Part shown: positions 1 through 64,000 of the stretch, piece after piece
How positions within the stretch are numbered: position 1 is the first letter of the stretch
Layout: every line of letters starts with the position of its first letter
Assembly (NCBI GenBank): GCA_947184155.2
Contig: CAMXCT020001727.1
Location: forward strand, 62,001-126,000
Source of the DNA: Cladocopium goreaui
Lineage: Eukaryota > Sar > Dinophyceae > Suessiales > Symbiodiniaceae
Direction of reading: 5' to 3'
DNA: 64,000 nucleotides
Notes under the pieces: model-generated
The model's database searches: none
What the model was told of the DNA's origin: nothing
The model's input: only the letters and a program-made list of their open reading frames with translations
Program-made: the position numbers and the translations under genes

Positions 1-642
1 GAACATCCATTTCATGGAACGTCTAAGTCTAAGCAGTCTAACTGTTCTCTAAGAGCCTATAGTGGCACTCTACATTGACTACGAGCTGGGATTCCACAGT
101 AGGTCAGCGTTGGGTAGGTGGACCGTCTACCAGAAACAGGGCCAAAGTCGAATTCGTCTGACTACCCGCTGGTAATATAATATAGCCGTGGAGAATTATA
201 TATATATATGAAAAAACATATTTATCATGATTTATCTATTGAACCAATTTAAGGTATGATTTTCCCTTAAACTATGATAGTTCTCCAACCCGTCTCCAAT
301 GTCAACTAGGATCATCACGGGGCGGCAAATAGAATGTACCTCCGGACCCTCTGGTCATCCAATGTGGCTGGAAAACGCCTAGAAATGAAGGTTTTTTTCC
401 ATAGAACACCATCTATAAATGGTGGATTCTCCAGGTTTGATTACCGGAGGGTAGACACGGTTGATCTTGGAGCCACTTGGAGGTTTCTGAAATGGGGGGT
501 ACCTCCAAATCATCTATTTTAATAGGATGTTCCATTATAAACTATCCCCATTTTAAAATTATAAAAAAATGGGGGTTTCATCTATTTTATAAACTATCCA
601 GCTATTCAATTATCCCCATTTTTGGAAACCCCCATTTGGAGC

Positions 643-3600
643 CCAAGGTTCTTCGTCGTCGGGCTCTATCTCTTCGACATCTGCCGTCTGATCAACCTCC
701 TCTTCCTCTTCATCTTCGTCCTGACAGGGTAAATTGTCCAGCCTCTTAGCTGAAATTGAACCAAAATGATCCAACAAAAAGGACAGACACCGCTATTTTT
801 AAACTGTTCATGAGATCTTTCAAGTAGAAGTAGAATAGTGTTTTTTTTTGTTTTTTGGTCCAGAAGAACAATGTATACACATATGTTATATATTGAAATA
901 AATAATATCTATATATATATATAATATATTATATATGTGTGTGATATTCAAACGGGATGTGATAAAATTGAAATTGGGTTTGTCTGAATATAGGGCTACA
1001 GTACCTCCGAATCCAATGTCCACGTAGTTATGATGGGATGTGCGGCTAATCATCTTGTTCCCTAGTATTCAATGGCCATGCGGCATCTCCTTGTCCGACA
1101 AACTATCCCAATATATCACCATTGATACAATACATTCCTACAAATGTGTGGTTTGTTGTTTTATACCATGTCTTAATCTATAGATCCGCAACTCGGTATA
1201 CAACCCCAAACGCATCATCTCAAATTGGTTAGATGTTTGATGGTACATTACACTAACTTATTAGATTGGTTTCCCGATAAAACAAAACCAATTAATTAAC
1301 CATGGCATATATTCCCGAACGTATCATGTCTAGATTCTTGCCTTGCTATGCCTATCCGACATCTTATATCAAGTTGCTCAAGTACTCCAAGATTTGATGA
1401 TTTGATAAATCAGGGGATGTGGGATATTTATGAGATGGTATGTAAACATGTCATATTCCAAACATATCAATATCAAAATTCTTGACACACAATCCCCATG
1501 ACAAACTTTGCTTCGATCCCCATCGATGCTGAGACCTGAGACGCCCTTGACTCGCCTCCCGATTTTCCGAGACCTCTTCCAGGTCCATGACCTCCTTGGA
1601 CTTTGCGGGGATGTCATCCTGCCAGGGATACCATGGCGCCATCAGAGGGACAGTCTGAGGGCCCTGGCCCTGAAGCTGAGGGTCACCCAATCATTGGATC
1701 GTATGGCCAGTAGGCCACCCTTGAACTGTCAGGACACATTTATTATAACATCGACACTGGCACTCTCTCCGTTTGGATCCATTGTGGCATCCAAGACGTC
1801 TTAGCTTGACTTTGTCTGAAGATAGGGCACCCCCAAATTCTTAAATCCGTTGGTTGATCATCACATCACATCACCATTAAATCCCAATTGATCGCCATTA
1901 AATCAGCATTAAACCACCATTAAATCACAATTTACCATCATATCTCCTATATCCCCTCTAGAACATGCCGTCTACACTTGACCTCTTCCGCATCTTCCGT
2001 CAGCACTTCGTATGCCGCCAGTAGAGATTCCACATTTTTGCCTCGGCTTCGCCACCGTTTATCTGCCAGGCTTCGCCAACAGTCAGTAAGGCCCGAAATG
2101 GCCCGAAAACCCTGAGTAATGAACCATAAATACCGTATGAATCTCATATGACTCATATTGTTGTTCTTGTTTTTTTTGAAATGGTGTCTTTCATGTGTTG
2201 AAAACACTTGATCCGAATATTTGTTTGTATACTTAGATCTGGTTCTGAAATAGACATGATTTTGAAATGCGTTTGACAATCGGGTTTTAACCATAATGAC
2301 TCAACTCCATGACCCATCAGGTTGTGTGTGTGTGCACCTCTCCGGTCCTTGCAGCTTGAGGAGCCCCACAAACAATTTCAGTCCTCAACATGTTGACCTA
2401 AGCCAGCGAGGGTCACGGCACTCGGGGCTTGAACAACTCAACCCTGAAGAATTTTAAAGTGATGTTGGATCATCAGCCCATTCTGTTTTTGGAAAAAACA
2501 ACTATAGGATTTAGGGGAAATCACCAAGCAGACACTGGTTTTTCCTGGTGGAAAAACCACCTGTTTCCAACTTCCTTGGGATTCTCAAACCCTGGCCATA
2601 AACCGACCATGACTGGGGATGGCTTGCACCAATAAAATGGTGATCTTGGTGATGAATGGCTTGACCACATTAACCCGTTCTGGCCCTAGGCTTCCATGCT
2701 GGACCTGCAGGTAGTGGCTCTTCACCAGGAGCCACACTCACACGTTGGGACCTAGGCCACCCATGCGGTATCTGATGAAGCACGTGTATAAATGGCTACC
2801 CTCTCATGAACAAGCGGCAGTGGAAAACCAACATTTCGACCAAGAAAATGGTTTCTAGATGGATAGAGACCTTGACATACCTTGACCTTAAGTGGTGCAT
2901 TTCAGCTGCAGGGAGGATAGGCTTCCCGGCGGCGCACCCGCAGGGCCCTTGGACCACTCCAAACGGAGCACCTGTGAAGTCTGCAGGGGTGACTATGACG
3001 ACATCCGATGAATCAACTTCAAATAATGATTTGAGTTGAACAAAGGATACCTACATCGAACAACTCTGAACCTGACAAACAACTCCTCATCATAATCAAC
3101 ATAATGAAAAATCATCATTGCCATCATCATATTCATCTTCCTCATATTCCTCATCGTCCTCATTGTCTTCATCAAAATAATCATAATCAAAATCATAATC
3201 ATCATTATCATCATCATCATCATCATCCTTATCCTGCACTTCCATCTCCGCTAGTAACAGCCTCCGCCAACGGAACGAGATGTGGCCCGTAGATCGCGAA
3301 CTGCGGCACGGGCTTCTCCTCCTCTTCCTCTGGATCTTCATCCTGAAGCTGGGCCCTTGGGATGCTGGACCCGTGGGGACGCATTAACAGGGCATCAGAG
3401 GATAGTTCCATCAAATCATCACTGGGGATCAACGCCTAAACCGTAAGTGCCCAGGAATGGGACCTGACCAACCTGACCAACCAATTTCTATGGGGTTTAT
3501 CTCGAAATGAAGATTTAATCACCCAACATGGGGGATTTAAGTGATTCTTCAACGATCAAACGTTTGATTTCTATCTACCCTCTGGTAAAATAACATAACT

Positions 3601-6600
3601 ATGGGAAATCACAATGTTTGCCTATACATGGCAGACTAAGCTGTTGTCGAACTGCCCGGCCTCCAAATCGCTGAGGTCGTCCTCATCCTCTTCCTCAGAC
3701 TCTTCCTCCTCTTCCTCAGGGTCACGACTGCCGCGAGGCGACAAAATGGTCAAACATATTTGCCCCAATAAATAGTTGATGGCAACTATAGTTATATAAT
3801 AATTATAACTATATATGGAGAGAGAAAATGAGTTCTATACCATGTTTCTGCCAAATAATAGAAACATATGGCTACCCCAACTATTCCAAGGGCGCGCCTC
3901 CACCGGGAATTTGGCGCGAATCAGGCGCTTGCGCAGTGCGATCTCCTAGTGGTTGAATGATTTGGTTAAGAGCCTTAAGGGTAAACCCTGAAAGCCTGGT
4001 GAACATGAAAATATAGCTGGCAAAGAGATGTTTATCTTTCTTATTTAACCCCTCTTATATCAAAATGATAGGTTCTGATCCATCCACATTTGGTAGTACT
4101 TGAAAACCACCAGCCAGCCAAGGTGGCAAACTGGCGAACCAATTTCATCTCTGCTCCCCAGGATTTCTTCTAGTTTTCGATCCATTTGCATCGAGTGTAT
4201 CCCAAGTAGTGCTTCAACATGTCGTTGAAACATCATGAAGTCATGATCATACAAAGTGGCGCCCCAGTTACAAGATGTTACAAGTGGGCTTTTTGTGTCC
4301 CCCAACTCTTCAAAAAAATGGAGGTTTCCTGAAATAGTAGCCCCAAATCATCCATTTTCATAGGATCTTCCATGAGTTCAACCAATATCAACCATCCAAG
4401 CGAGCTTGGGGTAGCCCCAATGGGATTGCGCGGCGCAGCCCTCCAGTCAGATCGTGGGATCCCGGGATCCCGCACCAGGCTGGGTCTCAGCTGCCTTGCT
4501 CGACCCCAGAGGAGCAAGCCGTAGCTGGCCATCCAAAAGGCCGGCGCGAAATTCCTGGAGCTAGGTGGGCAACGTTTTTAAAGGCAAAGAAATGGGTGAA
4601 CTGGGAGAGTTTCTGAAGGCTTTCTGAGGTGAAATTCGTAACTATTGACAGACTATTGAGTTTAAACTATGCAGAGTTTATGGTGATGGGATAACCTAGG
4701 AGTTCATTAATGTGTTCATGGCTTAAACCAATTGACTTTAACTGCTGGATTATCCTTGAAAGAGATGGTCATGAATCCCAAGTTTTGGAACTAGAGTTGT
4801 TTGTTCATGAGCTGAAGGTCCATAGGTTGGACGCCTTCTGTGAATCCTCTCCAAAATCTGAGGGGATTGACACACATATAGATGCCCTGATGATTCACAA
4901 GCCCCTGGTTGGTTTTGATGATTTTTGATGCGAAGGTTCATGAATCATCCAATACCTGTTCATAATCAAAAAACCAAAACAACAAGCACCTACTAGTAAA
5001 TGTGATCCCAAAGTTCACACATCTACCAATAAACGTGGGGGGTTTGAATGGGTGGTAAGCAAGGGACTGGGATTTCAGAACGGCGTTAAACATGCATAAT
5101 TTATGTCAAGCCTGGATTAAGATACCACTGGCGGATTTTGTTGGAAGGCACTAATGATCACTAATGAACACAAGCACTCTTGGGGGGGAGTCATCCGAGT
5201 TTATCGGCCAGGACTTATACTGTGAGATTGACTTGTCAGAACCTGGGCAGTAGATCTACGAGTCTTTTGAATATCTAGCTTCGAAAACAACAAATAAACT
5301 CACTTTGGAAACTCAAATCTGCTTTTAGCAAAGCAACCACATCACACCAAACCAACCCATGCTTGAGTGGAATTATTGACCCTTCCAGGACGGATTTCCA
5401 GTTGAAAATATGACATAATTCCGGTATTTGGTTGGCCCTTATTAGTTCATGACACTTTAGGACCATGATTTTGATAGATTTCGATCAACATCACGAATTT
5501 GATTGGATTGTAGTTTAAAAAAACTAGACCCCAAATGAGCAGTGTTCAAACTCCCTGTCCTTTTCCCATTTGTTGTTGGTTAAATGGTCAAATACCCAAC
5601 AAACCGCAGTTTTGTCTAACAATCCCCTAGCCTGATGGACCATGGGAAAAACGCGATTCCAGGTGATCCGGGCGTAACTGGGTGATGTATAAGCCACGTA
5701 CTGTCCCCAAGTAAGTACAACTCATTTCTAACTATAGTTAAGTCAACTCACAAACCATGGCCCATGCAAGGATGGTTTCTAGTAAGCCCCCTAAGTGGCT
5801 TACCCCATGTATATACATATATCATATATATATATATAAAACTAAAAAAGTTGGGTTACCCTCTGGTAATTTAACATAGCTATTGAACATGGCCATGGAT
5901 AGTTCGTTGATTCACCATGATTCACCCATTCAAAATGGTGGAACATCAGGTTTTTCCATGGATCCACCTTGGCTGCGTGCGGCTGATGGAGGCCGCCATT
6001 GCCAAGAAATCCTACGGCAATCCCATCCCACGAATCCGAAGTAGTTAACCTATCCCTGGTCAGAAGTGGAATAAGCATGGTTAATCCACTTATAACTAGC
6101 GTTATAACCTACTTATAGTAAGTGGAATAAAGCACCACGTACCATGAAATCTGATAATTGATAGTTTAATTTGTTAATGATCATATTTGTCAGCCTAGAT
6201 TACATAAACCAAAGTAGAGTATAGTATACGATGGCAATATTATTAAACCTGCTTGATTATTGATTATCAAAGCAAATCGTTTAAACATAAATAAACATAA
6301 ACCTACTAATTGGCAATATAACATCCATCTATATTGGTAATTACTTTTTACCAATCATTGTCAATACAATTGGTGTTGTGGTAAGTTTCTGATGAATGGC
6401 AATACCAATGGTCACATGGTAATAAAAACATCTCCAAGTCATCGCCGGGTTGTCATTGGGTTGTATAATCTGGCGAAAAAAAAACAATGGATATTAGCCA
6501 GTTACCCTCTGGTAATTGAACATAACTATGGACAACCACCATTTATAGTGAATTTTCCCATGAAAAATGGTGATTTTCCATACACATATTAGTATATGTT

Positions 6601-7398
6601 AGTTTACCAGAGGGTACCAACTGGAATGCACATCCAGTTGAATACTGCTGAAAGTGACTCGTGAGAAGGGTCACGAGTACGCGGTGATGAGCAAAAGATG
6701 TTGTTGTTTAGGATGCTTTAGATAGTTCGATGTTTTTGCATCATTCTAAGCGTCAAACTGTTCGCACATAGCATGGTGGGAAGATTATTTCAAAAAGTGC
6801 AAGGTGCCCAAAACGTGAGTTTTAGCTCATCCGGTGGTGCGGCGGTTTCCAAAACCACATTCTAAGTTCCGCTTGTGGCATATACATTGTTTTTGCGTTA
6901 CGGTATATGTAGTTCACCAGACCTCTCGAGTAAGGGTTTCTGTATGGACCTTTAGGTCCTTTCTCATGTCAACCCTGGAGCAATAGACACTGCTGACTAT
7001 GTAATTGGCAAACCCCTCAAAATAGAGACTAATTATGACTAATTACTAATTACTATTAACATGTGTGCTCACGCTAGTGGTAATACAAATGCAATTAAAT
7101 GTATATATATATACATATTATGTATATATATATGATTATATATGTGGTGATTGACTTGCCTGATTGTTTAGCATGTATTTACATAAATGAACAGATAATC
7201 GTATCAACATACAGAAAAAAATAAGGAAGAGGTCCATTGACAGCATTGAAGGAAACACATTAAAATCATTTAAACAGGTAGCTACACACATATCAAATCA
7301 ATGGTTCATTCTAATGGTATTTATTTGTAGATAGCTTAGCTAGGAACCCCCTCCTTGGCACAGCCGATGGCACCACAGAGCCGCAGCTGCACATAGGC
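643..7398 (-). CDS. Unidentified acidic protein, 11 phase-consistent exons
   Basis: Exons: 7398-7354, 6011-5968, 5677-5641, 4554-4495, 3945-3898, 3714-3661, 3342-3262, 2980-2926, 2062-1983, 1669-1574 and 720-643. All ten junctions are in phase, giving about 226 residues. Segments in order: AYVQLRLCGAIGCAK, DFLAMAASISRTQP, YARITWNRVFPM, EFRAGLLDGQLRLAPLGSSK, EIALRKRLIRAKFPVE, EEEEESEEEDEDDLSDLE, QFAIYGPHLVPLAE, TSQVLRLEWSKGPAGAPP, KNVESLLAAYEVLTEDAEE, TVPLMAPWYPWQDDIPAKSK and DEDEEEEEVDQTADVEEIEP. Three Glu/Asp-rich blocks are separated by aromatic or basic stretches. Donors include GT, GC and GA. The N-terminus is not located. The last exon either ends at a GC donor or reads on about 11 codons to a stop near 610. 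No family recognised; the AAYEVLTEDAEE stretch faintly recalls the end of a J domain but is too short to claim. Confidence 0.7.
3576..3612. mobile_element. MITE end fragment
   Basis: One terminus only: taccctctggtaaaataac followed by ataactatgggaaatcac. Similar single ends occur near 5,859 and 11,330 and, more degraded, near 42,022 and 34,060. Confidence 0.55.
6503..6616. mobile_element. MITE, CCCTCTGGTAA family, complete copy
   Basis: Terminal inverted repeats TACCCTCTGGTAATT...GTTTACCAGAGGGTA, 114 bp, with TA at both ends as expected for a TA target duplication. The interior holds the inverted pair atggacaaccaccattta / aaatggtgattttccat. Confidence 0.85.
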
Positions 7399-9066
7399 CT
7401 GGCGGTTTCCCAGTTCGGAAAATGTCAAATGTGGTTAAAACAATAATAAACCATCCTCCAACTCACAATAAATAGGTGGCATAAACCATTTCCAAATGGG
7501 TGGTTTAGTATTGTTTTACCCACATTACAAATTTGCTGGGTAAAACACCGCATCGGACTGTTAGTTTAAGAGAGAACCAAGCAAGTAGGGGCAATCTCTT
7601 TGGATTTTAGCAGACAAACACAAACTTGAACATGAGGACTTTATACCAAAATCTGTGCGACACAAAACCGTGCTTCAAAAAAACAGGTATGTCAATCAGC
7701 AAAAAGAACATGTGTTTATAATTAGGTGTTTTTGGCAGGTTCATCAAAATATGAAGATTTCAGCCATCTAACAAGCCAAATTAATCCAAACCATGTTTTT
7801 CCCCTTTGATTTCTTAATGTGTCTATTTCGAACGAAACCTGGTCTACCATCAAATCGTGTTTCACCGTGCAATGGGGACTGGGGAATCATCTAGAAATGG
7901 CAAAAAGGAAGCAGCAAAAAATGTGTCCAACCAAACAACCGAATTATCAATTCTTACAGGTCAACCACACGCACATACATACATAAGCTATGCATGTCTT
8001 ACATATAGTGTAGAATTTTCAACAACATTAAATGGGGTTTGAATCAACAAACATGTGGAGTTGAACCAACCAATATTTAGTGGCATTGTTGGCTATAGAT
8101 CACATTCTATTGGATTATTATTATTAGTCCATTTTTCATGTTGCAAGCAAGAACAACTTCATCAACTGGGGCCCTTGGAGATGATCGATTTTTCAGTGCC
8201 GCAACGGCATCACATATATTTTGATCATCATCGTCATTATTATCATCATCATTGTTGCTGAATTATGGGCTTTCGGAGTTCGAGCTATTGAATCTCAAGT
8301 ATCACATGGGGTCCATCAGCCTTTTTCGTTGTCTAAAAATCTGCTTCTCATTTCTGGCACCACTTTCCCAAGGCCTGTGTGGATTGCCTGGCCGATGGAA
8401 CCCCGAAAATGGACGATCAAACGGGAAATTCACATGAACGAAAACCGGTTGTAATAAAATCCTCAAGTGTGCTGGGCTCGAGCTGGAAAGCCAGAACAAC
8501 AAATGACTGGTTGAAAAATGCAGGTCCAAGCTAGAAGATCCACAAAAATCACTTCCACTCTTCTGTGGGAGTTCTCTTCAGATTTCAACTTCCAACGCTC
8601 CCCAGCAGGCGAATTACCCCCTGGACTCCATGGTTTTACATCGGCAAACGCTTATAATTAGTGGCATTCATCCCGCGCGAAACGTGCAGAAAAATCCAAG
8701 GTCTTGACCCATCCCACCAAATATCGCCAGCGGGGTTGGAATTTCCATTGTTTATCGTTCCTTACTCAGAGTAGTCCATCATGTTTTTTCAAAAACCATC
8801 CCTGCGGTACGTTTTTTTTCATTCAACCAATGCCCCCCAGTCAGCAGACCCTCTCCCCAATACTACCAGCAACAACCAGTTTGTCTGGGCAATCTAAACC
8901 ACCGCCCAACATTAGCCTATTCTTGATTAAGACCAGCCATTATTAAACAATAATCTATCCCCCAAATGTTAAACACCCTCTTTTCTGGTACCAAATAAGT
9001 GTAAATCCAGTACTAAACCATGATTTCTTGAGGCTGTTTAAACATAAGGAAGGGACTACACCCAGC
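7399..9066. other. AT-rich intron or spacer, no supported gene
   Basis: Contains a short cat/tta trinucleotide run (about 8,221-8,256). A plus-strand stretch at 8,258-8,325 reads SEFELLNLKYHMGSISLFR but has no acceptor. Nothing else is supportable. Confidence 0.6.
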
Positions 9067-12000
9067 CTGCGCTTGAACCACCGGATCTCGTCTTCGGGCA
9101 ACAGCTCTGCCTGAAACAGCCAGGTACTGATCTGTACAGATATTATATGAATATATATGTATAGAAAATATATCTATACAAATACATATAAATATAAATA
9201 CAAAAAATATGGGTGGCGGACAAATTACTTACTACTCGCCATGGACATGGCCAAAGTGGGTGGTTCCCTAGCGGTTGTGGAGGTTTTAACACAAATTTGA
9301 ATATCCCAAGGCCACTCCTTTCTACTTTAGTCCTCCACTAATTTTGTCAGTTATTCATGAGATAGAATATATAGATAATTCAAAATATATATGTGATTAT
9401 AAAGGCAATAACGTATACATATATTTAAAAATAGATAAATAAAATATATAAATGTGACGATGTGTGTACAATAAACATTGCCCTTGTGTTACCTCTAAAC
9501 TGTACCGACAAACAAGCATATAATTATACGCAGTTTGAAATGTGTTTCCAAACAGAAGCAACTAGTCAGATGTGGCAGCATGTCACAAGTCAAGATATGG
9601 CAAGTAGGGACGTTCCGTTGTTCCTTTTCGAAGTAATGTTGCTTGCTTGTTAAATTGACAACAATACTACATGTATTTGCAAATGTACCATAGATAATTG
9701 CTAACACTTCAGGTTTTCAAACAATCATGTGTTTCTCTTTTGTAGTGAGAAAACACTCGAATGTAAAGGTGCCATTCTGGCAACCTCCAGAATGTCACCT
9801 GGCGATGAGAACCTCCAATGAGGTTGTCCATTGCCAGGTTTGATGGCAAAACCATTGCCAACCTTTGATACCCGGCAAGGAAGCAAAACATACACCAGCT
9901 CGTTGGTACAGTAGATACAGCCATTTACAACCAAACATATGCAAAAACGATCTATAGACACCAAGTCAATTATCTACAAATTGTCATGTTCCATGGTTAG
10001 ATTCAGTTACCAAAAGGGTGGAGTAAGCCATCAGGTGGTATAAAATGGTATAAACACTAGTAAACCATCCCATTAACCATTTGGGGTCATTTTACATCAT
10101 CCCATATATTGGTATACCCAATATTAAACCCCTCGTGGGGATTGTAATAAAACCCTCAATCAAACATACGGCAAGCTGGGAAATCCACAAACTAAATGGA
10201 TGTTTATAGGGAAAATCACCCCAAGAATGTTGATGAAACCGGAGGGTATGTATCTATCTATCTATCTATCTTTCTATCTTTCTGTCTATCTGTCTATCTA
10301 CCTCGCTATAAATACAAACTGGTATGGGCTTTAAATCGTCCCAAAAATTGGGTTTTCCCAAGGTTAAACCTCTAGTACTGGCGCGCTGCGGCCTGGTCCT
10401 GCGGAGCATCCTTGGGTTCAAAGGCGGAACGCCGAATGCCCTGCGACCTACATGTGCGAAGAGTCTAGGAGGATTGTGGTGAACATTAGCGTTACCTCCA
10501 GGAACATTGAAAATTGAAAGTAAAGTAAATCATGAAAATCTTTATTGATTTTGCCAAAAACAACATGAACATTCATGTATCTATCTTTTCTTTGGGGGAT
10601 AACCATAAACTTGCGAAAGGTCCTAAGATAGTTCCTAGGTAGTTGCAGTAGTTCAAACAAACCATCCTCCCAGTTTGACCCCGGGCATCATCAGTTTTGG
10701 AGAAAAGCAGTCCTCCAAGCCATTATTTGGATTATTTGGCAGGGTCTATGTTGATAGTGATGCGGCTACCAAATTGTGGGAATTATGTAGGTAATTATTT
10801 GGAGGCTCGGCCTTCAACCCAAACCATTATATCATTATATTGATCTTGATGACCCCAATATCCCAATGCAGCAATGAAGTTCTTTTGTTTACCCTCTTGG
10901 AACGTACTGTAAATATGATACCCAAGTGACTTATTGGAGTTTCAGCTCTGATATTGTTCACTGAAATGTCACGTTGACCCAGGATTTACCTATAAAAGGA
11001 GGCTGGCATTACCCCATGAAAAATCTCTCTATTAGGGTCCCCTCAGCAATTGCGGGATTGAATCCGCCGATGCACTCGTTTGCGAGCCAGGCATGCTTCA
11101 TCATTTTTCATCAAAGGAAATCATCTTTAAAAACGACTGCATTCAACACATATTAGAACTAGCCTAGTTGAACTAGCCATCTGGTTAAACAAGCCATCGG
11201 CATGGAACATTTGCATGAGACCGATGAGCTTCCATAGGAAAAATGATCTACAACGGGTGGGACCCACCTATTGCTTTGTTTATTTACTGTACTCGAAGTT
11301 AAAAACAACTACAAGCGACATGTATTTACATGTGCCATCTGGTAATTTAGCATAGCAACGGAAATTGGTCCATGTGTAGATGATTTACCTATTGTATCTC
11401 TGGCGATTTTACATAGCAAACTGTTACACTACCACATGATTGCGAGTAAAATAGCCACCATATTATATTAGATGGTTGAAACGCAATGTTTGTAAGGCTA
11501 CTATTGATATATCAAGGCTGTATTTTGGCTACTATATGTTTGAGTAGCCACTTTATATATATATATATATACCTAAGGCTACCCATTGATTCCTACCCAT
11601 TGATTACCCATTGGATTACTACCCATTATATATATATATATGTGTGTGAGTGTGTGTGTGCGTTTTAGCCACTATATATTATTATTACCCATTATATAAT
11701 TACCTAACGCTGCTTTGTCCAGCAGTGACACCACCCCTGGGGCTCCACGACTCATTCGCTTGCCATCGCACTTCCTCTGCCGACTGCGTCAACCACACCA
11801 GATCTGCGGCAGGGAATGGCATGGTCAATTTAACACTCCCCACACTTGACATATATATTTACATGTCAAAAACGGACTCCCATCTGTATAATATACGTTT
11901 CATGGAATTGCATTTATATATTTATATTTTGTACATGTGTATGCATAACATATCATAATATTAGGCAAATATCATATATGTGCATGCTTGCAGACACTGC

Positions 12001-12669
12001 ATATATACATATAAATATATGTGTGTATACATGCAACCAATTGCAAGTTGCAATCCAGTAACGTTTAAGGTTGAAACATATGATTATATATATATATATA
12101 CACCAGTAACCGTTGCTTGCGAGGCTTTGTAGTTTGAGGTCACCAAAAATCACCTCCACTGGATGTGCTTGGGGCAGTTGCATTGGCAACTAGTGATTGG
12201 CATTCCATATATTATATGCATGGCATAGTATGACCAAGCAGGATCAACATTGATCTTTACCAAGTAATGGGAATGCTGGGGTGCATTCGTGTTGTCGGTG
12301 GCACGTGGGTAGGGCTGCAACTGCAACTGCCTTACACCTTTTTGGCATTGGATACGCTGGTCTTTGCATGTGTCCGTGATGCTCAGTATCACACCTTTCA
12401 CGCATGCATATCATCATATTCATGCGAACTTATTTCTGATTAATCACATCCCCCTAATATGAACCTCCCCGTAAAAACTGTGGTCTAGGTGGAGATTTCC
12501 ACATAATTGGGACCATTAAGGGGGTGTTCAATATTCGGGGGATGGGATTATTCTCAATAATTATATAGTTACACATGCGTTTTTAACGCCAAAATTGAGG
12601 TGGACCAGGATGCTACAACCCAAATTGTCCACCTTAAGCAGTTCCTCGGTGACATCCGCCCGTTTCCCC
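9067..12669 (-). CDS. Four unidentified minus-strand exon candidates
   Basis: Exon 12669-12633 reads GKRADVTEELLK (GT donor). Exon 11803-11735 reads LVWLTQSAEEVRWQANESW then SPR (GT donor). Exon 10440-10399 reads GIRRSAFEPKDAPQ (GA donor; a GC donor 6 bp on is also possible). Exon 9110-9067 reads AELLPEDEIRWFKR (GC donor). Each has an AG acceptor and coding-like composition. Neighbouring phases do not all match, so small exons have been missed or some ends are misplaced. A further island at 11,050-11,095 is open on both strands (IAGLNPPMHSFASQ on plus, AWLANECIGGFNPAIAE on minus). They may link the exons at 14-16 kb with the acidic-protein gene at 7.4-0.6 kb. Function unknown. Confidence 0.45.
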
Positions 12670-14106
12670 CTGTCACACGGAATTTTCTTCTAGGAATGTG
12701 GGATCCAAGTCATCATAAATCATCCCCAGGCATCATGTACCAACTATGTGGAGGCTATGATCAACCGTCCCAAAAGGCTGGGACCCAACAACTACCATCG
12801 ACAAAGCGCAAAGCGGTGATGGTTTTTATCAAAGCGGATCCAACGGTACATGAGAGCCCCAGGGACTGGTATTCCAAGCAACTGGCTGGTGTACATCATG
12901 ACTGAAAGCCCTTGAGGTAACGGCAAGTCGTGCGTCCATTAATGATATTATAGCCACTGTGTACTGTCGTCAACCCGGCCCAAAAAAGAACAGATTGACA
13001 GTTTAAAGCAGTGTGGTTGATCTCATTTGCATCACACTGTGGAATCAGGTAAATGAGGCACGGCTTATGGCATTTGGCTTTGCCGCATCAATCCCTGCCC
13101 CCTAAAATCTCCCTTTGGACCAGGAGGTTCACTCCTTGGAAAAAAAAGGCGTCCATATACAGTCCTCTTTTTCCAGGACTACTTGGGGTCTGATCTTGAG
13201 GAATTCCATGATTCATGGAGGCACCTTTACTGAAGGATGGGATGTTTTTGATACGTTTGGTCATTTAGGCTTCACATTGACCAGCCACACCACTGGTTCC
13301 AGTAGGGCCTCTATCCAAAGATTGTATATGCTCAATTTTTAAAGATGTTTGAGGAATTATGAAGTTTGGGATTTTGCGTTGGACACTTATGGTTTCTTCT
13401 GGTAGTGTCCAAGCCTCGGCATTAAACAAACATGTAGACAAATGGTTCAAACAAATCCACTAGTGCTGACATGAGGGGACTGGGTTACAGAATTTTCTAC
13501 TTGGCCCCCAGCTTCAAACTGAAGGACAACATTTTCCAACCCAAATCCATCATAATCCTTTGCACCCTATGAACATATCCAAACAAATAGAATCCTTCAA
13601 TGAAGCTTCCTCCATGAAGGAAGGAATTCCTCAACATTTTGCATTCAAAAGTTGATGGACCTGTACTGGGAACATTCCGATTCTTATACACCCGGGCTGT
13701 ACATCATATTCATCGTAGAAGACGCCGCGCTTGTGAAGGGTTTTTTACTGAACCATTGGGTTTTGTTTTCAAACTTTTTCCTGCTTGTTGAGGTATAAAG
13801 AATGTCAAATCAATGTGTTACATGCCAATTTTCTATCATTTTTAGCCTCTCTCCCAACCCCTGCCGGAGGTTCAAATCTATTTTAACGTATGGCCAAGAC
13901 AAAAGAAAAAAAACATCCTCAACCCAGGGCACTAGGTCATCTTAGATGCATACTACTATCTAATATTTCGAAACTTGGTCCAGGCAATAGACCTTTAACT
14001 TTATCTTACCCGATTTCTGTCATTTTGGCTTCAACACAGTTTTGCAGTGAACCTACAGGATTCAATCTTGGTAGGGCTCAGTGGCCCCATCTGACAGACC
14101 AGGCAC
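12670..14106. other. Spacer or intron, no supported gene
   Basis: Mixed-composition DNA. Short plus-strand frames (for example around 12,820-12,905) lack splice context. A missing exon linking 14,107 to 12,669 could lie here. Confidence 0.5.
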
Positions 14107-15980
14107 CTTCACTTTGCTGGGCGTGAAGCGCCACGGCGACCTTCTCTTTCGTTTCCTCCCAGACCTGCCGCGCCATCATGGCGTAGCTTGGGCCTGCTCT
14201 TCAAAACTTCGATGGGAATGGGCCAACACCTATTGTATATGACCATATTTAGGGGAATACCCATCCATTCGCCAGCTATTTGCAGGGTACCTAGACTTAG
14301 AGTTAGGTACCCGGGTTTTACCTTTAATCATATCAATCGTCACTCTCTAGAAACAACCACAAACGGATGAACATGATAAAATCAGCAAGGCTCTTTCCAG
14401 GAGAATCGGCCAAACGTGTGGGCAAGGGATGGCAGTTTGCAACTTTTACCCTTGACTTTCCAAGTAATTGCCAATCAATCAGGCTACTGTAACTAAATCA
14501 TATTAGATAACTAATCAACACAGCTAAATCATACTAGCTGAAAGTGACTCCCAAAAGTTCTTGTGATTACCCCCCAAACCTCCACAAAATCTTCCCGGCC
14601 TTCAGAAAAGGCTTCTGCCAAACCTTTTCTTCAGCGCCTCCACAGGCTACCTGGACGTCTAAGTTTGAAACATGCGTAAGTTCCTCGGGAGTGACCAACA
14701 TCATTAAACATACACATACATATACATAAGAAATCTTTCTTGCAAGAAACCAAACAACACAACTAAGGATTCTAATATATAGTTATATTGATATATATAT
14801 ATATACATAAAATACATATAATCTAAATAATATGTAATATGTAATGTAATATGTAATGTAATATGTAAACACACACATATATATATAATTATGTATATAT
14901 AAATAATACAATTAAATACATTCAAAATATATACACTCAAATGGCTGTAGTCGGAGTTGCATTCTTTCAATTTAACGTGTTTTCCGGGTAAATGTAACTA
15001 TCTCAATGATTTGAACTTTGAATTTGATGAGAGATCATTTTTCTCAAACCAGGGCAATTTTTTCCAGCCATGTCGACTGTTTACAATGAAGAATAGCTTA
15101 GGGAGGTCCAATTCGGAAGACTTGACAATACGACTCCGCGTGTGAGAAAAAACACAAGCACCGATCCTGCAGCGTGCTTGCTACGGGGACACTTGCTCAG
15201 TCAGGGCTAATGTGCTTGCTTGGGACAACGGGCTACGCAAAAGATGATTTTCCTGTTTTTTCTTTTTGTTTTCTCCGTTTTTGTTCCGTTTCTTTTGGGA
15301 AAAAAACGAGATGGCAACGTACCATTGAGAAAGCAACGTTGCAATGTTTATTGGTTTGTACAGATCCCGGACACTTCGTGCTTTCCCAAGGGGTGCATGC
15401 TATCTCCGAGGTTCGCCAAAAAAGATGGAAAATAAAACAATAAAAAAAACAAGCCGAGAAGGGACCCTGGGCTGAGGAAGCACCTTACCCTTGGGGAAAA
15501 TATAGGTTCAGGGGGCTGCATGGGGCTGCTTCACTTTAGTATTTGAACATTTTTCTTTGGTGGAATGGGAAAACAGGGCAAGAGTACGACTCTGCGGGTC
15601 AGGATGGCAGCTGACTCAATCATCCGAAGCAAGTTTGGAGAAAAATAAAAGAACAGATGGGGGTTGAAGTGAAGCGGTTAAAAGGGATTTAAACCAAAAC
15701 AGTTGAGATAGACACGTTTAATTGAGAGGGAGAAAACTTGCACCCACAGATCTTCGAAACACTATATAGAATATGAACTATATAATGTCTAGAATATAAC
15801 ATATATAATGATATACTGAAATATAGTATGCATTATATATATAATAAAATATCTAAAACCATCGCATGTGTGACTCAAGGCCACCTGGCTCTGACACCCC
15901 CCAAAAAAACCACAGATCACCTGGGACGCCACGTAGCGAAGCATATCCTGGCGATCCAACCGTTCCAACAAGGGATTCCC
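14107..15980 (-). CDS. Unidentified protein, three phase-linked exons
   Basis: Exons 15980-15921 (GNPLLERLDRQDMLRYVASQ), 14650-14580 (VACGGAEEKVWQKPFLKAGK then ILW) and 14186-14107 (YAMMARQVWEETKEKVAVAL then HAQQSE) join in phase on the minus strand. Acceptors are AAG/G, CCAG/G and AAG/C, and all three donors are GT. The joined segment looks alpha-helical, charged and soluble. I know no family for it. It probably continues in both directions; candidate neighbours are the exons at 17.5 kb and 12.7 kb. Confidence 0.6.
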
Positions 15981-16194
15981 CTTGGAAACTCAACTGGGTC
16001 TGGCTCAAAAACTTCATCTTTTGGGGTGTAAATTCTCTGGATTTCAGGAAGTTGAACTCTGATAGCAAAACATGACCAAAATTCCACCAACAAAAATCAT
16101 AATCAATATGATCCCTCGTAGGAAATGTATGGAAATGTGATTCCCAGCAGGAGATACTTCTTGCTTGTAGCCCGATACTAGGCAATGGGTAAGA

Positions 16195-16345
16195 AGTTTC
16201 TTAGATGGGCAATCCGATTAGCTAACTAGTTAGGAAGTGGTGGAAATAGGTGGGTTATTAACCCACTATATCATATCACTATATTCCAATGAAAATCAAT
16301 TTTCTAACTAGTCAATTAACTCCATGGGCCCATCTAACTATCAAC
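16195..16345. repeat. Dispersed repeat containing gggttattaacccactatat
   Basis: Shares the order 'wggttmttaacccrctatatc ... ccaattttcaaatccat' with segments at about 27,165-27,275 and 39,170-39,300. The latter two also share a cagagag(c/t)gcacagcat block and end near ctgaaag. The family is unidentified. Confidence 0.6.
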
Positions 16346-17434
16346 TCCCCAAAAGGATGGATATAATCATCAGCATATTGTGCATCCTGACCACAGCTAG
16401 GAAGATGCACGGCTTGCACCATGGACTCCACCAGCAATAGCAAAGGCCAAAGGTATAATCAGGCCTTCCCGCGTTTTTCCTAATATTCAATACCCGCCAT
16501 AAACCCTGGTTTTAGTGTTGATTCTGTTCAATTTTGGGGGATCAGTCATGAGGGTATTTGCTGTCAGGGGGATGGGATATTGGGTTTGCTGCTCTTCCGG
16601 GATCCTTGCCTATTTTGGCGATTAACACCAGCTAGGCCCCTAGGCAGCCGATTGTTTGAAACCATTACCCTGCATTTCCAAGCATATATGTTCCAATTAG
16701 GTCAGTAATGACGCATTTCTTCCATTGCTTAAGTAATGATTCAAGCAATGTTGTCCTGCCCCTTGGTTTGGATAATCCAATGCAGGTTCCAACTCCATCA
16801 TTCACTCACAACATATCGCTTAAACACGTTATTTAAACAATGCAGAAAGAGACTGAGATATCCAACATCTCAATCCCAACCACCAACCAATCCTGAATTA
16901 TCTGGGCAAAACCAACACGTGAGCACTGTCAAACAATTTGGTCGGAAAATGGGGATTCCCAAGTTCATGGGAATGATGTATGTATGATGTATGTGTATCT
17001 ATAGGGTGGGGTAACCCCTGTAATCATAAACCGACACTCATGTATCAATTGTATCATCTTATGTTTGGTGGTTGATATCCTGATAAATGAGGGATCTTTC
17101 CCCACCCAATGGCTAATTGACTCTATCTCATCTTTGACTGTAAACAAACACACGCGCATCAAATACAAAAGGCTGATCAATGAAGAGTATATCCATATAT
17201 GTATAAATCACCGTTTAAATTACTAATGACTACTAACAATCTATATAAATCTTAGATCAAAACATCCTGATTAATAAAGGAGTATACTGGTGATATCCAT
17301 ATTTACAATTAATCATCATTAAAATCATTGTATAACATGAATAATCCCTATATAACATTTGAATATTATATCCATTAAGTAATTGAAAATCCTAAATCAT
17401 CCTTCCTACCCAGTGGTTAAATAGCTTAAATCAC

Positions 17435-18783
17435 CGTTCGAGCCACCCGATGCACGGCCAGCTTTTCGGCCGCGTCCACTTCCTGCGGTGAAATTGGCGT
17501 CCAGTACCGGTTGAATATCAGATCAATCCGCATAAATATGTAAATATATAAACATATCTCTTATACAAATCACGCACGAACATATATATATATATATATA
17601 CACATAATTAAATATGTGCATATACATAAAATATATATATATATATATATAATGTATACATGTGCAAAAATAAATATACATATGCATATATCCATTTGTT
17701 TACATATATACATATACATATATACATATGTGCATATTACATTAAAGCAATTCAAAACAAAAACATATGCAAATATTTTTTTTTTTACATGCCTATGTTG
17801 AGCGGATAAGCTGCACACATGCCTTTAAAGACACATATGAAAAACATTGTTAAAACATATAGTGCTGAGATTTGGCGGGATTTCATATTTCCCGCCCTAC
17901 AGAATTATACATAAATACATACACACCCTCTCACCTATTTTACTCAGCATCATTGTAATTTTGGCAAAACCAGGGCGAAAACATGCCACATAATAGATCG
18001 ATAGATATCCAACATACACATGGATTTGCAAACATCCATGTAATATAATACATACACATGGGTTTGCAAATATCAATTTAATTTTATATAATTTAAGCAG
18101 TAGCCAATCCAAATGAGGCTTCAAAGAATACATATGCGAACAGCAAGACACAATGGTGGAAATAGAGACTTGGCCCCAAATTTTCCATATGCAAATCATC
18201 AGGTATGTCATCAAAATTTATACAAGCAGCAAATTCCCCAGCCAACCCAATCACCATCGCAGACTGGTCAAGTATCGTCAGACGTTTTGTTTGTGATCTT
18301 TGAAGAATTGAACTCAACGCAAATGGGCTACAACATGCTATGGGACCCTGGTGGCCGAGTCAGCGTCCTTTTAAACATGGATAAACTGTGATCAACTGGG
18401 ATTGTCATCAAATTTCATCCCTGTTCGGAAAATAACATACAGCAGAAGGCCAAACAAGGTTCTGAGCGGACTCGTTCACAATGCAAATGGTAGAAGTGCT
18501 GGCCCGCTTGCTATGGGTGCATCACACTGGGCATGAGCCACGCCGCGCCCAAACGCCCAAACGTCCAAACGTGTCTTCACAATATGATCAATTATCAATA
18601 ACATCAATAATGACAAAAATGGTTCCCCTATGAGCGAGCGTCAAAATTCCCGTTGATTTTGCTGGAACAGTTTCTTGGGACCACAGGTAAAATACATGGT
18701 CGGCTCCTCTGGGTCGTTTCCAGTCAGCCAGGCGCCAACGCTGGTCTTCTTCAAACTCTCCGCGGAAAAGATCAGCAACGGAC
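17435..18783 (-). CDS. Two unidentified minus-strand exons
   Basis: Exon 18783-18707 (acceptor GCCAAG, GA donor) reads SVADLFRGEFEEDQRWRLAD then WKRPR. Exon 17482-17435 (acceptor CCGCAG, GT donor) reads EVDAAEKLAVHRVART; alternatively it is terminal, ending TVI and a TAA stop at about 17,426. Both have high third-position GC and typical splice context. Their phases (ends 1, starts 0) do not join directly, so an exon lies between them or they belong to different genes. No family recognised. Confidence 0.5.
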
Positions 18784-19017
18784 CTTGGCTGAATCACCAT
18801 CACAAGGATCATCGTCGACATCACCATCATATTCCTAAACAAACTAGTAAAGTAAACACTTGAGGCCGGGGGTGGATGACGAAAGCTAGCGGGGTAGGAG
18901 AAAGAAGGAAGGGAAGAGGTGAGTTGCGGAGGGACTGTCATCATCGTGTCGCGGCATTGTTCGTCCCAACGAGGATGCAACAATGATATATGATATATAA
19001 CAATGATATATATGGGG

Positions 19018-19135
19018 GAGGGGGCAGGCGGGGCCCTTTCGCGTGAAAAAGCACGTGATGTCCTTGGGGAGCCCCGGAATACTTGCTAAAGCAAGAAGAC
19101 TCTAGCGAGCTGACGCTAGCTTTCGTGATAATGCC
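19018..19135. repeat. Left copy of a ~110-bp direct repeat flanking the GAT tract
   Basis: Contains ttcgcgtgaaaaagcacgtg, then atacttgctaaagcaagaag and agctgacgctagctttcg. A near-identical copy lies at 19,592-19,702. Two internal hairpins are visible: cttgctaaagcaag and agctgacgctagct. Confidence 0.85.
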
Positions 19136-19169
19136 AATAATTGCCAATAATGATAAATTGTAATTGATT

Positions 19170-19590
19170 AACGATGATGGTGATGATGATGATGATGATG
19201 ATGACGATGACGAGGACGATGACGATGACGAGGACAAGGACGAGGACGAGGACGATGACGATGACGATGATGATGATGATGATGATGGATGATGATGATG
19301 ATGATAATGATGATGATGATGGTGATGATGACGATGACGAGGACGATGGCGAGGACGATGACAATGATGATGATGATGGTGATGATGATGATGATGACGA
19401 TGATGACGATGATGATGATAACGATGATGATGACGATGATGATGGCGGTGATGGTGGTGATGATGATGATGATGACGACGACGATGACGACGACGATGAC
19501 GAGGACGATGGCGAGGACGATGGCGATGATGATGATGATGATGATGACGATGATGATGACGATGATGATGATGATGGTGGTGATGGTGGT
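19170..19590. repeat. GAT/GAC trinucleotide microsatellite
   Basis: About 140 triplets, mainly gat with gac, gag and ggt interruptions. Asp-, Met- or Ile-rich open frames across it are artefacts of the triplet. Confidence 0.95.
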
Positions 19591-19591
19591 G

Positions 19592-19702
19592 GCGGGCGGG
19601 TCCCCCCCTTTCGCGTGAAAAATCACGTGATGTCCTTGAGCAGCCTCCGGAATACTTGCTAAAGCAAGAAGACTCCAGCTAGCTGACGCTAGCTTTCGTG
19701 AT
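19592..19702. repeat. Right copy of the ~110-bp direct repeat flanking the GAT tract
   Basis: Same order of blocks as the left copy: ttcgcgtgaaaaatcacgtg, atacttgctaaagcaagaag, agctgacgctagctttcg. Small differences show that the copies have diverged. Confidence 0.85.
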
Positions 19703-19873
19703 TACTACTCAACATGCTGACCATCAACATGCTGACCATCATCAACATCAGTAGCAGCAGCATTTCCAACATCATTTGAATTCATTTGACACTTCTCAAA
19801 TGCACTGGCAGCCATGACCCCATGTCAGCCTCCCAGCCAAGCGGCAGAGAAGCTTCTCACCAACCAGTTTCAG

Positions 19874-19938
19874 GCGGGTGGTCATCGGGACACACTGGGC
19901 TAATGCCTACGACCCCGGCAACCCTTTCGACCCAATGG
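19874..19938 (+). CDS. Candidate plus-strand exon
   Basis: After a pyrimidine-rich acceptor (GTTTCAG) the plus strand reads RVVIGTHWANAYDPGNPFDP then M, and stops at a GC donor. Third-position GC in this frame is clearly higher than in the reverse frames (17 of 22 against 18 of 34). It is the only good plus-strand exon candidate among minus-strand genes, so it may belong to a separate gene on the opposite strand. Function unknown. Confidence 0.35.
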
Positions 19939-20937
19939 GCTGTAGCCTCTGTTGACACACAAAGGAGGCCTCAAAACGCATCAAACATCCGGGAGTGTAG
20001 CAAGCAATTAGGGCATACCGGCATACCCCATCCAGTAGCATGGCTACATCATTTAAGGTCTTATTCCGCTATATTCCTTGGGAATGCCAGGTGTTCCTTC
20101 AGAATACCAGGGGGTCAGGTCGGACCAAGGCAAACCATCCGCTTTCCCCAAGCCTCATCCACAAATAGCCGGTTTGTGAGTTGAATCCTGGGCACAATGA
20201 TCACAATGCCGTGCGGGCACGCGACATGGCGTTGGTAGACTTAGACCCTTAAACTAGCCCAATTTCCGTAACATAAATTTTCATAAATCGTCCCAATGAG
20301 GGATCCAAAATGAATAGATATAATAGATGAACAGATCGAATACTCAACGAGGGGTTCTTAGCGAGGTTTTGAGGGGGAAGGGATTGCCATGGTTCATCAT
20401 CCATGAAGTAACACACCATGATAAATTTGGATAGTGAACCCTCCAATCCACACCGCTGATTTCTGAAAAAACATGCGTGCAACTTGGAGGTTCCGGCGCT
20501 GATAGCGGACGCGTTGTTTTTTTACATTGACCACTGAATTCTATTGGGACAAATATTCTGCAAACCTGGATTTGGAAAACGGGGTTTGCACACAGTGTTT
20601 CGTGCTCTTGTTTTTCTCTCTTCATGGGTCTCAATGTTTGCGTTTGTTAACTTTAGCTGCCAGTTTGTTTAGACTTCCAACCACAACGATAGGCGAAGGA
20701 CCACACATATGTTTTTGGATTCATTGAGAATCCTTTTTGGTCACCTTGTCTTTGCTACCCAGGGAGAAGGGCGCACAGCGATCAGTTGGCGCCAGATCTG
20801 GTCAAGCAACTGTGTTCCACTGATACGATTTTTTTCTCACTTTGGTCTTGCGAGTGAACTCAATCTGGTAGTGAGTGACATTGTGGAAGCACAGGCGATG
20901 TCTTTTGCGCTGAAAATAGAAACACGATTCAAACAAC
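19939..20937. other. Spacer, no supported gene
   Basis: Contains only weak candidates, such as a plus-strand GTTCCGGCGCTGATAGCGGA island at 20,489 (VPALIADALF) preceded by TTGGAG. No gene can be supported. Confidence 0.5.
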
Positions 20938-21292
20938 TAGAGACATGTTACACAGTAGCATCAAGAGCGTGTGGCAAGCGACAAGAGACATGTTACAGTT
21001 ACAGCGTGGCATCAAGAGCGTGTGGCAAGTGACAAGAGAAGTGATACGGCGTAGCATCAAGAGCCTGTGGCAAGTGACAAGAGAGATGTCACAGCGTAAC
21101 ATCAAGAGCGTATGGCAAGTGACAAGGGACATGTTACAGCGTAGCATCAAGAGCGTGTGGCAAGTGACAAGAGAAGTGATACAGCGTAGCATCAAGAGCA
21201 TGTGGCAAGTGACAAGAGAAGTGATACAGCGTAGCATCAAGAGCGTGTGGCAAGTGACAAAAGACATGTTACAGCGAAGTATCAAGAGCTTG
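20938..21292. repeat. 45-bp minisatellite, 8 copies
   Basis: The unit is about gcatcaagagcgtgtggcaa plus gtgacaagagacatgttacagcgta variants. Spacing is 45 bp except for one 51-bp first unit. Because 45 is a multiple of three, a 15-residue repeat (SIKSVWQVTREVIQR) is open on plus and a Cys/Leu/Thr-rich repeat on minus. No splice or start context supports translation. Confidence 0.9.
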
Positions 21293-21729
21293 AGGCGTTA
21301 CGGAGTTGTGGCCCACTTGTCCACCCCCACTCCACCCAGTTGCCCAAGAAAATCAGACTATCCTTCGTGCACAACTTCTAACTGACGTGCACACCTTCTA
21401 ACTGATGCGCACAACTTCTAACTGACAGGCAATGCGGAAGCAAAAAAAGCAGGAAAAACTGCGGGTCCGTTAACAGCGCCGGTAGCTGCAACAAACATAT
21501 TGAAAATCCAATTTTGCCAGAAGCACATCCACAACCAAGGCACCCCCCAAAAAGCAGCGTCCATGTTTTTGATTGCTGTTCAGCCAGCCCTCCGCACTGC
21601 GGTGATCCCCCAATGATAGTCTGGTTATGTAGGATTCACCCTTTTAAACGTGGTTGTTGGTTAATAATCTCCAACATACCCAACCAGTGGGGTAGCTGAG
21701 TGCCCTTGATTCTTCAGGCTGCGAGCCAG

Positions 21730-22197
21730 GTCGCTTGTCATGGATGTTGGGCGTAGGCAACTTGCCAGCTCCTCCGTCCCACTTGAAGCCTGGAGACTCC
21801 TGGTACCGCCCGAGTCGAGCTGCAAGCTGTCGAATGCCAGCAGGTGGACAGGTGGAATCATCACAATCATCACAATCATCACGATAATAATCATCATCAC
21901 CACCATCATCAGCAGCATCATCATGATCATAATCAGCAGCCTTAGCCTCATCGTCATCGTCATCGTCATCGTCATCATCATCATCATCATCGATCATCAT
22001 CATCATCATCAGCAGCAGCAGCAACATCATCATTATCATCATCACCAACATCATCATCATCATCAGCATCATCATCATCATGATGATCATCAGCAGCAGC
22101 ATCATCATCAGCATCATCAGCATCATCACCATCATCATCAACATCATCATCATCGTCATCATCTTCATGGTCATCGCCATCGTCATCGTCAGCGTCG

Positions 22198-22229
<32 letters not shown>

Positions 22230-25200
22230 AGCATCCTCTTCCTCCTCATCATCATCATGATAAAAAAACGCCATCATCATCGTCATCATCATCGTCATCA
22301 TCATCGTCATCATCATCATCATACTCATCACCATCACCATCACCATCATCATCATCATCGTCGTCGTCATCATCATCATCATCCTCATCATCATCATCCT
22401 CATCATCCTCATCATCATCATCATCATCACCATCATCATCAGCAGCAGCATCGTTGACAGCAACAGCAGCAAGAAATGGCAACACCAACACAAAAGGCAT
22501 GGCTTGGCTAGCCTGACATACTCAGCAAGAACACATTGCTGGAAACACGATGTACATGATTAAATTACACCATTACATTCCTCAACTGACGGCAGAACAC
22601 CATGAACAACCATCAGTCTACCTATCTTCCCAAGATCTACTGAGCCCTGCCAGCCCGCAGGAATGGCCCTGGAACCGCAGCCTCCCAAATGAACTGTTCC
22701 GCACGCTTCTTGAAGCCCATCTCCCACTCACGCTCCTTCCAAGCCACAGGAAGCGGATAAAATGGAGAAAGGATCACTGAAATTACTGGATCCTCAATTT
22801 TATGATTTTCCAACCAAAGTAGCCGACACTAAAGAAACGAACGTAGTTGAAGGATGTGATCACGGCATTGCCTGCATCACTACTAAAATCCTGGCGTTGA
22901 CAACGTGATACCCATCGCCATTGCTTGCAATACTGGATAAGCGCACGGCAAAGAAGCTGAAGCTGATGATCACTGATGGGTTACGGCAAGGAACAACTTC
23001 ATGTTCATTTTCCTTGGCACGGACCGTCCGTGTTCAATCAATCTGCCAGATTGTGTTGATCCAAGGTGGACAATAATTACAACATACTGCCTTTTTATCC
23101 AAGGCTGGACAGTGACAGTGCTTTCAAGAGAACTTGGTGACAAAGGACAATGTGGGGCAAATGCGCTTCCACCAGCGCACCATCATCATCATTTTTCGGC
23201 TCAAAAGATCAAAATCTGTGGAAACCGTTGAAACATATAGAACATATCCACAAAGTCCATACATATCGTTCTTGAACAAATTCATACATTGCAACGACCA
23301 AGGCCCAAAGAAGCGGCAGTCTCCCAGCCCCAAAAAAGTGGTTTCCCCTCCATCTTCAGCCGCTCCTTGGTGTCCACCTGCAGATTGCTCTCCAAACACC
23401 AGAGGCGGTTCCAACGAAAGGCTTCGTTCTTCATACCCGGCTTCCCTTGCCTGGTACCAGGCTGGTTGAAGGGAGCGACTTTCATTAATCCTCCGGAAAA
23501 AGATGCACATAATTCAAAGTTGACCATAGCCAGGATTTATTCCCCGATCAAAAACATCAATTCAAAAGCTTTGACGCTCTTGTGGTATGTGTCTTTTCCC
23601 TCAGGCCAATTCTACTGCTGGCACCAAGGCACCCCAGGACTTCAGCGTCCTCGCGATCAACATACTCGAAGGCCTGTGAGCGCGTGCAGCGCGCAGTGCA
23701 ATGCTGAAATCGCGCAGAACAACGGAGGAAAACGCTGGAACTTTAGGATGTAACTAAGATGTTGACGCTGTCCGAAGCCCCAAAGGAGGAAAACAAACAA
23801 CAATGAAGAACATATTGCCCTCTAGCAATCAAACATGGCAATGGAACATCCCTCATATTGATGATCTGCATGGATGTGCCACGTTTGATTACTGTTATAA
23901 CTCATTATAGCCACCATCTTCCAAGTTGTGGAGCGAAGGTTGATTCCCTCCCAGTGAATCTTGCCTTCCATGGCGCCGAATCGGGATTCCGTGGATATTC
24001 ATCTTTCACCCACCTGGGAATCCGAATCGGGATCCGGAGACCGAAAAGATCATGTCTGGGATGAGGATAGCATGACCATCCAGCTGATCTAAGCCCTGGA
24101 AGAAGGATGGAAGGATGGAATGACAAGTGAATTGATGATCCTAAAAATAGGACACCTGGCAGCAGAAAAAAACAAGATAAATCATCTGAACCAGGGATCT
24201 GAAAATGGCATCCACAGCCACAGCCATAAAAAGACAATCTGCCCCCAGCCCCATGCTTCCAAGCTTGGTCACAACATGTCACAACAAGCGGCAAATGTCT
24301 GAGCTTAGCTGATAAACGCCAGGTGACTGAGATTCCAATCAGCAAGAATACGTCAGTAGAATTTTTCAAGGTGTTGGAGCTGCAAAACAAACTTTTTGAG
24401 TAAGTGGGGAGCCTCAGATCATCCCAGTGACACAGCCAAGGAACACAGATCCAGCCCAGCAAGTCTTGCGCGGCTTGGGCCCTCGAAAGCCCAAAACGCG
24501 CAGGTTCTCCAAGCGCTCCGAGAGGGAGCCGCTTTCTAAGGCCTTGTGGATGTGGGACATGGGCAAATGCTGCGAAAATGCTTTGGAAAACAAGTCTGCC
24601 TGCATCTACGGCATCTTCACATAGCTAGGTGTCAAAAGCAATTCCCAGAGAAGCAGCACATGTCTTTCCACGTGTTTATGGAACAGTTTGGAGATGTTTG
24701 GAGTGTATTTCATCGTCCTTATTCCATACAAGTTGATACTGCAAATGCAATCAAAATTTTGGGTATATGATGATGATTCCAAAATCATATTTAAAATACC
24801 CAAAAACATATGATAAGTATAAGATTGTATAAATACTAATATTAATTTTGGGATAGTTACCCCTTAATCCCCTTATATACATCCCCTAACCATCATCTTT
24901 GGTGAGTTTTTTCGGTCAACCCTCCCACCTTCGCCACTTCTTCCCACGCCGGGAGCGTGGCGTTTCGCTTCGCCTGAGATGGAATCGCAGCATCACCTGC
25001 CTATTGAAATCTTTGCCACCCATGACCCTAAAACATCCATGATGACTCAGGCCTCTCAGGCCTCATGTTGAATATCAACAGGTACAACATACTGGGATTT
25101 CAGAAGGCCATGAGCTAGCCCCTATTTTGCAACAGTACTGGCTGCATGTTTGTCTGGCAATGCGGGCCAAACATAGACTGACTTGAAACTTCAGATGAAT

Positions 25201-27041
25201 GTATAAACATCTTCTGGGTTGGACACATGTGTCATGATCGAATCATTGTATCATCATGATATCAGCGAATTGTACCGTTGAAGTGTTCTGAATATCCAAA
25301 TTTATCCCCTTTTCTGGAAACATTGGAGAACCCATTTCTGGAGAATCCATTGGGGTCACGGGTCACTATGGGTTTCTCTGAAAATAGGATACCACCTAAT
25401 TTGATAGTTTATCAGTTTTATTTCCCAATTTTATGGGTATTACTTTACCCCCAGCTTCCAACAAATCGAAACATGAGATTGTTGGTTAGAAGTTTAAAGT
25501 CATCATTCAATAGTTTCCAGAAAAAAAGGGTTCTCCTAATATCCCCGATGATTTTCAATTTTGAGATCAGTCAAATACCCCCTATCATCCCGAGATCCCA
25601 CCCTGGGCTCCCACCGGCGACACGCTGGCCAACACTCCGAAGACCATGCCACGATGTCCAAGAAGACAATGCTGTGGCGCCCCGGCGATGCCCGGCTTCC
25701 CGGGGGATGGGTTTCAAGGAAAATTCAAAAAAAGGTTGCCAAAAAAGTAACCATTTAAGGTTTTAGTTGAAAGATCAATATGAACCGCTTTGACTTTCTC
25801 AATGCGAGCTTGTTTTTTTTTTGCCTATAGCTTGATTTTGTATTCAATTACCGTACAGTATTGCAACATGGCACTGTTTGGCGGGAAACATCTATTTATT
25901 CGTGAATTTTCAGACCTGGTCCAGCTCGGATCCCAAATTTCACTGGTCAGATCTTTCTCCAAGCTGGCCTTTGAGACTTGGTATAACTTGGTGAGGCTTA
26001 CACTTTCACTTAACGAACGAGTTAGAACAGTTAGAACCCTGCCGCTCCATGCATCTGCAAGATGATCCCTTATGATCCTCCCGGCTTTGTTTTGCTCCGT
26101 GCGCGTAGCAAAAACTTTTTGCCTCAAAGGTGATAAAAAGTATTATCCAATATAAAAACACATAGAAACACTATGGTTGGTGATGGTTTCAGCCCATTTC
26201 CAAAAACATGGGTGCGAACAACGGACACACGTCCCAAGATCTAGCAAGTGCTCAGCCGCAGCCCTACTGTCCCTGCAAAGTGCCAGTGCGTACCAGCAAA
26301 TACTTCAAGAGGTCGGGCTGACGGTTTTCAAGCCGATTTAGGTGCGCCAGCCTCAGTGTCTTGGTGAAGTTCCCATCACAATCATCACATGAGGCACGAT
26401 GACAGAGTGCCATCCCACTCACCCACTCCACCTCAAATCTATGCAAACATTACAGCAATCAGTAATTAGCAAAAGAACATACTTTTATAAAATCATTTGG
26501 CAACTGCCTTCTCAGAAATGAAATCTTAATTCTCTTCTGGGTTCAAATAAGATGTGATCTTTCCCATGCCCGGATATACAGTACAATCATTCCAGCTTTA
26601 ATTATGCCATTTCTACGCCTAGTTGCATGAGCAAGGGTGCAATCATCACGTTCCAAAGTGCACGACATCTCTTCTCCTCAGAGCCAATGGGCCAATGCAC
26701 AGTAACATTTTCAATGCGCAACAAAAACGAACGACATTTCCATTGATTGACTTGACTGACTTGAACCTGTAGAACCTGTAGGAACATCTTCAGGCCGCAT
26801 CAACATTGCATCATCTATAGGACAATGTCTTTATTTTTCACCTCCAGACTTGTTCGCGAAACGATCTCCAACAAATCCTGTCCTAAACTGCTGGAAACAA
26901 CGGCCCTTTATGTCAAGCGGCCACAGGTTTTAGCTTGTGAGCGTCGCCCTCTTTCATCATCAAGGCCTGCCCACCAGGGGAAAACTTGCACCGGGCCCAG
27001 CAATGGCTGTGCAATTTTGGTGCAACCCCAAGCGCAACTAC
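21730..27041 (-). CDS. Unidentified protein, minus-strand exon series
   Basis: I do not recognise this protein. Successive exons: 27041-26967 (tentative), about 26760-26608 (tentative), 26431-26272, 26114-26038, 24973-24929, 24599-about 24470, 23673-23633, 23450-23351, 22735-22682 and 21799-about 21730. Phases fit at all junctions I could test. Readable segments include FTKTLRLAHLNRLENRQPDL, FATRTEQNKAGRIIRDHLAD, AKRNATLPAWEEVAK, ADLFSKAFSQHLPMSHIHKA, AFEYVDREDAEVLG, AFRWNRLWCLESNLQVDTKE, EREWEMGFKKRAEQFIWE and ESPGFKWDGGAGKLPTPNIH. The product is basic and rich in Trp. Donors are GT, GC and GA. The two rightmost exons have ordinary third-position GC and are weaker. It starts somewhere below the 14-3-3 stop at 28.9 kb. 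It may continue left into the exons at 18.8-9 kb, but phase was not traced across the repeats at 19-22.5 kb. Confidence 0.6.
21853..22455. repeat. ATC/CAG trinucleotide microsatellite
   Basis: About 200 triplets, chiefly atc on the plus strand with cag and cgt runs. It separates the exon at 21.8 kb from that at 22.7 kb. His-, Ser- and Met-rich frames here are low-complexity artefacts. Confidence 0.95.
25000..26037. other. Intron with an ambiguous GC-rich island at 25,590-25,740
   Basis: The island is open in several frames on both strands: plus PPWAPTGDTLANTPKTMP, minus RHSIVFLDIVAWSSECW and minus IAGAPQHCLLGHRGMVFG. Third-position GC does not discriminate. It may hold one exon, but strand and frame cannot be decided. 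Confidence 0.4.
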
Positions 27042-28126
27042 CTGCTTGGTGGTTGTAGGGGCCTTTGAGCTCAGGAGCCCAGTGGCCGCCAGTGCTGTCA
27101 TTTCTTTCGTTAAGCGGCCAAGACCATGCGGATGGCAAACAAAATGCTGACTGACGGGGGTAACCACTACTTAATGGGTTCTTAACCCGCTATCTCCCAA
27201 TTAAAATCCATTTATCAACCGCCCAGAGAGCGCACAGCATGCTGCCCACCACTCCTGGCACCAAACTGAAAGTGATACCCCCCAATGATTTCTCACATAG
27301 CTATTAATTTCATGGGCATGTGCAAATGAATTAATATGTTGTGTGCCAAATATGTATATATATATATATATATAGCTATTAAAATGTGTGATGTTCCATA
27401 GTTGTGTTAGCAAACCGAAGGGTAACTGAGCAGGTGTCACTTCTGAGTTGGTGATGCACCATCAGGATCTTCCAGGAAAACAATGTCAACACACATATAT
27501 ATATATATATATATATATGTACTGTATATATATTTGCCAAATGGATTCATCATCATCACCACCACCATCATCATCATCATCACCATCATAACCATGATCA
27601 TCATCATTCAATAAAGGAGCACACCAGAATAGGATACAATATGATATAAGATATATGCTCTAAATTCAAACATAAAAATCAAATCAATATCTTTAAAAGC
27701 ACAAACATAGGCCATAGGCTTGTACTGTTCATACATGACATCAGCATACATCAACTCTCACATGGATTTTGTGATGTTCAATCATGTTCATCCCCTCAAA
27801 AAAAAGGATAAAACAAACAAGAGTTCATCAGCCTGTCCTGTCCTTTTTTGATAGTTACCCTGTGGTTTGCACATTTGTATCTCCATATATCTCTCGATAT
27901 AACAGGGAAAAACTGGAGACCCATAGCTCCAGAAAGCTCCAAAAAGGTCCCTCCGTTCCACTGGATATGCGATTGACGTGGCTGGGAGGGAACTGAACAT
28001 TACTGAGTATATTACTGATGTTGCTCGTGTTAGCTATGATATCCTTGATATTATCCATATCATAACCGCATGATTTACGTTGTCACCTCATAAAACGAGG
28101 TCGTCGTTATTAAAACTCCGGCGTGC

Positions 28127-28153
28127 CTCAATGCCATGCGTACGATCGCCGGC
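28127..28153 (-). CDS. Candidate short exon
   Basis: A 27-bp phase-0 segment between a GCTGAG acceptor and a GC donor after ATTGAG, reading AGDRTHGIE on the minus strand. It sits in a small GC-rich island 0.8 kb past the 14-3-3 stop and could be an early exon of the gene running to 21.7 kb. Single short exons are weak evidence. Confidence 0.25.
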
Positions 28154-28925
28154 CTCAGCCCAAGATGTGAGACACAAACGGGAGGTCAATGGAACCACCA
28201 TTTTTTGGCAATTTCTATATCATCCAATTTTATTGCAATTATTTGGTGATTATTTTATGGCAATTATTTCTATATCATCCAGTGTGTTCAATTATCATCA
28301 ATTTGCGGGGGTTCAAATTTCATTTTGCAGCGCCCGTCTTTCGATGTTTGTTTTGTCGTAGTTTTCAAGTCAAAAGTAAACATATTGCCTGCAAAGCATG
28401 GACTACAAACAAACAACACAGGAAAATACAGGAATCTTCTGAACACAGTTCTGAACCTATAGTTCTCGAGGCTGCATGCTAGGTCTGCGGTTTGAAAGAA
28501 CCATGTGCATGTGGCTGAATTCAGGTGCAATCAAGAAGGCTCGGCGGCACTTTTTCCACACATTTCCATAAGATTTGTCCCTTGGGGCTATTTGTCCCGC
28601 TTCAGCGATCGAAAAAAACCCAGCAAAACACAGATCTTTGGGCTCTATGGATTTCCACCGCTTGTTGGCTTCGTGAAGCTTCTCCCATCATTCTAGAGGC
28701 ATGCGTTTCATTCAAAGGCACTGGAAGGAGAATCTGCTGATGCAGCCTCAGTCGATCTCCTTGATTTACCTGGCAGGTCAGGATTGTGAAAACAATTCTC
28801 TCTCCACCTGAAAACAAGATATCTTGATATCTCAGGTTGGGCCTCCAATTTTGTGAGTCAAACAAACTGCTCTTGCAGGTCTGGTGGTGTCACACACGAA
28901 TCAGGTCTACCACCGTTTTGGGATC
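28154..28925. other. Region downstream of the 14-3-3 stop
   Basis: Holds two overlapping exon-like stretches on opposite strands at 28,610-28,780 (plus RHAFHSKALEGESADAAS; minus VNQGDRLRLHQQILLPVPL). Neither has coding-like third-position GC. One may be an exon of the next minus-strand gene, but I cannot choose. Confidence 0.4.
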
Positions 28926-31900
28926 TCATTGGGTGGGATCAAGCAGCATCTCACGATTGAGCTGTAAATTATATAGGCCATCCTCAAGCGTGGATGCAAA
29001 CCATGGAAACCCCACCTGAATCCCAAATGGCAAGCCTGCGCTGGCGACCCATTTCTTGGAACCCTCACGAGTCGGAATCGAAGCTCTACGCGAAATTGCC
29101 ATGCAAATTGACCGATCACTACATGGTGCGCCACCCGCCACGGCACTGTCACACTGTCGCGACTCTGTACCGAAAGGGGTCGGGACACCAGGCCTATAGG
29201 GGGAGCGCTGAATTTGTGCGCTCACTGCGATGACCAAAGCATTAGATTATCATTGAGAAGCTGCATGGTGATGATGGAATCCTCAGATGCGGTGAGCCGT
29301 GGCAAATATGAAAAAGGATGGGGTGCACGTGCTTATATAATTTTCACTATCACCATATATATATATATATCTCTCTCTCTCTCTCTCTCTGTGCGTGTGT
29401 GTTATAAATATATTCGATATAGATATAATGATATGCTGTATACATACAATTGTATGGATTGATTGGGATGGGGTCATGGTGGAATTCAACCTGACTTGTG
29501 GTCACAACAGCCCATGCCGCTCGCCGTATGCTTGTGGGCCAAGCAGTGATTGGACCGGAAGTTGTTGGATCATCTTCAAAAACAAAAAAGGATCAATTTG
29601 ATCAAACAAGCCTCCAAAAAAGGAAGATTTGGTTGCCGACCGATCCAATATACACAATGCAATGCGCTCAATTTTAGGTTGCCATCTAGCAAATAAATAT
29701 CGCCATCTAGTACATCGAAAGTTGGCCATGCGGCGGGTCAAAGAAAAATGGACACCAACCAAACAGTACTTCCTGGGAAGCATTTTAATTATGGAAGAAA
29801 ATAAAAGGAAGTATGAGTTTTCTTCCAACCAAAATTACCAACCAACACCAACTATCATTTTATGATCATTTTGTTGTCCATTCAAAGAACAAACAAAAAG
29901 GCAAGTTTTGGAGAAGTTGCACCTAGTTTCTGGACAAACCACGAAAAAAATGTGTCCGGGCTCATTACCATCCCCAACCACCCAAAGCCACCTAAGCAAA
30001 TTGTGGAAATTCACAAACCTGACAATAAGCAGTTAGGGATGATGCCCGCTGCACAAAGCATGAATTTGCACGGATTTCTTCTATGAATCATCCCCAGTAC
30101 CCAAATTTAACATCATCTCGAAGGTAAATGTTAATTCCAAGGGCTGTTACTGTATGAATTGGGGATCGTGACTATTAGTGTGTTCACCAGTTACCAAATA
30201 TATTGTGTGGTTGGGAAACTATTAGTAGTACCTTGGCTCCCCATGAAAAAAGAAGGAAATATGGATACTCATATCTCCTTAGCTCCCCCCAAGCACAGGA
30301 TAGTAACAGCAATTCTGATTGGTGGTTTTGCCCTCAAAACAACCACTTGTCATTGGGGATCATACCATGCCTGTGGCTGACTGAAAATTGAAAGCAAATT
30401 GAAATTATTGTAGAACCAAAATGAATGTGTTACGGGAAAGCAACCCCAAAGTTCATCAAAACACTATATGACCATAATGGATAGAGTAAAATCATAAAAT
30501 ATTGCTCATCCATGCTAATCCCAAGTGTGGCTGTTGCTGGTCAACATCAAATTTTGGCGGTCTAGAATCCTCATTGTTGGTGGGAACATGACAGTCGATT
30601 CACTCCGAGCCAATCAACCGATGGGAACAGGACATCTGAGCAAGTGTTCGAAAGCTTCTGTCCCTATATACTACTTGGTTAATAAGGATGCCTATAATAA
30701 GGATTCCCAAATAATCCCCAAGATATTGGGCGAAGAAAAACACACAAACATCATCAACCAACAGGGGCGAAAAACCGCAGCCACTGCGAAGAGATGGGCA
30801 ATGGGATTGGCCAGTTAACGAACTCCATGGCCCACTGAAGTGTGTTTAAACGAAATAAGTATTAGTAAGTTGTAATATGGAGTAGATACTTAATCAGACT
30901 TGGCGGCCAACCAAAAACATATAATGAATATTTACACCATTGTATCCAATATCACTATTAAATCCCATGATATGAGTCACCAGCTTGAATCCCAATCAGT
31001 CACCATTTTTCTGACGCTTAAATCCTACGAAGTCACCATTTTTCATCACCATCAAAGCCCATTAAATCACCGTTTTTCTTGGTTTTCCATCTGGTTTTCC
31101 ATCCCATAAACATCATTGGGCCACAAACCTTGCCCTCGAAGCATCGTTGCGCGACTCCTCTGGGATATCCTCAATGCCCGCGCTGGCCGCGTTCAGTGCG
31201 TCCGTGGCCGTGGCCACTGCATGCTCGGTGTCCTGGAGGCAGCTGGAGGCAGCTGGAGGCCGGGCTGCGCCTCGCTTAAAATGGTGGTGAAATATGGAGA
31301 AAAACGTAGAAAAACTATCCAACATGATTGTTTTATCATCGAACATACAGGTTGAAACAAGAAAAATTATGAAAAATGGTGGTTGATGGAGTCTTGTGGC
31401 CAACAAAAGCGCACAATAGTGTGAAACAGCATGTTTAGGCAAAGCAAGTTACCTACTTATCATTTGGGATCATTTGGGGGTCCACCTTGCTATCAAACCT
31501 TGCAATTTTCGTCATGAAGTTCAAGCTGCCATGCAAGCCAATGGTTGAGATTCACCCTTATCGTGAGGACGTTGGTTCAATTCATAGGCCCGAAACAAAA
31601 AACTTGCTAATGGTGAGGTCACCATCATGGATCATTCTGGTTACCCTGATTTTTGCTGGTTGAATCCCCAATCTACAACACTCTGTAGCCATCTGTATAT
31701 ATATTTATATATATGTGTAGATGTATGTATGTGTATATGTATGGGAAAACATATAATATGTATATATACGTGTATATATATATAGGGTTGGTGGAATCCC
31801 CGGAACTGACCACCAGGATCCCTGGTGAAAGCGTGCACTGTCCTTCAACACCTCATGCAGGAAGACTGAGAAGTTGAGGGCCAAACCCAGTCGCACCTAG

Positions 31901-34900
31901 GATTGCACCAAGGCTTTGGGTTAATGACAAATTTCAATGAGCATCATTTAATGTTCTCTCAAGCTAATGGGTTAATATATCTCTATATATATATATATAG
32001 TACGCCTCAAGGTGACGCTGCCGTAACACTCAAATGGACTGAAATGTGTAGGGGCGCATTTATATAGGCGCACGCTGATGCATGAGGTGTCCTCAGCATG
32101 GTCACCGAACACAACAACACATTTCACATGAATCGCGATCAGTGAAACAGTAGAGCCGGCATGTCAAAAGCCAAAAAACTATAAATAAAACGGTGTGTGT
32201 ATGACATGTGTATGACATAAATTTAATCTGTATATATATATAAATAAATAATTGCATAGATAAATGTATAATGATATAAAATATGCATATAAACGGTGTG
32301 TATGTTTTTAACGTTTGTGTGTGTGTGTGGGAGGGGGTTGTGTATGGCAAGCACTGCCTCACTAGCCAGGTGACAGGATGCGCGGTGGGTAGCGACATTG
32401 CCTCACCCATGCCTGTGGCAGCAACATTTGCCAATGGATCAATGGATTGGAAGGAAAACTTACAGGAAAAGAATGAAAAACCAGGTTCTTCCAATCACAA
32501 TATCTAGTTGGTGGTTTCAACCCCCCTGAAAAAATATCAGTCAGTTTGGATCATCGTCCCAGCTATTGGGGAAAATAAAGCACGTTCCAAACCACCAACC
32601 AGATATACAGTAATTCAAGGGGTTTGCTGCTAATCTTCCCTGCAAACAAGACTCCTCATACAGCATGGCTGCAGGTCGTGGCTGCAGCTGACGAATCTAA
32701 TATCTATTCAGATACGTTTCAATCACACCCCCATATGCTCCATGTCTGGAATCGGAATACTTATCAGCAGTATGACCCCAAAACTCACCCAAATGTAGCC
32801 AAACAATGGTAAATATATCATACATGGAGCATCTATGAGCATCTGGGATCTGTTTTGAATTCTTTTGACCCCTGTTCCAAGCATGTCCAGCGCCTGACTT
32901 GTAGACTTCCATTGCCTGCGGCACCGTGCCGGCCGAGCAAAAACATGCTCAGGAATGGCTCAGTTTTTCCTGCAACTTAGGATGTGTTAAGATTGAACAT
33001 AAGGAGGATTCACCGACATGCTTTTATTTTTATTACCAAGGGATACCGTGGGCGTACTGAATTAACATTACAAAATATAGGGCCGGAGTACATTCCCATT
33101 GATATGACTTATGCAGCAAAGCACGAAATGACTTGTGTTTCAAGAAGTCTCTCTCAATAATGGACATATTAATCATGTCAAGAATCAAACTTCCCCCACC
33201 CAAATTGGATCGTCCGTCAATCAACATGGTAAATCGCCACAAACCGTCCCAGTAGCCTAACAGGGTCAGTCGTTTAATTATCCCAAATAAATTCAACGGG
33301 ATACCCTCTGGCAAATTAACATAGACCCTGGCAGATAGGGTTGGAAGATTAGTTTCCATTGAAACTAGGCTATTTTCAGGGTCTATGTTCATTTACCGGA
33401 GGGTATGTTATATACCCGAACAAAAAGTCCCAATTGGGGACATGGCAGCTCCACTCATGATACCAGGCATTTCTGGTTGGATCAATTCCGACGGCTTTCA
33501 CCCTACTTATATCCTTATATCATGGGTAATATCATATGGGCAATCATGAGTATATAATATCAATTAATATGATTAATATCATATTATGATGTTATATCCT
33601 TGTACAATCAAAGAAAATCGAGCTTTTCTGATGATATCCAGGGTTCAACGGTTCAACATGGTTCAACTCTGAACTCCGCCCCTGGAGCCACGCAAAAAAA
33701 AGGGCGCCTGCCCTGCAACTTCGCTCTTGGCGGGTCCTGTGGTCCATTCAGCCAGGTAACCTCAGCGGGGTGGGGCTTGACTACCCTCTATAGTAATTTT
33801 TTAAATGGCTACCCTCCAGTAAATTAACATCGACCCTGGCAGATAGGGGTTGGAAGATTAGTTTCCACTAAACATTGGCGATTTTCGGGGTCTATGTTAA
33901 TTTACCAGAAGGTATCTGGAACATCTATTTTTAACATAGGGGAATTGAAGCCACCAGCCACATAATTATAATAATTAGCATTAGTAAATCAAGAAATCCT
34001 ATGGAAAATGGATGAAGCTGGTCCATTGATGGATGATTGACAATTTTCAAAATGATGACTTTCCATAGCTATGTTACATTACCAAAGGATATCCAAACAT
34101 ATCCAAACTAATAATTATCTGGACTTCAGGAACGTCCAGAAAATGTTGTAACATGCTGAAACCAAACTGAAGGACATAACGGCAATCGACATGAAGTTCT
34201 TTAGAGGTGCACGGTTTGGTGGTTTCTCAGCTCCCAATTTGGGACGTTGATTTCTATAACATGATTTCTGCACTGTACCCGTTACAGTTGGTCCCAAGAT
34301 CAATGGCAAGGACTCAATAAGGCAATGGAACCCGGCAGTGGAAACTCCTCTGGTTAGAATCTGTTTGTCTATCTATCTATCTATCTATCTATATATATAT
34401 ATGTATACTTTATATTTACATATATATATACACATATATACAACTATACCGCATGACCATTGACGATTGGCACATGTTTTTCTTCTTAAACATGCGGGTT
34501 GCCCAAACCGATGTTTGAATGTCATCAGTGGCCACTAGCGGTGCCCAAGTATCTGCATACAGTAATACATATACGCATACAACAGCCAATAAGCACGTGT
34601 ATGACATATAAACACATATGTATGCATTAATATGCATTAATATGCATTAATATGATTAATATGCATTAATATGCATTAATATTTATTAATTAATATGCAC
34701 AAATAATATCCATATATATATGAACTAATATGCATTAATATCTATTTCTACAAACATATATATATATGTCATCAATAAATATATACGAATATATTTCTAT
34801 AAACATTAAAAAACATATAGTAGAAATATGGTAAAACATATACCTCCTATTGAACCTGCTCTTGTTTTACAATCAATAAAAAAAACAACATGCACCAGCA

Positions 34901-37900
34901 TCGTCCCCATCTCGGTCCAGGGGACGGTAATAGTCTCCTTGCATCTTCAAGAAGAAGGTCTTAGCTTCTCCAGGTTCTGCAGCACTCACCAAAGTGGACA
35001 GCCTTGGCAATGGATGGCGACTGACTTTGGTACTGTGAATGGACATGCTTTGTCTGTTGAGTTAAAGGAACAATGTAGGAACGAAATACACATGTGAGTT
35101 TGTTTACGGAGAAAAAACAGTGACTTTTTATGTACCATTTCCCTTCAACCCATTCATCATGCGATAAACCCTATGATTACTGATAGTGGCTAAATATCAC
35201 AGGAGAAAAGTATTGGCAAATTAGGTTTATACATCATTTTCAGAAAATGAAATTAGTTTCAATGGGGTTGTTTCTATATCAAAACAACGGGGATGGCTCT
35301 TTGCATGCCTGTCATACACACAAATCAGATATACTTAGATATGAAAAAAAACATGCCGCAATAAAGGACAACTCACAGATGAACAACACATGCCACAATA
35401 TGAGACAACTCACATATGAAAAAAAACTACAACATAAGACAACTATATATGAACAAACAGATACCACAATATAAGACAACTCACATATGAAACAACACAT
35501 GCCACAATATAGGACAACTCACATATGAAAAAAAAACATGCCACAATATCAGACAACTCAAATATGAAAAAAACACATGCCAAAATATCAGACAACTCAC
35601 ATATGAAAACAACACATGCCACAATATAAGACAACTCACATATGGAAAAACACATGCCACACTATAAGACAACTCACATATATAAAGGGGGACATGCCAC
35701 AATATGAGACAACGCACATATGAAAAAACACATGCCACAATTTAAGGCAACTCATACGAGAAAAAAACTCATGCCACAATACAAGACAACTGACATATGG
35801 AAAAAAAACATGCCACACTATAAGACAACTCACATATGAAAAACACATGCCACAATATCAAACAACTCACAAATGAAAAAACACATATGAAAAAAACAAA
35901 AAACATGCCACAATATAAGACAACTCACATATGAAACAACACATGTTGCAATCATGTTGCAATATAAGACAACTCACATATGAAAAAACAAACATGCCAC
36001 AATATCAGGCAACTCACATATGACAAAACACATGCCGCAAAAAAAGACAACTCACATACTGGTTTCGAAAAAAACACATGCCACAAAATAAGACAACTCA
36101 CATATGGAAAACACACATGCCACACTATAAGACAACTCACATATGAAAAACAAAAAACACATGGCACAATATAAGACAACTCACATATGAAAAAAAAACA
36201 TGCCACAATATCAGACAACTCACATATGACAAATCACATGCCAAAAAATCAAACAACTCACATATGAAAACCACACATGCCACACTATAAGACAACTCAC
36301 ATATGAAAAAACACATGCCACACTATAAGACAACTCACATATGAGAAAAAAAACATGGCACACTATAGGACAACTCACATATGAAAAAAAACATGCCACA
36401 AAATAAGACGACTCTCATAAGGAAAAAAAACAATATAAGACAACTCACATATGAAAAAACATGCCACAATTTAAGGCAACTCATTCAAGAAAAAAACGCA
36501 TGCCACAAAATAAGACAACTCACATATGAACAAAACACATGCCACAATATAAGACAACTCACATATGAAAACAACACATGCCACACTATAACACAACTCA
36601 CATATGAAAAACACATGCCACAATTGAAAAAATAAAACAACTCACATATGAAAAAACACATGTCACAATATAAAACAATTCACATATGAAAAAAACACAT
36701 GCCACGATATCAGACAACTCAGATATGAAAAAAAACATATGCCACAATTCAAAAAAACAACTCACATATGCAAAACCACATGCCACAATTGACAATATAA
36801 GACAACTCACATATGAAAAAAAATGCCACAATATAAAACAACTCAAATATTGAAAAATACATGCCACAATAAAAATATGAAAAAAAACATGCCACAATAT
36901 AAGACAACTTACATATAAAACAAAAAAAACACATGCCACAATATAAGACAACTCACATATGGAAAAAAAAACATGCCGCAAAATAAGAAAACTCACATGT
37001 GAAAAAAACACATGCCACAATATTGAAAAAAAAACGCATATGAAAAAAACGCAACAATAGGAGACAACTCACATATGAAAAAAAATACATGACACAATAT
37101 CAGACAACTGACATATCAAAAAACAAAAAAAACACACACACATGCCGCAATATAAGACAACTCACATACGGAAAAAAAATGCCGCAACATAAGACAACTC
37201 ACATATATATATATATATATATATATATGTAAAAGACATGCCACAAAAGCAGAAAACTCACATATATATGATAAAACACATGACACAATATAAAACAACC
37301 CACAAATGAAAAAGAACAACTACAACATAAAACAACTATATATGAACAAACAAATGCCACAATATAAGACAACTCACATAAGAGAAAGAAAACACATGCC
37401 ACAATATAAGACAACTCACATATGAAAAAAAACATGCCACAATATACGACGGCTCAAATTCAAAACACACATGCCACAATAGAAGACATCTCACATTAAA
37501 AAAAAACCTATGCCACACTGTCAGACAACTCACATTTAACAAAAAACAAAAACACATACCACACTAAAAGAATACTACTCACATATAAAAAAACACATGC
37601 CACAATATCAGACAACTCACATATGAAAAAAATCACATGCCACAATATAAGACAACTCACATGTGAAAAAACAACACATGCCACAATATAAGACAACTCA
37701 CATATGAAAAATCAAAACACATGCCACAACATAAGACAACTCACATATTGAAAAACACATGCCACGATATCAAACAACACAGATATGAAAAAAAAACCAA
37801 TACATATGCCACAATAAAAGACAACTCACATATCCAAAAAACATATGTTACAATATAAGACATCTGACATATGAAAAAACAACACATGCCACAATATCAG

Positions 37901-39042
37901 ACAACTCATATATATATATTATTGAAAAAATATGCCACAATATACGACTGCTCACATTCAAAAAAACACATGACAAAATATAAGACAACTCACATATGAA
38001 AAATCAAAACACATGCCACAATATAAGACAACTCAAATATTGAAAAACACATGCCACGATATCAAACAACACAGATATATATTTAAAAAAAAATGCCACA
38101 ACAAAAGACAACTCACTTATCCAAAAAACATCCAAAAAACACATGTCACAATATAAGACAGCTCACATATTAAAAAAAAACATGCCACAATATCAGACAA
38201 CTCATATATATATAATATTTATATACTACTAAAAAAAACATGCCACACTATAAAACAACTCACAAAAAAAAACAAAACACATGTCACAATATAAGACAAC
38301 TCACATATGAAAAAAAACATGCGACAATATAAGGTTGCCATTTGGAGGTCACCGGAAAACTAAAACATCTCCCGGAGCATCCTTGAGATCCGCACAGGGT
38401 CAGGGCATTGGAGCAAATCTCCTGAAGTTCCGCCTGGCAACGGCCATCCCAATCAGACTCAAAGAATTTACCCTGTGGCAAACTAATACAATAAATCACC
38501 ACGATTCATAGGTAAATCAACTATAAATGATTATGGACCATGTTCAATAGCTATGTTAAATTACCAGAGGGTAAATAAACATGATTGAGGACCCCTTTTT
38601 TGTTCATTTTTTTCAGTCCCATCGACTCCTAAAGTCCCATCGACGCCTCCATCTTGGATCGATAACCTCCGGCCAACGAGGCATATGCTTCCTTAGCCGG
38701 CCCTTTTTTGCACCATGCTTGTGCCATGATGTTAGACTTGCACCATGCTTGAGCTCTGGTGTCATTCTCGTCCAGTATAACAACAACATCTTTAATTCCA
38801 GTATCCAGTTGCTGGGATTCATTCTAACCAACCAGGAGGCAGAAGGGACGACTCAGGGTTCAAACATGTTCAAACTCAAAGTCACCTGACAGGGTTTTCT
38901 CCCCGTTCCGATATCGTACAGCAAAACCCCACTACTGACCATCGCTTCCACTAGGAAACTTTCGTGATATCCGCACATTTCGCACAATCTGTTGCTGCGC
39001 GTTGCCCTGGTTTGAATGCAACAACACCATGCATGATTTACT

Positions 39043-39073
<31 letters not shown>

Positions 39074-40678
39074 TGGTGGCTTGTGGTTTTCAATAGCATG
39101 TGAGTCACTACCAAAGGGTAAAGCGTACCACTAAGGGGGTTCACCACACACTTAGACGGTCCATGGAATTAACTAACTAGTTGTTGAGTGGATTATTGAC
39201 CCACTATATCCCAATTTTCAAATCCATCTACTTAACCCAAACTTCCAGAGAGCTCACAGCATCTCCAGCCCACTGGCATCGAACTGAAAGCCACGCGTCT
39301 CGTCCCTCGGAGAGCTCCATCTGTTCCACGCCGGCCGCCACACGCACGGCGTGACGCCGCTCTGTCAAGGAGTTCTTGAAGGCGGCGGAGAACATGTCGC
39401 GCTCCTGTCACGGCGTGGCGCGGCTAGGGTTGAAACCAAAGTCATGGAGAATTCACGGATAACTATTGGAGAATTGATGGGATAGTGGTTCACCACAATC
39501 AGCGCCATGAAATCTGAAGAGAAATTGAGCATGTAACAAAATTTAATGCATTCATTTTAGATCTGAAACCTGAATATGTAAAATCGGCATGATTCAATTT
39601 GAATAATAATTTCACCTTCTCAAAGCCTGAATGAATACCAAGAAATATAAATTGCTTACTGCTTACCCGATCATTGCAATTCTACCTGTGATGTGATGAT
39701 GTTGTTTTTTTTTTCAGGGTCTGGTCTTGGCTGTTCTAGCTTGTGATAAATCATCAAAACTGAATCAAAACCAAAACCAATATCCAGTATGAGTCAGTAT
39801 GAGCGACCATTTTCACAAAAAAACAATCTGATCTGCTCAGTCATCTTAATTCCTGACCGCCGTCCTCTGGATTCAGCGCAGAACCTACCTGAACCTTGGT
39901 TGCCATGGGAGTTTCGGACTTGCTGGTAATGCCACGCCATCCCACATACTTGCCATTCCATGCCAGACTTGCCAGAAACAATGCATGACAATGCATGCAC
40001 AACTAATAATGGGTGAACCCACGTGAAAACCATCCACAACCAATGTCACCAGAAATGGGCGGTAAACATCATCCCCTATCATTGGGTTTATACCATCACC
40101 ATGGACAGAAAACGCAACATGAAGCGATTGACACCGCAAGCCGTGATTGCTGTCAAAACAAATAACAATCGAGTGCTTAGCAATATGATAGGAAAATTGC
40201 CTCCGCACAGAGCCAAAACTGCGGCCAGTATGGAGTCTATATGGAAGGCAAACAAACGACCAATGGCAGGAGAATGCCTGCCTTTCAGTCTAGCTAGCCC
40301 CGATGGAATCGCCTGATCCAGAAGTCTCCAACATCTCAATGATCATCACCCCACCGTTTCAAAAAACACATCTCAATTGCAGCAGATTCACTCAAAAATG
40401 GTATCCCCATGTATCCCCATATGTTTGGCATGTTCTATAGCAACCCCCAAATAGATAGAACAGTTGGAACATGTTGGAAAACCTGGACATCATGGTGGAA
40501 AAATCATATACAACATCCTGGATCTAGGCTTTTCTATCATTTTTGTCCACCTGGATCGAGGCTTTTCCTCAATTCCACCTGGCCCAGCCACGCGTTGCTT
40601 CATGAAATCCGCCATCTCATCGTAGCGTTCGGCGCGCTCCGCCACACGCGCTAAGGTCACCAAGACCGTCTCATCCAT
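28926..40678 (-). CDS. 14-3-3 protein, 12-exon gene, divergent C-terminal helix
   Basis: Minus-strand exons: 40678-40589, 39888-39865, 39404-39305, 39006-38960 (tentative), 38457-38382, 34976-34926, 33760-33708, 32915-32888, 32412-32375, 31896-31843, 31232-31146 and 28982-28926 (stop TGA). Phases match at every junction, giving about 234 residues, near the usual 245. The protein starts MDETVLVTLARVAERAERYD and continues ERDMFSAAFKNSLTERR, FFLKMQGDYYRYLAEW, MSLPTAHP/VRLGLALNFSVFLHEVLK and DALNAASAGIEDIPEESRN, colinear with 14-3-3 helices. Groove residues are kept: Lys of AFKN, the ERR arginine, Lys of FLKM, Arg-Tyr of YYRY and Asn of ALNF. 14-3-3 dimers bind phosphoserine/threonine motifs in client proteins, mainly in the cytosol. 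Donors: GC 2, GA 6, GT 3. The last exon (LYNLQLNREMLLDPTQ) aligns without gaps to helix 9 but lacks its conserved Asn and Trp and the usual acidic tail. The exon at 39006 lengthens a loop and is the weakest call. Confidence 0.92.
28983..31145. other. Last intron of the 14-3-3 gene
   Basis: About 2.2 kb between the GA donor at 31,145 and the acceptor at 28,983. Includes a TA/CT microsatellite (29,357-29,400). A GC-rich stretch at 29,040-29,230 is open on both strands and is unexplained; it could be an alternative exon. Confidence 0.5.
33302..33405. mobile_element. MITE, CCCTCTGG family, GACCCTG subtype
   Basis: Ends taccctctggcaaattaac and catttaccggagggta. The interior shares catagaccctggcagatag and gattagtttcca with the copy at 33,810, so the two are one subfamily. 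It sits in a 14-3-3 intron. Confidence 0.8.
33810..33914. mobile_element. MITE, CCCTCTGG family, GACCCTG subtype, second copy
   Basis: Ends taccctccagtaaattaac and aatttaccagaaggta. It lies only 50 bp upstream of the 14-3-3 exon starting at 33,760. A third terminus-like sequence (taccctctatagtaattt) precedes it at 33,782. Confidence 0.8.
35340..38335. repeat. 3-kb minisatellite, unit about 38-40 bp, in a 14-3-3 intron
   Basis: Roughly 75-80 degenerate copies of a unit like acatgccacaatataagac plus aactcacatatgaaaaaa. Variation is mostly in the A-run length and in a few substitutions; at 37,199-37,228 a TA microsatellite has expanded inside a unit. The array fills almost all of the intron between the exons ending at 38,382 and starting at 34,976. 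Open frames across it are by-products of the repeat. Confidence 0.95.
38469..38573. mobile_element. MITE, CCCTCTGG family, next to a 14-3-3 splice acceptor
   Basis: Ends taccctgtggcaaac and aaattaccagagggta. The element stops 12 bp before the exon that starts at 38,457, so its terminus lies in the region where a branch point or pyrimidine tract would be expected. Confidence 0.8.
39170..39300. repeat. Dispersed repeat, copy near 14-3-3 exon 3
   Basis: Contains gtggattattgacccactat, aaatccatctacttaaccca and agagagctcacagcat. It resembles the copy at 27,165-27,275. It ends right at the 14-3-3 exon ending at 39,305, so the donor-side intron sequence belongs to this repeat. Confidence 0.6.
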
Positions 40679-40730
40679 GGCGCCCGTCTCGGAGCGGGTG
40701 AGCTGGGCCGTTGCACACCGTCTACCGCCG

Positions 40731-40741
40731 CTGAGCCAAAA
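40731..40741 (-). promoter_or_regulatory. Spliced-leader-like motif / possible trans-splice acceptor of the 14-3-3 gene
   Basis: The minus strand reads TTTTGGCTCAG, which differs from the spliced-leader 3' end TTTTGGCTCAAG by one missing A. It lies 52 bases before the 14-3-3 ATG. Its terminal AG could serve as the trans-splice acceptor, giving a 52-nt 5' UTR. Confidence 0.4.
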
Positions 40742-40976
40742 CGGGATGACGGGATTGGCTTCAAAATCCTGTCCCAAACTGGCCGATTGCCAGTATTATA
40801 GTATGGATATCTTTTGATATCTTGGGTTACTATATCCAGCATGGGGTCCTTTCACCAAAACAAATGAGCTGACAAGGATTGGATTGTATAAGGATATATA
40901 CATATATACATGTGTAAATATATATATATATATATATACTTATACATATGTTCATGTAAGTTGAGGACAACGGCAC

Positions 40977-43545
40977 CTCATTCCATCCTCTTCGAAGTGG
41001 ATGGAAGTAACGACCCCACACTCCGAATCCTGCCACAGCCCAAACCCAAAACCATCGCACCAAGCCATCCACGCCGTAGATGTGCTGATCATCGAAGCCC
41101 AAGGTGGCCAAAATGTCGGCTCCTTAAAGCATAGATGTTGGCGGAATTTACTTCACCAAGCCCAAACAATCCTGAAATGTTGGGTGATTTGCGATGGTTC
41201 TCAATACATCTGTTGTTATGATATTATATATATAAATCAATTAATATATATATAAATAATATGAAATGATATTAAATATATATATATATAATAAAATATA
41301 ATATAATATAATATATATATATATATATATGTTCTATATAATATCTGAACGTTTGGTGGCAAATCTCAATCTCTATCCCAGCCAGCCATTTTTTGAAAAA
41401 AAACATGACCCCAATTTATCTGAAAAACGGCTGGGATCCATGAAACCGATCTAACCAAAATTGAGGAGACTTACAATACATGATCATAATTTATATATAT
41501 ATATGTATTATATATATAGTTATATCTGTAGAGAGAGCGAGAGAGACATAGATATATAGATAATTGATAGATATATAGATATAATTATAGATATATAGAT
41601 AAAATTATATAGATAGATATATATATATATATAATTATAGATATATAGATATAATTATAGATCTATAGATATAATTATAGATATATATATATAATTATAT
41701 ATATATAGATATAATCATAGATATATAGATATAATTGTAGATCTATAGATATAATTGTAGATATAGATATAATTAATTATAGATAAAGCAAACGGCACCT
41801 TTGTTACTAAAAGCAACAGACATGAGTAGATCAGTGGGCGTCATTGGCTTTCTCTCACCCTTGAAGGCCTGTGGGAAGTCCCTGCTGGGAAAATTAGTTC
41901 CATCCAACGTGCCAGAATGGTTTGTCGGATGTATTCAAAATATGTTAAGTTTTTTTTACATTTATATATATATTTATTTATTTATTCATTTATTTATTTA
42001 TTCATACATAAGATCATGATTACCCACCAGTAAAATCACATAACCATGGGACATCACCATGATGAGTAGGTAAATCAATGGAACATATTCCCTTCGTGAT
42101 CTTTGTCGACGGCGAGGATCTGGATTTCACCTTGTCCAGCGCAGATGAGCCGTACAGGCTCATCTTCTCCTGGTGGCAGAAGTTGCTCCGCATGGAGCCT
42201 AAGCCTAGAACCAAAAGAGCCTGGAATTTACAACCCAGGAACTGCAAGTGGTAAAACAAAAAAAAACGTAACCGTAAACTACACCAATTTGTGCATATCA
42301 CGGTTCTCACACGGTGATGAAACATGACTAAACCAAGAACCATCATATGGTAAGTGGTCACCAAACGTGGTTAAACAACCGTAACCAAATGATACACAGG
42401 TCACCCAGAAATCGGTGTTACATCAATCGCCAAAGCCATGCATGTGCCTTTTCTGGTGACCCTGTAAAACAAACTTAGCAAAGTCCTTTGATATCACTCA
42501 GCAAGTTTCCTATCACTAGCCCTCTGTTTGCTTGTTTCCTATCACCCCCAAACATCCAAGGTAGATAAAAAATGGGTCTAAGCATGCCAAGGAATTCATG
42601 CACGACAGATTGTTTGCCGGCTGCCAATTGCGAAGTACAGTACATGTAAATGATTTCACTTGTGTGGGAGGTTGGCTCGTTTTTGCCTTCATTTCCCTTG
42701 AAAACCTGGGATGATGACCCCCACTTTCATACTTTTCAGATGATCGACCGCTGAGCCACTTTTGTTGGCTGCGGGGATTCCTCTTGCGACATGACAACCC
42801 GCCGAAGTGTCTACAATGAGTAGAGACATGTGTCAAGATTCGACTCAATTCCATTCTATGGATGTTTGCTTTACATAAATGATAGAGTGAACCTTTATTT
42901 CCGAATCAAGCCCCTCCTTCTTGATTGAAACACACGTGTATCAAGACCTCTTCAACTGATGACTTGTATTGCCATCAACAAAAACCTTCAAAATCGCCCA
43001 TGAGAAAGAGAAAACTCGTCTTCCAGTCTTCCAGTCTATCATTCCATTATACTGGTTGGTTTATAGGGATTCCCCTATTGGATTATTATAATCACCAATA
43101 TATTCGGTAGTATAATCCCCTATAATCCCCATTTGGATCCATTTGGGGTCTATCTTATTGGAGGATTGCTGCAGCGATGCAAACAGCTTCCCCCTCCAGC
43201 CTTGCCGTGCTCTTCCGCCTGAAAATGGCAGAGACTGGTGAAAGCCGCAGGTTATAAATCAAGCTAGGCATCTGTTTGTAGTCAATAAATGTCATAATTA
43301 TATATGTATATTTAAATACAAATAAAATATCATATTTAATATAACATATAACATATATATATATATACACATATGCAAACCATAGATATATACACTGTAG
43401 CAAATGCACATGTAGTTGTCCACCTAAAGTTGCTAGAGGGTCCAACATGCAGAAACAATACCACCGTCCAAATTAAAGACCCTGGGGATCCAGTCGTGAT
43501 CTCCGAGGATTGGGGAAAGCAACCCGCCCTCGATCCAATTGGCAC
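40977..43545 (-). CDS. Probable ubiquitin-like-domain protein, possibly membrane-anchored (partial gene model)
   Basis: Four minus-strand exons join in phase: 43545-43481 (ANWIEGGLLSPILGDHDWIP), 42810-42749 (VVMSQEESPQPTKVAQ), 42198-42131 (LHAEQLLPPGEDEPVRLI then CAGQ) and 41122-41061 (ADILATLGFDDQHIYGVDGL). The stretch RLICAG, then ATL, then HIYGV resembles the end of a ubiquitin fold (RLI.aGk..L.D..TL..i.IH.v). If the last exon runs on to a GT donor after 40977, it adds a Trp-rich hydrophobic segment (WFWVWAVAGFGVW), as in membrane UBL proteins of the TMUB/Herp kind. Family assignment is inference from short motifs. A competing frame in the 42.2-kb exon has higher third-position GC, and the N-terminal extent is unknown. 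The gene lies about 300 bp upstream of the 14-3-3 start, on the same strand. Confidence 0.45.
41220..41800. repeat. AT-rich simple repeat with atagatataattat units
   Basis: TA runs followed by repeated atatagatataattatag blocks of about 18 bp. It lies in the intron between the exons at 42.2 and 41.1 kb of the ubiquitin-like gene. Confidence 0.85.
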
Positions 43546-44133
43546 CTGTTCAGCAAATTTCTTTCTTCGTTGCTGTTCCTGTCACGAAAAAACATGTAGA
43601 AACTAACCTTGCAATGACCATGGACACTTGCATTGAAACAATGGACCAAACGTTAAACGATACCACATATTTTTGCTGATGTTCTTTAGTCAGCAGCATG
43701 GTATGGACCAAACTAAATAGGTCGTAGATCTTACATATGATGTAGTGTGTATATAAAATATGTAACGTAGGAGGGTCTTTTCTCCTGTGATAGCCATCCA
43801 AGAATGGATCTGGTCAAGCAAAAGCCGTGCCACGCTTCAGTGAAGGATGCATGATATTAAAACAATCTTGAAAAACAATCTGTCACATTCTGTCACTAAA
43901 CCATGATATTGAAACAACCATGGTGACTTGGGGATCCCCCATGACTTAGGAAACATCCAACTGAAACTGACTATGGCTGATAAGTTTCCCTACTATGGGT
44001 TAGTTCATAATCCCCAATACCCCAGGTAGCAAAACTCCCTGTAACAACCAATCAAACATCAATTATCTTATCGACTATATAAACATACATATATATATAT
44101 ATATCCCATTATATCGCCATATGTTTGATACTG

Positions 44134-44214
44134 AACCAATGTTAACCAATGTTAACCAATGTTAACCAATGTTAACCAATGTTAACCTATGTTAACCAAT
44201 GTTAACCAATGTTC
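44134..44214. repeat. Decanucleotide repeat gttaaccaat
   Basis: About eight head-to-tail copies of gttaaccaat, one of them with cctat in place of ccaat. Confidence 0.95.
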
Positions 44215-44297
44215 AACCCAAATATAAAACCCTATAATTCATGGTTAAATATCCATGAACCGCCAATAAAACACTTGCCTTTCCCCTGCACGACGTC

Positions 44298-44380
44298 CTC
44301 TGGTTTGGGTTCTGGTGGCCCGGGTGGCCGCAGGGAAAGCTCCGGGGGTGGCGGCCCTAGTCCGTCCCATTTCCTCAACG
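44298..44380 (-). CDS. Candidate exon, Pro-rich
   Basis: A GC-rich island in AT-rich DNA. On the minus strand it follows a CCACAG acceptor and ends at CCAGAG before a GA donor. One frame gives LRKWDGLGPPPPELSLRPPG followed by PPEPKPE. A second open frame (VEEMGRTRAATPGAFPAAT) would join in phase to the exon at 43545, so the reading frame is unsettled. It may belong to the upstream part of the ubiquitin-like gene. No family recognised. Confidence 0.4.
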
Positions 44381-44824
44381 CTGTGGAAAACTTCAATGGT
44401 TGAAGGGGTTAAGCTCCAATTTTGAAATGGAAAATCATGGGACGATTTAGGACACCGGAAAATCATGAGAACACATGGGAATATTCGAACCATAAACGGA
44501 GATTCTAAGGGAAACATCGAACTAAATGGTGGGTGTTCCACTGCCATCTGATTAACGAAGGGTAATATCCAGTGAGGTTTATCATTATGGTTATTATGGT
44601 TACACACCAGTAGAACTTATTGTGGCTGTATAAGTTTAATGGTGGTTTTATGGTTTTCAACCACTGCTCCGTAGCTAAATATATAATATATACACAACAT
44701 AAAACAGTCATGTATAGTTATAGTTATATCAAAGCTGCGTATATCCCATACATACTGATTTTACTATAATATGGTTATCAACCACATTGTTAATATGTCT
44801 GCATGTTGATATTTCACTAACCTG

Positions 44825-44900
44825 AGAAATAAGGACATTTGGGGATAGTTACCCCTACTAACCATGATTCCAGGGTTCGGTCGCAGTGAAGTTGTGAAAA
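44825..44900. repeat. Dispersed repeat containing gattccagggttcggtcgca
   Basis: The segment from gaaataagg through gattccagggttcggtcgca is matched at 58,600-58,680 (gaaataagcc ... gattccagggttcggtcgca). The ggttcggtcgc core faintly resembles a tRNA-type B box, as in SINEs, but no A box is clear. Confidence 0.55.
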
Positions 44901-45229
44901 TGCATCCAGGTTACTGGATCATGCTATGCTCCTGTCTGCCACAGGCCCTCTGCTGATGTTGGCCTATGGATATCCTCCATCTTCCAACTATAGATGAATT
45001 CGTTGGCCACCAGCCATTCGCTAATCAATTCCGCTTCAAGTCTCATCGGGCTTCTGTTTCTTCCGTCAAATCCATTGATTTCCGCTTATTCAAACAATCA
45101 ACAAATGATTTACACCACCAGCTGTCACTGAATTACTGTATCACACAAATTCAGCCGTAATCTACAAACGGAGCTTAATCCTTTTCTTTGTGCATCCACT
45201 GCTTAGCGGGCTAAACGCTCAATGGATGT

Positions 45230-46246
45230 GATCGATCTATCTATCTACCTACCTATCCATCCATCCATCCATCTATCTATCTATCTATATAATCCATCTT
45301 ATCTATCTTATCTAGCTTTTCCATCTTATCCGTCTTATCCATCTTATCCATCTTATCCATCTTATCTATCTTATCTATCTTATCTGTCTTATCTGTCTTA
45401 TCTGTCTTATCTGTCTTGTCTGTCTTTTCTATATTATCTATATTATCTATCTTGTCTATCTTATCTATCTTATCTATCTTATCTATCCGATCTATCTGAT
45501 CTATCTGATCTATCTAATCTATCTGATCTATCTAATCTATCTAATCTATCAAATCTATCAAATCTATCAAATCTATCAAATCTATCTAATCTATCTAATC
45601 TATCTACTCTATCGAATCTATCTAGTCTATCTAATCTATCCAGTCTATCTAATCGATCTAATCGATCTAATCGACCTAATCGATCTGATCGATCTAATCG
45701 ATCTAATCGATCTAATCGATCTAATCGATCTAATCTATCTAGTCTATCTAGTCTATCTAGTCTATCTAGTCTATCTAGTCTATCTATTCTATCTATTCTA
45801 TCTATTCTATCTGTTCTATATATTCTATCTATCCTATCTATTCCATCTATTCTATCTATCTATCTGTCTATCTATCTGTCTATCTATCTATCTATCTTTC
45901 TATCTATCTAATCCATCTTATCTATCTTATCTAGCTTCTCCATCTTATCTATCTATCTATCTATCTATCTAATCCATCTTATCTATCTTATCTAGCTTTT
46001 CCATCTTATCTATCTATCTATTCTATTCTAATCTAATCTAATCTAGTCTAATCTAGTCTAATCTAGTCTAATCCAACCTAATCTAATCTAATCTATCTAT
46101 CTATCTATTTATCTAATCCATCTTATCTATCTTATCTAGCTTTTCCATCTTATCTATCTATCTATCTATTCTATTCTAATCTAATCTAGTCTAATCTAGT
46201 CTAATCTAGTCTAATCTAGTCTAATCCAATCTAATCTAATCTCATC

Positions 46247-46277
<31 letters not shown>

Positions 46278-46292
46278 CTATCTATCTCTCTC
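45230..46292. repeat. CTAT/CTAATCTAT tetra- to decanucleotide tract
   Basis: Begins and ends as (tatc)n. In between it shifts through blocks with different variant units: cttatctat, ctgatctat, ctaatctat, caaatctat, ctaatcgat, ctagtctat, ctattctat. A segment containing ttatctagcttttccatctt recurs at about 45,305, 45,920, 45,985 and 46,130. The long plus-strand Ser/Leu-rich frame is an artefact. Confidence 0.95.
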
Positions 46293-46406
46293 TATTTCTT
46301 TGTTTGTTTATATATTATACACCCATCTATGAAACATGAAGCAAAATCATTTTTTTCGAGTAACGTGGTAAACCGGTAAGCCCAATAGTAAGCAATTCCC
46401 ATGGTA

Positions 46407-46535
46407 TACCCTCTGCAAATTTGAAATGGTAATTATATATATATATTGCAAAAGGCCATATCATTTAGATTTATTAAACAAAAAAAGCTATCAACATGGT
46501 GAAATTCAATTGCCATGTTGCATTACCAACGGGTA
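46407..46535. mobile_element. MITE, CCCTCTGG family, degraded copy
   Basis: Ends taccctctgcaaatttga and tgcattaccaacgggta. The interior has a TA-rich insertion, and another family member follows 13 bp away. Confidence 0.65.
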
Positions 46536-46548
46536 AATCAAAACATAT

Positions 46549-46670
46549 TACCATCTGGTTATTTAACATAGCCATGGAAAATCACCATTTTTAATAGGTA
46601 AACCAATGTAAACCATCTATAAATGGGCCACTTTCCATGGCCATGTTAAATTAGTCATAACCAGATGGTA
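46549..46670. mobile_element. MITE, CCATCTGG variant, complete copy
   Basis: Ends taccatctggttatttaac and cataaccagatggta, with TA on both sides. The inner pair catagccatggaaaatcacc / ccactttccatggccatgtt is typical of the family. Confidence 0.8.
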
Positions 46671-46795
46671 AAACCCGTCAAACTTGAATGTTTCTGGCGC
46701 CTGGCGCCAAGTCATCCAAGTCCAATCCAAGTCACAGGATGGTGTCAGTGATGCCCCATGTGACACCATTGTTCACCAAATGACCGCTGTAAGGC

Positions 46796-46828
46796 CTCGG
46801 TGCGGCGCTGCGCTTTCCGTGGATGTCA
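46796..46828 (-). CDS. Candidate short exon
   Basis: Minus-strand 33-bp island with an AG acceptor and a CGAG/GC donor, reading DIHGKRSAAP with high third-position GC. It is the first coding-like segment to the right of the tetranucleotide tract and could be an upstream exon of the gene at 43.5-41.0 kb. Too short to identify. Confidence 0.25.
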
Positions 46829-47084
46829 CTGATGGATTTCTATGGATTTCTGATGATAAAACTGGGGGATGGGTGGATTTTGAAGTTTTCTTACTGGGGA
46901 AAATGATGTTTTATGTGTGTATATATATAATATGTTTATCATCAAAGGAAGTTGGGAAGCAATACTTCCGTGTTACGGACAAATAGAATTCTGCGACGTG
47001 AAATGATGCAGGGTGGTAGATCACATAACAATACATAACATAACAATACATAACAAAAGAATAAGAAGCAGTGGAATTGACTTT

Positions 47085-47400
47085 GATGAAGGGTGGTGAT
47101 AATGACGGGTGGTGACGAAGGGAAGTGGTGACGAAGGGAAGTGATGATGAAGGGGAGTGGTGACGAAGGGAAGTGGTGAAGAAGGGAAGTGGTGACGAAG
47201 GGAAGTGGTGACGAAGGGAAGTGGTGACGATGGGAAGTGGTGACGAAGGGAAGTGATGATGAAGGGGAATGGTGAGGAAGGGAGGTGGGGACGATGGGAA
47301 GTGGTGAGGAAGGGAAGTAGTGAGGAAGGGAAGTGCTGACGATGGGAGGTGGTGACGATGGGAAGTGGTGACGATGGGAAGCGGTGAGGAAGGGAAGTGG
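47085..47400. repeat. 16-bp minisatellite
   Basis: About 20 copies of gtggtgacgaagggaa with gacgatggg and gatgaagggg variants. It abuts the 250-bp array on its left side. The reverse strand is open through it (Pro/Ser/His-rich), as expected for low-complexity DNA. Confidence 0.9.
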
Positions 47401-47404
47401 TGAG

Positions 47405-49400
47405 TTGGGGAGGAAGCCGGAGCACGAAACCTTGTGTTTTTCAGTGTAAAGTGGCTGCAGCCGGCGATGAAAGGTACCTTGTCTGTGCGGCGGGTGCGGC
47501 TGCGGTCGTTTCTGTCGCGAATTGTTCCTCCTATGTGTTTTGCAACAATGGTTGTTTCTGTGTGCGTAGTTCTATGCGTTTTTCCTGAAGCTGTGGTTGC
47601 AGATCGCATTGGAATGGCTGCATGAATGTTGCATGGGCTATGTTTCGGGGAGGAAGCCGGAGCACGAAACCGTGCGTTTTTCCGTGTAAAGTGGCTGCAG
47701 GCGACAATGAAAGGTACCTCGTGTGTGCGACGGGTGCGGCTGGGGTCGGTTGGTCGTTTTTTTTTTTGCCGCAGTGTAACGGTGGCTTGAAGCTGCTTTG
47801 GGTGTGCTTGTGTGTGCGTAGTCATAGGGTGTTTTGGCATCTCCGGTTGCAGCTCGCATTGGAATGGCTGCATGATGTTGCATGGGCTATGTTTCGGGGA
47901 GGAATCCGGAGCACGAACCCGTGCGTTTTTCCGTGTAACGTGGCTGCAGGCGACGAGACCGCTGCTGTTTTTCGTTTTTCGGTTTTTTTTTGTGCCCAGT
48001 GAACGGTGGCTTGAAGCTGCTTTGGGTGTGCTTGTGTGTCGTAGTCATAGAGTGTTTGGCATCTCCGGTTGCAGCTCGCATTGGAATGGCTGCATGATGT
48101 TGCATGGGCTATGTTTTGGGGAGGAAGCCGGAGCACGAACCCGTGCGTTTTTCCGTGTAAATGGCTGCAGGCGACGATGAAAGGTACCTCGTGTGTGCGA
48201 CGGGTGCGGCTGGGGTCGGTTGGTCGTTTTTTTTTTGCCGCAGTGCAACGGTGGCTTGAAGCTGCTTTGGGTGTGCTTGTGTGTGCGTAGTTATAGTGTG
48301 TTTTGGATTGTTTTGGAATCTCCGGTTGCAGATCGCATTGGAATGGCTGCATGATGTTGCATGGGCTATGTTTCGGGGAGGAAGCCGGAGCACGAAACAG
48401 TGTGTTTTTCCGTGTAAAGTGGCTGCAGGCGACGATGAAAGGTACCTCGTGTGTGCGACGGGTGCGGCTGGGGTCGGTTGGTCGTTTTTTTTTTGCCGCA
48501 GTGTAACGGTGGCTTGAAGCTGCTTTGGGTGTGCTTGTGTGTGCGTAGTTATAGGGTGTTTTGGAATCTCCGGTTGCAGCTCGCATTGGAATGGCTGCAT
48601 GATGTTGCATGGGCTATGTTTTGGGGAGGAAGCCGGAGCACGAAACCGTGTGTTTTTCCGTGTAAAGTGGCTGCAGGCGACGATGAAAGGTACCTCGTGT
48701 GTGCGACGGGTGCGGCTGGGGTCGGTTGGTCGTTTTTTTTTTGCCGCAGTGTAACGGTGGCTTGAAGCTGCTTTGGGTGTGCTTGTGTGTGCGTAGTCAT
48801 AGGGTGTTTTGGCATCTCCGGTTGCATTGGAATGGCTGCATGATGTTGCATGGGCTATGTTTTGGGGAGGAAGCCGGAGCACGAAACCGTGTGTTTTTCC
48901 GTGTAAAGTGGCTGCAGGCGACGATGAAAGGTACCTCGTGTGTGCGACGGGTGCGGCTGCGGTCGTTCCGGACGCGATTGGTTCCTTCTATGTGTTTTGC
49001 AACAAGTGGGTGTTCCTGTGGTGTAGTTCTATGTGTTTCCTGAAGCTGTGGTTGCAGATCGCATTGTAATGGCTGCATGAATGTTGCATGGGCTATGTTT
49101 TGGGGAGGAAGCCGGAGCACGAAACCGTGTGTTTTTCCGTGTAAAGTGGCTGCAGGCGACGATGAAAGGTACCTCGTGTGTGCGACGGGTGCGGCTGGGG
49201 TCGGTTGGTCGGTTTTTTTTGCCGCAGTGTAACGGTGGCTTGAAGCTGCTTTGGGTGTGCTTGTGTGTGTGTGTGCGTAGTTATAGTGTGTTTTGGATTG
49301 TTTTGGAATCTCCGGTTGCAGATCGCATTGGAATGGCTGCATGATGTTGCATGGGCTATGTTTTGGGGAGGAAGCCGGAGCACGAAACCGTGGGTTTTTC
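47405..49400. repeat. Tandem array of about 240-260-bp units, 8-9 copies
   Basis: Each unit contains ggggaggaagccggagcac; copies begin near 47,405, 47,646, 47,895, 48,117, 48,372, 48,620, 48,861, 49,099 and 49,360. Two unit types alternate in the middle section. One carries ttttgccgcagtgtaacgg; the other (units 1 and 7) carries a ctatgtgttttgcaacaa section instead. Long open frames exist on both strands but differ between copies and follow the repeat, so I do not call them genes. Confidence 0.92.
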
Positions 49401-49679
49401 GAGGAGCGCAGGACTATTGGTTTGGGTTACTTCAAATATGGACTCTGCGCTGGTTGTTTCGAAGCCTTGACAACTGTTTGCACGGAACAAGACGATACCT
49501 TGGCAGAACAGCGCTGCGTTGCCCTGACAGATGATGGTGTGCACGCTGCGGCCATGTTGTTGAGTGCTTACCGAGCAGGTGCAGGATGTCGTTTGTCGCA
49601 AGCAGATGCAGCTTGGGTCCGCAATGTCATTGCGGATAGTGAGAACTTCTTGCCTGATTTGCTTCGTGAAGTGCCATGA
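49398..49679 (+). CDS. Plus-strand ORF of unknown function beside the 250-bp tandem array
   Basis: From the point where the tandem array breaks off (about 49,400) the plus strand is open to a TGA at 49,677-49,679. Readable parts are RRTIGLGYFKYGLCAGCF, AEQRCVALTDDGVHAAAML, SQADAAWVRNVIADSENF and LPDLLREVP. The ORF runs back in frame into the last repeat unit, so its true start is unknown. Unlike the other genes here it shows no intron over 280 bp, suggesting a retrotransposed or transposon-derived fragment. I recognise no family. Confidence 0.4.
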   Translation, partial: FEERRTIGLGYFKYGLCAGCFEALTTVCTEQDDTLAEQRCVALTDDGVHAAAMLLSAYRAGAGCRLSQADAAWVRNVIADSENFLPDLLREVP

Positions 49680-49994
49680 CGGCCAACCAGGCTTCCAACG
49701 TGATAAGCTCTCCAGCCTTTCGTGCCAGTGCGGGCCGAAAAGCTGCCAAAAGCCTAGACGACCAAGTGTAGCGCAGAGAAAAAAGCAGCTGTCGAGCTTG
49801 GACTGCGTGAATCTCCTTGACAGGTAACAACTACACCATGTTCACACTTGCCGTTGCGATTTGATGCAATGCATCAACGCTTGGCATTAATGACCTCAAT
49901 GTTGTAAATATTTTATGGTCTACGCCTTTTGGCCTGTAGAAGAATCAACATGAGTTACGCTCAACCTTGCTGACGTGCAGAAGCGCCGAGAAGA

Positions 49995-50275
49995 GCTCAG
50001 ATGAGATGAAGTGTGGAGTGTGAAGAGTAAAGTGTGAAGTGTGGGGCGTGAAGAGTGCAGTATGAAGTGTGAAGTGTGGAGTGTGAAGAAAGCAATGAGA
50101 AGTGAGAAGTGTGAAGTGTGGACTGTGAAGTGTGAAGTGTGGAGTGTGAAGTGTGGATTGGGGAGAGTGCAGTGTGAAGTGAGAAGTGTGAAGTGTTGAC
50201 TGCGAAGGGTGCGGTGTGAAGTGTGAAGACTGTCAAGTGTGAAGTGTGACGTGGGGCTTCAAGTGTGACATGTGA
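49995..50275. repeat. Heptamer-based minisatellite (gtgtgaa / gtgtgga)
   Basis: About 40 copies of a 7-bp unit around agtgtga with g/a changes. It lies between the plus-strand ORF at 49.4 kb and the 3' end of the JmjC gene. Confidence 0.9.
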
Positions 50276-50789
50276 AACACGACATCAGTTTCGCAGAGTG
50301 CACGCACGCACGGGCTTGGCTGGCGCACGGCGCATGCAAGTTCTATAGATGAGAAAGGTCTTATATATATCTTTAAGGCAACTTCCGCCCCGCCTCGTGC
50401 GGGTACTACTGGTAGGAACATATAGGAACATATAGGAACCCCATGTGATGAGACACACCCTGAAAATCGGATGCGGCCCAGAAGATGATTCTGAGGAAAT
50501 GAAGCTCACCCAGCTGAAGTGTTGGATTTTTCATAAAACTTTGGGGGCGAAATCCATTGAAATCCCCTACTAAACGTCATTTATTAGCGATTGGAACTTG
50601 CAGAATATCCAGGAATCAACCAATGTTGTGGAGCCAATATCCACCTACACTTGGAGATCATTCCATATTCGGGGCTCCTTAGCATCAGGGTTGGGAGAAA
50701 AAGCAAGCACCCAACTGCCAATATCAGCCGCTCCATTTGAATTCTAGACCCAACCACCCAGAAAAATAAACATCAGCATCACACAAGCT

Positions 50790-53700
50790 CTATTTCTCTT
50801 GTATGTGTGTGATGCACGTCCATTTTTGCCGCTTCACCGAAAGCCATGTGAGATACTCATCGTCTGAAGAGTCCTGTGGATTTTCGGTTTTGTCGGGCTC
50901 AGGAGGTTCACTCGCTGGCAGATCGAACCTTGGAGGTGTTTTTCACCGCTAAGGCTCGACTGAAACAAACAAAACAGGAAGCTTCAGATACAACCGAAGT
51001 AGAGAAAAATAGAGAAAGTAGGGCTTTACCATGTTTAACCACTATATTGATGGTTTAACTAACGGTTTAACTACTATAATTAGTTTTGCTCCGGCTCTCA
51101 GGTAGTTATAACTTATGACATCGGAATGGCTAGTTCACCCCATTCAACCATGTGTACTGTATACTTCATCAGAACTTCCATGGGAATTTAACATTTCACA
51201 GCTGGGAGACCGAGTTATATGTTTATTTGTAGTTTTGAATCTACATCGAAACGTGGGCTTTCTTGCACCAGCTCCCAGTACAGTGGGAACTCGTTGACAA
51301 ACAATAAGGTGGTCCCAAATATGTTGGTTAAAAAGCCCCAATAGCCAGTAACCATAGAAAAAACAAAAAACTGCCATCAGTGAACAATAGCTCAATAGCC
51401 ACAGTTAACTATTTTTTGGATCCAAAAAATCCATCCCATGTTGCGAAAAAGCTTCAGGTAGGACTGGCTGGGGTCATCCCCTTCTGGATGCTGTGCATCC
51501 AGCTGGATCCCTTCAGAATCGAAGATGGAGCACAGCTGACGGGCCAGGATGGGATGCGTGGCCTTTGCACATCGCCAAACCTAGGGATATTTTGTGACCA
51601 AATGTAGATTCCAAAGCGGTAAATTGACCAAGGGAAAAGGATGGAAAAGGAATTTCAGGCAACATCTTCAGTCAATCTCAAGTTTTGAGAGGTTGGTACA
51701 AACAGCCTTTAACCAAGTGGTCACCCAAGGAGTGAGCAAGAACATACGGGGGCCGTTTCAAAAAACGGAAGATGAACGCCTAGAGGAATAAATCCTGGTT
51801 CATTTTTTCCCCACTGATGGGGGCAAGGACGGAGTGTCACTTTCGGTTTTTCTATCATAACACATGTTCTAGATGAGTTCGAACATTTCCCCAACATGAC
51901 TTAGGGTCATATTATTTCACTGTAAGATGAGTTCCCAAACGAAGCATCCCCATTTGATAATGTGCTTTGATGGGGGGAACTATTCTTTTTTTACGATATA
52001 ACATCTTTCATGGAGTAGCGATGCAATGCGCATCTTGGATTTTCATGTGCTTCATTGTTTTGAATATGCTTCATTGGGTTTTCATGTGCTTCATTGTTGT
52101 TGTACACTGGATGCTTGCTAATCTTGCTAGCAACCACTCCCAAACTATAGTCGTTGTTGGTCGACCCCTGTCTGTTTTAATTACAGTGTTGATACACCAC
52201 AGTTTGCTGGACTTTAAACCCAATATGTTGTACTCAGTTCTTGATTCTCCGCAGTCTCTAGCCATGTTTTGTCGCAAAATCAGATTAAACAAATCCATGA
52301 AGTTCCACAGCGTCTGTCAAGGGACTGCAGCAGCATTCCACTCGTTGCAGAAATTCTGGGTCACCGCAATGGTGTCCTTACATGGTGGCCCAAGGTGGTC
52401 ATCAAACACAGCTGAGAAAGCCCAGCTGTAAATAGAAGAAATGGAAAGAAACATCTCCAATTAATGGCTAGCTTGGATTGCTGGAGAGTACTTCCATCCT
52501 TGTATTTATTTTATTACACATGACATCCCCAAAGAAATATTTCAGGAATTCTCTAACCTTTTCTTTGGGGGGTAGGCAATTTATAAGGGGGAACGGATAA
52601 TTTACCAACCCTGGGGTAAAGTCAGGCTCCGTGGCACCAATCTGGGTTTTCATCTTTGCGATTCATTACGTTGTGTTAGTGCCTGTGGTTCACCAGAATC
52701 CATGATGTCCTTTTCAAAAAAAAAAGAAGGGACGGACAAATGTCCGTTTGATACCACTGACTCAGAATGGAGGTTGCAAAACATGTGGGGAGGCCCCCAC
52801 TGATCAAGCAACCAATGGGACAAGGATCATGCATGAACAGTATTTGGTGACATTAGCGTGAACTGGATAAAATGATTGATTTGCAGCAATCTGAAATGAC
52901 ACAACCTGCTTGAAAGCCACTGAAGCCTTGGAAAACCATGGGACACTGAGGGACCGAGGGGCCCAATGCCCTCATGTTTTGTCCCCCAAAAAAGGTGCAC
53001 ATCTGCGAACAAAATGCCGGTCCCATCCCGAGGCAAAGAACTGAGGCAAGTCAATCATTTCAAGAAGGGATGGACACTAAGACATGATTAATACCACCAA
53101 ACAACCATTGAAACAGAATAATTATAGATCGTTCGCTGACCAGGAGTTCAGCTGAGCTAAAGGTGCGACGTAATTAGACCAAGTATCTTGCCTATATTGC
53201 ATACGTATGTTTATGATGTGTTTATGTTTTATATTATATATCTACAAAGCTTTCCAACCCACCTCCCCCATCTCCCAGCGAAAGTCCTCCAAGTTCAGTA
53301 CCGCATGCCACCAGCGAGCAGGAACAAACACAATCTCACCAGGCTCCTGAATGAACCTCGAGCAGCACAAGGGGATGGAGGGTTGCAACGCGGGGTAAAC
53401 CATGGCACCATCCAGAAATATCATGGATGTATTTTTAGATTTGCTGATCCTGGTCTCATTGATCCTTTTCTTATTGATCTGTCTATTTAATTGATCTTTA
53501 GTTTTGATTTCGATATTTCATGAATTCTTATCCGTCTGATCCCTTCTCATTGATCCTTCTCTTCGACAGGCCTTATCATTCTTGATCAAAAGAGTAAGAA
53601 TCATAGGGCTTTGTCGGCTTTGTCTACAAATAATCCCCAAATTGTCATGGTTATATAATCAGTCAATCACCATTCCTTTTCCCTATATCATGAGCATTAA

Positions 53701-56700
53701 CAAAAACAATCCCCCATGAACTGCTCTGCACCAACGAAAACGTCCCGAGGCCCACATGAGGCTTTTTTCACGGCTTCAACACCTATTGGATGTGATCGGA
53801 GTTATTCAAAAACCAACTATCAAGTGGCAAAGTGAAGTTGATCTCCTCATTAAGGAAATCCCATTCATATCCCATTCATATCCCCATTTCGTTCATTCCG
53901 AAGCCAGTGACTCAATGGCTTCCAACGGCCACTCCTCTCGTTTTCGGCGCCACCAAAGCAGAAACCAGGCCGCCGCGGAGTCGGCTGCCACCTCCGGCCT
54001 TGGAAAATCTGCAGAGCATCGTTCTTCAGGAAAGAAACACCATGTAACACCCCAGCAAAAACATAAGAAAAACTGGGTTTATGGGAAGTTTATGGAAGTT
54101 TATCATGATTCTAGGATATTTTTTTTGGATTGGATATTGTTCTTTTCTATTTTTTTTGGGGGGGTGTGGTCGTCAAAGAGTGGGGTGGTGGGAACCCTGG
54201 TATTTACTGGATTGATTGAACAAACAGCTTACCAGGAACTCATTGTGTTTTACAGAACGCAGGACTGTTCGTTTCATCGAAACTATCTTGAAACAATTCC
54301 GGGACACACAAACACACACAGCTTGCTGGTGAAATCAATATGTCTCAAAGCTGATCATATTTGTGTGGGAAATCCGGTGCCTTGAATCAAAACTATCCCC
54401 AGCATGTGGTACAGTAATTAGGTTGAAGACCTCCCAAACACCACATCTTAGACGACACATGACTACACAGTATGTTGCATTCAATTTCTAGATAATTCTA
54501 GTATCACCCTTTCCCCCTAATAACATTCGTATGAACATCCTTTCCATTTAATTACTCCAGAATCGGCCACTGGGTGTGTATACGTTGCAGGAATTCAACT
54601 AACATGTAGACATGGAAAAACTAGGTAACGTCGTCCATTGCGGTCCCGCTGATTTTGCTGGTTTTGACAACAAGCATCTTGCTATTTCAACAACCCCTAT
54701 GGCACTTTCTCTCACCATGGATTTTGCGCCATGTTCAAATGCCTTGCGTTTTACAGCACTTTGTGTCCATTCTGTGCTATTCACATTGGGTTTTACACGT
54801 CCACGTGCAAAACAGCGGAAAAAAAACATGTCTTACATCACATCAACGTCATTGCAGCCCCACCACAGACCCAACCCCATCTCTGGCGTAACATCACAAC
54901 ATGTCTTACATCACATCACAATGTCATTGCAGCCCCACCCCAGACCCAACCCCATGATCACGTGCATCGTACAAAAATGCATGAATTCCCCGGGGCCGTA
55001 TTGGACGACGTCAGCAAAAACTAGCAGTTCTAGGGTAGATACTTTTCTGTGGGAACCCCTCGGTCTTCATATCAACTGTATTCAAGAATCTGGCACCCCC
55101 AGGATTATGATCATTTCCCTACTCGAGCATATATTAAAAGTGTTTCTTTGGGATGTATGGATGGGTATATCCAATTTTCCGACAGACCCGAAGCTGAGTA
55201 CCTTAACTTCTCCGCAGGCGTGCCGGGCGGAAAGAGCACCCACAGTTTGCCTCGAAAATCCGCATATCAGGAGATCATTGTGTGGCAAATCCCTTGAACA
55301 AGATCAAAAAAGGGGTCGGAAAAGTATGTTCAAAAAGACCAAACCAAGCAACAACTTCCAGATTTACTGTTATCATGGACTGATGTTGAAACCATTCATA
55401 TTGACTGGGATGATATGGACAAGATCACCTTGCAGTATACAACTGCGGTTCAACATGGTCTATGTCACGTAGATGTGGAAAATTGCCAATTTATAGGTGA
55501 TTACCTACTAATTATAGAAAAAAACACATCTATGTTTGCTTACATGAGGGTAAGTCATATAGAACACATTTATGTCCATTTACTGTAGATGCTTACTTCT
55601 AGCAAGTCACCTTCCTTGGACATTTGCCTACTAGCAAAGTGACATGACATGGCGATGAACCAGCACCACCTTGAGTCGATAGATAAATCCAATGCAATCG
55701 CACGGATTTTTTATTGACATGCTCGGTAGCTTATACATTGATGTAATTATACCGATTGGCTCCCACCTGCTTTACATTGGGGAACAAACATGTTTGTTGA
55801 TTTGCCTTTTATTTGTATGTTTTGTCTGTGGGAGGCCTGCCCTTGCTCCACTTCCATCATGTTGGTCTGCCAGAAACATGACGAATCCCGGTAAGACACT
55901 CCAAGTAACCATCAAAAAACTGGTATCAAAACTCATGTGCCTTTTCAGTATGGGAAGTGAAGTATTGTCGAACATGGACTTCCATATTTACCCTCTCGTA
56001 ATTTAACATAGCTATTGCAAACCATTGATAGTGAGTTTTCCCATTAAAAATGGTGATTTTCCATAGTTATGTTAGTTTACCAGAGGGTATATAGGCTTCA
56101 CATGGGCTCACTATTGGTCCGTTCTCCCCAGATATCGCGGTCTCCAAAAGAAAGACCCAATGCCATTGAGGGACGGCCCGAGATCAAAGCATTCCAGGCA
56201 CTGGTTCCAAGTGGATCCTGCAAGGTAACAAGGGGGCACCAATCATTGTAACTAACCAAAATTCCCCCCTAATGTTAAAACATTTTTTAAATAATGTATA
56301 TATATATATATATATCATTATTTATATACTTATTATAATGAATAAATTGAAAAAACACATATTCAATTATTATATGATATACACATATGTTTTTATATAG
56401 AGATAAATCCCCTGATTCTTTTTGGTTCAGCCCAGTAAGTGCCAGTCAGAAACCCAGTTCTAGGCAGGGCGAGTATAGAACTTAGAAAACACAGAATTGG
56501 ACACATTAGAAGCGAGGAGACAGAAACTTCCGTTTAGAGTTTAGACATATTGAAGAAGCCTTGGAAACCGTTAAACTGTGGTTCAGTGTTGCAATATGCT
56601 GGAAGCTGTTGGAACTATCTATGAATTGGACACCAAACGTTTGGGATGGGATGATCGGAGGGCGGGGTTACCTACGTAAAGTAAGTATTTGGAGGCTTGT

Positions 56701-59700
56701 AACAAGTTGGTAAGTGGGGCTATAGCCTATAGTTATGCTTCAACTATATGGGACCACCCAACTAGCGGCATGATGAACCAAGCTTGTAAGCGAGTAAGTA
56801 ACATGATCAGTGTATGACCCTCCAAGTAGACTAAGTAGATTGTACCTAAACATCTAAACTAATCTTAAACTACGAGTATGAGGTTTATGCACGTAAGGCC
56901 CCTTTTTGAGGGAATACTAACATACATTACACCATCCAATGCCTGGAATGATTGGAATGATAAAAATAAATGAGCCACTTCCAGGACCAAGATATTGTAA
57001 AATCAACGCGTAAAGTAGCAACATGATATTTTTGAAGGTTTTCTCAAAATGGGGGATCCCCAAGTCACTATGGGTTTCAATACTCAGTCATGGTCATGGT
57101 CCAATGACTTGAATGATTGGGGTGCCCCCCCCGTCACACGATGTGGGAAGGAAATGATGGCAAGGAATTGGACTCACCAGACAAATAAATAATTGGCCTA
57201 GTAAATCAAACTAGTTCTATGGAAAATTGATGAACTTGGCCCGTTAATAGATGATTTCTCTATCAAAAATGCTATATAAAAGTATATAATTAGTATACTG
57301 GATGGTAATCCTACGGTCCAACGCCGTCGTTTGCCCGGACTCGCAGTGATCATCATCATCATGATGTAATGATGAGGAACCATCGGGATACACCCCCCAA
57401 AACCCCCCCCGCCCTACATGGTAATGACATGTATCTTTCCAAAGGTCATGGGGAAGATGGTAAGCTTATAACCATACAGTTGATTTGGTCCAGTAGCTAA
57501 TAGTTTTTCCATTGTGTGTCCTTCTGGTCCACTGTCCTCACCCACTGCACCTCTCTGCACAAAGCCACAGCACAGCAAGTGAGTCGGTTTCGCTCGGCTG
57601 GCGTGAGCCAGTCTAAGAGGAGTTGCCACGCCCTCATACCCTGTTGAACCGCTATATATATATATATATGATTGTATTGCGGGACGGCTAAGCATGATGA
57701 TCAATATTTCAACTTAGATGATCATGTGAGCATATCAACATGTTCCGATTGTTATAGTTATATGTTTCAACGTAGATGGTCATGTGATGCGGATCAACAT
57801 GTTTCGATTCTTATAGAAACATATGTGTGGAAAAGGATGATTCATTAGGTGGTTGTGAAAGCAGAACACATATCCCTCATGTTGTGATTTAAATCTAATC
57901 CGGTTACAGCTTCCATGCTTTCATATTGGAATTGTTTTGGTATGATGTAGATGGAAAATGTATGATCATGTTATGCTGAGCCACATGTCATGATATGGAT
58001 GTTAAGATACATGAACGTCTTGTAGATTCTTGGGCAAACGATGGTGTCAGCGCATAATCCTAGCCACATTCTTTCCCACATCTTCAACACCTTGTAAGCC
58101 AAATGAGCTCACCTTCGTCTGAAACAAATCTTGAAACGATTAAACTTCCCTGTGGTGAGGAGCACCTTGGAGAATAAGCGGGACGAATTCAATTGAGCAG
58201 CCCATTTCTGAGCATGTCTCAGCTTTCTCATCGAAATCGGCAGCGCACAGTGTATAGCAATTCATACCCAGCTTCTGGGTACAGAATCTGAATACCAAGG
58301 TAAATCCCAAAAATAATCTAATATAAGATTTTGTGGGCAACGTGTTGCTGCTCATTGGGATCATCATCCCAAATATGATTGTTTAACAGTAAAAAGCATG
58401 ATTGAAACCAGCAGCCAAATCATCATCGCTACAAACATTAGGTCATCAGGTCACTGCTCACATCTCCTTCAAATTCTTAGCAGTTTTTCATATTTGTTCA
58501 ATGCTTTAATTACCCATTCAAATCATGAAAATCCCCGTTAAATCCTTACGAAATCATGACTTTATAAATCTGGGTAAATTATAACATTTCAATGACCTGA
58601 AATAAGCCTCTTTGGGGGATGATTTCCCTTACTGATCATGATTCATCATGATTCCAGGGTTCGGTCGCAGTGAGGTCGTTATAATTTACCCACATAGATG
58701 ATTGAAACAACCACCCAGCAGTGCCCAGCAGGTACTCCCCATCTGGGATCGCCTTGTGTAAGGTGCTCCCCGAGCGGCGTGGACCAATCAGCAGCCATCG
58801 ATAGGGCGGTCGTAGCGGCCCCAGCAGCTCCAAGAGGTCCTGCTGAGCCATGGATTTCACCGTTTTCGAAGGGAAAATCCTGGAAAATCTGCAGGAAATC
58901 CAGGGAGACCATGGATTTTCCATGGGTTTTCACACCGAATACGTGTAAGATCTTGAAGTATTTATGGGTCGTGCAACCGTAAATCTTCAATAATGAAATC
59001 CAGTCCCCGTACCACAACAGGAGCAGTTAAAGGCAACGGCACATTGTTCTCCGTGGCATAGAAGAAGCCGGATGGACTTGCACCAACAGCTCGTTCAGCA
59101 GAGCGCTTTAGTGACAGAAAATGTGCAGTCCAAGTAGCAGTGTTATATATATATAATAATAATATATATATAATATATACATATATATATAATATATAAA
59201 ATATATAATAATAATATAAAAAATAATATAATATTATATTTTATAATATAATAGAATATACAATATAATAAAACAAAATATAATAAAATATAATATAATA
59301 TGATATAATATAATATGATATAATATAAAATAATATAATAGAATAAAATATAATATAATACAATATAAAATAAAATAATATAATATAATATAATAAACTA
59401 TAATATAATATAATATAATATAATAGAATATAATATGTGTGTGTGTGATCTTTTGGGATCTCTCTCTTCCACCCTCCTTGATCTTGCTGAGATTCTTTGT
59501 TTTCCTACCAGAAAGACATTCTAAAATGGCAGGAGAGAATCCCCAACACCATTATCAGAAGAAACATCTCCGCTCTGGCTCTGGGGATATTTTCAGCCCA
59601 TGCCCCATGTCTTGGGTGCCATCCCATCTGCCATGCCTTCCTATGTTGGCAGGTGATGGCCTTGAAGTCCCCATTCTTCCATACTCTCTCCATCCTGTTG

Positions 59701-62214
59701 TCTGTTCCAGAATTATCATGATTTATCGTCATGCTTCAGATATGAGAAGGAACATAATACTGTAGATCTACGATTTACGATCAAACATTGCTATATAATG
59801 AAAGTAAACATCACCAAAACACTGACATTACCTGAGGGTGCTTTATTCATTCATAGATCATAATCTTGCACTATATAATCACATGATATCACATGTAAAC
59901 TCAAACGCCTTACTTACAGCCTCATCCTGAAATGGATGCTGCCACTATTCATCTCAGTCCTGGCCAAAGACGGGTGGCACACTGTAGTGCTTCAGCAATG
60001 CTCTGGTGGAAGGGTACTCCCCAAAGCAATGGTCGAACAAATAGAGCGGGGAATCGTCTTCCTGGCGCCGAAACAAAGGACTGGACGAGTCGGACTCAAA
60101 AAAAACAGAATTAAAAAACAAATGCCAATGAAAATAGGCAGTATGTGGCCCTCGTAATTTTAATATATCTTAATGTGTTGTTGGCATTGTCCATCATGAT
60201 TGGCCCTTTGCGATGTCATTACGGGAATGATTAGCGTTTAATGCCACAAATGCTAGGCGCCTGCTTCTTCAAATAATCGATGAAATCATTCATCCGAAGC
60301 CGGATGCCAAAGCGATGATCGCAAATGATCTTCTGGTGTCCAAAATCCTCAGTGCGGCTTGAGGCTGAAATCCGTGCAGAACAAATGCCAACCCCTCTAA
60401 ACTGATCAGAGATTGCAAGATTTTTGCAATGTCTAATTTTAGACGGAGTAAATCTACCGTACAGTAATTTAACCTTGCGATGGGAAATTTGTAATGTGTG
60501 GATGATATTGGATGATCATCTAAATAGGTTTTCCAGCCCACCATGTTTAATGATCAAACAGTAGACCTGTTCCCCCGGATGCCACTGACACACGGAGAGC
60601 ACATCTCCAAAATAAATAATCGACTACAAGGACTCGGACATAGCCTGGATTTTACAGTAGTGGTCAAAGCATCAGCCGAGCACAAAATCATCAAACCACA
60701 CACACCGTAGAATTTTTAATGATGTTTTCACCATGCATAACCCGTAGTAATAAAAAGAAAAACACGTTTGAAGCCTTTCCAGGTCTTCCAGGGCCCATGG
60801 TCGGAATCGATGGATATGGGGGTTTCCAAACATGGGGGTACCCCAAGTTGGGTTTCAATACTACAAAGGTCGAATGAGTTGTGGATTTAGCGTACCCTCA
60901 TGACTTTGGAAACCTCCATATCTACCTCCACCAGGGAAAAGCGTCCTCTGCAAAGGCCGGCAACGTCCACAGCTTCATGGCTGGCCAGTCCGCCATCGCC
61001 CCGCAGAGCACCGCCGGCGTCGAAGGAGAGGCGTTGCCGGTGCGGGAGATGTTGCCGCGCACAGACTGGAAGATCTTGGAGAGATCCTTGGCAAAATATT
61101 GTGTATTGTTTGAAGCATCAAACCATGGAAAGACCTGGGCAGCAACAAGAAACTGCGTGTATTGTTTTAAGCATGGGAAATGGTGGTCTTACCAGCACAT
61201 GTGGGATATAAGTCATAAAACATCATAAAACTACCATAAAAAAAGGACAAAAACTGTGGTTTTGCCAGGGCAAAAAAAAGATTTTGCAGTGAAACATGGA
61301 AGTGACCCTGTCCGAAAATGATGGACACCCATACACAAACACTAAGGGGGAACACCAGTGGGGAACACACAAGGTACTTTCACTTAATTAACGTACAAAG
61401 CATGGTGGATGCCTCAGTGGATTGCTTTTGAAAACATGGCTTTTGCGACCAACTGTAGGGTTTCTGCTTTTCCCATAGTGCAAAGCACCAGGATTTAAAA
61501 CTGTTTGGCTTGGATAATTCCTAAGTAAAAAAGGGATCAAAAGGGAGGATCATGGCTGCCTTGTAGGCAGCAATGTACAATCCACTACGTCAAACACCAG
61601 GGATAGAAGTGTGATCCAGTACTACCTGATTACATCTGACAGGGCTCCAACGCCGCAAATTGCTGGTAGCTCCACTGCTCCAAAGTCCAGTGAGGCCTTC
61701 GAATTCTCTTGGCCCCATTGATCACCTCTCTTCACGGGTGATTCGCCCATGCCTAAATAACTGGTTGATTGTTGACCTCCCCTCTCAAAAATATGAGTTC
61801 GTCAGTTGGGATGATGAAATTCCCATAAATTCCCAATATATGTTTAAAAAAAAACTGTTCCAAACCACCAACCAGTCTTCTATCATGTAGATAATCAAGT
61901 GGCTTTGGGATACAGTTTGCAGGTAGCTGCTGCTTTTTGGAATTGTTAGTGCGAATTCCAAATAGCTGCTTCGATGCATTTTGCATAGAATGGCCGATGA
62001 GTCGATGAGTTACACCGCATCCCAAATATTCCCGGCCACTAATGGCAACGTACCGGACGCATTCCTCACTAGGAAACTCATCCTGAACTCTCCTTGAATG
62101 CAAGACATGAACGCATCGGAAAAACGCTGATGGTTTATTGACATTCACTTGCTCTATTGGCATCCTCTTGATATTTCCCGCACTTGGATGTGGAGCCGAG
62201 TGATTTTTTTCCAT
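50790..62214 (-). CDS. JmjC-domain (JMJD6-like) Fe(II)/2-oxoglutarate oxygenase, 13-exon gene
   Basis: Exons on the minus strand: 62214-62165 (tentative first), 61696-61648, 61065-60946, 60332-60261, 60061-59960, 58839-58753, 56217-56175, 55250-55188, 54008-about 53960, 53449-53287, 52376-52326, 51562-51436 and 50914-50790 (stop TAG). Phases agree throughout and give about 366 residues. Joined exons follow JMJD6 order: AMADWPAMKLWTLPAF, EDDSPLYLFDHCFGEYPS, PPYRWLLIGPRRSGSTLHK, DPLGTSAWNALISGRKLW, QEPGEIVFVPARWWHAVLN, DTIAVTQNF. The iron triad is the His and Asp of LHK/D, split between two exons, plus the WWH histidine. Family 2-oxoglutarate contacts are conserved: Asn in AWN, Lys in GRKLW and Thr in AVTQNF. 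JMJD6 relatives act in the nucleus as lysyl hydroxylases, and demethylase activity is debated; substrate here is unknown. The C-terminus is acidic and Ser-rich (PQDSSDDEYLTWLSVK). Donors are mostly GA or GC. Least certain: first exon, the end of exon 9 and the junction of exons 12 and 13. Confidence 0.9.
54829..54956. repeat. Tandem duplication of about 60-70 bp
   Basis: Two copies of acatgtcttacatcacatca followed by attgcagccccacc(a/c)cag and acccaaccccat. It lies in the JmjC intron between the exons at 55.2 and 54.0 kb. Confidence 0.9.
55989..56089. mobile_element. MITE, CCCTCTGG family, in a JmjC intron
   Basis: Ends taccctctcgtaatttaac and gttagtttaccagagggta, 101 bp. The interior is close to the 6,503 copy (atggtgattttccatag). 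It lies 86 bp downstream of the exon ending at 56,175. Confidence 0.85.
59143..59440. repeat. AATAT-rich simple repeat
   Basis: Almost pure A/T, with aatataatata-type pentamer units. It lies in the JmjC intron between the exons at 60.0 and 58.8 kb. Confidence 0.9.
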
Positions 62215-62534
62215 CCTGCCTCCTATGCTCATCCCTGCACCCTTCCATCTACGAAAATAACGACTAGCAAAGGAAAATACGCTCAATTGATCACATTTGT
62301 AGATGGTTTATGTACCATTGGATATCGGGGTGTTGTCTTGCGGTTCTGATTTGGACATGATATAGGGATGATTCATGATGATTCCTTTGCCCCTACAACC
62401 GATCTTCCCATTCATTTGAAACAATTATATATATATATATACATAATACAATTCCAAAAACAAGGCAAATAAACACAACAAACTATTTCTCTCCACCTTG
62501 CTCATACTTCAAATAAAACATACTTTGGAGGAAT
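62215..62534. other. Spacer between the transposon and the JmjC gene
   Basis: About 320 bp containing a short TA run (62,426-62,444). The minus-strand open frame of the tentative first JmjC exon extends upstream into it. An upstream ATG (MSIGGRMEKN) is an alternative start. Confidence 0.5.
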
Positions 62535-62799
62535 CTTGAACTTATGTTACTTAGCAAGAACTTATAAATAAGTTATATCTAGATGCTATGTTAAGTCCAT
62601 CGTAAGTTCATCGTAAGTTCATCATAAGTTTTAGTATGTTTTTTTAAAATGTTTTTGTTATTTCAGTTTTTTTTATGATTCCGCAGTTTTTTTGAAGGAT
62701 GTGTGAATATGATTGTATCTTTGGCTATAGTTGACCCACGTAATCAGGGCCAATTTGCCATCTTCTCTTTTCCACTTAGGAAAGCGATGGTCTGATGCA

Positions 62800-63724
62800 C
62801 TATGCCAATGGAGCGGTTGCACCAGCAAAAAAAACACTGCGCAGAAGCAACGCAGCCATGCACTTCAACCGAAGTAGTTTGAGAGATGCGCAGGTAGGTG
62901 CCGCGCGCAAATTCAACACATCCGACCTCGAGGCCTGTTGCAAACAATGCCGACTTGGGCATGCCAACTCTGTGGGCTGTCTCTGGGTCTTCACGTAGAA
63001 CACCGAGCACTTCGCCCGTCCATCTTTCCTTTGGTTCAGGAATGGGTAGTTCCATGTCAGTAAGTGCAGCAGAACGCTCTTGGCGTAACCTTCCAATTTC
63101 GATATTTTGGGGCCAACATATCGTTTGAAGAGACGATGTTTTCGTTCACCCACGTAGCAATCAATGTGTCGTTGCCACCTTTGCATTTGCGCGGGAAGAT
63201 GCATAGCATAATGAGCTTTGGGTCTCGTGTGCAAAGCGCCGTACGCTTCTTGGAAGCATTTCATGTGGTGTTGTTGCAAAGGCATCAATTGAGTACCATG
63301 GGCCACGTCAATTTCGCAGCGTTGTAAGCAACAAACCACATCGTACAAAGCGCCGAGAGATGCGCAGCAGCCGGTCAGGACTTGCCTGTCCTCCCAAAAT
63401 TGCCGCTGCCAAATCCTCCGTCAGAAAATTGATTATCTGCGTGAAGTCTTGCATTGGCCTTCGCACTCCTCCTTCTTCTTCCCCATAGGAAGTCTTCTCC
63501 GCGACACGTAGTCGCAACTTTTCCCTCGCTTCCTCCGACCACAACTCCGGATCAAGTGCATCCAAGAAAATCCCAGCCTGAGCCGTACTCAGGTCCTTCA
63601 CCTTGTCCAGGCAATGCAAAAGTCCTTTCAGTTGTTTAGTCTGGATGTCCTCGTAGGACGGAAGCGAACGAACCCCGCGCAGGAAGCGTTGCGCCGCTTC
63701 CAGCTGCTTCTCAACCGCAGCCAT
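62800..63724 (-). pseudogene. Transposon-type protein, frameshifted
   Basis: Translation probably starts at the ATG at 63,724 (MAAVEKQLEAAQRFLRGV), six bases after a spliced-leader-like motif. The first frame runs through RPMQDFTQIINFLTEDLAA to about 63,375 and stops at 63,308. The coding sense continues in another frame as GALYDVVCCLQRCEIDVA, RPKAHYAMHLPAQMQRW and YVGERKHRLFKRYVG, ending at 62,800. A His-x3-His-Leu-Pro block followed by a GERKHR block resembles the C-terminal part of transposon proteins abundant in dinoflagellate genomes and, more distantly, CACTA/En-Spm transposases. The frame change could be a lesion or an unrecognised intron. The product would be about 310 residues. Catalytic residues cannot be assigned. 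Confidence 0.5.
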
Positions 63725-63729
63725 TGCTT

Positions 63730-63741
63730 CTCGAGCCAAAA
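63730..63741 (-). promoter_or_regulatory. Spliced-leader-like motif before the transposon ORF
   Basis: On the minus strand this reads TTTTGGCTCGAG, 11 of 12 matches to the 3' end of the dinoflagellate spliced leader (TTTTGGCTCAAG). It ends five bases before the ATG at 63,724. It may be a relic of a trans-spliced mRNA copied back into the genome, or simply a trans-splice acceptor. Confidence 0.4.
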
Positions 63742-64000
63742 CTTGGCACACCCTACATTTTCAACTTGATTTTCACAACACAATCAAAACAACATGTTTT
63801 TTGCTCCACTTCGTAACTTCTGTAACTTCTTTCTATCTTCTTTATAACTTCGAAGAATTCTACTTATAACTTCCTCAACTATGATATAACTAACAAATTT
63901 TTACTTGAACTTACGATGAACTTACGAGCCTTATAACCTAAGTTAAAGCCCTTATAACTTATGTTATAGCAATGCTATACCCCCTCTAAGTTCAAGGCTC

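Follow-up and report, generated by a model that had tools for sequence, protein, structure and literature searches.

The window, which is the whole stretch of 64,000 nucleotides analysed here, contains a genuine dinoflagellate 14-3-3 gene. It occupies the minus strand from 40678 down to 29222, and spliced alignment with translation resolves it into 12 exons that join in phase to encode a protein of 231 amino acids (Table 1). The alignment scores 558, whereas none of 29 controls (20 with shuffled queries, nine on other strands or segments) exceeds 196, which bears out the sequence-only reading that had preceded this analysis, in which the locus was described as a 14-3-3 gene of 12 in-phase micro-exons. 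The final model was guided by the closest paralog, C1739; early models built with a more distant query, the C6044 paralog, contained spurious mini-exons and were superseded. The boundaries of the sequence-only reading need some revision. Its exons are indeed micro-exons, but they range from 22 to 105 bp (the last, of 60 bp, including the stop) and not from 24 to 100 bp, and the gene does not extend to 28926, since an in-frame TGA at 29224-29222 directly follows ...LMLWSSQ and the more distant end would need an extra exon that is required by nothing seen. All 11 introns end in AG, as had been stated, and in all of them the next base is G. The donors are mostly other than GT (7/11), also as stated, but our recount gives four GA, three GC and four GT instead of six, two and three, so that GA-AG introns tie with GT-AG introns rather than outnumber them. 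The junctions at which the 11 introns would be removed are deduced from the conservation of the protein and from the G[TCA]-AG rule.

Table 1. Features of the 14-3-3 locus in window coordinates. Exons are from spliced alignment and translation; the stop was read from the sequence.
Feature	Position	Strand	Length (bp)	Preceding intron	Remarks
Exon 1	40592..40678	-	87		ATG at 40678; MDETVLVTLARVAERAERYDEMADFMKQR
Exon 2	39865..39894	-	30	1, GT-AG	donor GTGG-CTGGG
Exon 3	39300..39404	-	105	2, GA-AG	ERDMFSAAFKN..; exonic AG before the intron; direct repeat AGGA
Exon 4	38647..38691	-	45	3, GA-AG	donor GACG-CGTGG
Exon 5	38396..38433	-	38	4, GC-AG	direct repeat AGGCG
Exon 6	34926..35002	-	77	5, GT-AG, 3393 bp	AEPGEAKTFFLKMQGDYY
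Exon 7	33708..33760	-	53	6, GT-AG	RYLAEWTTG..; donor GTCC-CCTGG; intron position common to paralog C1868
Exon 8	32894..32915	-	22	7, GC-AG	direct repeat GCAGGC
Exon 9	32375..32412	-	38	8, GC-AG	direct repeat CAGGC
Exon 10	31843..31896	-	54	9, GT-AG	VRLGLALNFSVFLHEVLK; donor GTCA-CCTGG
Exon 11	31146..31232	-	87	10, GA-AG	direct repeat AGGACA
Exon 12	29222..29281	-	60	11, GA-AG	SIITMQLLNDNLMLWSSQ, then stop TGA; donor GATG-CTTCG; direct repeat GAT
Minisatellite in intron 5	35339..38333				unit ~39 bp, ~77 copies
Self-complementary high-copy repeat	33302..33406		~105		second copy near 33810-33915; 6145 candidate places, 40 scored
Spliced-leader-like TTTTGGCTCA	40732..40741	-	10		all 10 nt identical to part of the dinoflagellate spliced leader, a possible relic; ATG 53 nt downstream

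A search of the predicted protein with a 14-3-3 profile, the check proposed along with that reading, covered the Pfam family PF00244 in full (profile positions 1-223 of 223, E 2.8e-69, 233.5 bits against a cut-off of 33.2), and matches to PDB chains, among them 14-3-3 zeta chains such as 7q16 and 1a37, reach E 4e-55. The protein shares with eukaryotic 14-3-3 proteins the full-length domain and the conserved groove residues, and differs from them in its diverged sequence and in a very short tail past the last helix. The groove residues compared were K49, R56, R127, Y128, N173, E180, N224 and W228 of zeta, a list and numbering that we presume to describe the phosphopeptide groove, and all are identical in the alignment as inspected by eye. 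The gene is absent from the 33 matches of a genome-wide Pfam search for 14-3-3 domains because its exons are too short for such a search. Judging from its sequence, the locus is an ordinary 14-3-3 gene of a Symbiodiniaceae-like dinoflagellate, probably expressed and working.

The sequence-only reading had also regarded the proportion of GA donors as notable for a single gene, which comparison with other genes of the same genome does not support. The background set began with 13 gene models, of which four were set aside, namely C1814, two loci of C6044 and the first of the C3791 copies; a flank filter was passed by 83 of 106 introns in this round and by 32 of 43 in a second one, and seven C1739 introns added unfiltered brought the number to 122. 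With an aligner that prefers G[TCGA] donors and AG acceptors but scores GT, GC and GA alike, 110 of the 122 were G[TCA]-AG introns; dropping the other 12, and 13 more without G as the next base, left 97. Their donors are 44 GC, 28 GT and 25 GA, and the 4/11 GA donors of the window gene do not differ from 25/97 (Fisher p = 0.48). With either the rate published for Cladocopium or that sampled from this genome, the probability of seven or more non-GT donors among 11 is 0.63-0.81; the earlier tally of six GA, had it been reproduced, would be mildly unusual (0.011-0.040). An eIF4A-like gene retrieved later, C2136, has G[TCA]-AG introns followed by G at 13/13 positions. The published C. goreaui analysis gives 36.6% GT, 43.6% GC and 19.8% GA donors, AGG at 96.1% of acceptors and 17.2 exons per gene (PMC9412976), and GC-AG or GA-AG introns are put at 25-74% in two accounts of Symbiodiniaceae (PMC7789003 section 5; PMC11453091). 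The median exon measures 53.5 bp in the window gene and 48.5 bp in 72 internal exons of five models picked for being intron-rich, and medians of 51, 53 and 81 bp have been reported for three Symbiodiniaceae (PMC7789003 Table 1). The donor mix and short exons are ordinary for this genome: the window introns are of the dinoflagellate type, as had been recognized, with GT, GC or GA donors and AG followed by G in 11/11, and they agree with those of Breviolum minutum, Symbiodinium microadriaticum and C. goreaui in donor mix, acceptor, exons of ~50 bp and intron-rich genes, with no departure in the features tested. Single-gene counts of GA and GC donors in Symbiodiniaceae thus carry little surprise.

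What the donors do reveal is a relationship to the bases on the other side of the intron. The second base of the intron equals the second base of the following exon in 10/11 window introns (3.6 expected; 0/1000 shuffles), so that the window donors look like copies of the bases after each intron, as would be expected for introns derived from mobile DNA. The sampled introns fall into two donor classes, those preceded by an exonic AG (41/97) and those without it (56/97), with GC, GA and GT numbering 26, 8 and 7 in the former and 18, 17 and 21 in the latter (chi-square p 0.008). The match at +2 is found in 33/56 introns without exonic AG (18.8 expected; 0/1000 shuffles) and in 20/41 with it (12.5 expected, p 0.006). 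In the class without exonic AG the excess extends to +3 (20/56 against 14.2 expected, p 0.066) and +4 (21/56 against 14.2, p 0.033) but not to +5 (4 against 10.0). An excess that runs from +2 to +4 and ends at +5 is the pattern of a fixed-length target-site duplication, in the statistical sense and not intron by intron. In C2136 the +2 match occurs in 6/10 well-aligned introns, but in only 2/4 of those without exonic AG.

We therefore favor, with a probability of about 0.75, the interpretation that this is an ordinary and probably expressed 14-3-3 gene whose non-GT donors arose mostly as a side effect of intron insertion with target duplication. Its introns would be excised by the spliceosome of the Symbiodiniaceae-like group, which accepts a GT, GC or GA donor together with an AG acceptor followed by G. 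After insertion of an element with a 4-bp duplication of a target GNNN, one copy of the target would open the new intron and supply its GN as the donor, and the next exon would begin with the second copy; since the donor GN would be a copy of the target, its second base would be set by the coding sequence there. The outcome would be two kinds of donors, one following an exonic AG and one without it, half of the latter retaining, at +5, a block that resembles CTTGG(C). If this is true, the odd donor bases are target-site copies and the fixed block may mark insertions. The window gene is a clear small example of this idea about how dinoflagellates break with the GT-AG rule, and the idea is testable in one computation on RNA-supported introns of any Symbiodiniaceae genome.

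The block itself, G[T/C/A]NN-CTTGG(C), is frequent in the class without exonic AG and keeps a fixed position. With at most one mismatch, CTTGG begins at exactly +5 in 28/56 introns of this class versus 1/41 with exonic AG (Fisher 8e-8), while at 14 other offsets it occurs in 0-3 of the 56. The window introns have it in 5/6 without and 0/5 with exonic AG, in none of the 11 free of mismatches, and all 13 introns of C2136 divide into 3/6 and 0/7. This fixed distance from the junction, the near restriction to one class and the class-dependent choice of donors might indicate a true splicing signal, i.e. a second 5' splice-site code read by a spliceosomal RNA or protein where exonic AG and the G at +5 are absent. 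We consider this unlikely. The U1 5' end (AAACTTACCTG) and U6 (ATACAGAGA) look conventional and offer no clear complement to CTTGGC; in the search, which covered these two RNAs, the best matches depend on G-U pairs or sit inside the molecules. Moreover, the mean pairing energy of the class with U1 is no better than for shuffled sequences (-6.6 vs -6.5 kcal/mol), the motif is missing from half of the introns concerned, and an insertion footprint accounts jointly for the motif, its spacing and the +2 match. A broader proposal is the following: in this dinoflagellate more than half of introns (56/97 sampled) may use a donor without exonic AG that is constrained little beyond the G at +1 and CTTGG(C) at +5 to +10, its second base copied from the target exon, and the relaxed GN donor could be a lasting transposon footprint to which the spliceosome has adapted, with two 5' splice-site codes coexisting. 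We put this forward tentatively, with rather less than even confidence.

A literature search that did not extend to Roy et al. 2023, which we take to be the main paper on dinoflagellate introners, found no CTTGGC in Symbiodiniaceae introns, so the motif may be new or already described. The reverse motif, YYRRG at the acceptor, is present in 23/56 introns without exonic AG versus 2/41 with it; however, within the former class it accompanies the donor motif in 13/28 introns and occurs without it in 10/28 (p 0.59), and this lack of association weakens an inverted-repeat reading. Perfect inverted repeats at the window intron ends span only 4-6 nt, a count made without a control. According to Gozashti et al. 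2022 (PMC9860276), the introners of S. microadriaticum show duplications of 4 bp as well as terminal inverted repeats; they bring their own 3' site and recruit the 5' site from the duplicated bases. The window introns resemble that description in the inferred 4-bp target duplication and in a donor drawn from it, and differ in having no near-identical copies among those tested and an inverted repeat that is supported only in part. Full-length genomic relatives were found neither for window introns 1 and 2 (33/33 candidates scored) nor for the introns of a PP2A gene (40/45 scored), which share only short internal repeats or stretches with other loci. Many similar copies in different genes, which would identify introners, are thus not seen for these introns, and the elements, if any, would be old and degenerate. 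For window introns 6-11 a single high-copy repeat filled most of the list of candidate relatives. That the introns arose by transposition, and that the inserted element was an introner, is inferred.

The direct repeats bear on a further alternative, namely that many GA donors are misplaced and the true junctions lie at nearby GT or other sites. Repeats of 2-6 nt let the junction slide by at least 2 nt at 10/11 window introns and by 1 nt at the remaining one, and two tallies of the same gene already differ. We nonetheless hold it to be improbable, because transcript-guided gene sets of the family routinely contain GA and GC donors (PMC9412976, PMC4083563), and because a model in which GT alone gains 8 points over every other donor lowers the best alignment from 558 to 515, a loss of 43 points, and still places GA or GC at introns 2, 3, 4, 10 and 11, where non-GT donors are thus demanded by protein conservation. 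A model favoring both GT and GC was likewise poorer than the one chosen.

The gene has two further copies, C841, which is whole, and C1105, which is cut by a contig end. C841 has an intact frame and agrees base for base with the window gene at each of the 11 donors and acceptors, with one synonymous change among 695 exon bases and 38 changes among 7647 intron bases. The protein is 38-59% identical to six paralogs, C1739 being the closest (59%), and of the 11 intron positions none is common to C1739 and one to any of the six, a turnover of introns that speaks for the insertion reading. That the locus is a decaying pseudogene with junctions out of use, as the extra copies and the diverged protein could suggest, is an improbable reading, given 231 codons without stop or frameshift, full coverage of PF00244 with the groove residues kept and the single synonymous change between copies, the last a weak argument in view of the few intron changes.

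Elsewhere in the window, an Rfam scan gave no matches at the gathering threshold, and of six among 25 long ORFs scanned against Pfam five had no matches, while the sixth, a repetitive ORF, gave weak scattered ones that we judged to be chance. Upstream of the ATG, the 10 nt of TTTTGGCTCA, compared with what we take to be the dinoflagellate spliced leader (DinoSL) sequence, are a possible relic of the leader in a retroposed gene; a match of this length is reached by 16 of 3000 random 250-bp pieces taken from the retrieved DNA, 136 of the 3000 being masked.

The window contains a genuine 14-3-3 gene that is ordinary for its genome (1.17 Gb in 6202 contigs; GC content 44.2%, sampled over the window together with genome loci of more than 5 kb). 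We modelled genes with a purpose-written splice-aware protein-to-DNA aligner, in which donors can be weighted alike, using as the query the closest paralog from the same genome, C1739, whose modelled part has eight exons and whose exon lengths and protein are identical to those of C6103. The spliced alignment guided by this paralog places 12 exons on the minus strand at 28.6-41.2 kb, with a score of 534 without splice preference and 558 with GT, GC and GA equally preferred; the controls (nine other window strands or segments and 20 shuffled queries) top out at 196. The preference-free model positions several junctions and two middle exons differently from the G[TCA]-AG model, and it is the latter that we report. 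The joined exons encode 231 amino acids, which match PF00244 end to end and the 14-3-3 zeta protein from the PDB at 4e-55.

In this model, GT donors are found in introns 1, 5, 6 and 9, GC donors in introns 4, 7 and 8, and GA donors in introns 2, 3, 10 and 11, while every acceptor is AG followed by an exonic G. The sequence-only reading had counted six GA, two GC and three GT donors and considered this proportion notable; that tally is not reproduced by our four, three and four, and the gene lies within the genome background (for GA, Fisher p 0.48). This background was drawn from other genes that we aligned in the genome (PP2A-type phosphatases, RAN, CK2 alpha and additional 14-3-3 genes); the 97 introns left after filtering have 44 GC, 28 GT and 25 GA donors. 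Published values agree with it: GC-AG and GA-AG introns make up 25-74% across Symbiodiniaceae (PMC7789003; excerpts of PMC11453091), the GA share excerpted for C. goreaui is 19.8% (PMC9412976), and a review, in the portion consulted, describes GC, GA and GT as all in use, with G often after AG (PMC4083563). Two more copies of the gene have the same junction bases: C841 at 11 of 11 introns, and C1105, which ends at a contig edge, at introns 1-4 and at the intron 5 donor. Further 14-3-3 contigs appear paired (C245/C6083, C435/C1814, C1739/C6103), which suggests haplotypes or recent duplication. Another contig carries a tandem of four 14-3-3 gene copies (C3791:83200-93274, L012/L028), with the fourth exon aligned as shorter in the first copy than in the last.

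The background introns differ according to whether the exon ends in AG just before the intron. Where this exonic AG is present (41/97), donors are mostly GC (26) and G occupies +5 in 51%; where it is absent (56/97), T, C and A share the second intron position almost equally (21, 18 and 17), and positions +5 to +10 favor C70 T66 T52 G66 G55 C55 (percent, n=56). With at most one mismatch, CTTGG at +5 occurs in 28 of the 56 introns without exonic AG versus 1 of the 41 with it (p 8e-8); any of 14 other offsets has it in only 0-3 of the 56. Mismatch-free, it occurs at +5 in 14/56 versus 0/41. In the window gene, five of the six introns without exonic AG carry the block with one mismatch (none of the six without mismatch) versus none of the five with exonic AG. 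The class difference is repeated in an eIF4A-like gene of 13 introns (C2136), added after the class analysis: C at +5 in 6/6 introns without exonic AG versus 1/7 with it, and CTTGG with at most one mismatch in 3/6 versus 0/7, or 2/4 versus 0/6 among the ten introns passing the flank filter.

We also compared the first bases of each intron with those of the next exon, with the expectation taken from shuffled pairs. Introns without exonic AG (n=56) match at +2 in 33 cases (18.8 expected), at +3 in 20 (14.2, p 0.066) and at +4 in 21 (14.2, p 0.033), with no excess at +5 (4 versus 10.0), whereas in those with exonic AG (n=41) the excess is confined to +2 (20 versus 12.5, p 0.006). For the motif-bearing introns (n=33, five from the window) the values are 24 versus 12.1, 14 versus 8.0 (p 0.018) and 12 versus 8.5 (p 0.12) at +2, +3 and +4, respectively. 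The window gene matches at +2 in 10/11 introns (3.6 expected; 0 of 1000 shuffles), and its matches at +3 and +4 (3 and 2 of 11) are not above expectation; in the eIF4A-like gene, +2 matches in 6/10 well-aligned introns, including 2/4 of those without exonic AG. On these start matches, the simplest reading is insertion with a 4-bp target duplication, the first two bases of which would turn into the donor. The same arrangement is described, in the excerpted text of Gozashti et al. 2022 (PMC9860276), for S. microadriaticum introners, which the window introns would resemble in deriving their donor from the target duplication, described there and deduced here. An insertion origin of the odd donors is plausible, with this precedent in print.

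Several results limit the insertion reading. Among the genome candidates scored, none matched a tested intron (window introns 1-2 and those of a PP2A gene) over its full length; for introns 6-11 the candidate list was filled by one high-copy repeat. Of the expected inverted repeat, the acceptor-side half is enriched in introns lacking exonic AG, but among those introns it shows no correlation with the donor motif. The 5' end of U1 and the ACAGAGA box of U6 are of the usual form in this genome, and thus no RNA able to read CTTGGC was found in these two snRNAs, the ones searched. Contigs C5084 and C4692 carry repeated arrays in which U1 and U6 genes are interleaved.

Between the window gene and six 14-3-3 paralogs, a single exact intron position is common (intron 6, with C1868); none is shared with the closest relative, C1739 (59% identity), and two introns of C1739 and two of paralog C6027 are at most one codon away from a window intron. 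Ten nucleotides matching the spliced leader, 53 nt upstream of the ATG, hint that the gene may once have been a processed cDNA that gained its introns later, a hint tempered by 16 of 3000 random pieces doing as well.

Features of the window gene and its near-identical copies
Feature	Coordinates	Strand	Remarks
Stop codon	29224-29222	minus	after last helix
Self-complementary repeat, about 105 bp	33302-33406; 33810-33915		two copies, both in intron 6
Minisatellite, 3 kb	35339-38333		39-bp unit, about 77 copies, inside intron 5
Interspersed repeat	40436-40543		intron 1; 29 further matching places, 71-97% identity
Near-identical gene copy	C841:51803-64013		one exon change in 695 bases
Near-identical gene copy	C1105:1-4090		

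Intron 5 owes its length of 3393 bp to the minisatellite, which occupies most of it. The self-complementary repeat of intron 6 is MITE-like; its candidate sites across the genome number more than 6000, of which 40 were scored.
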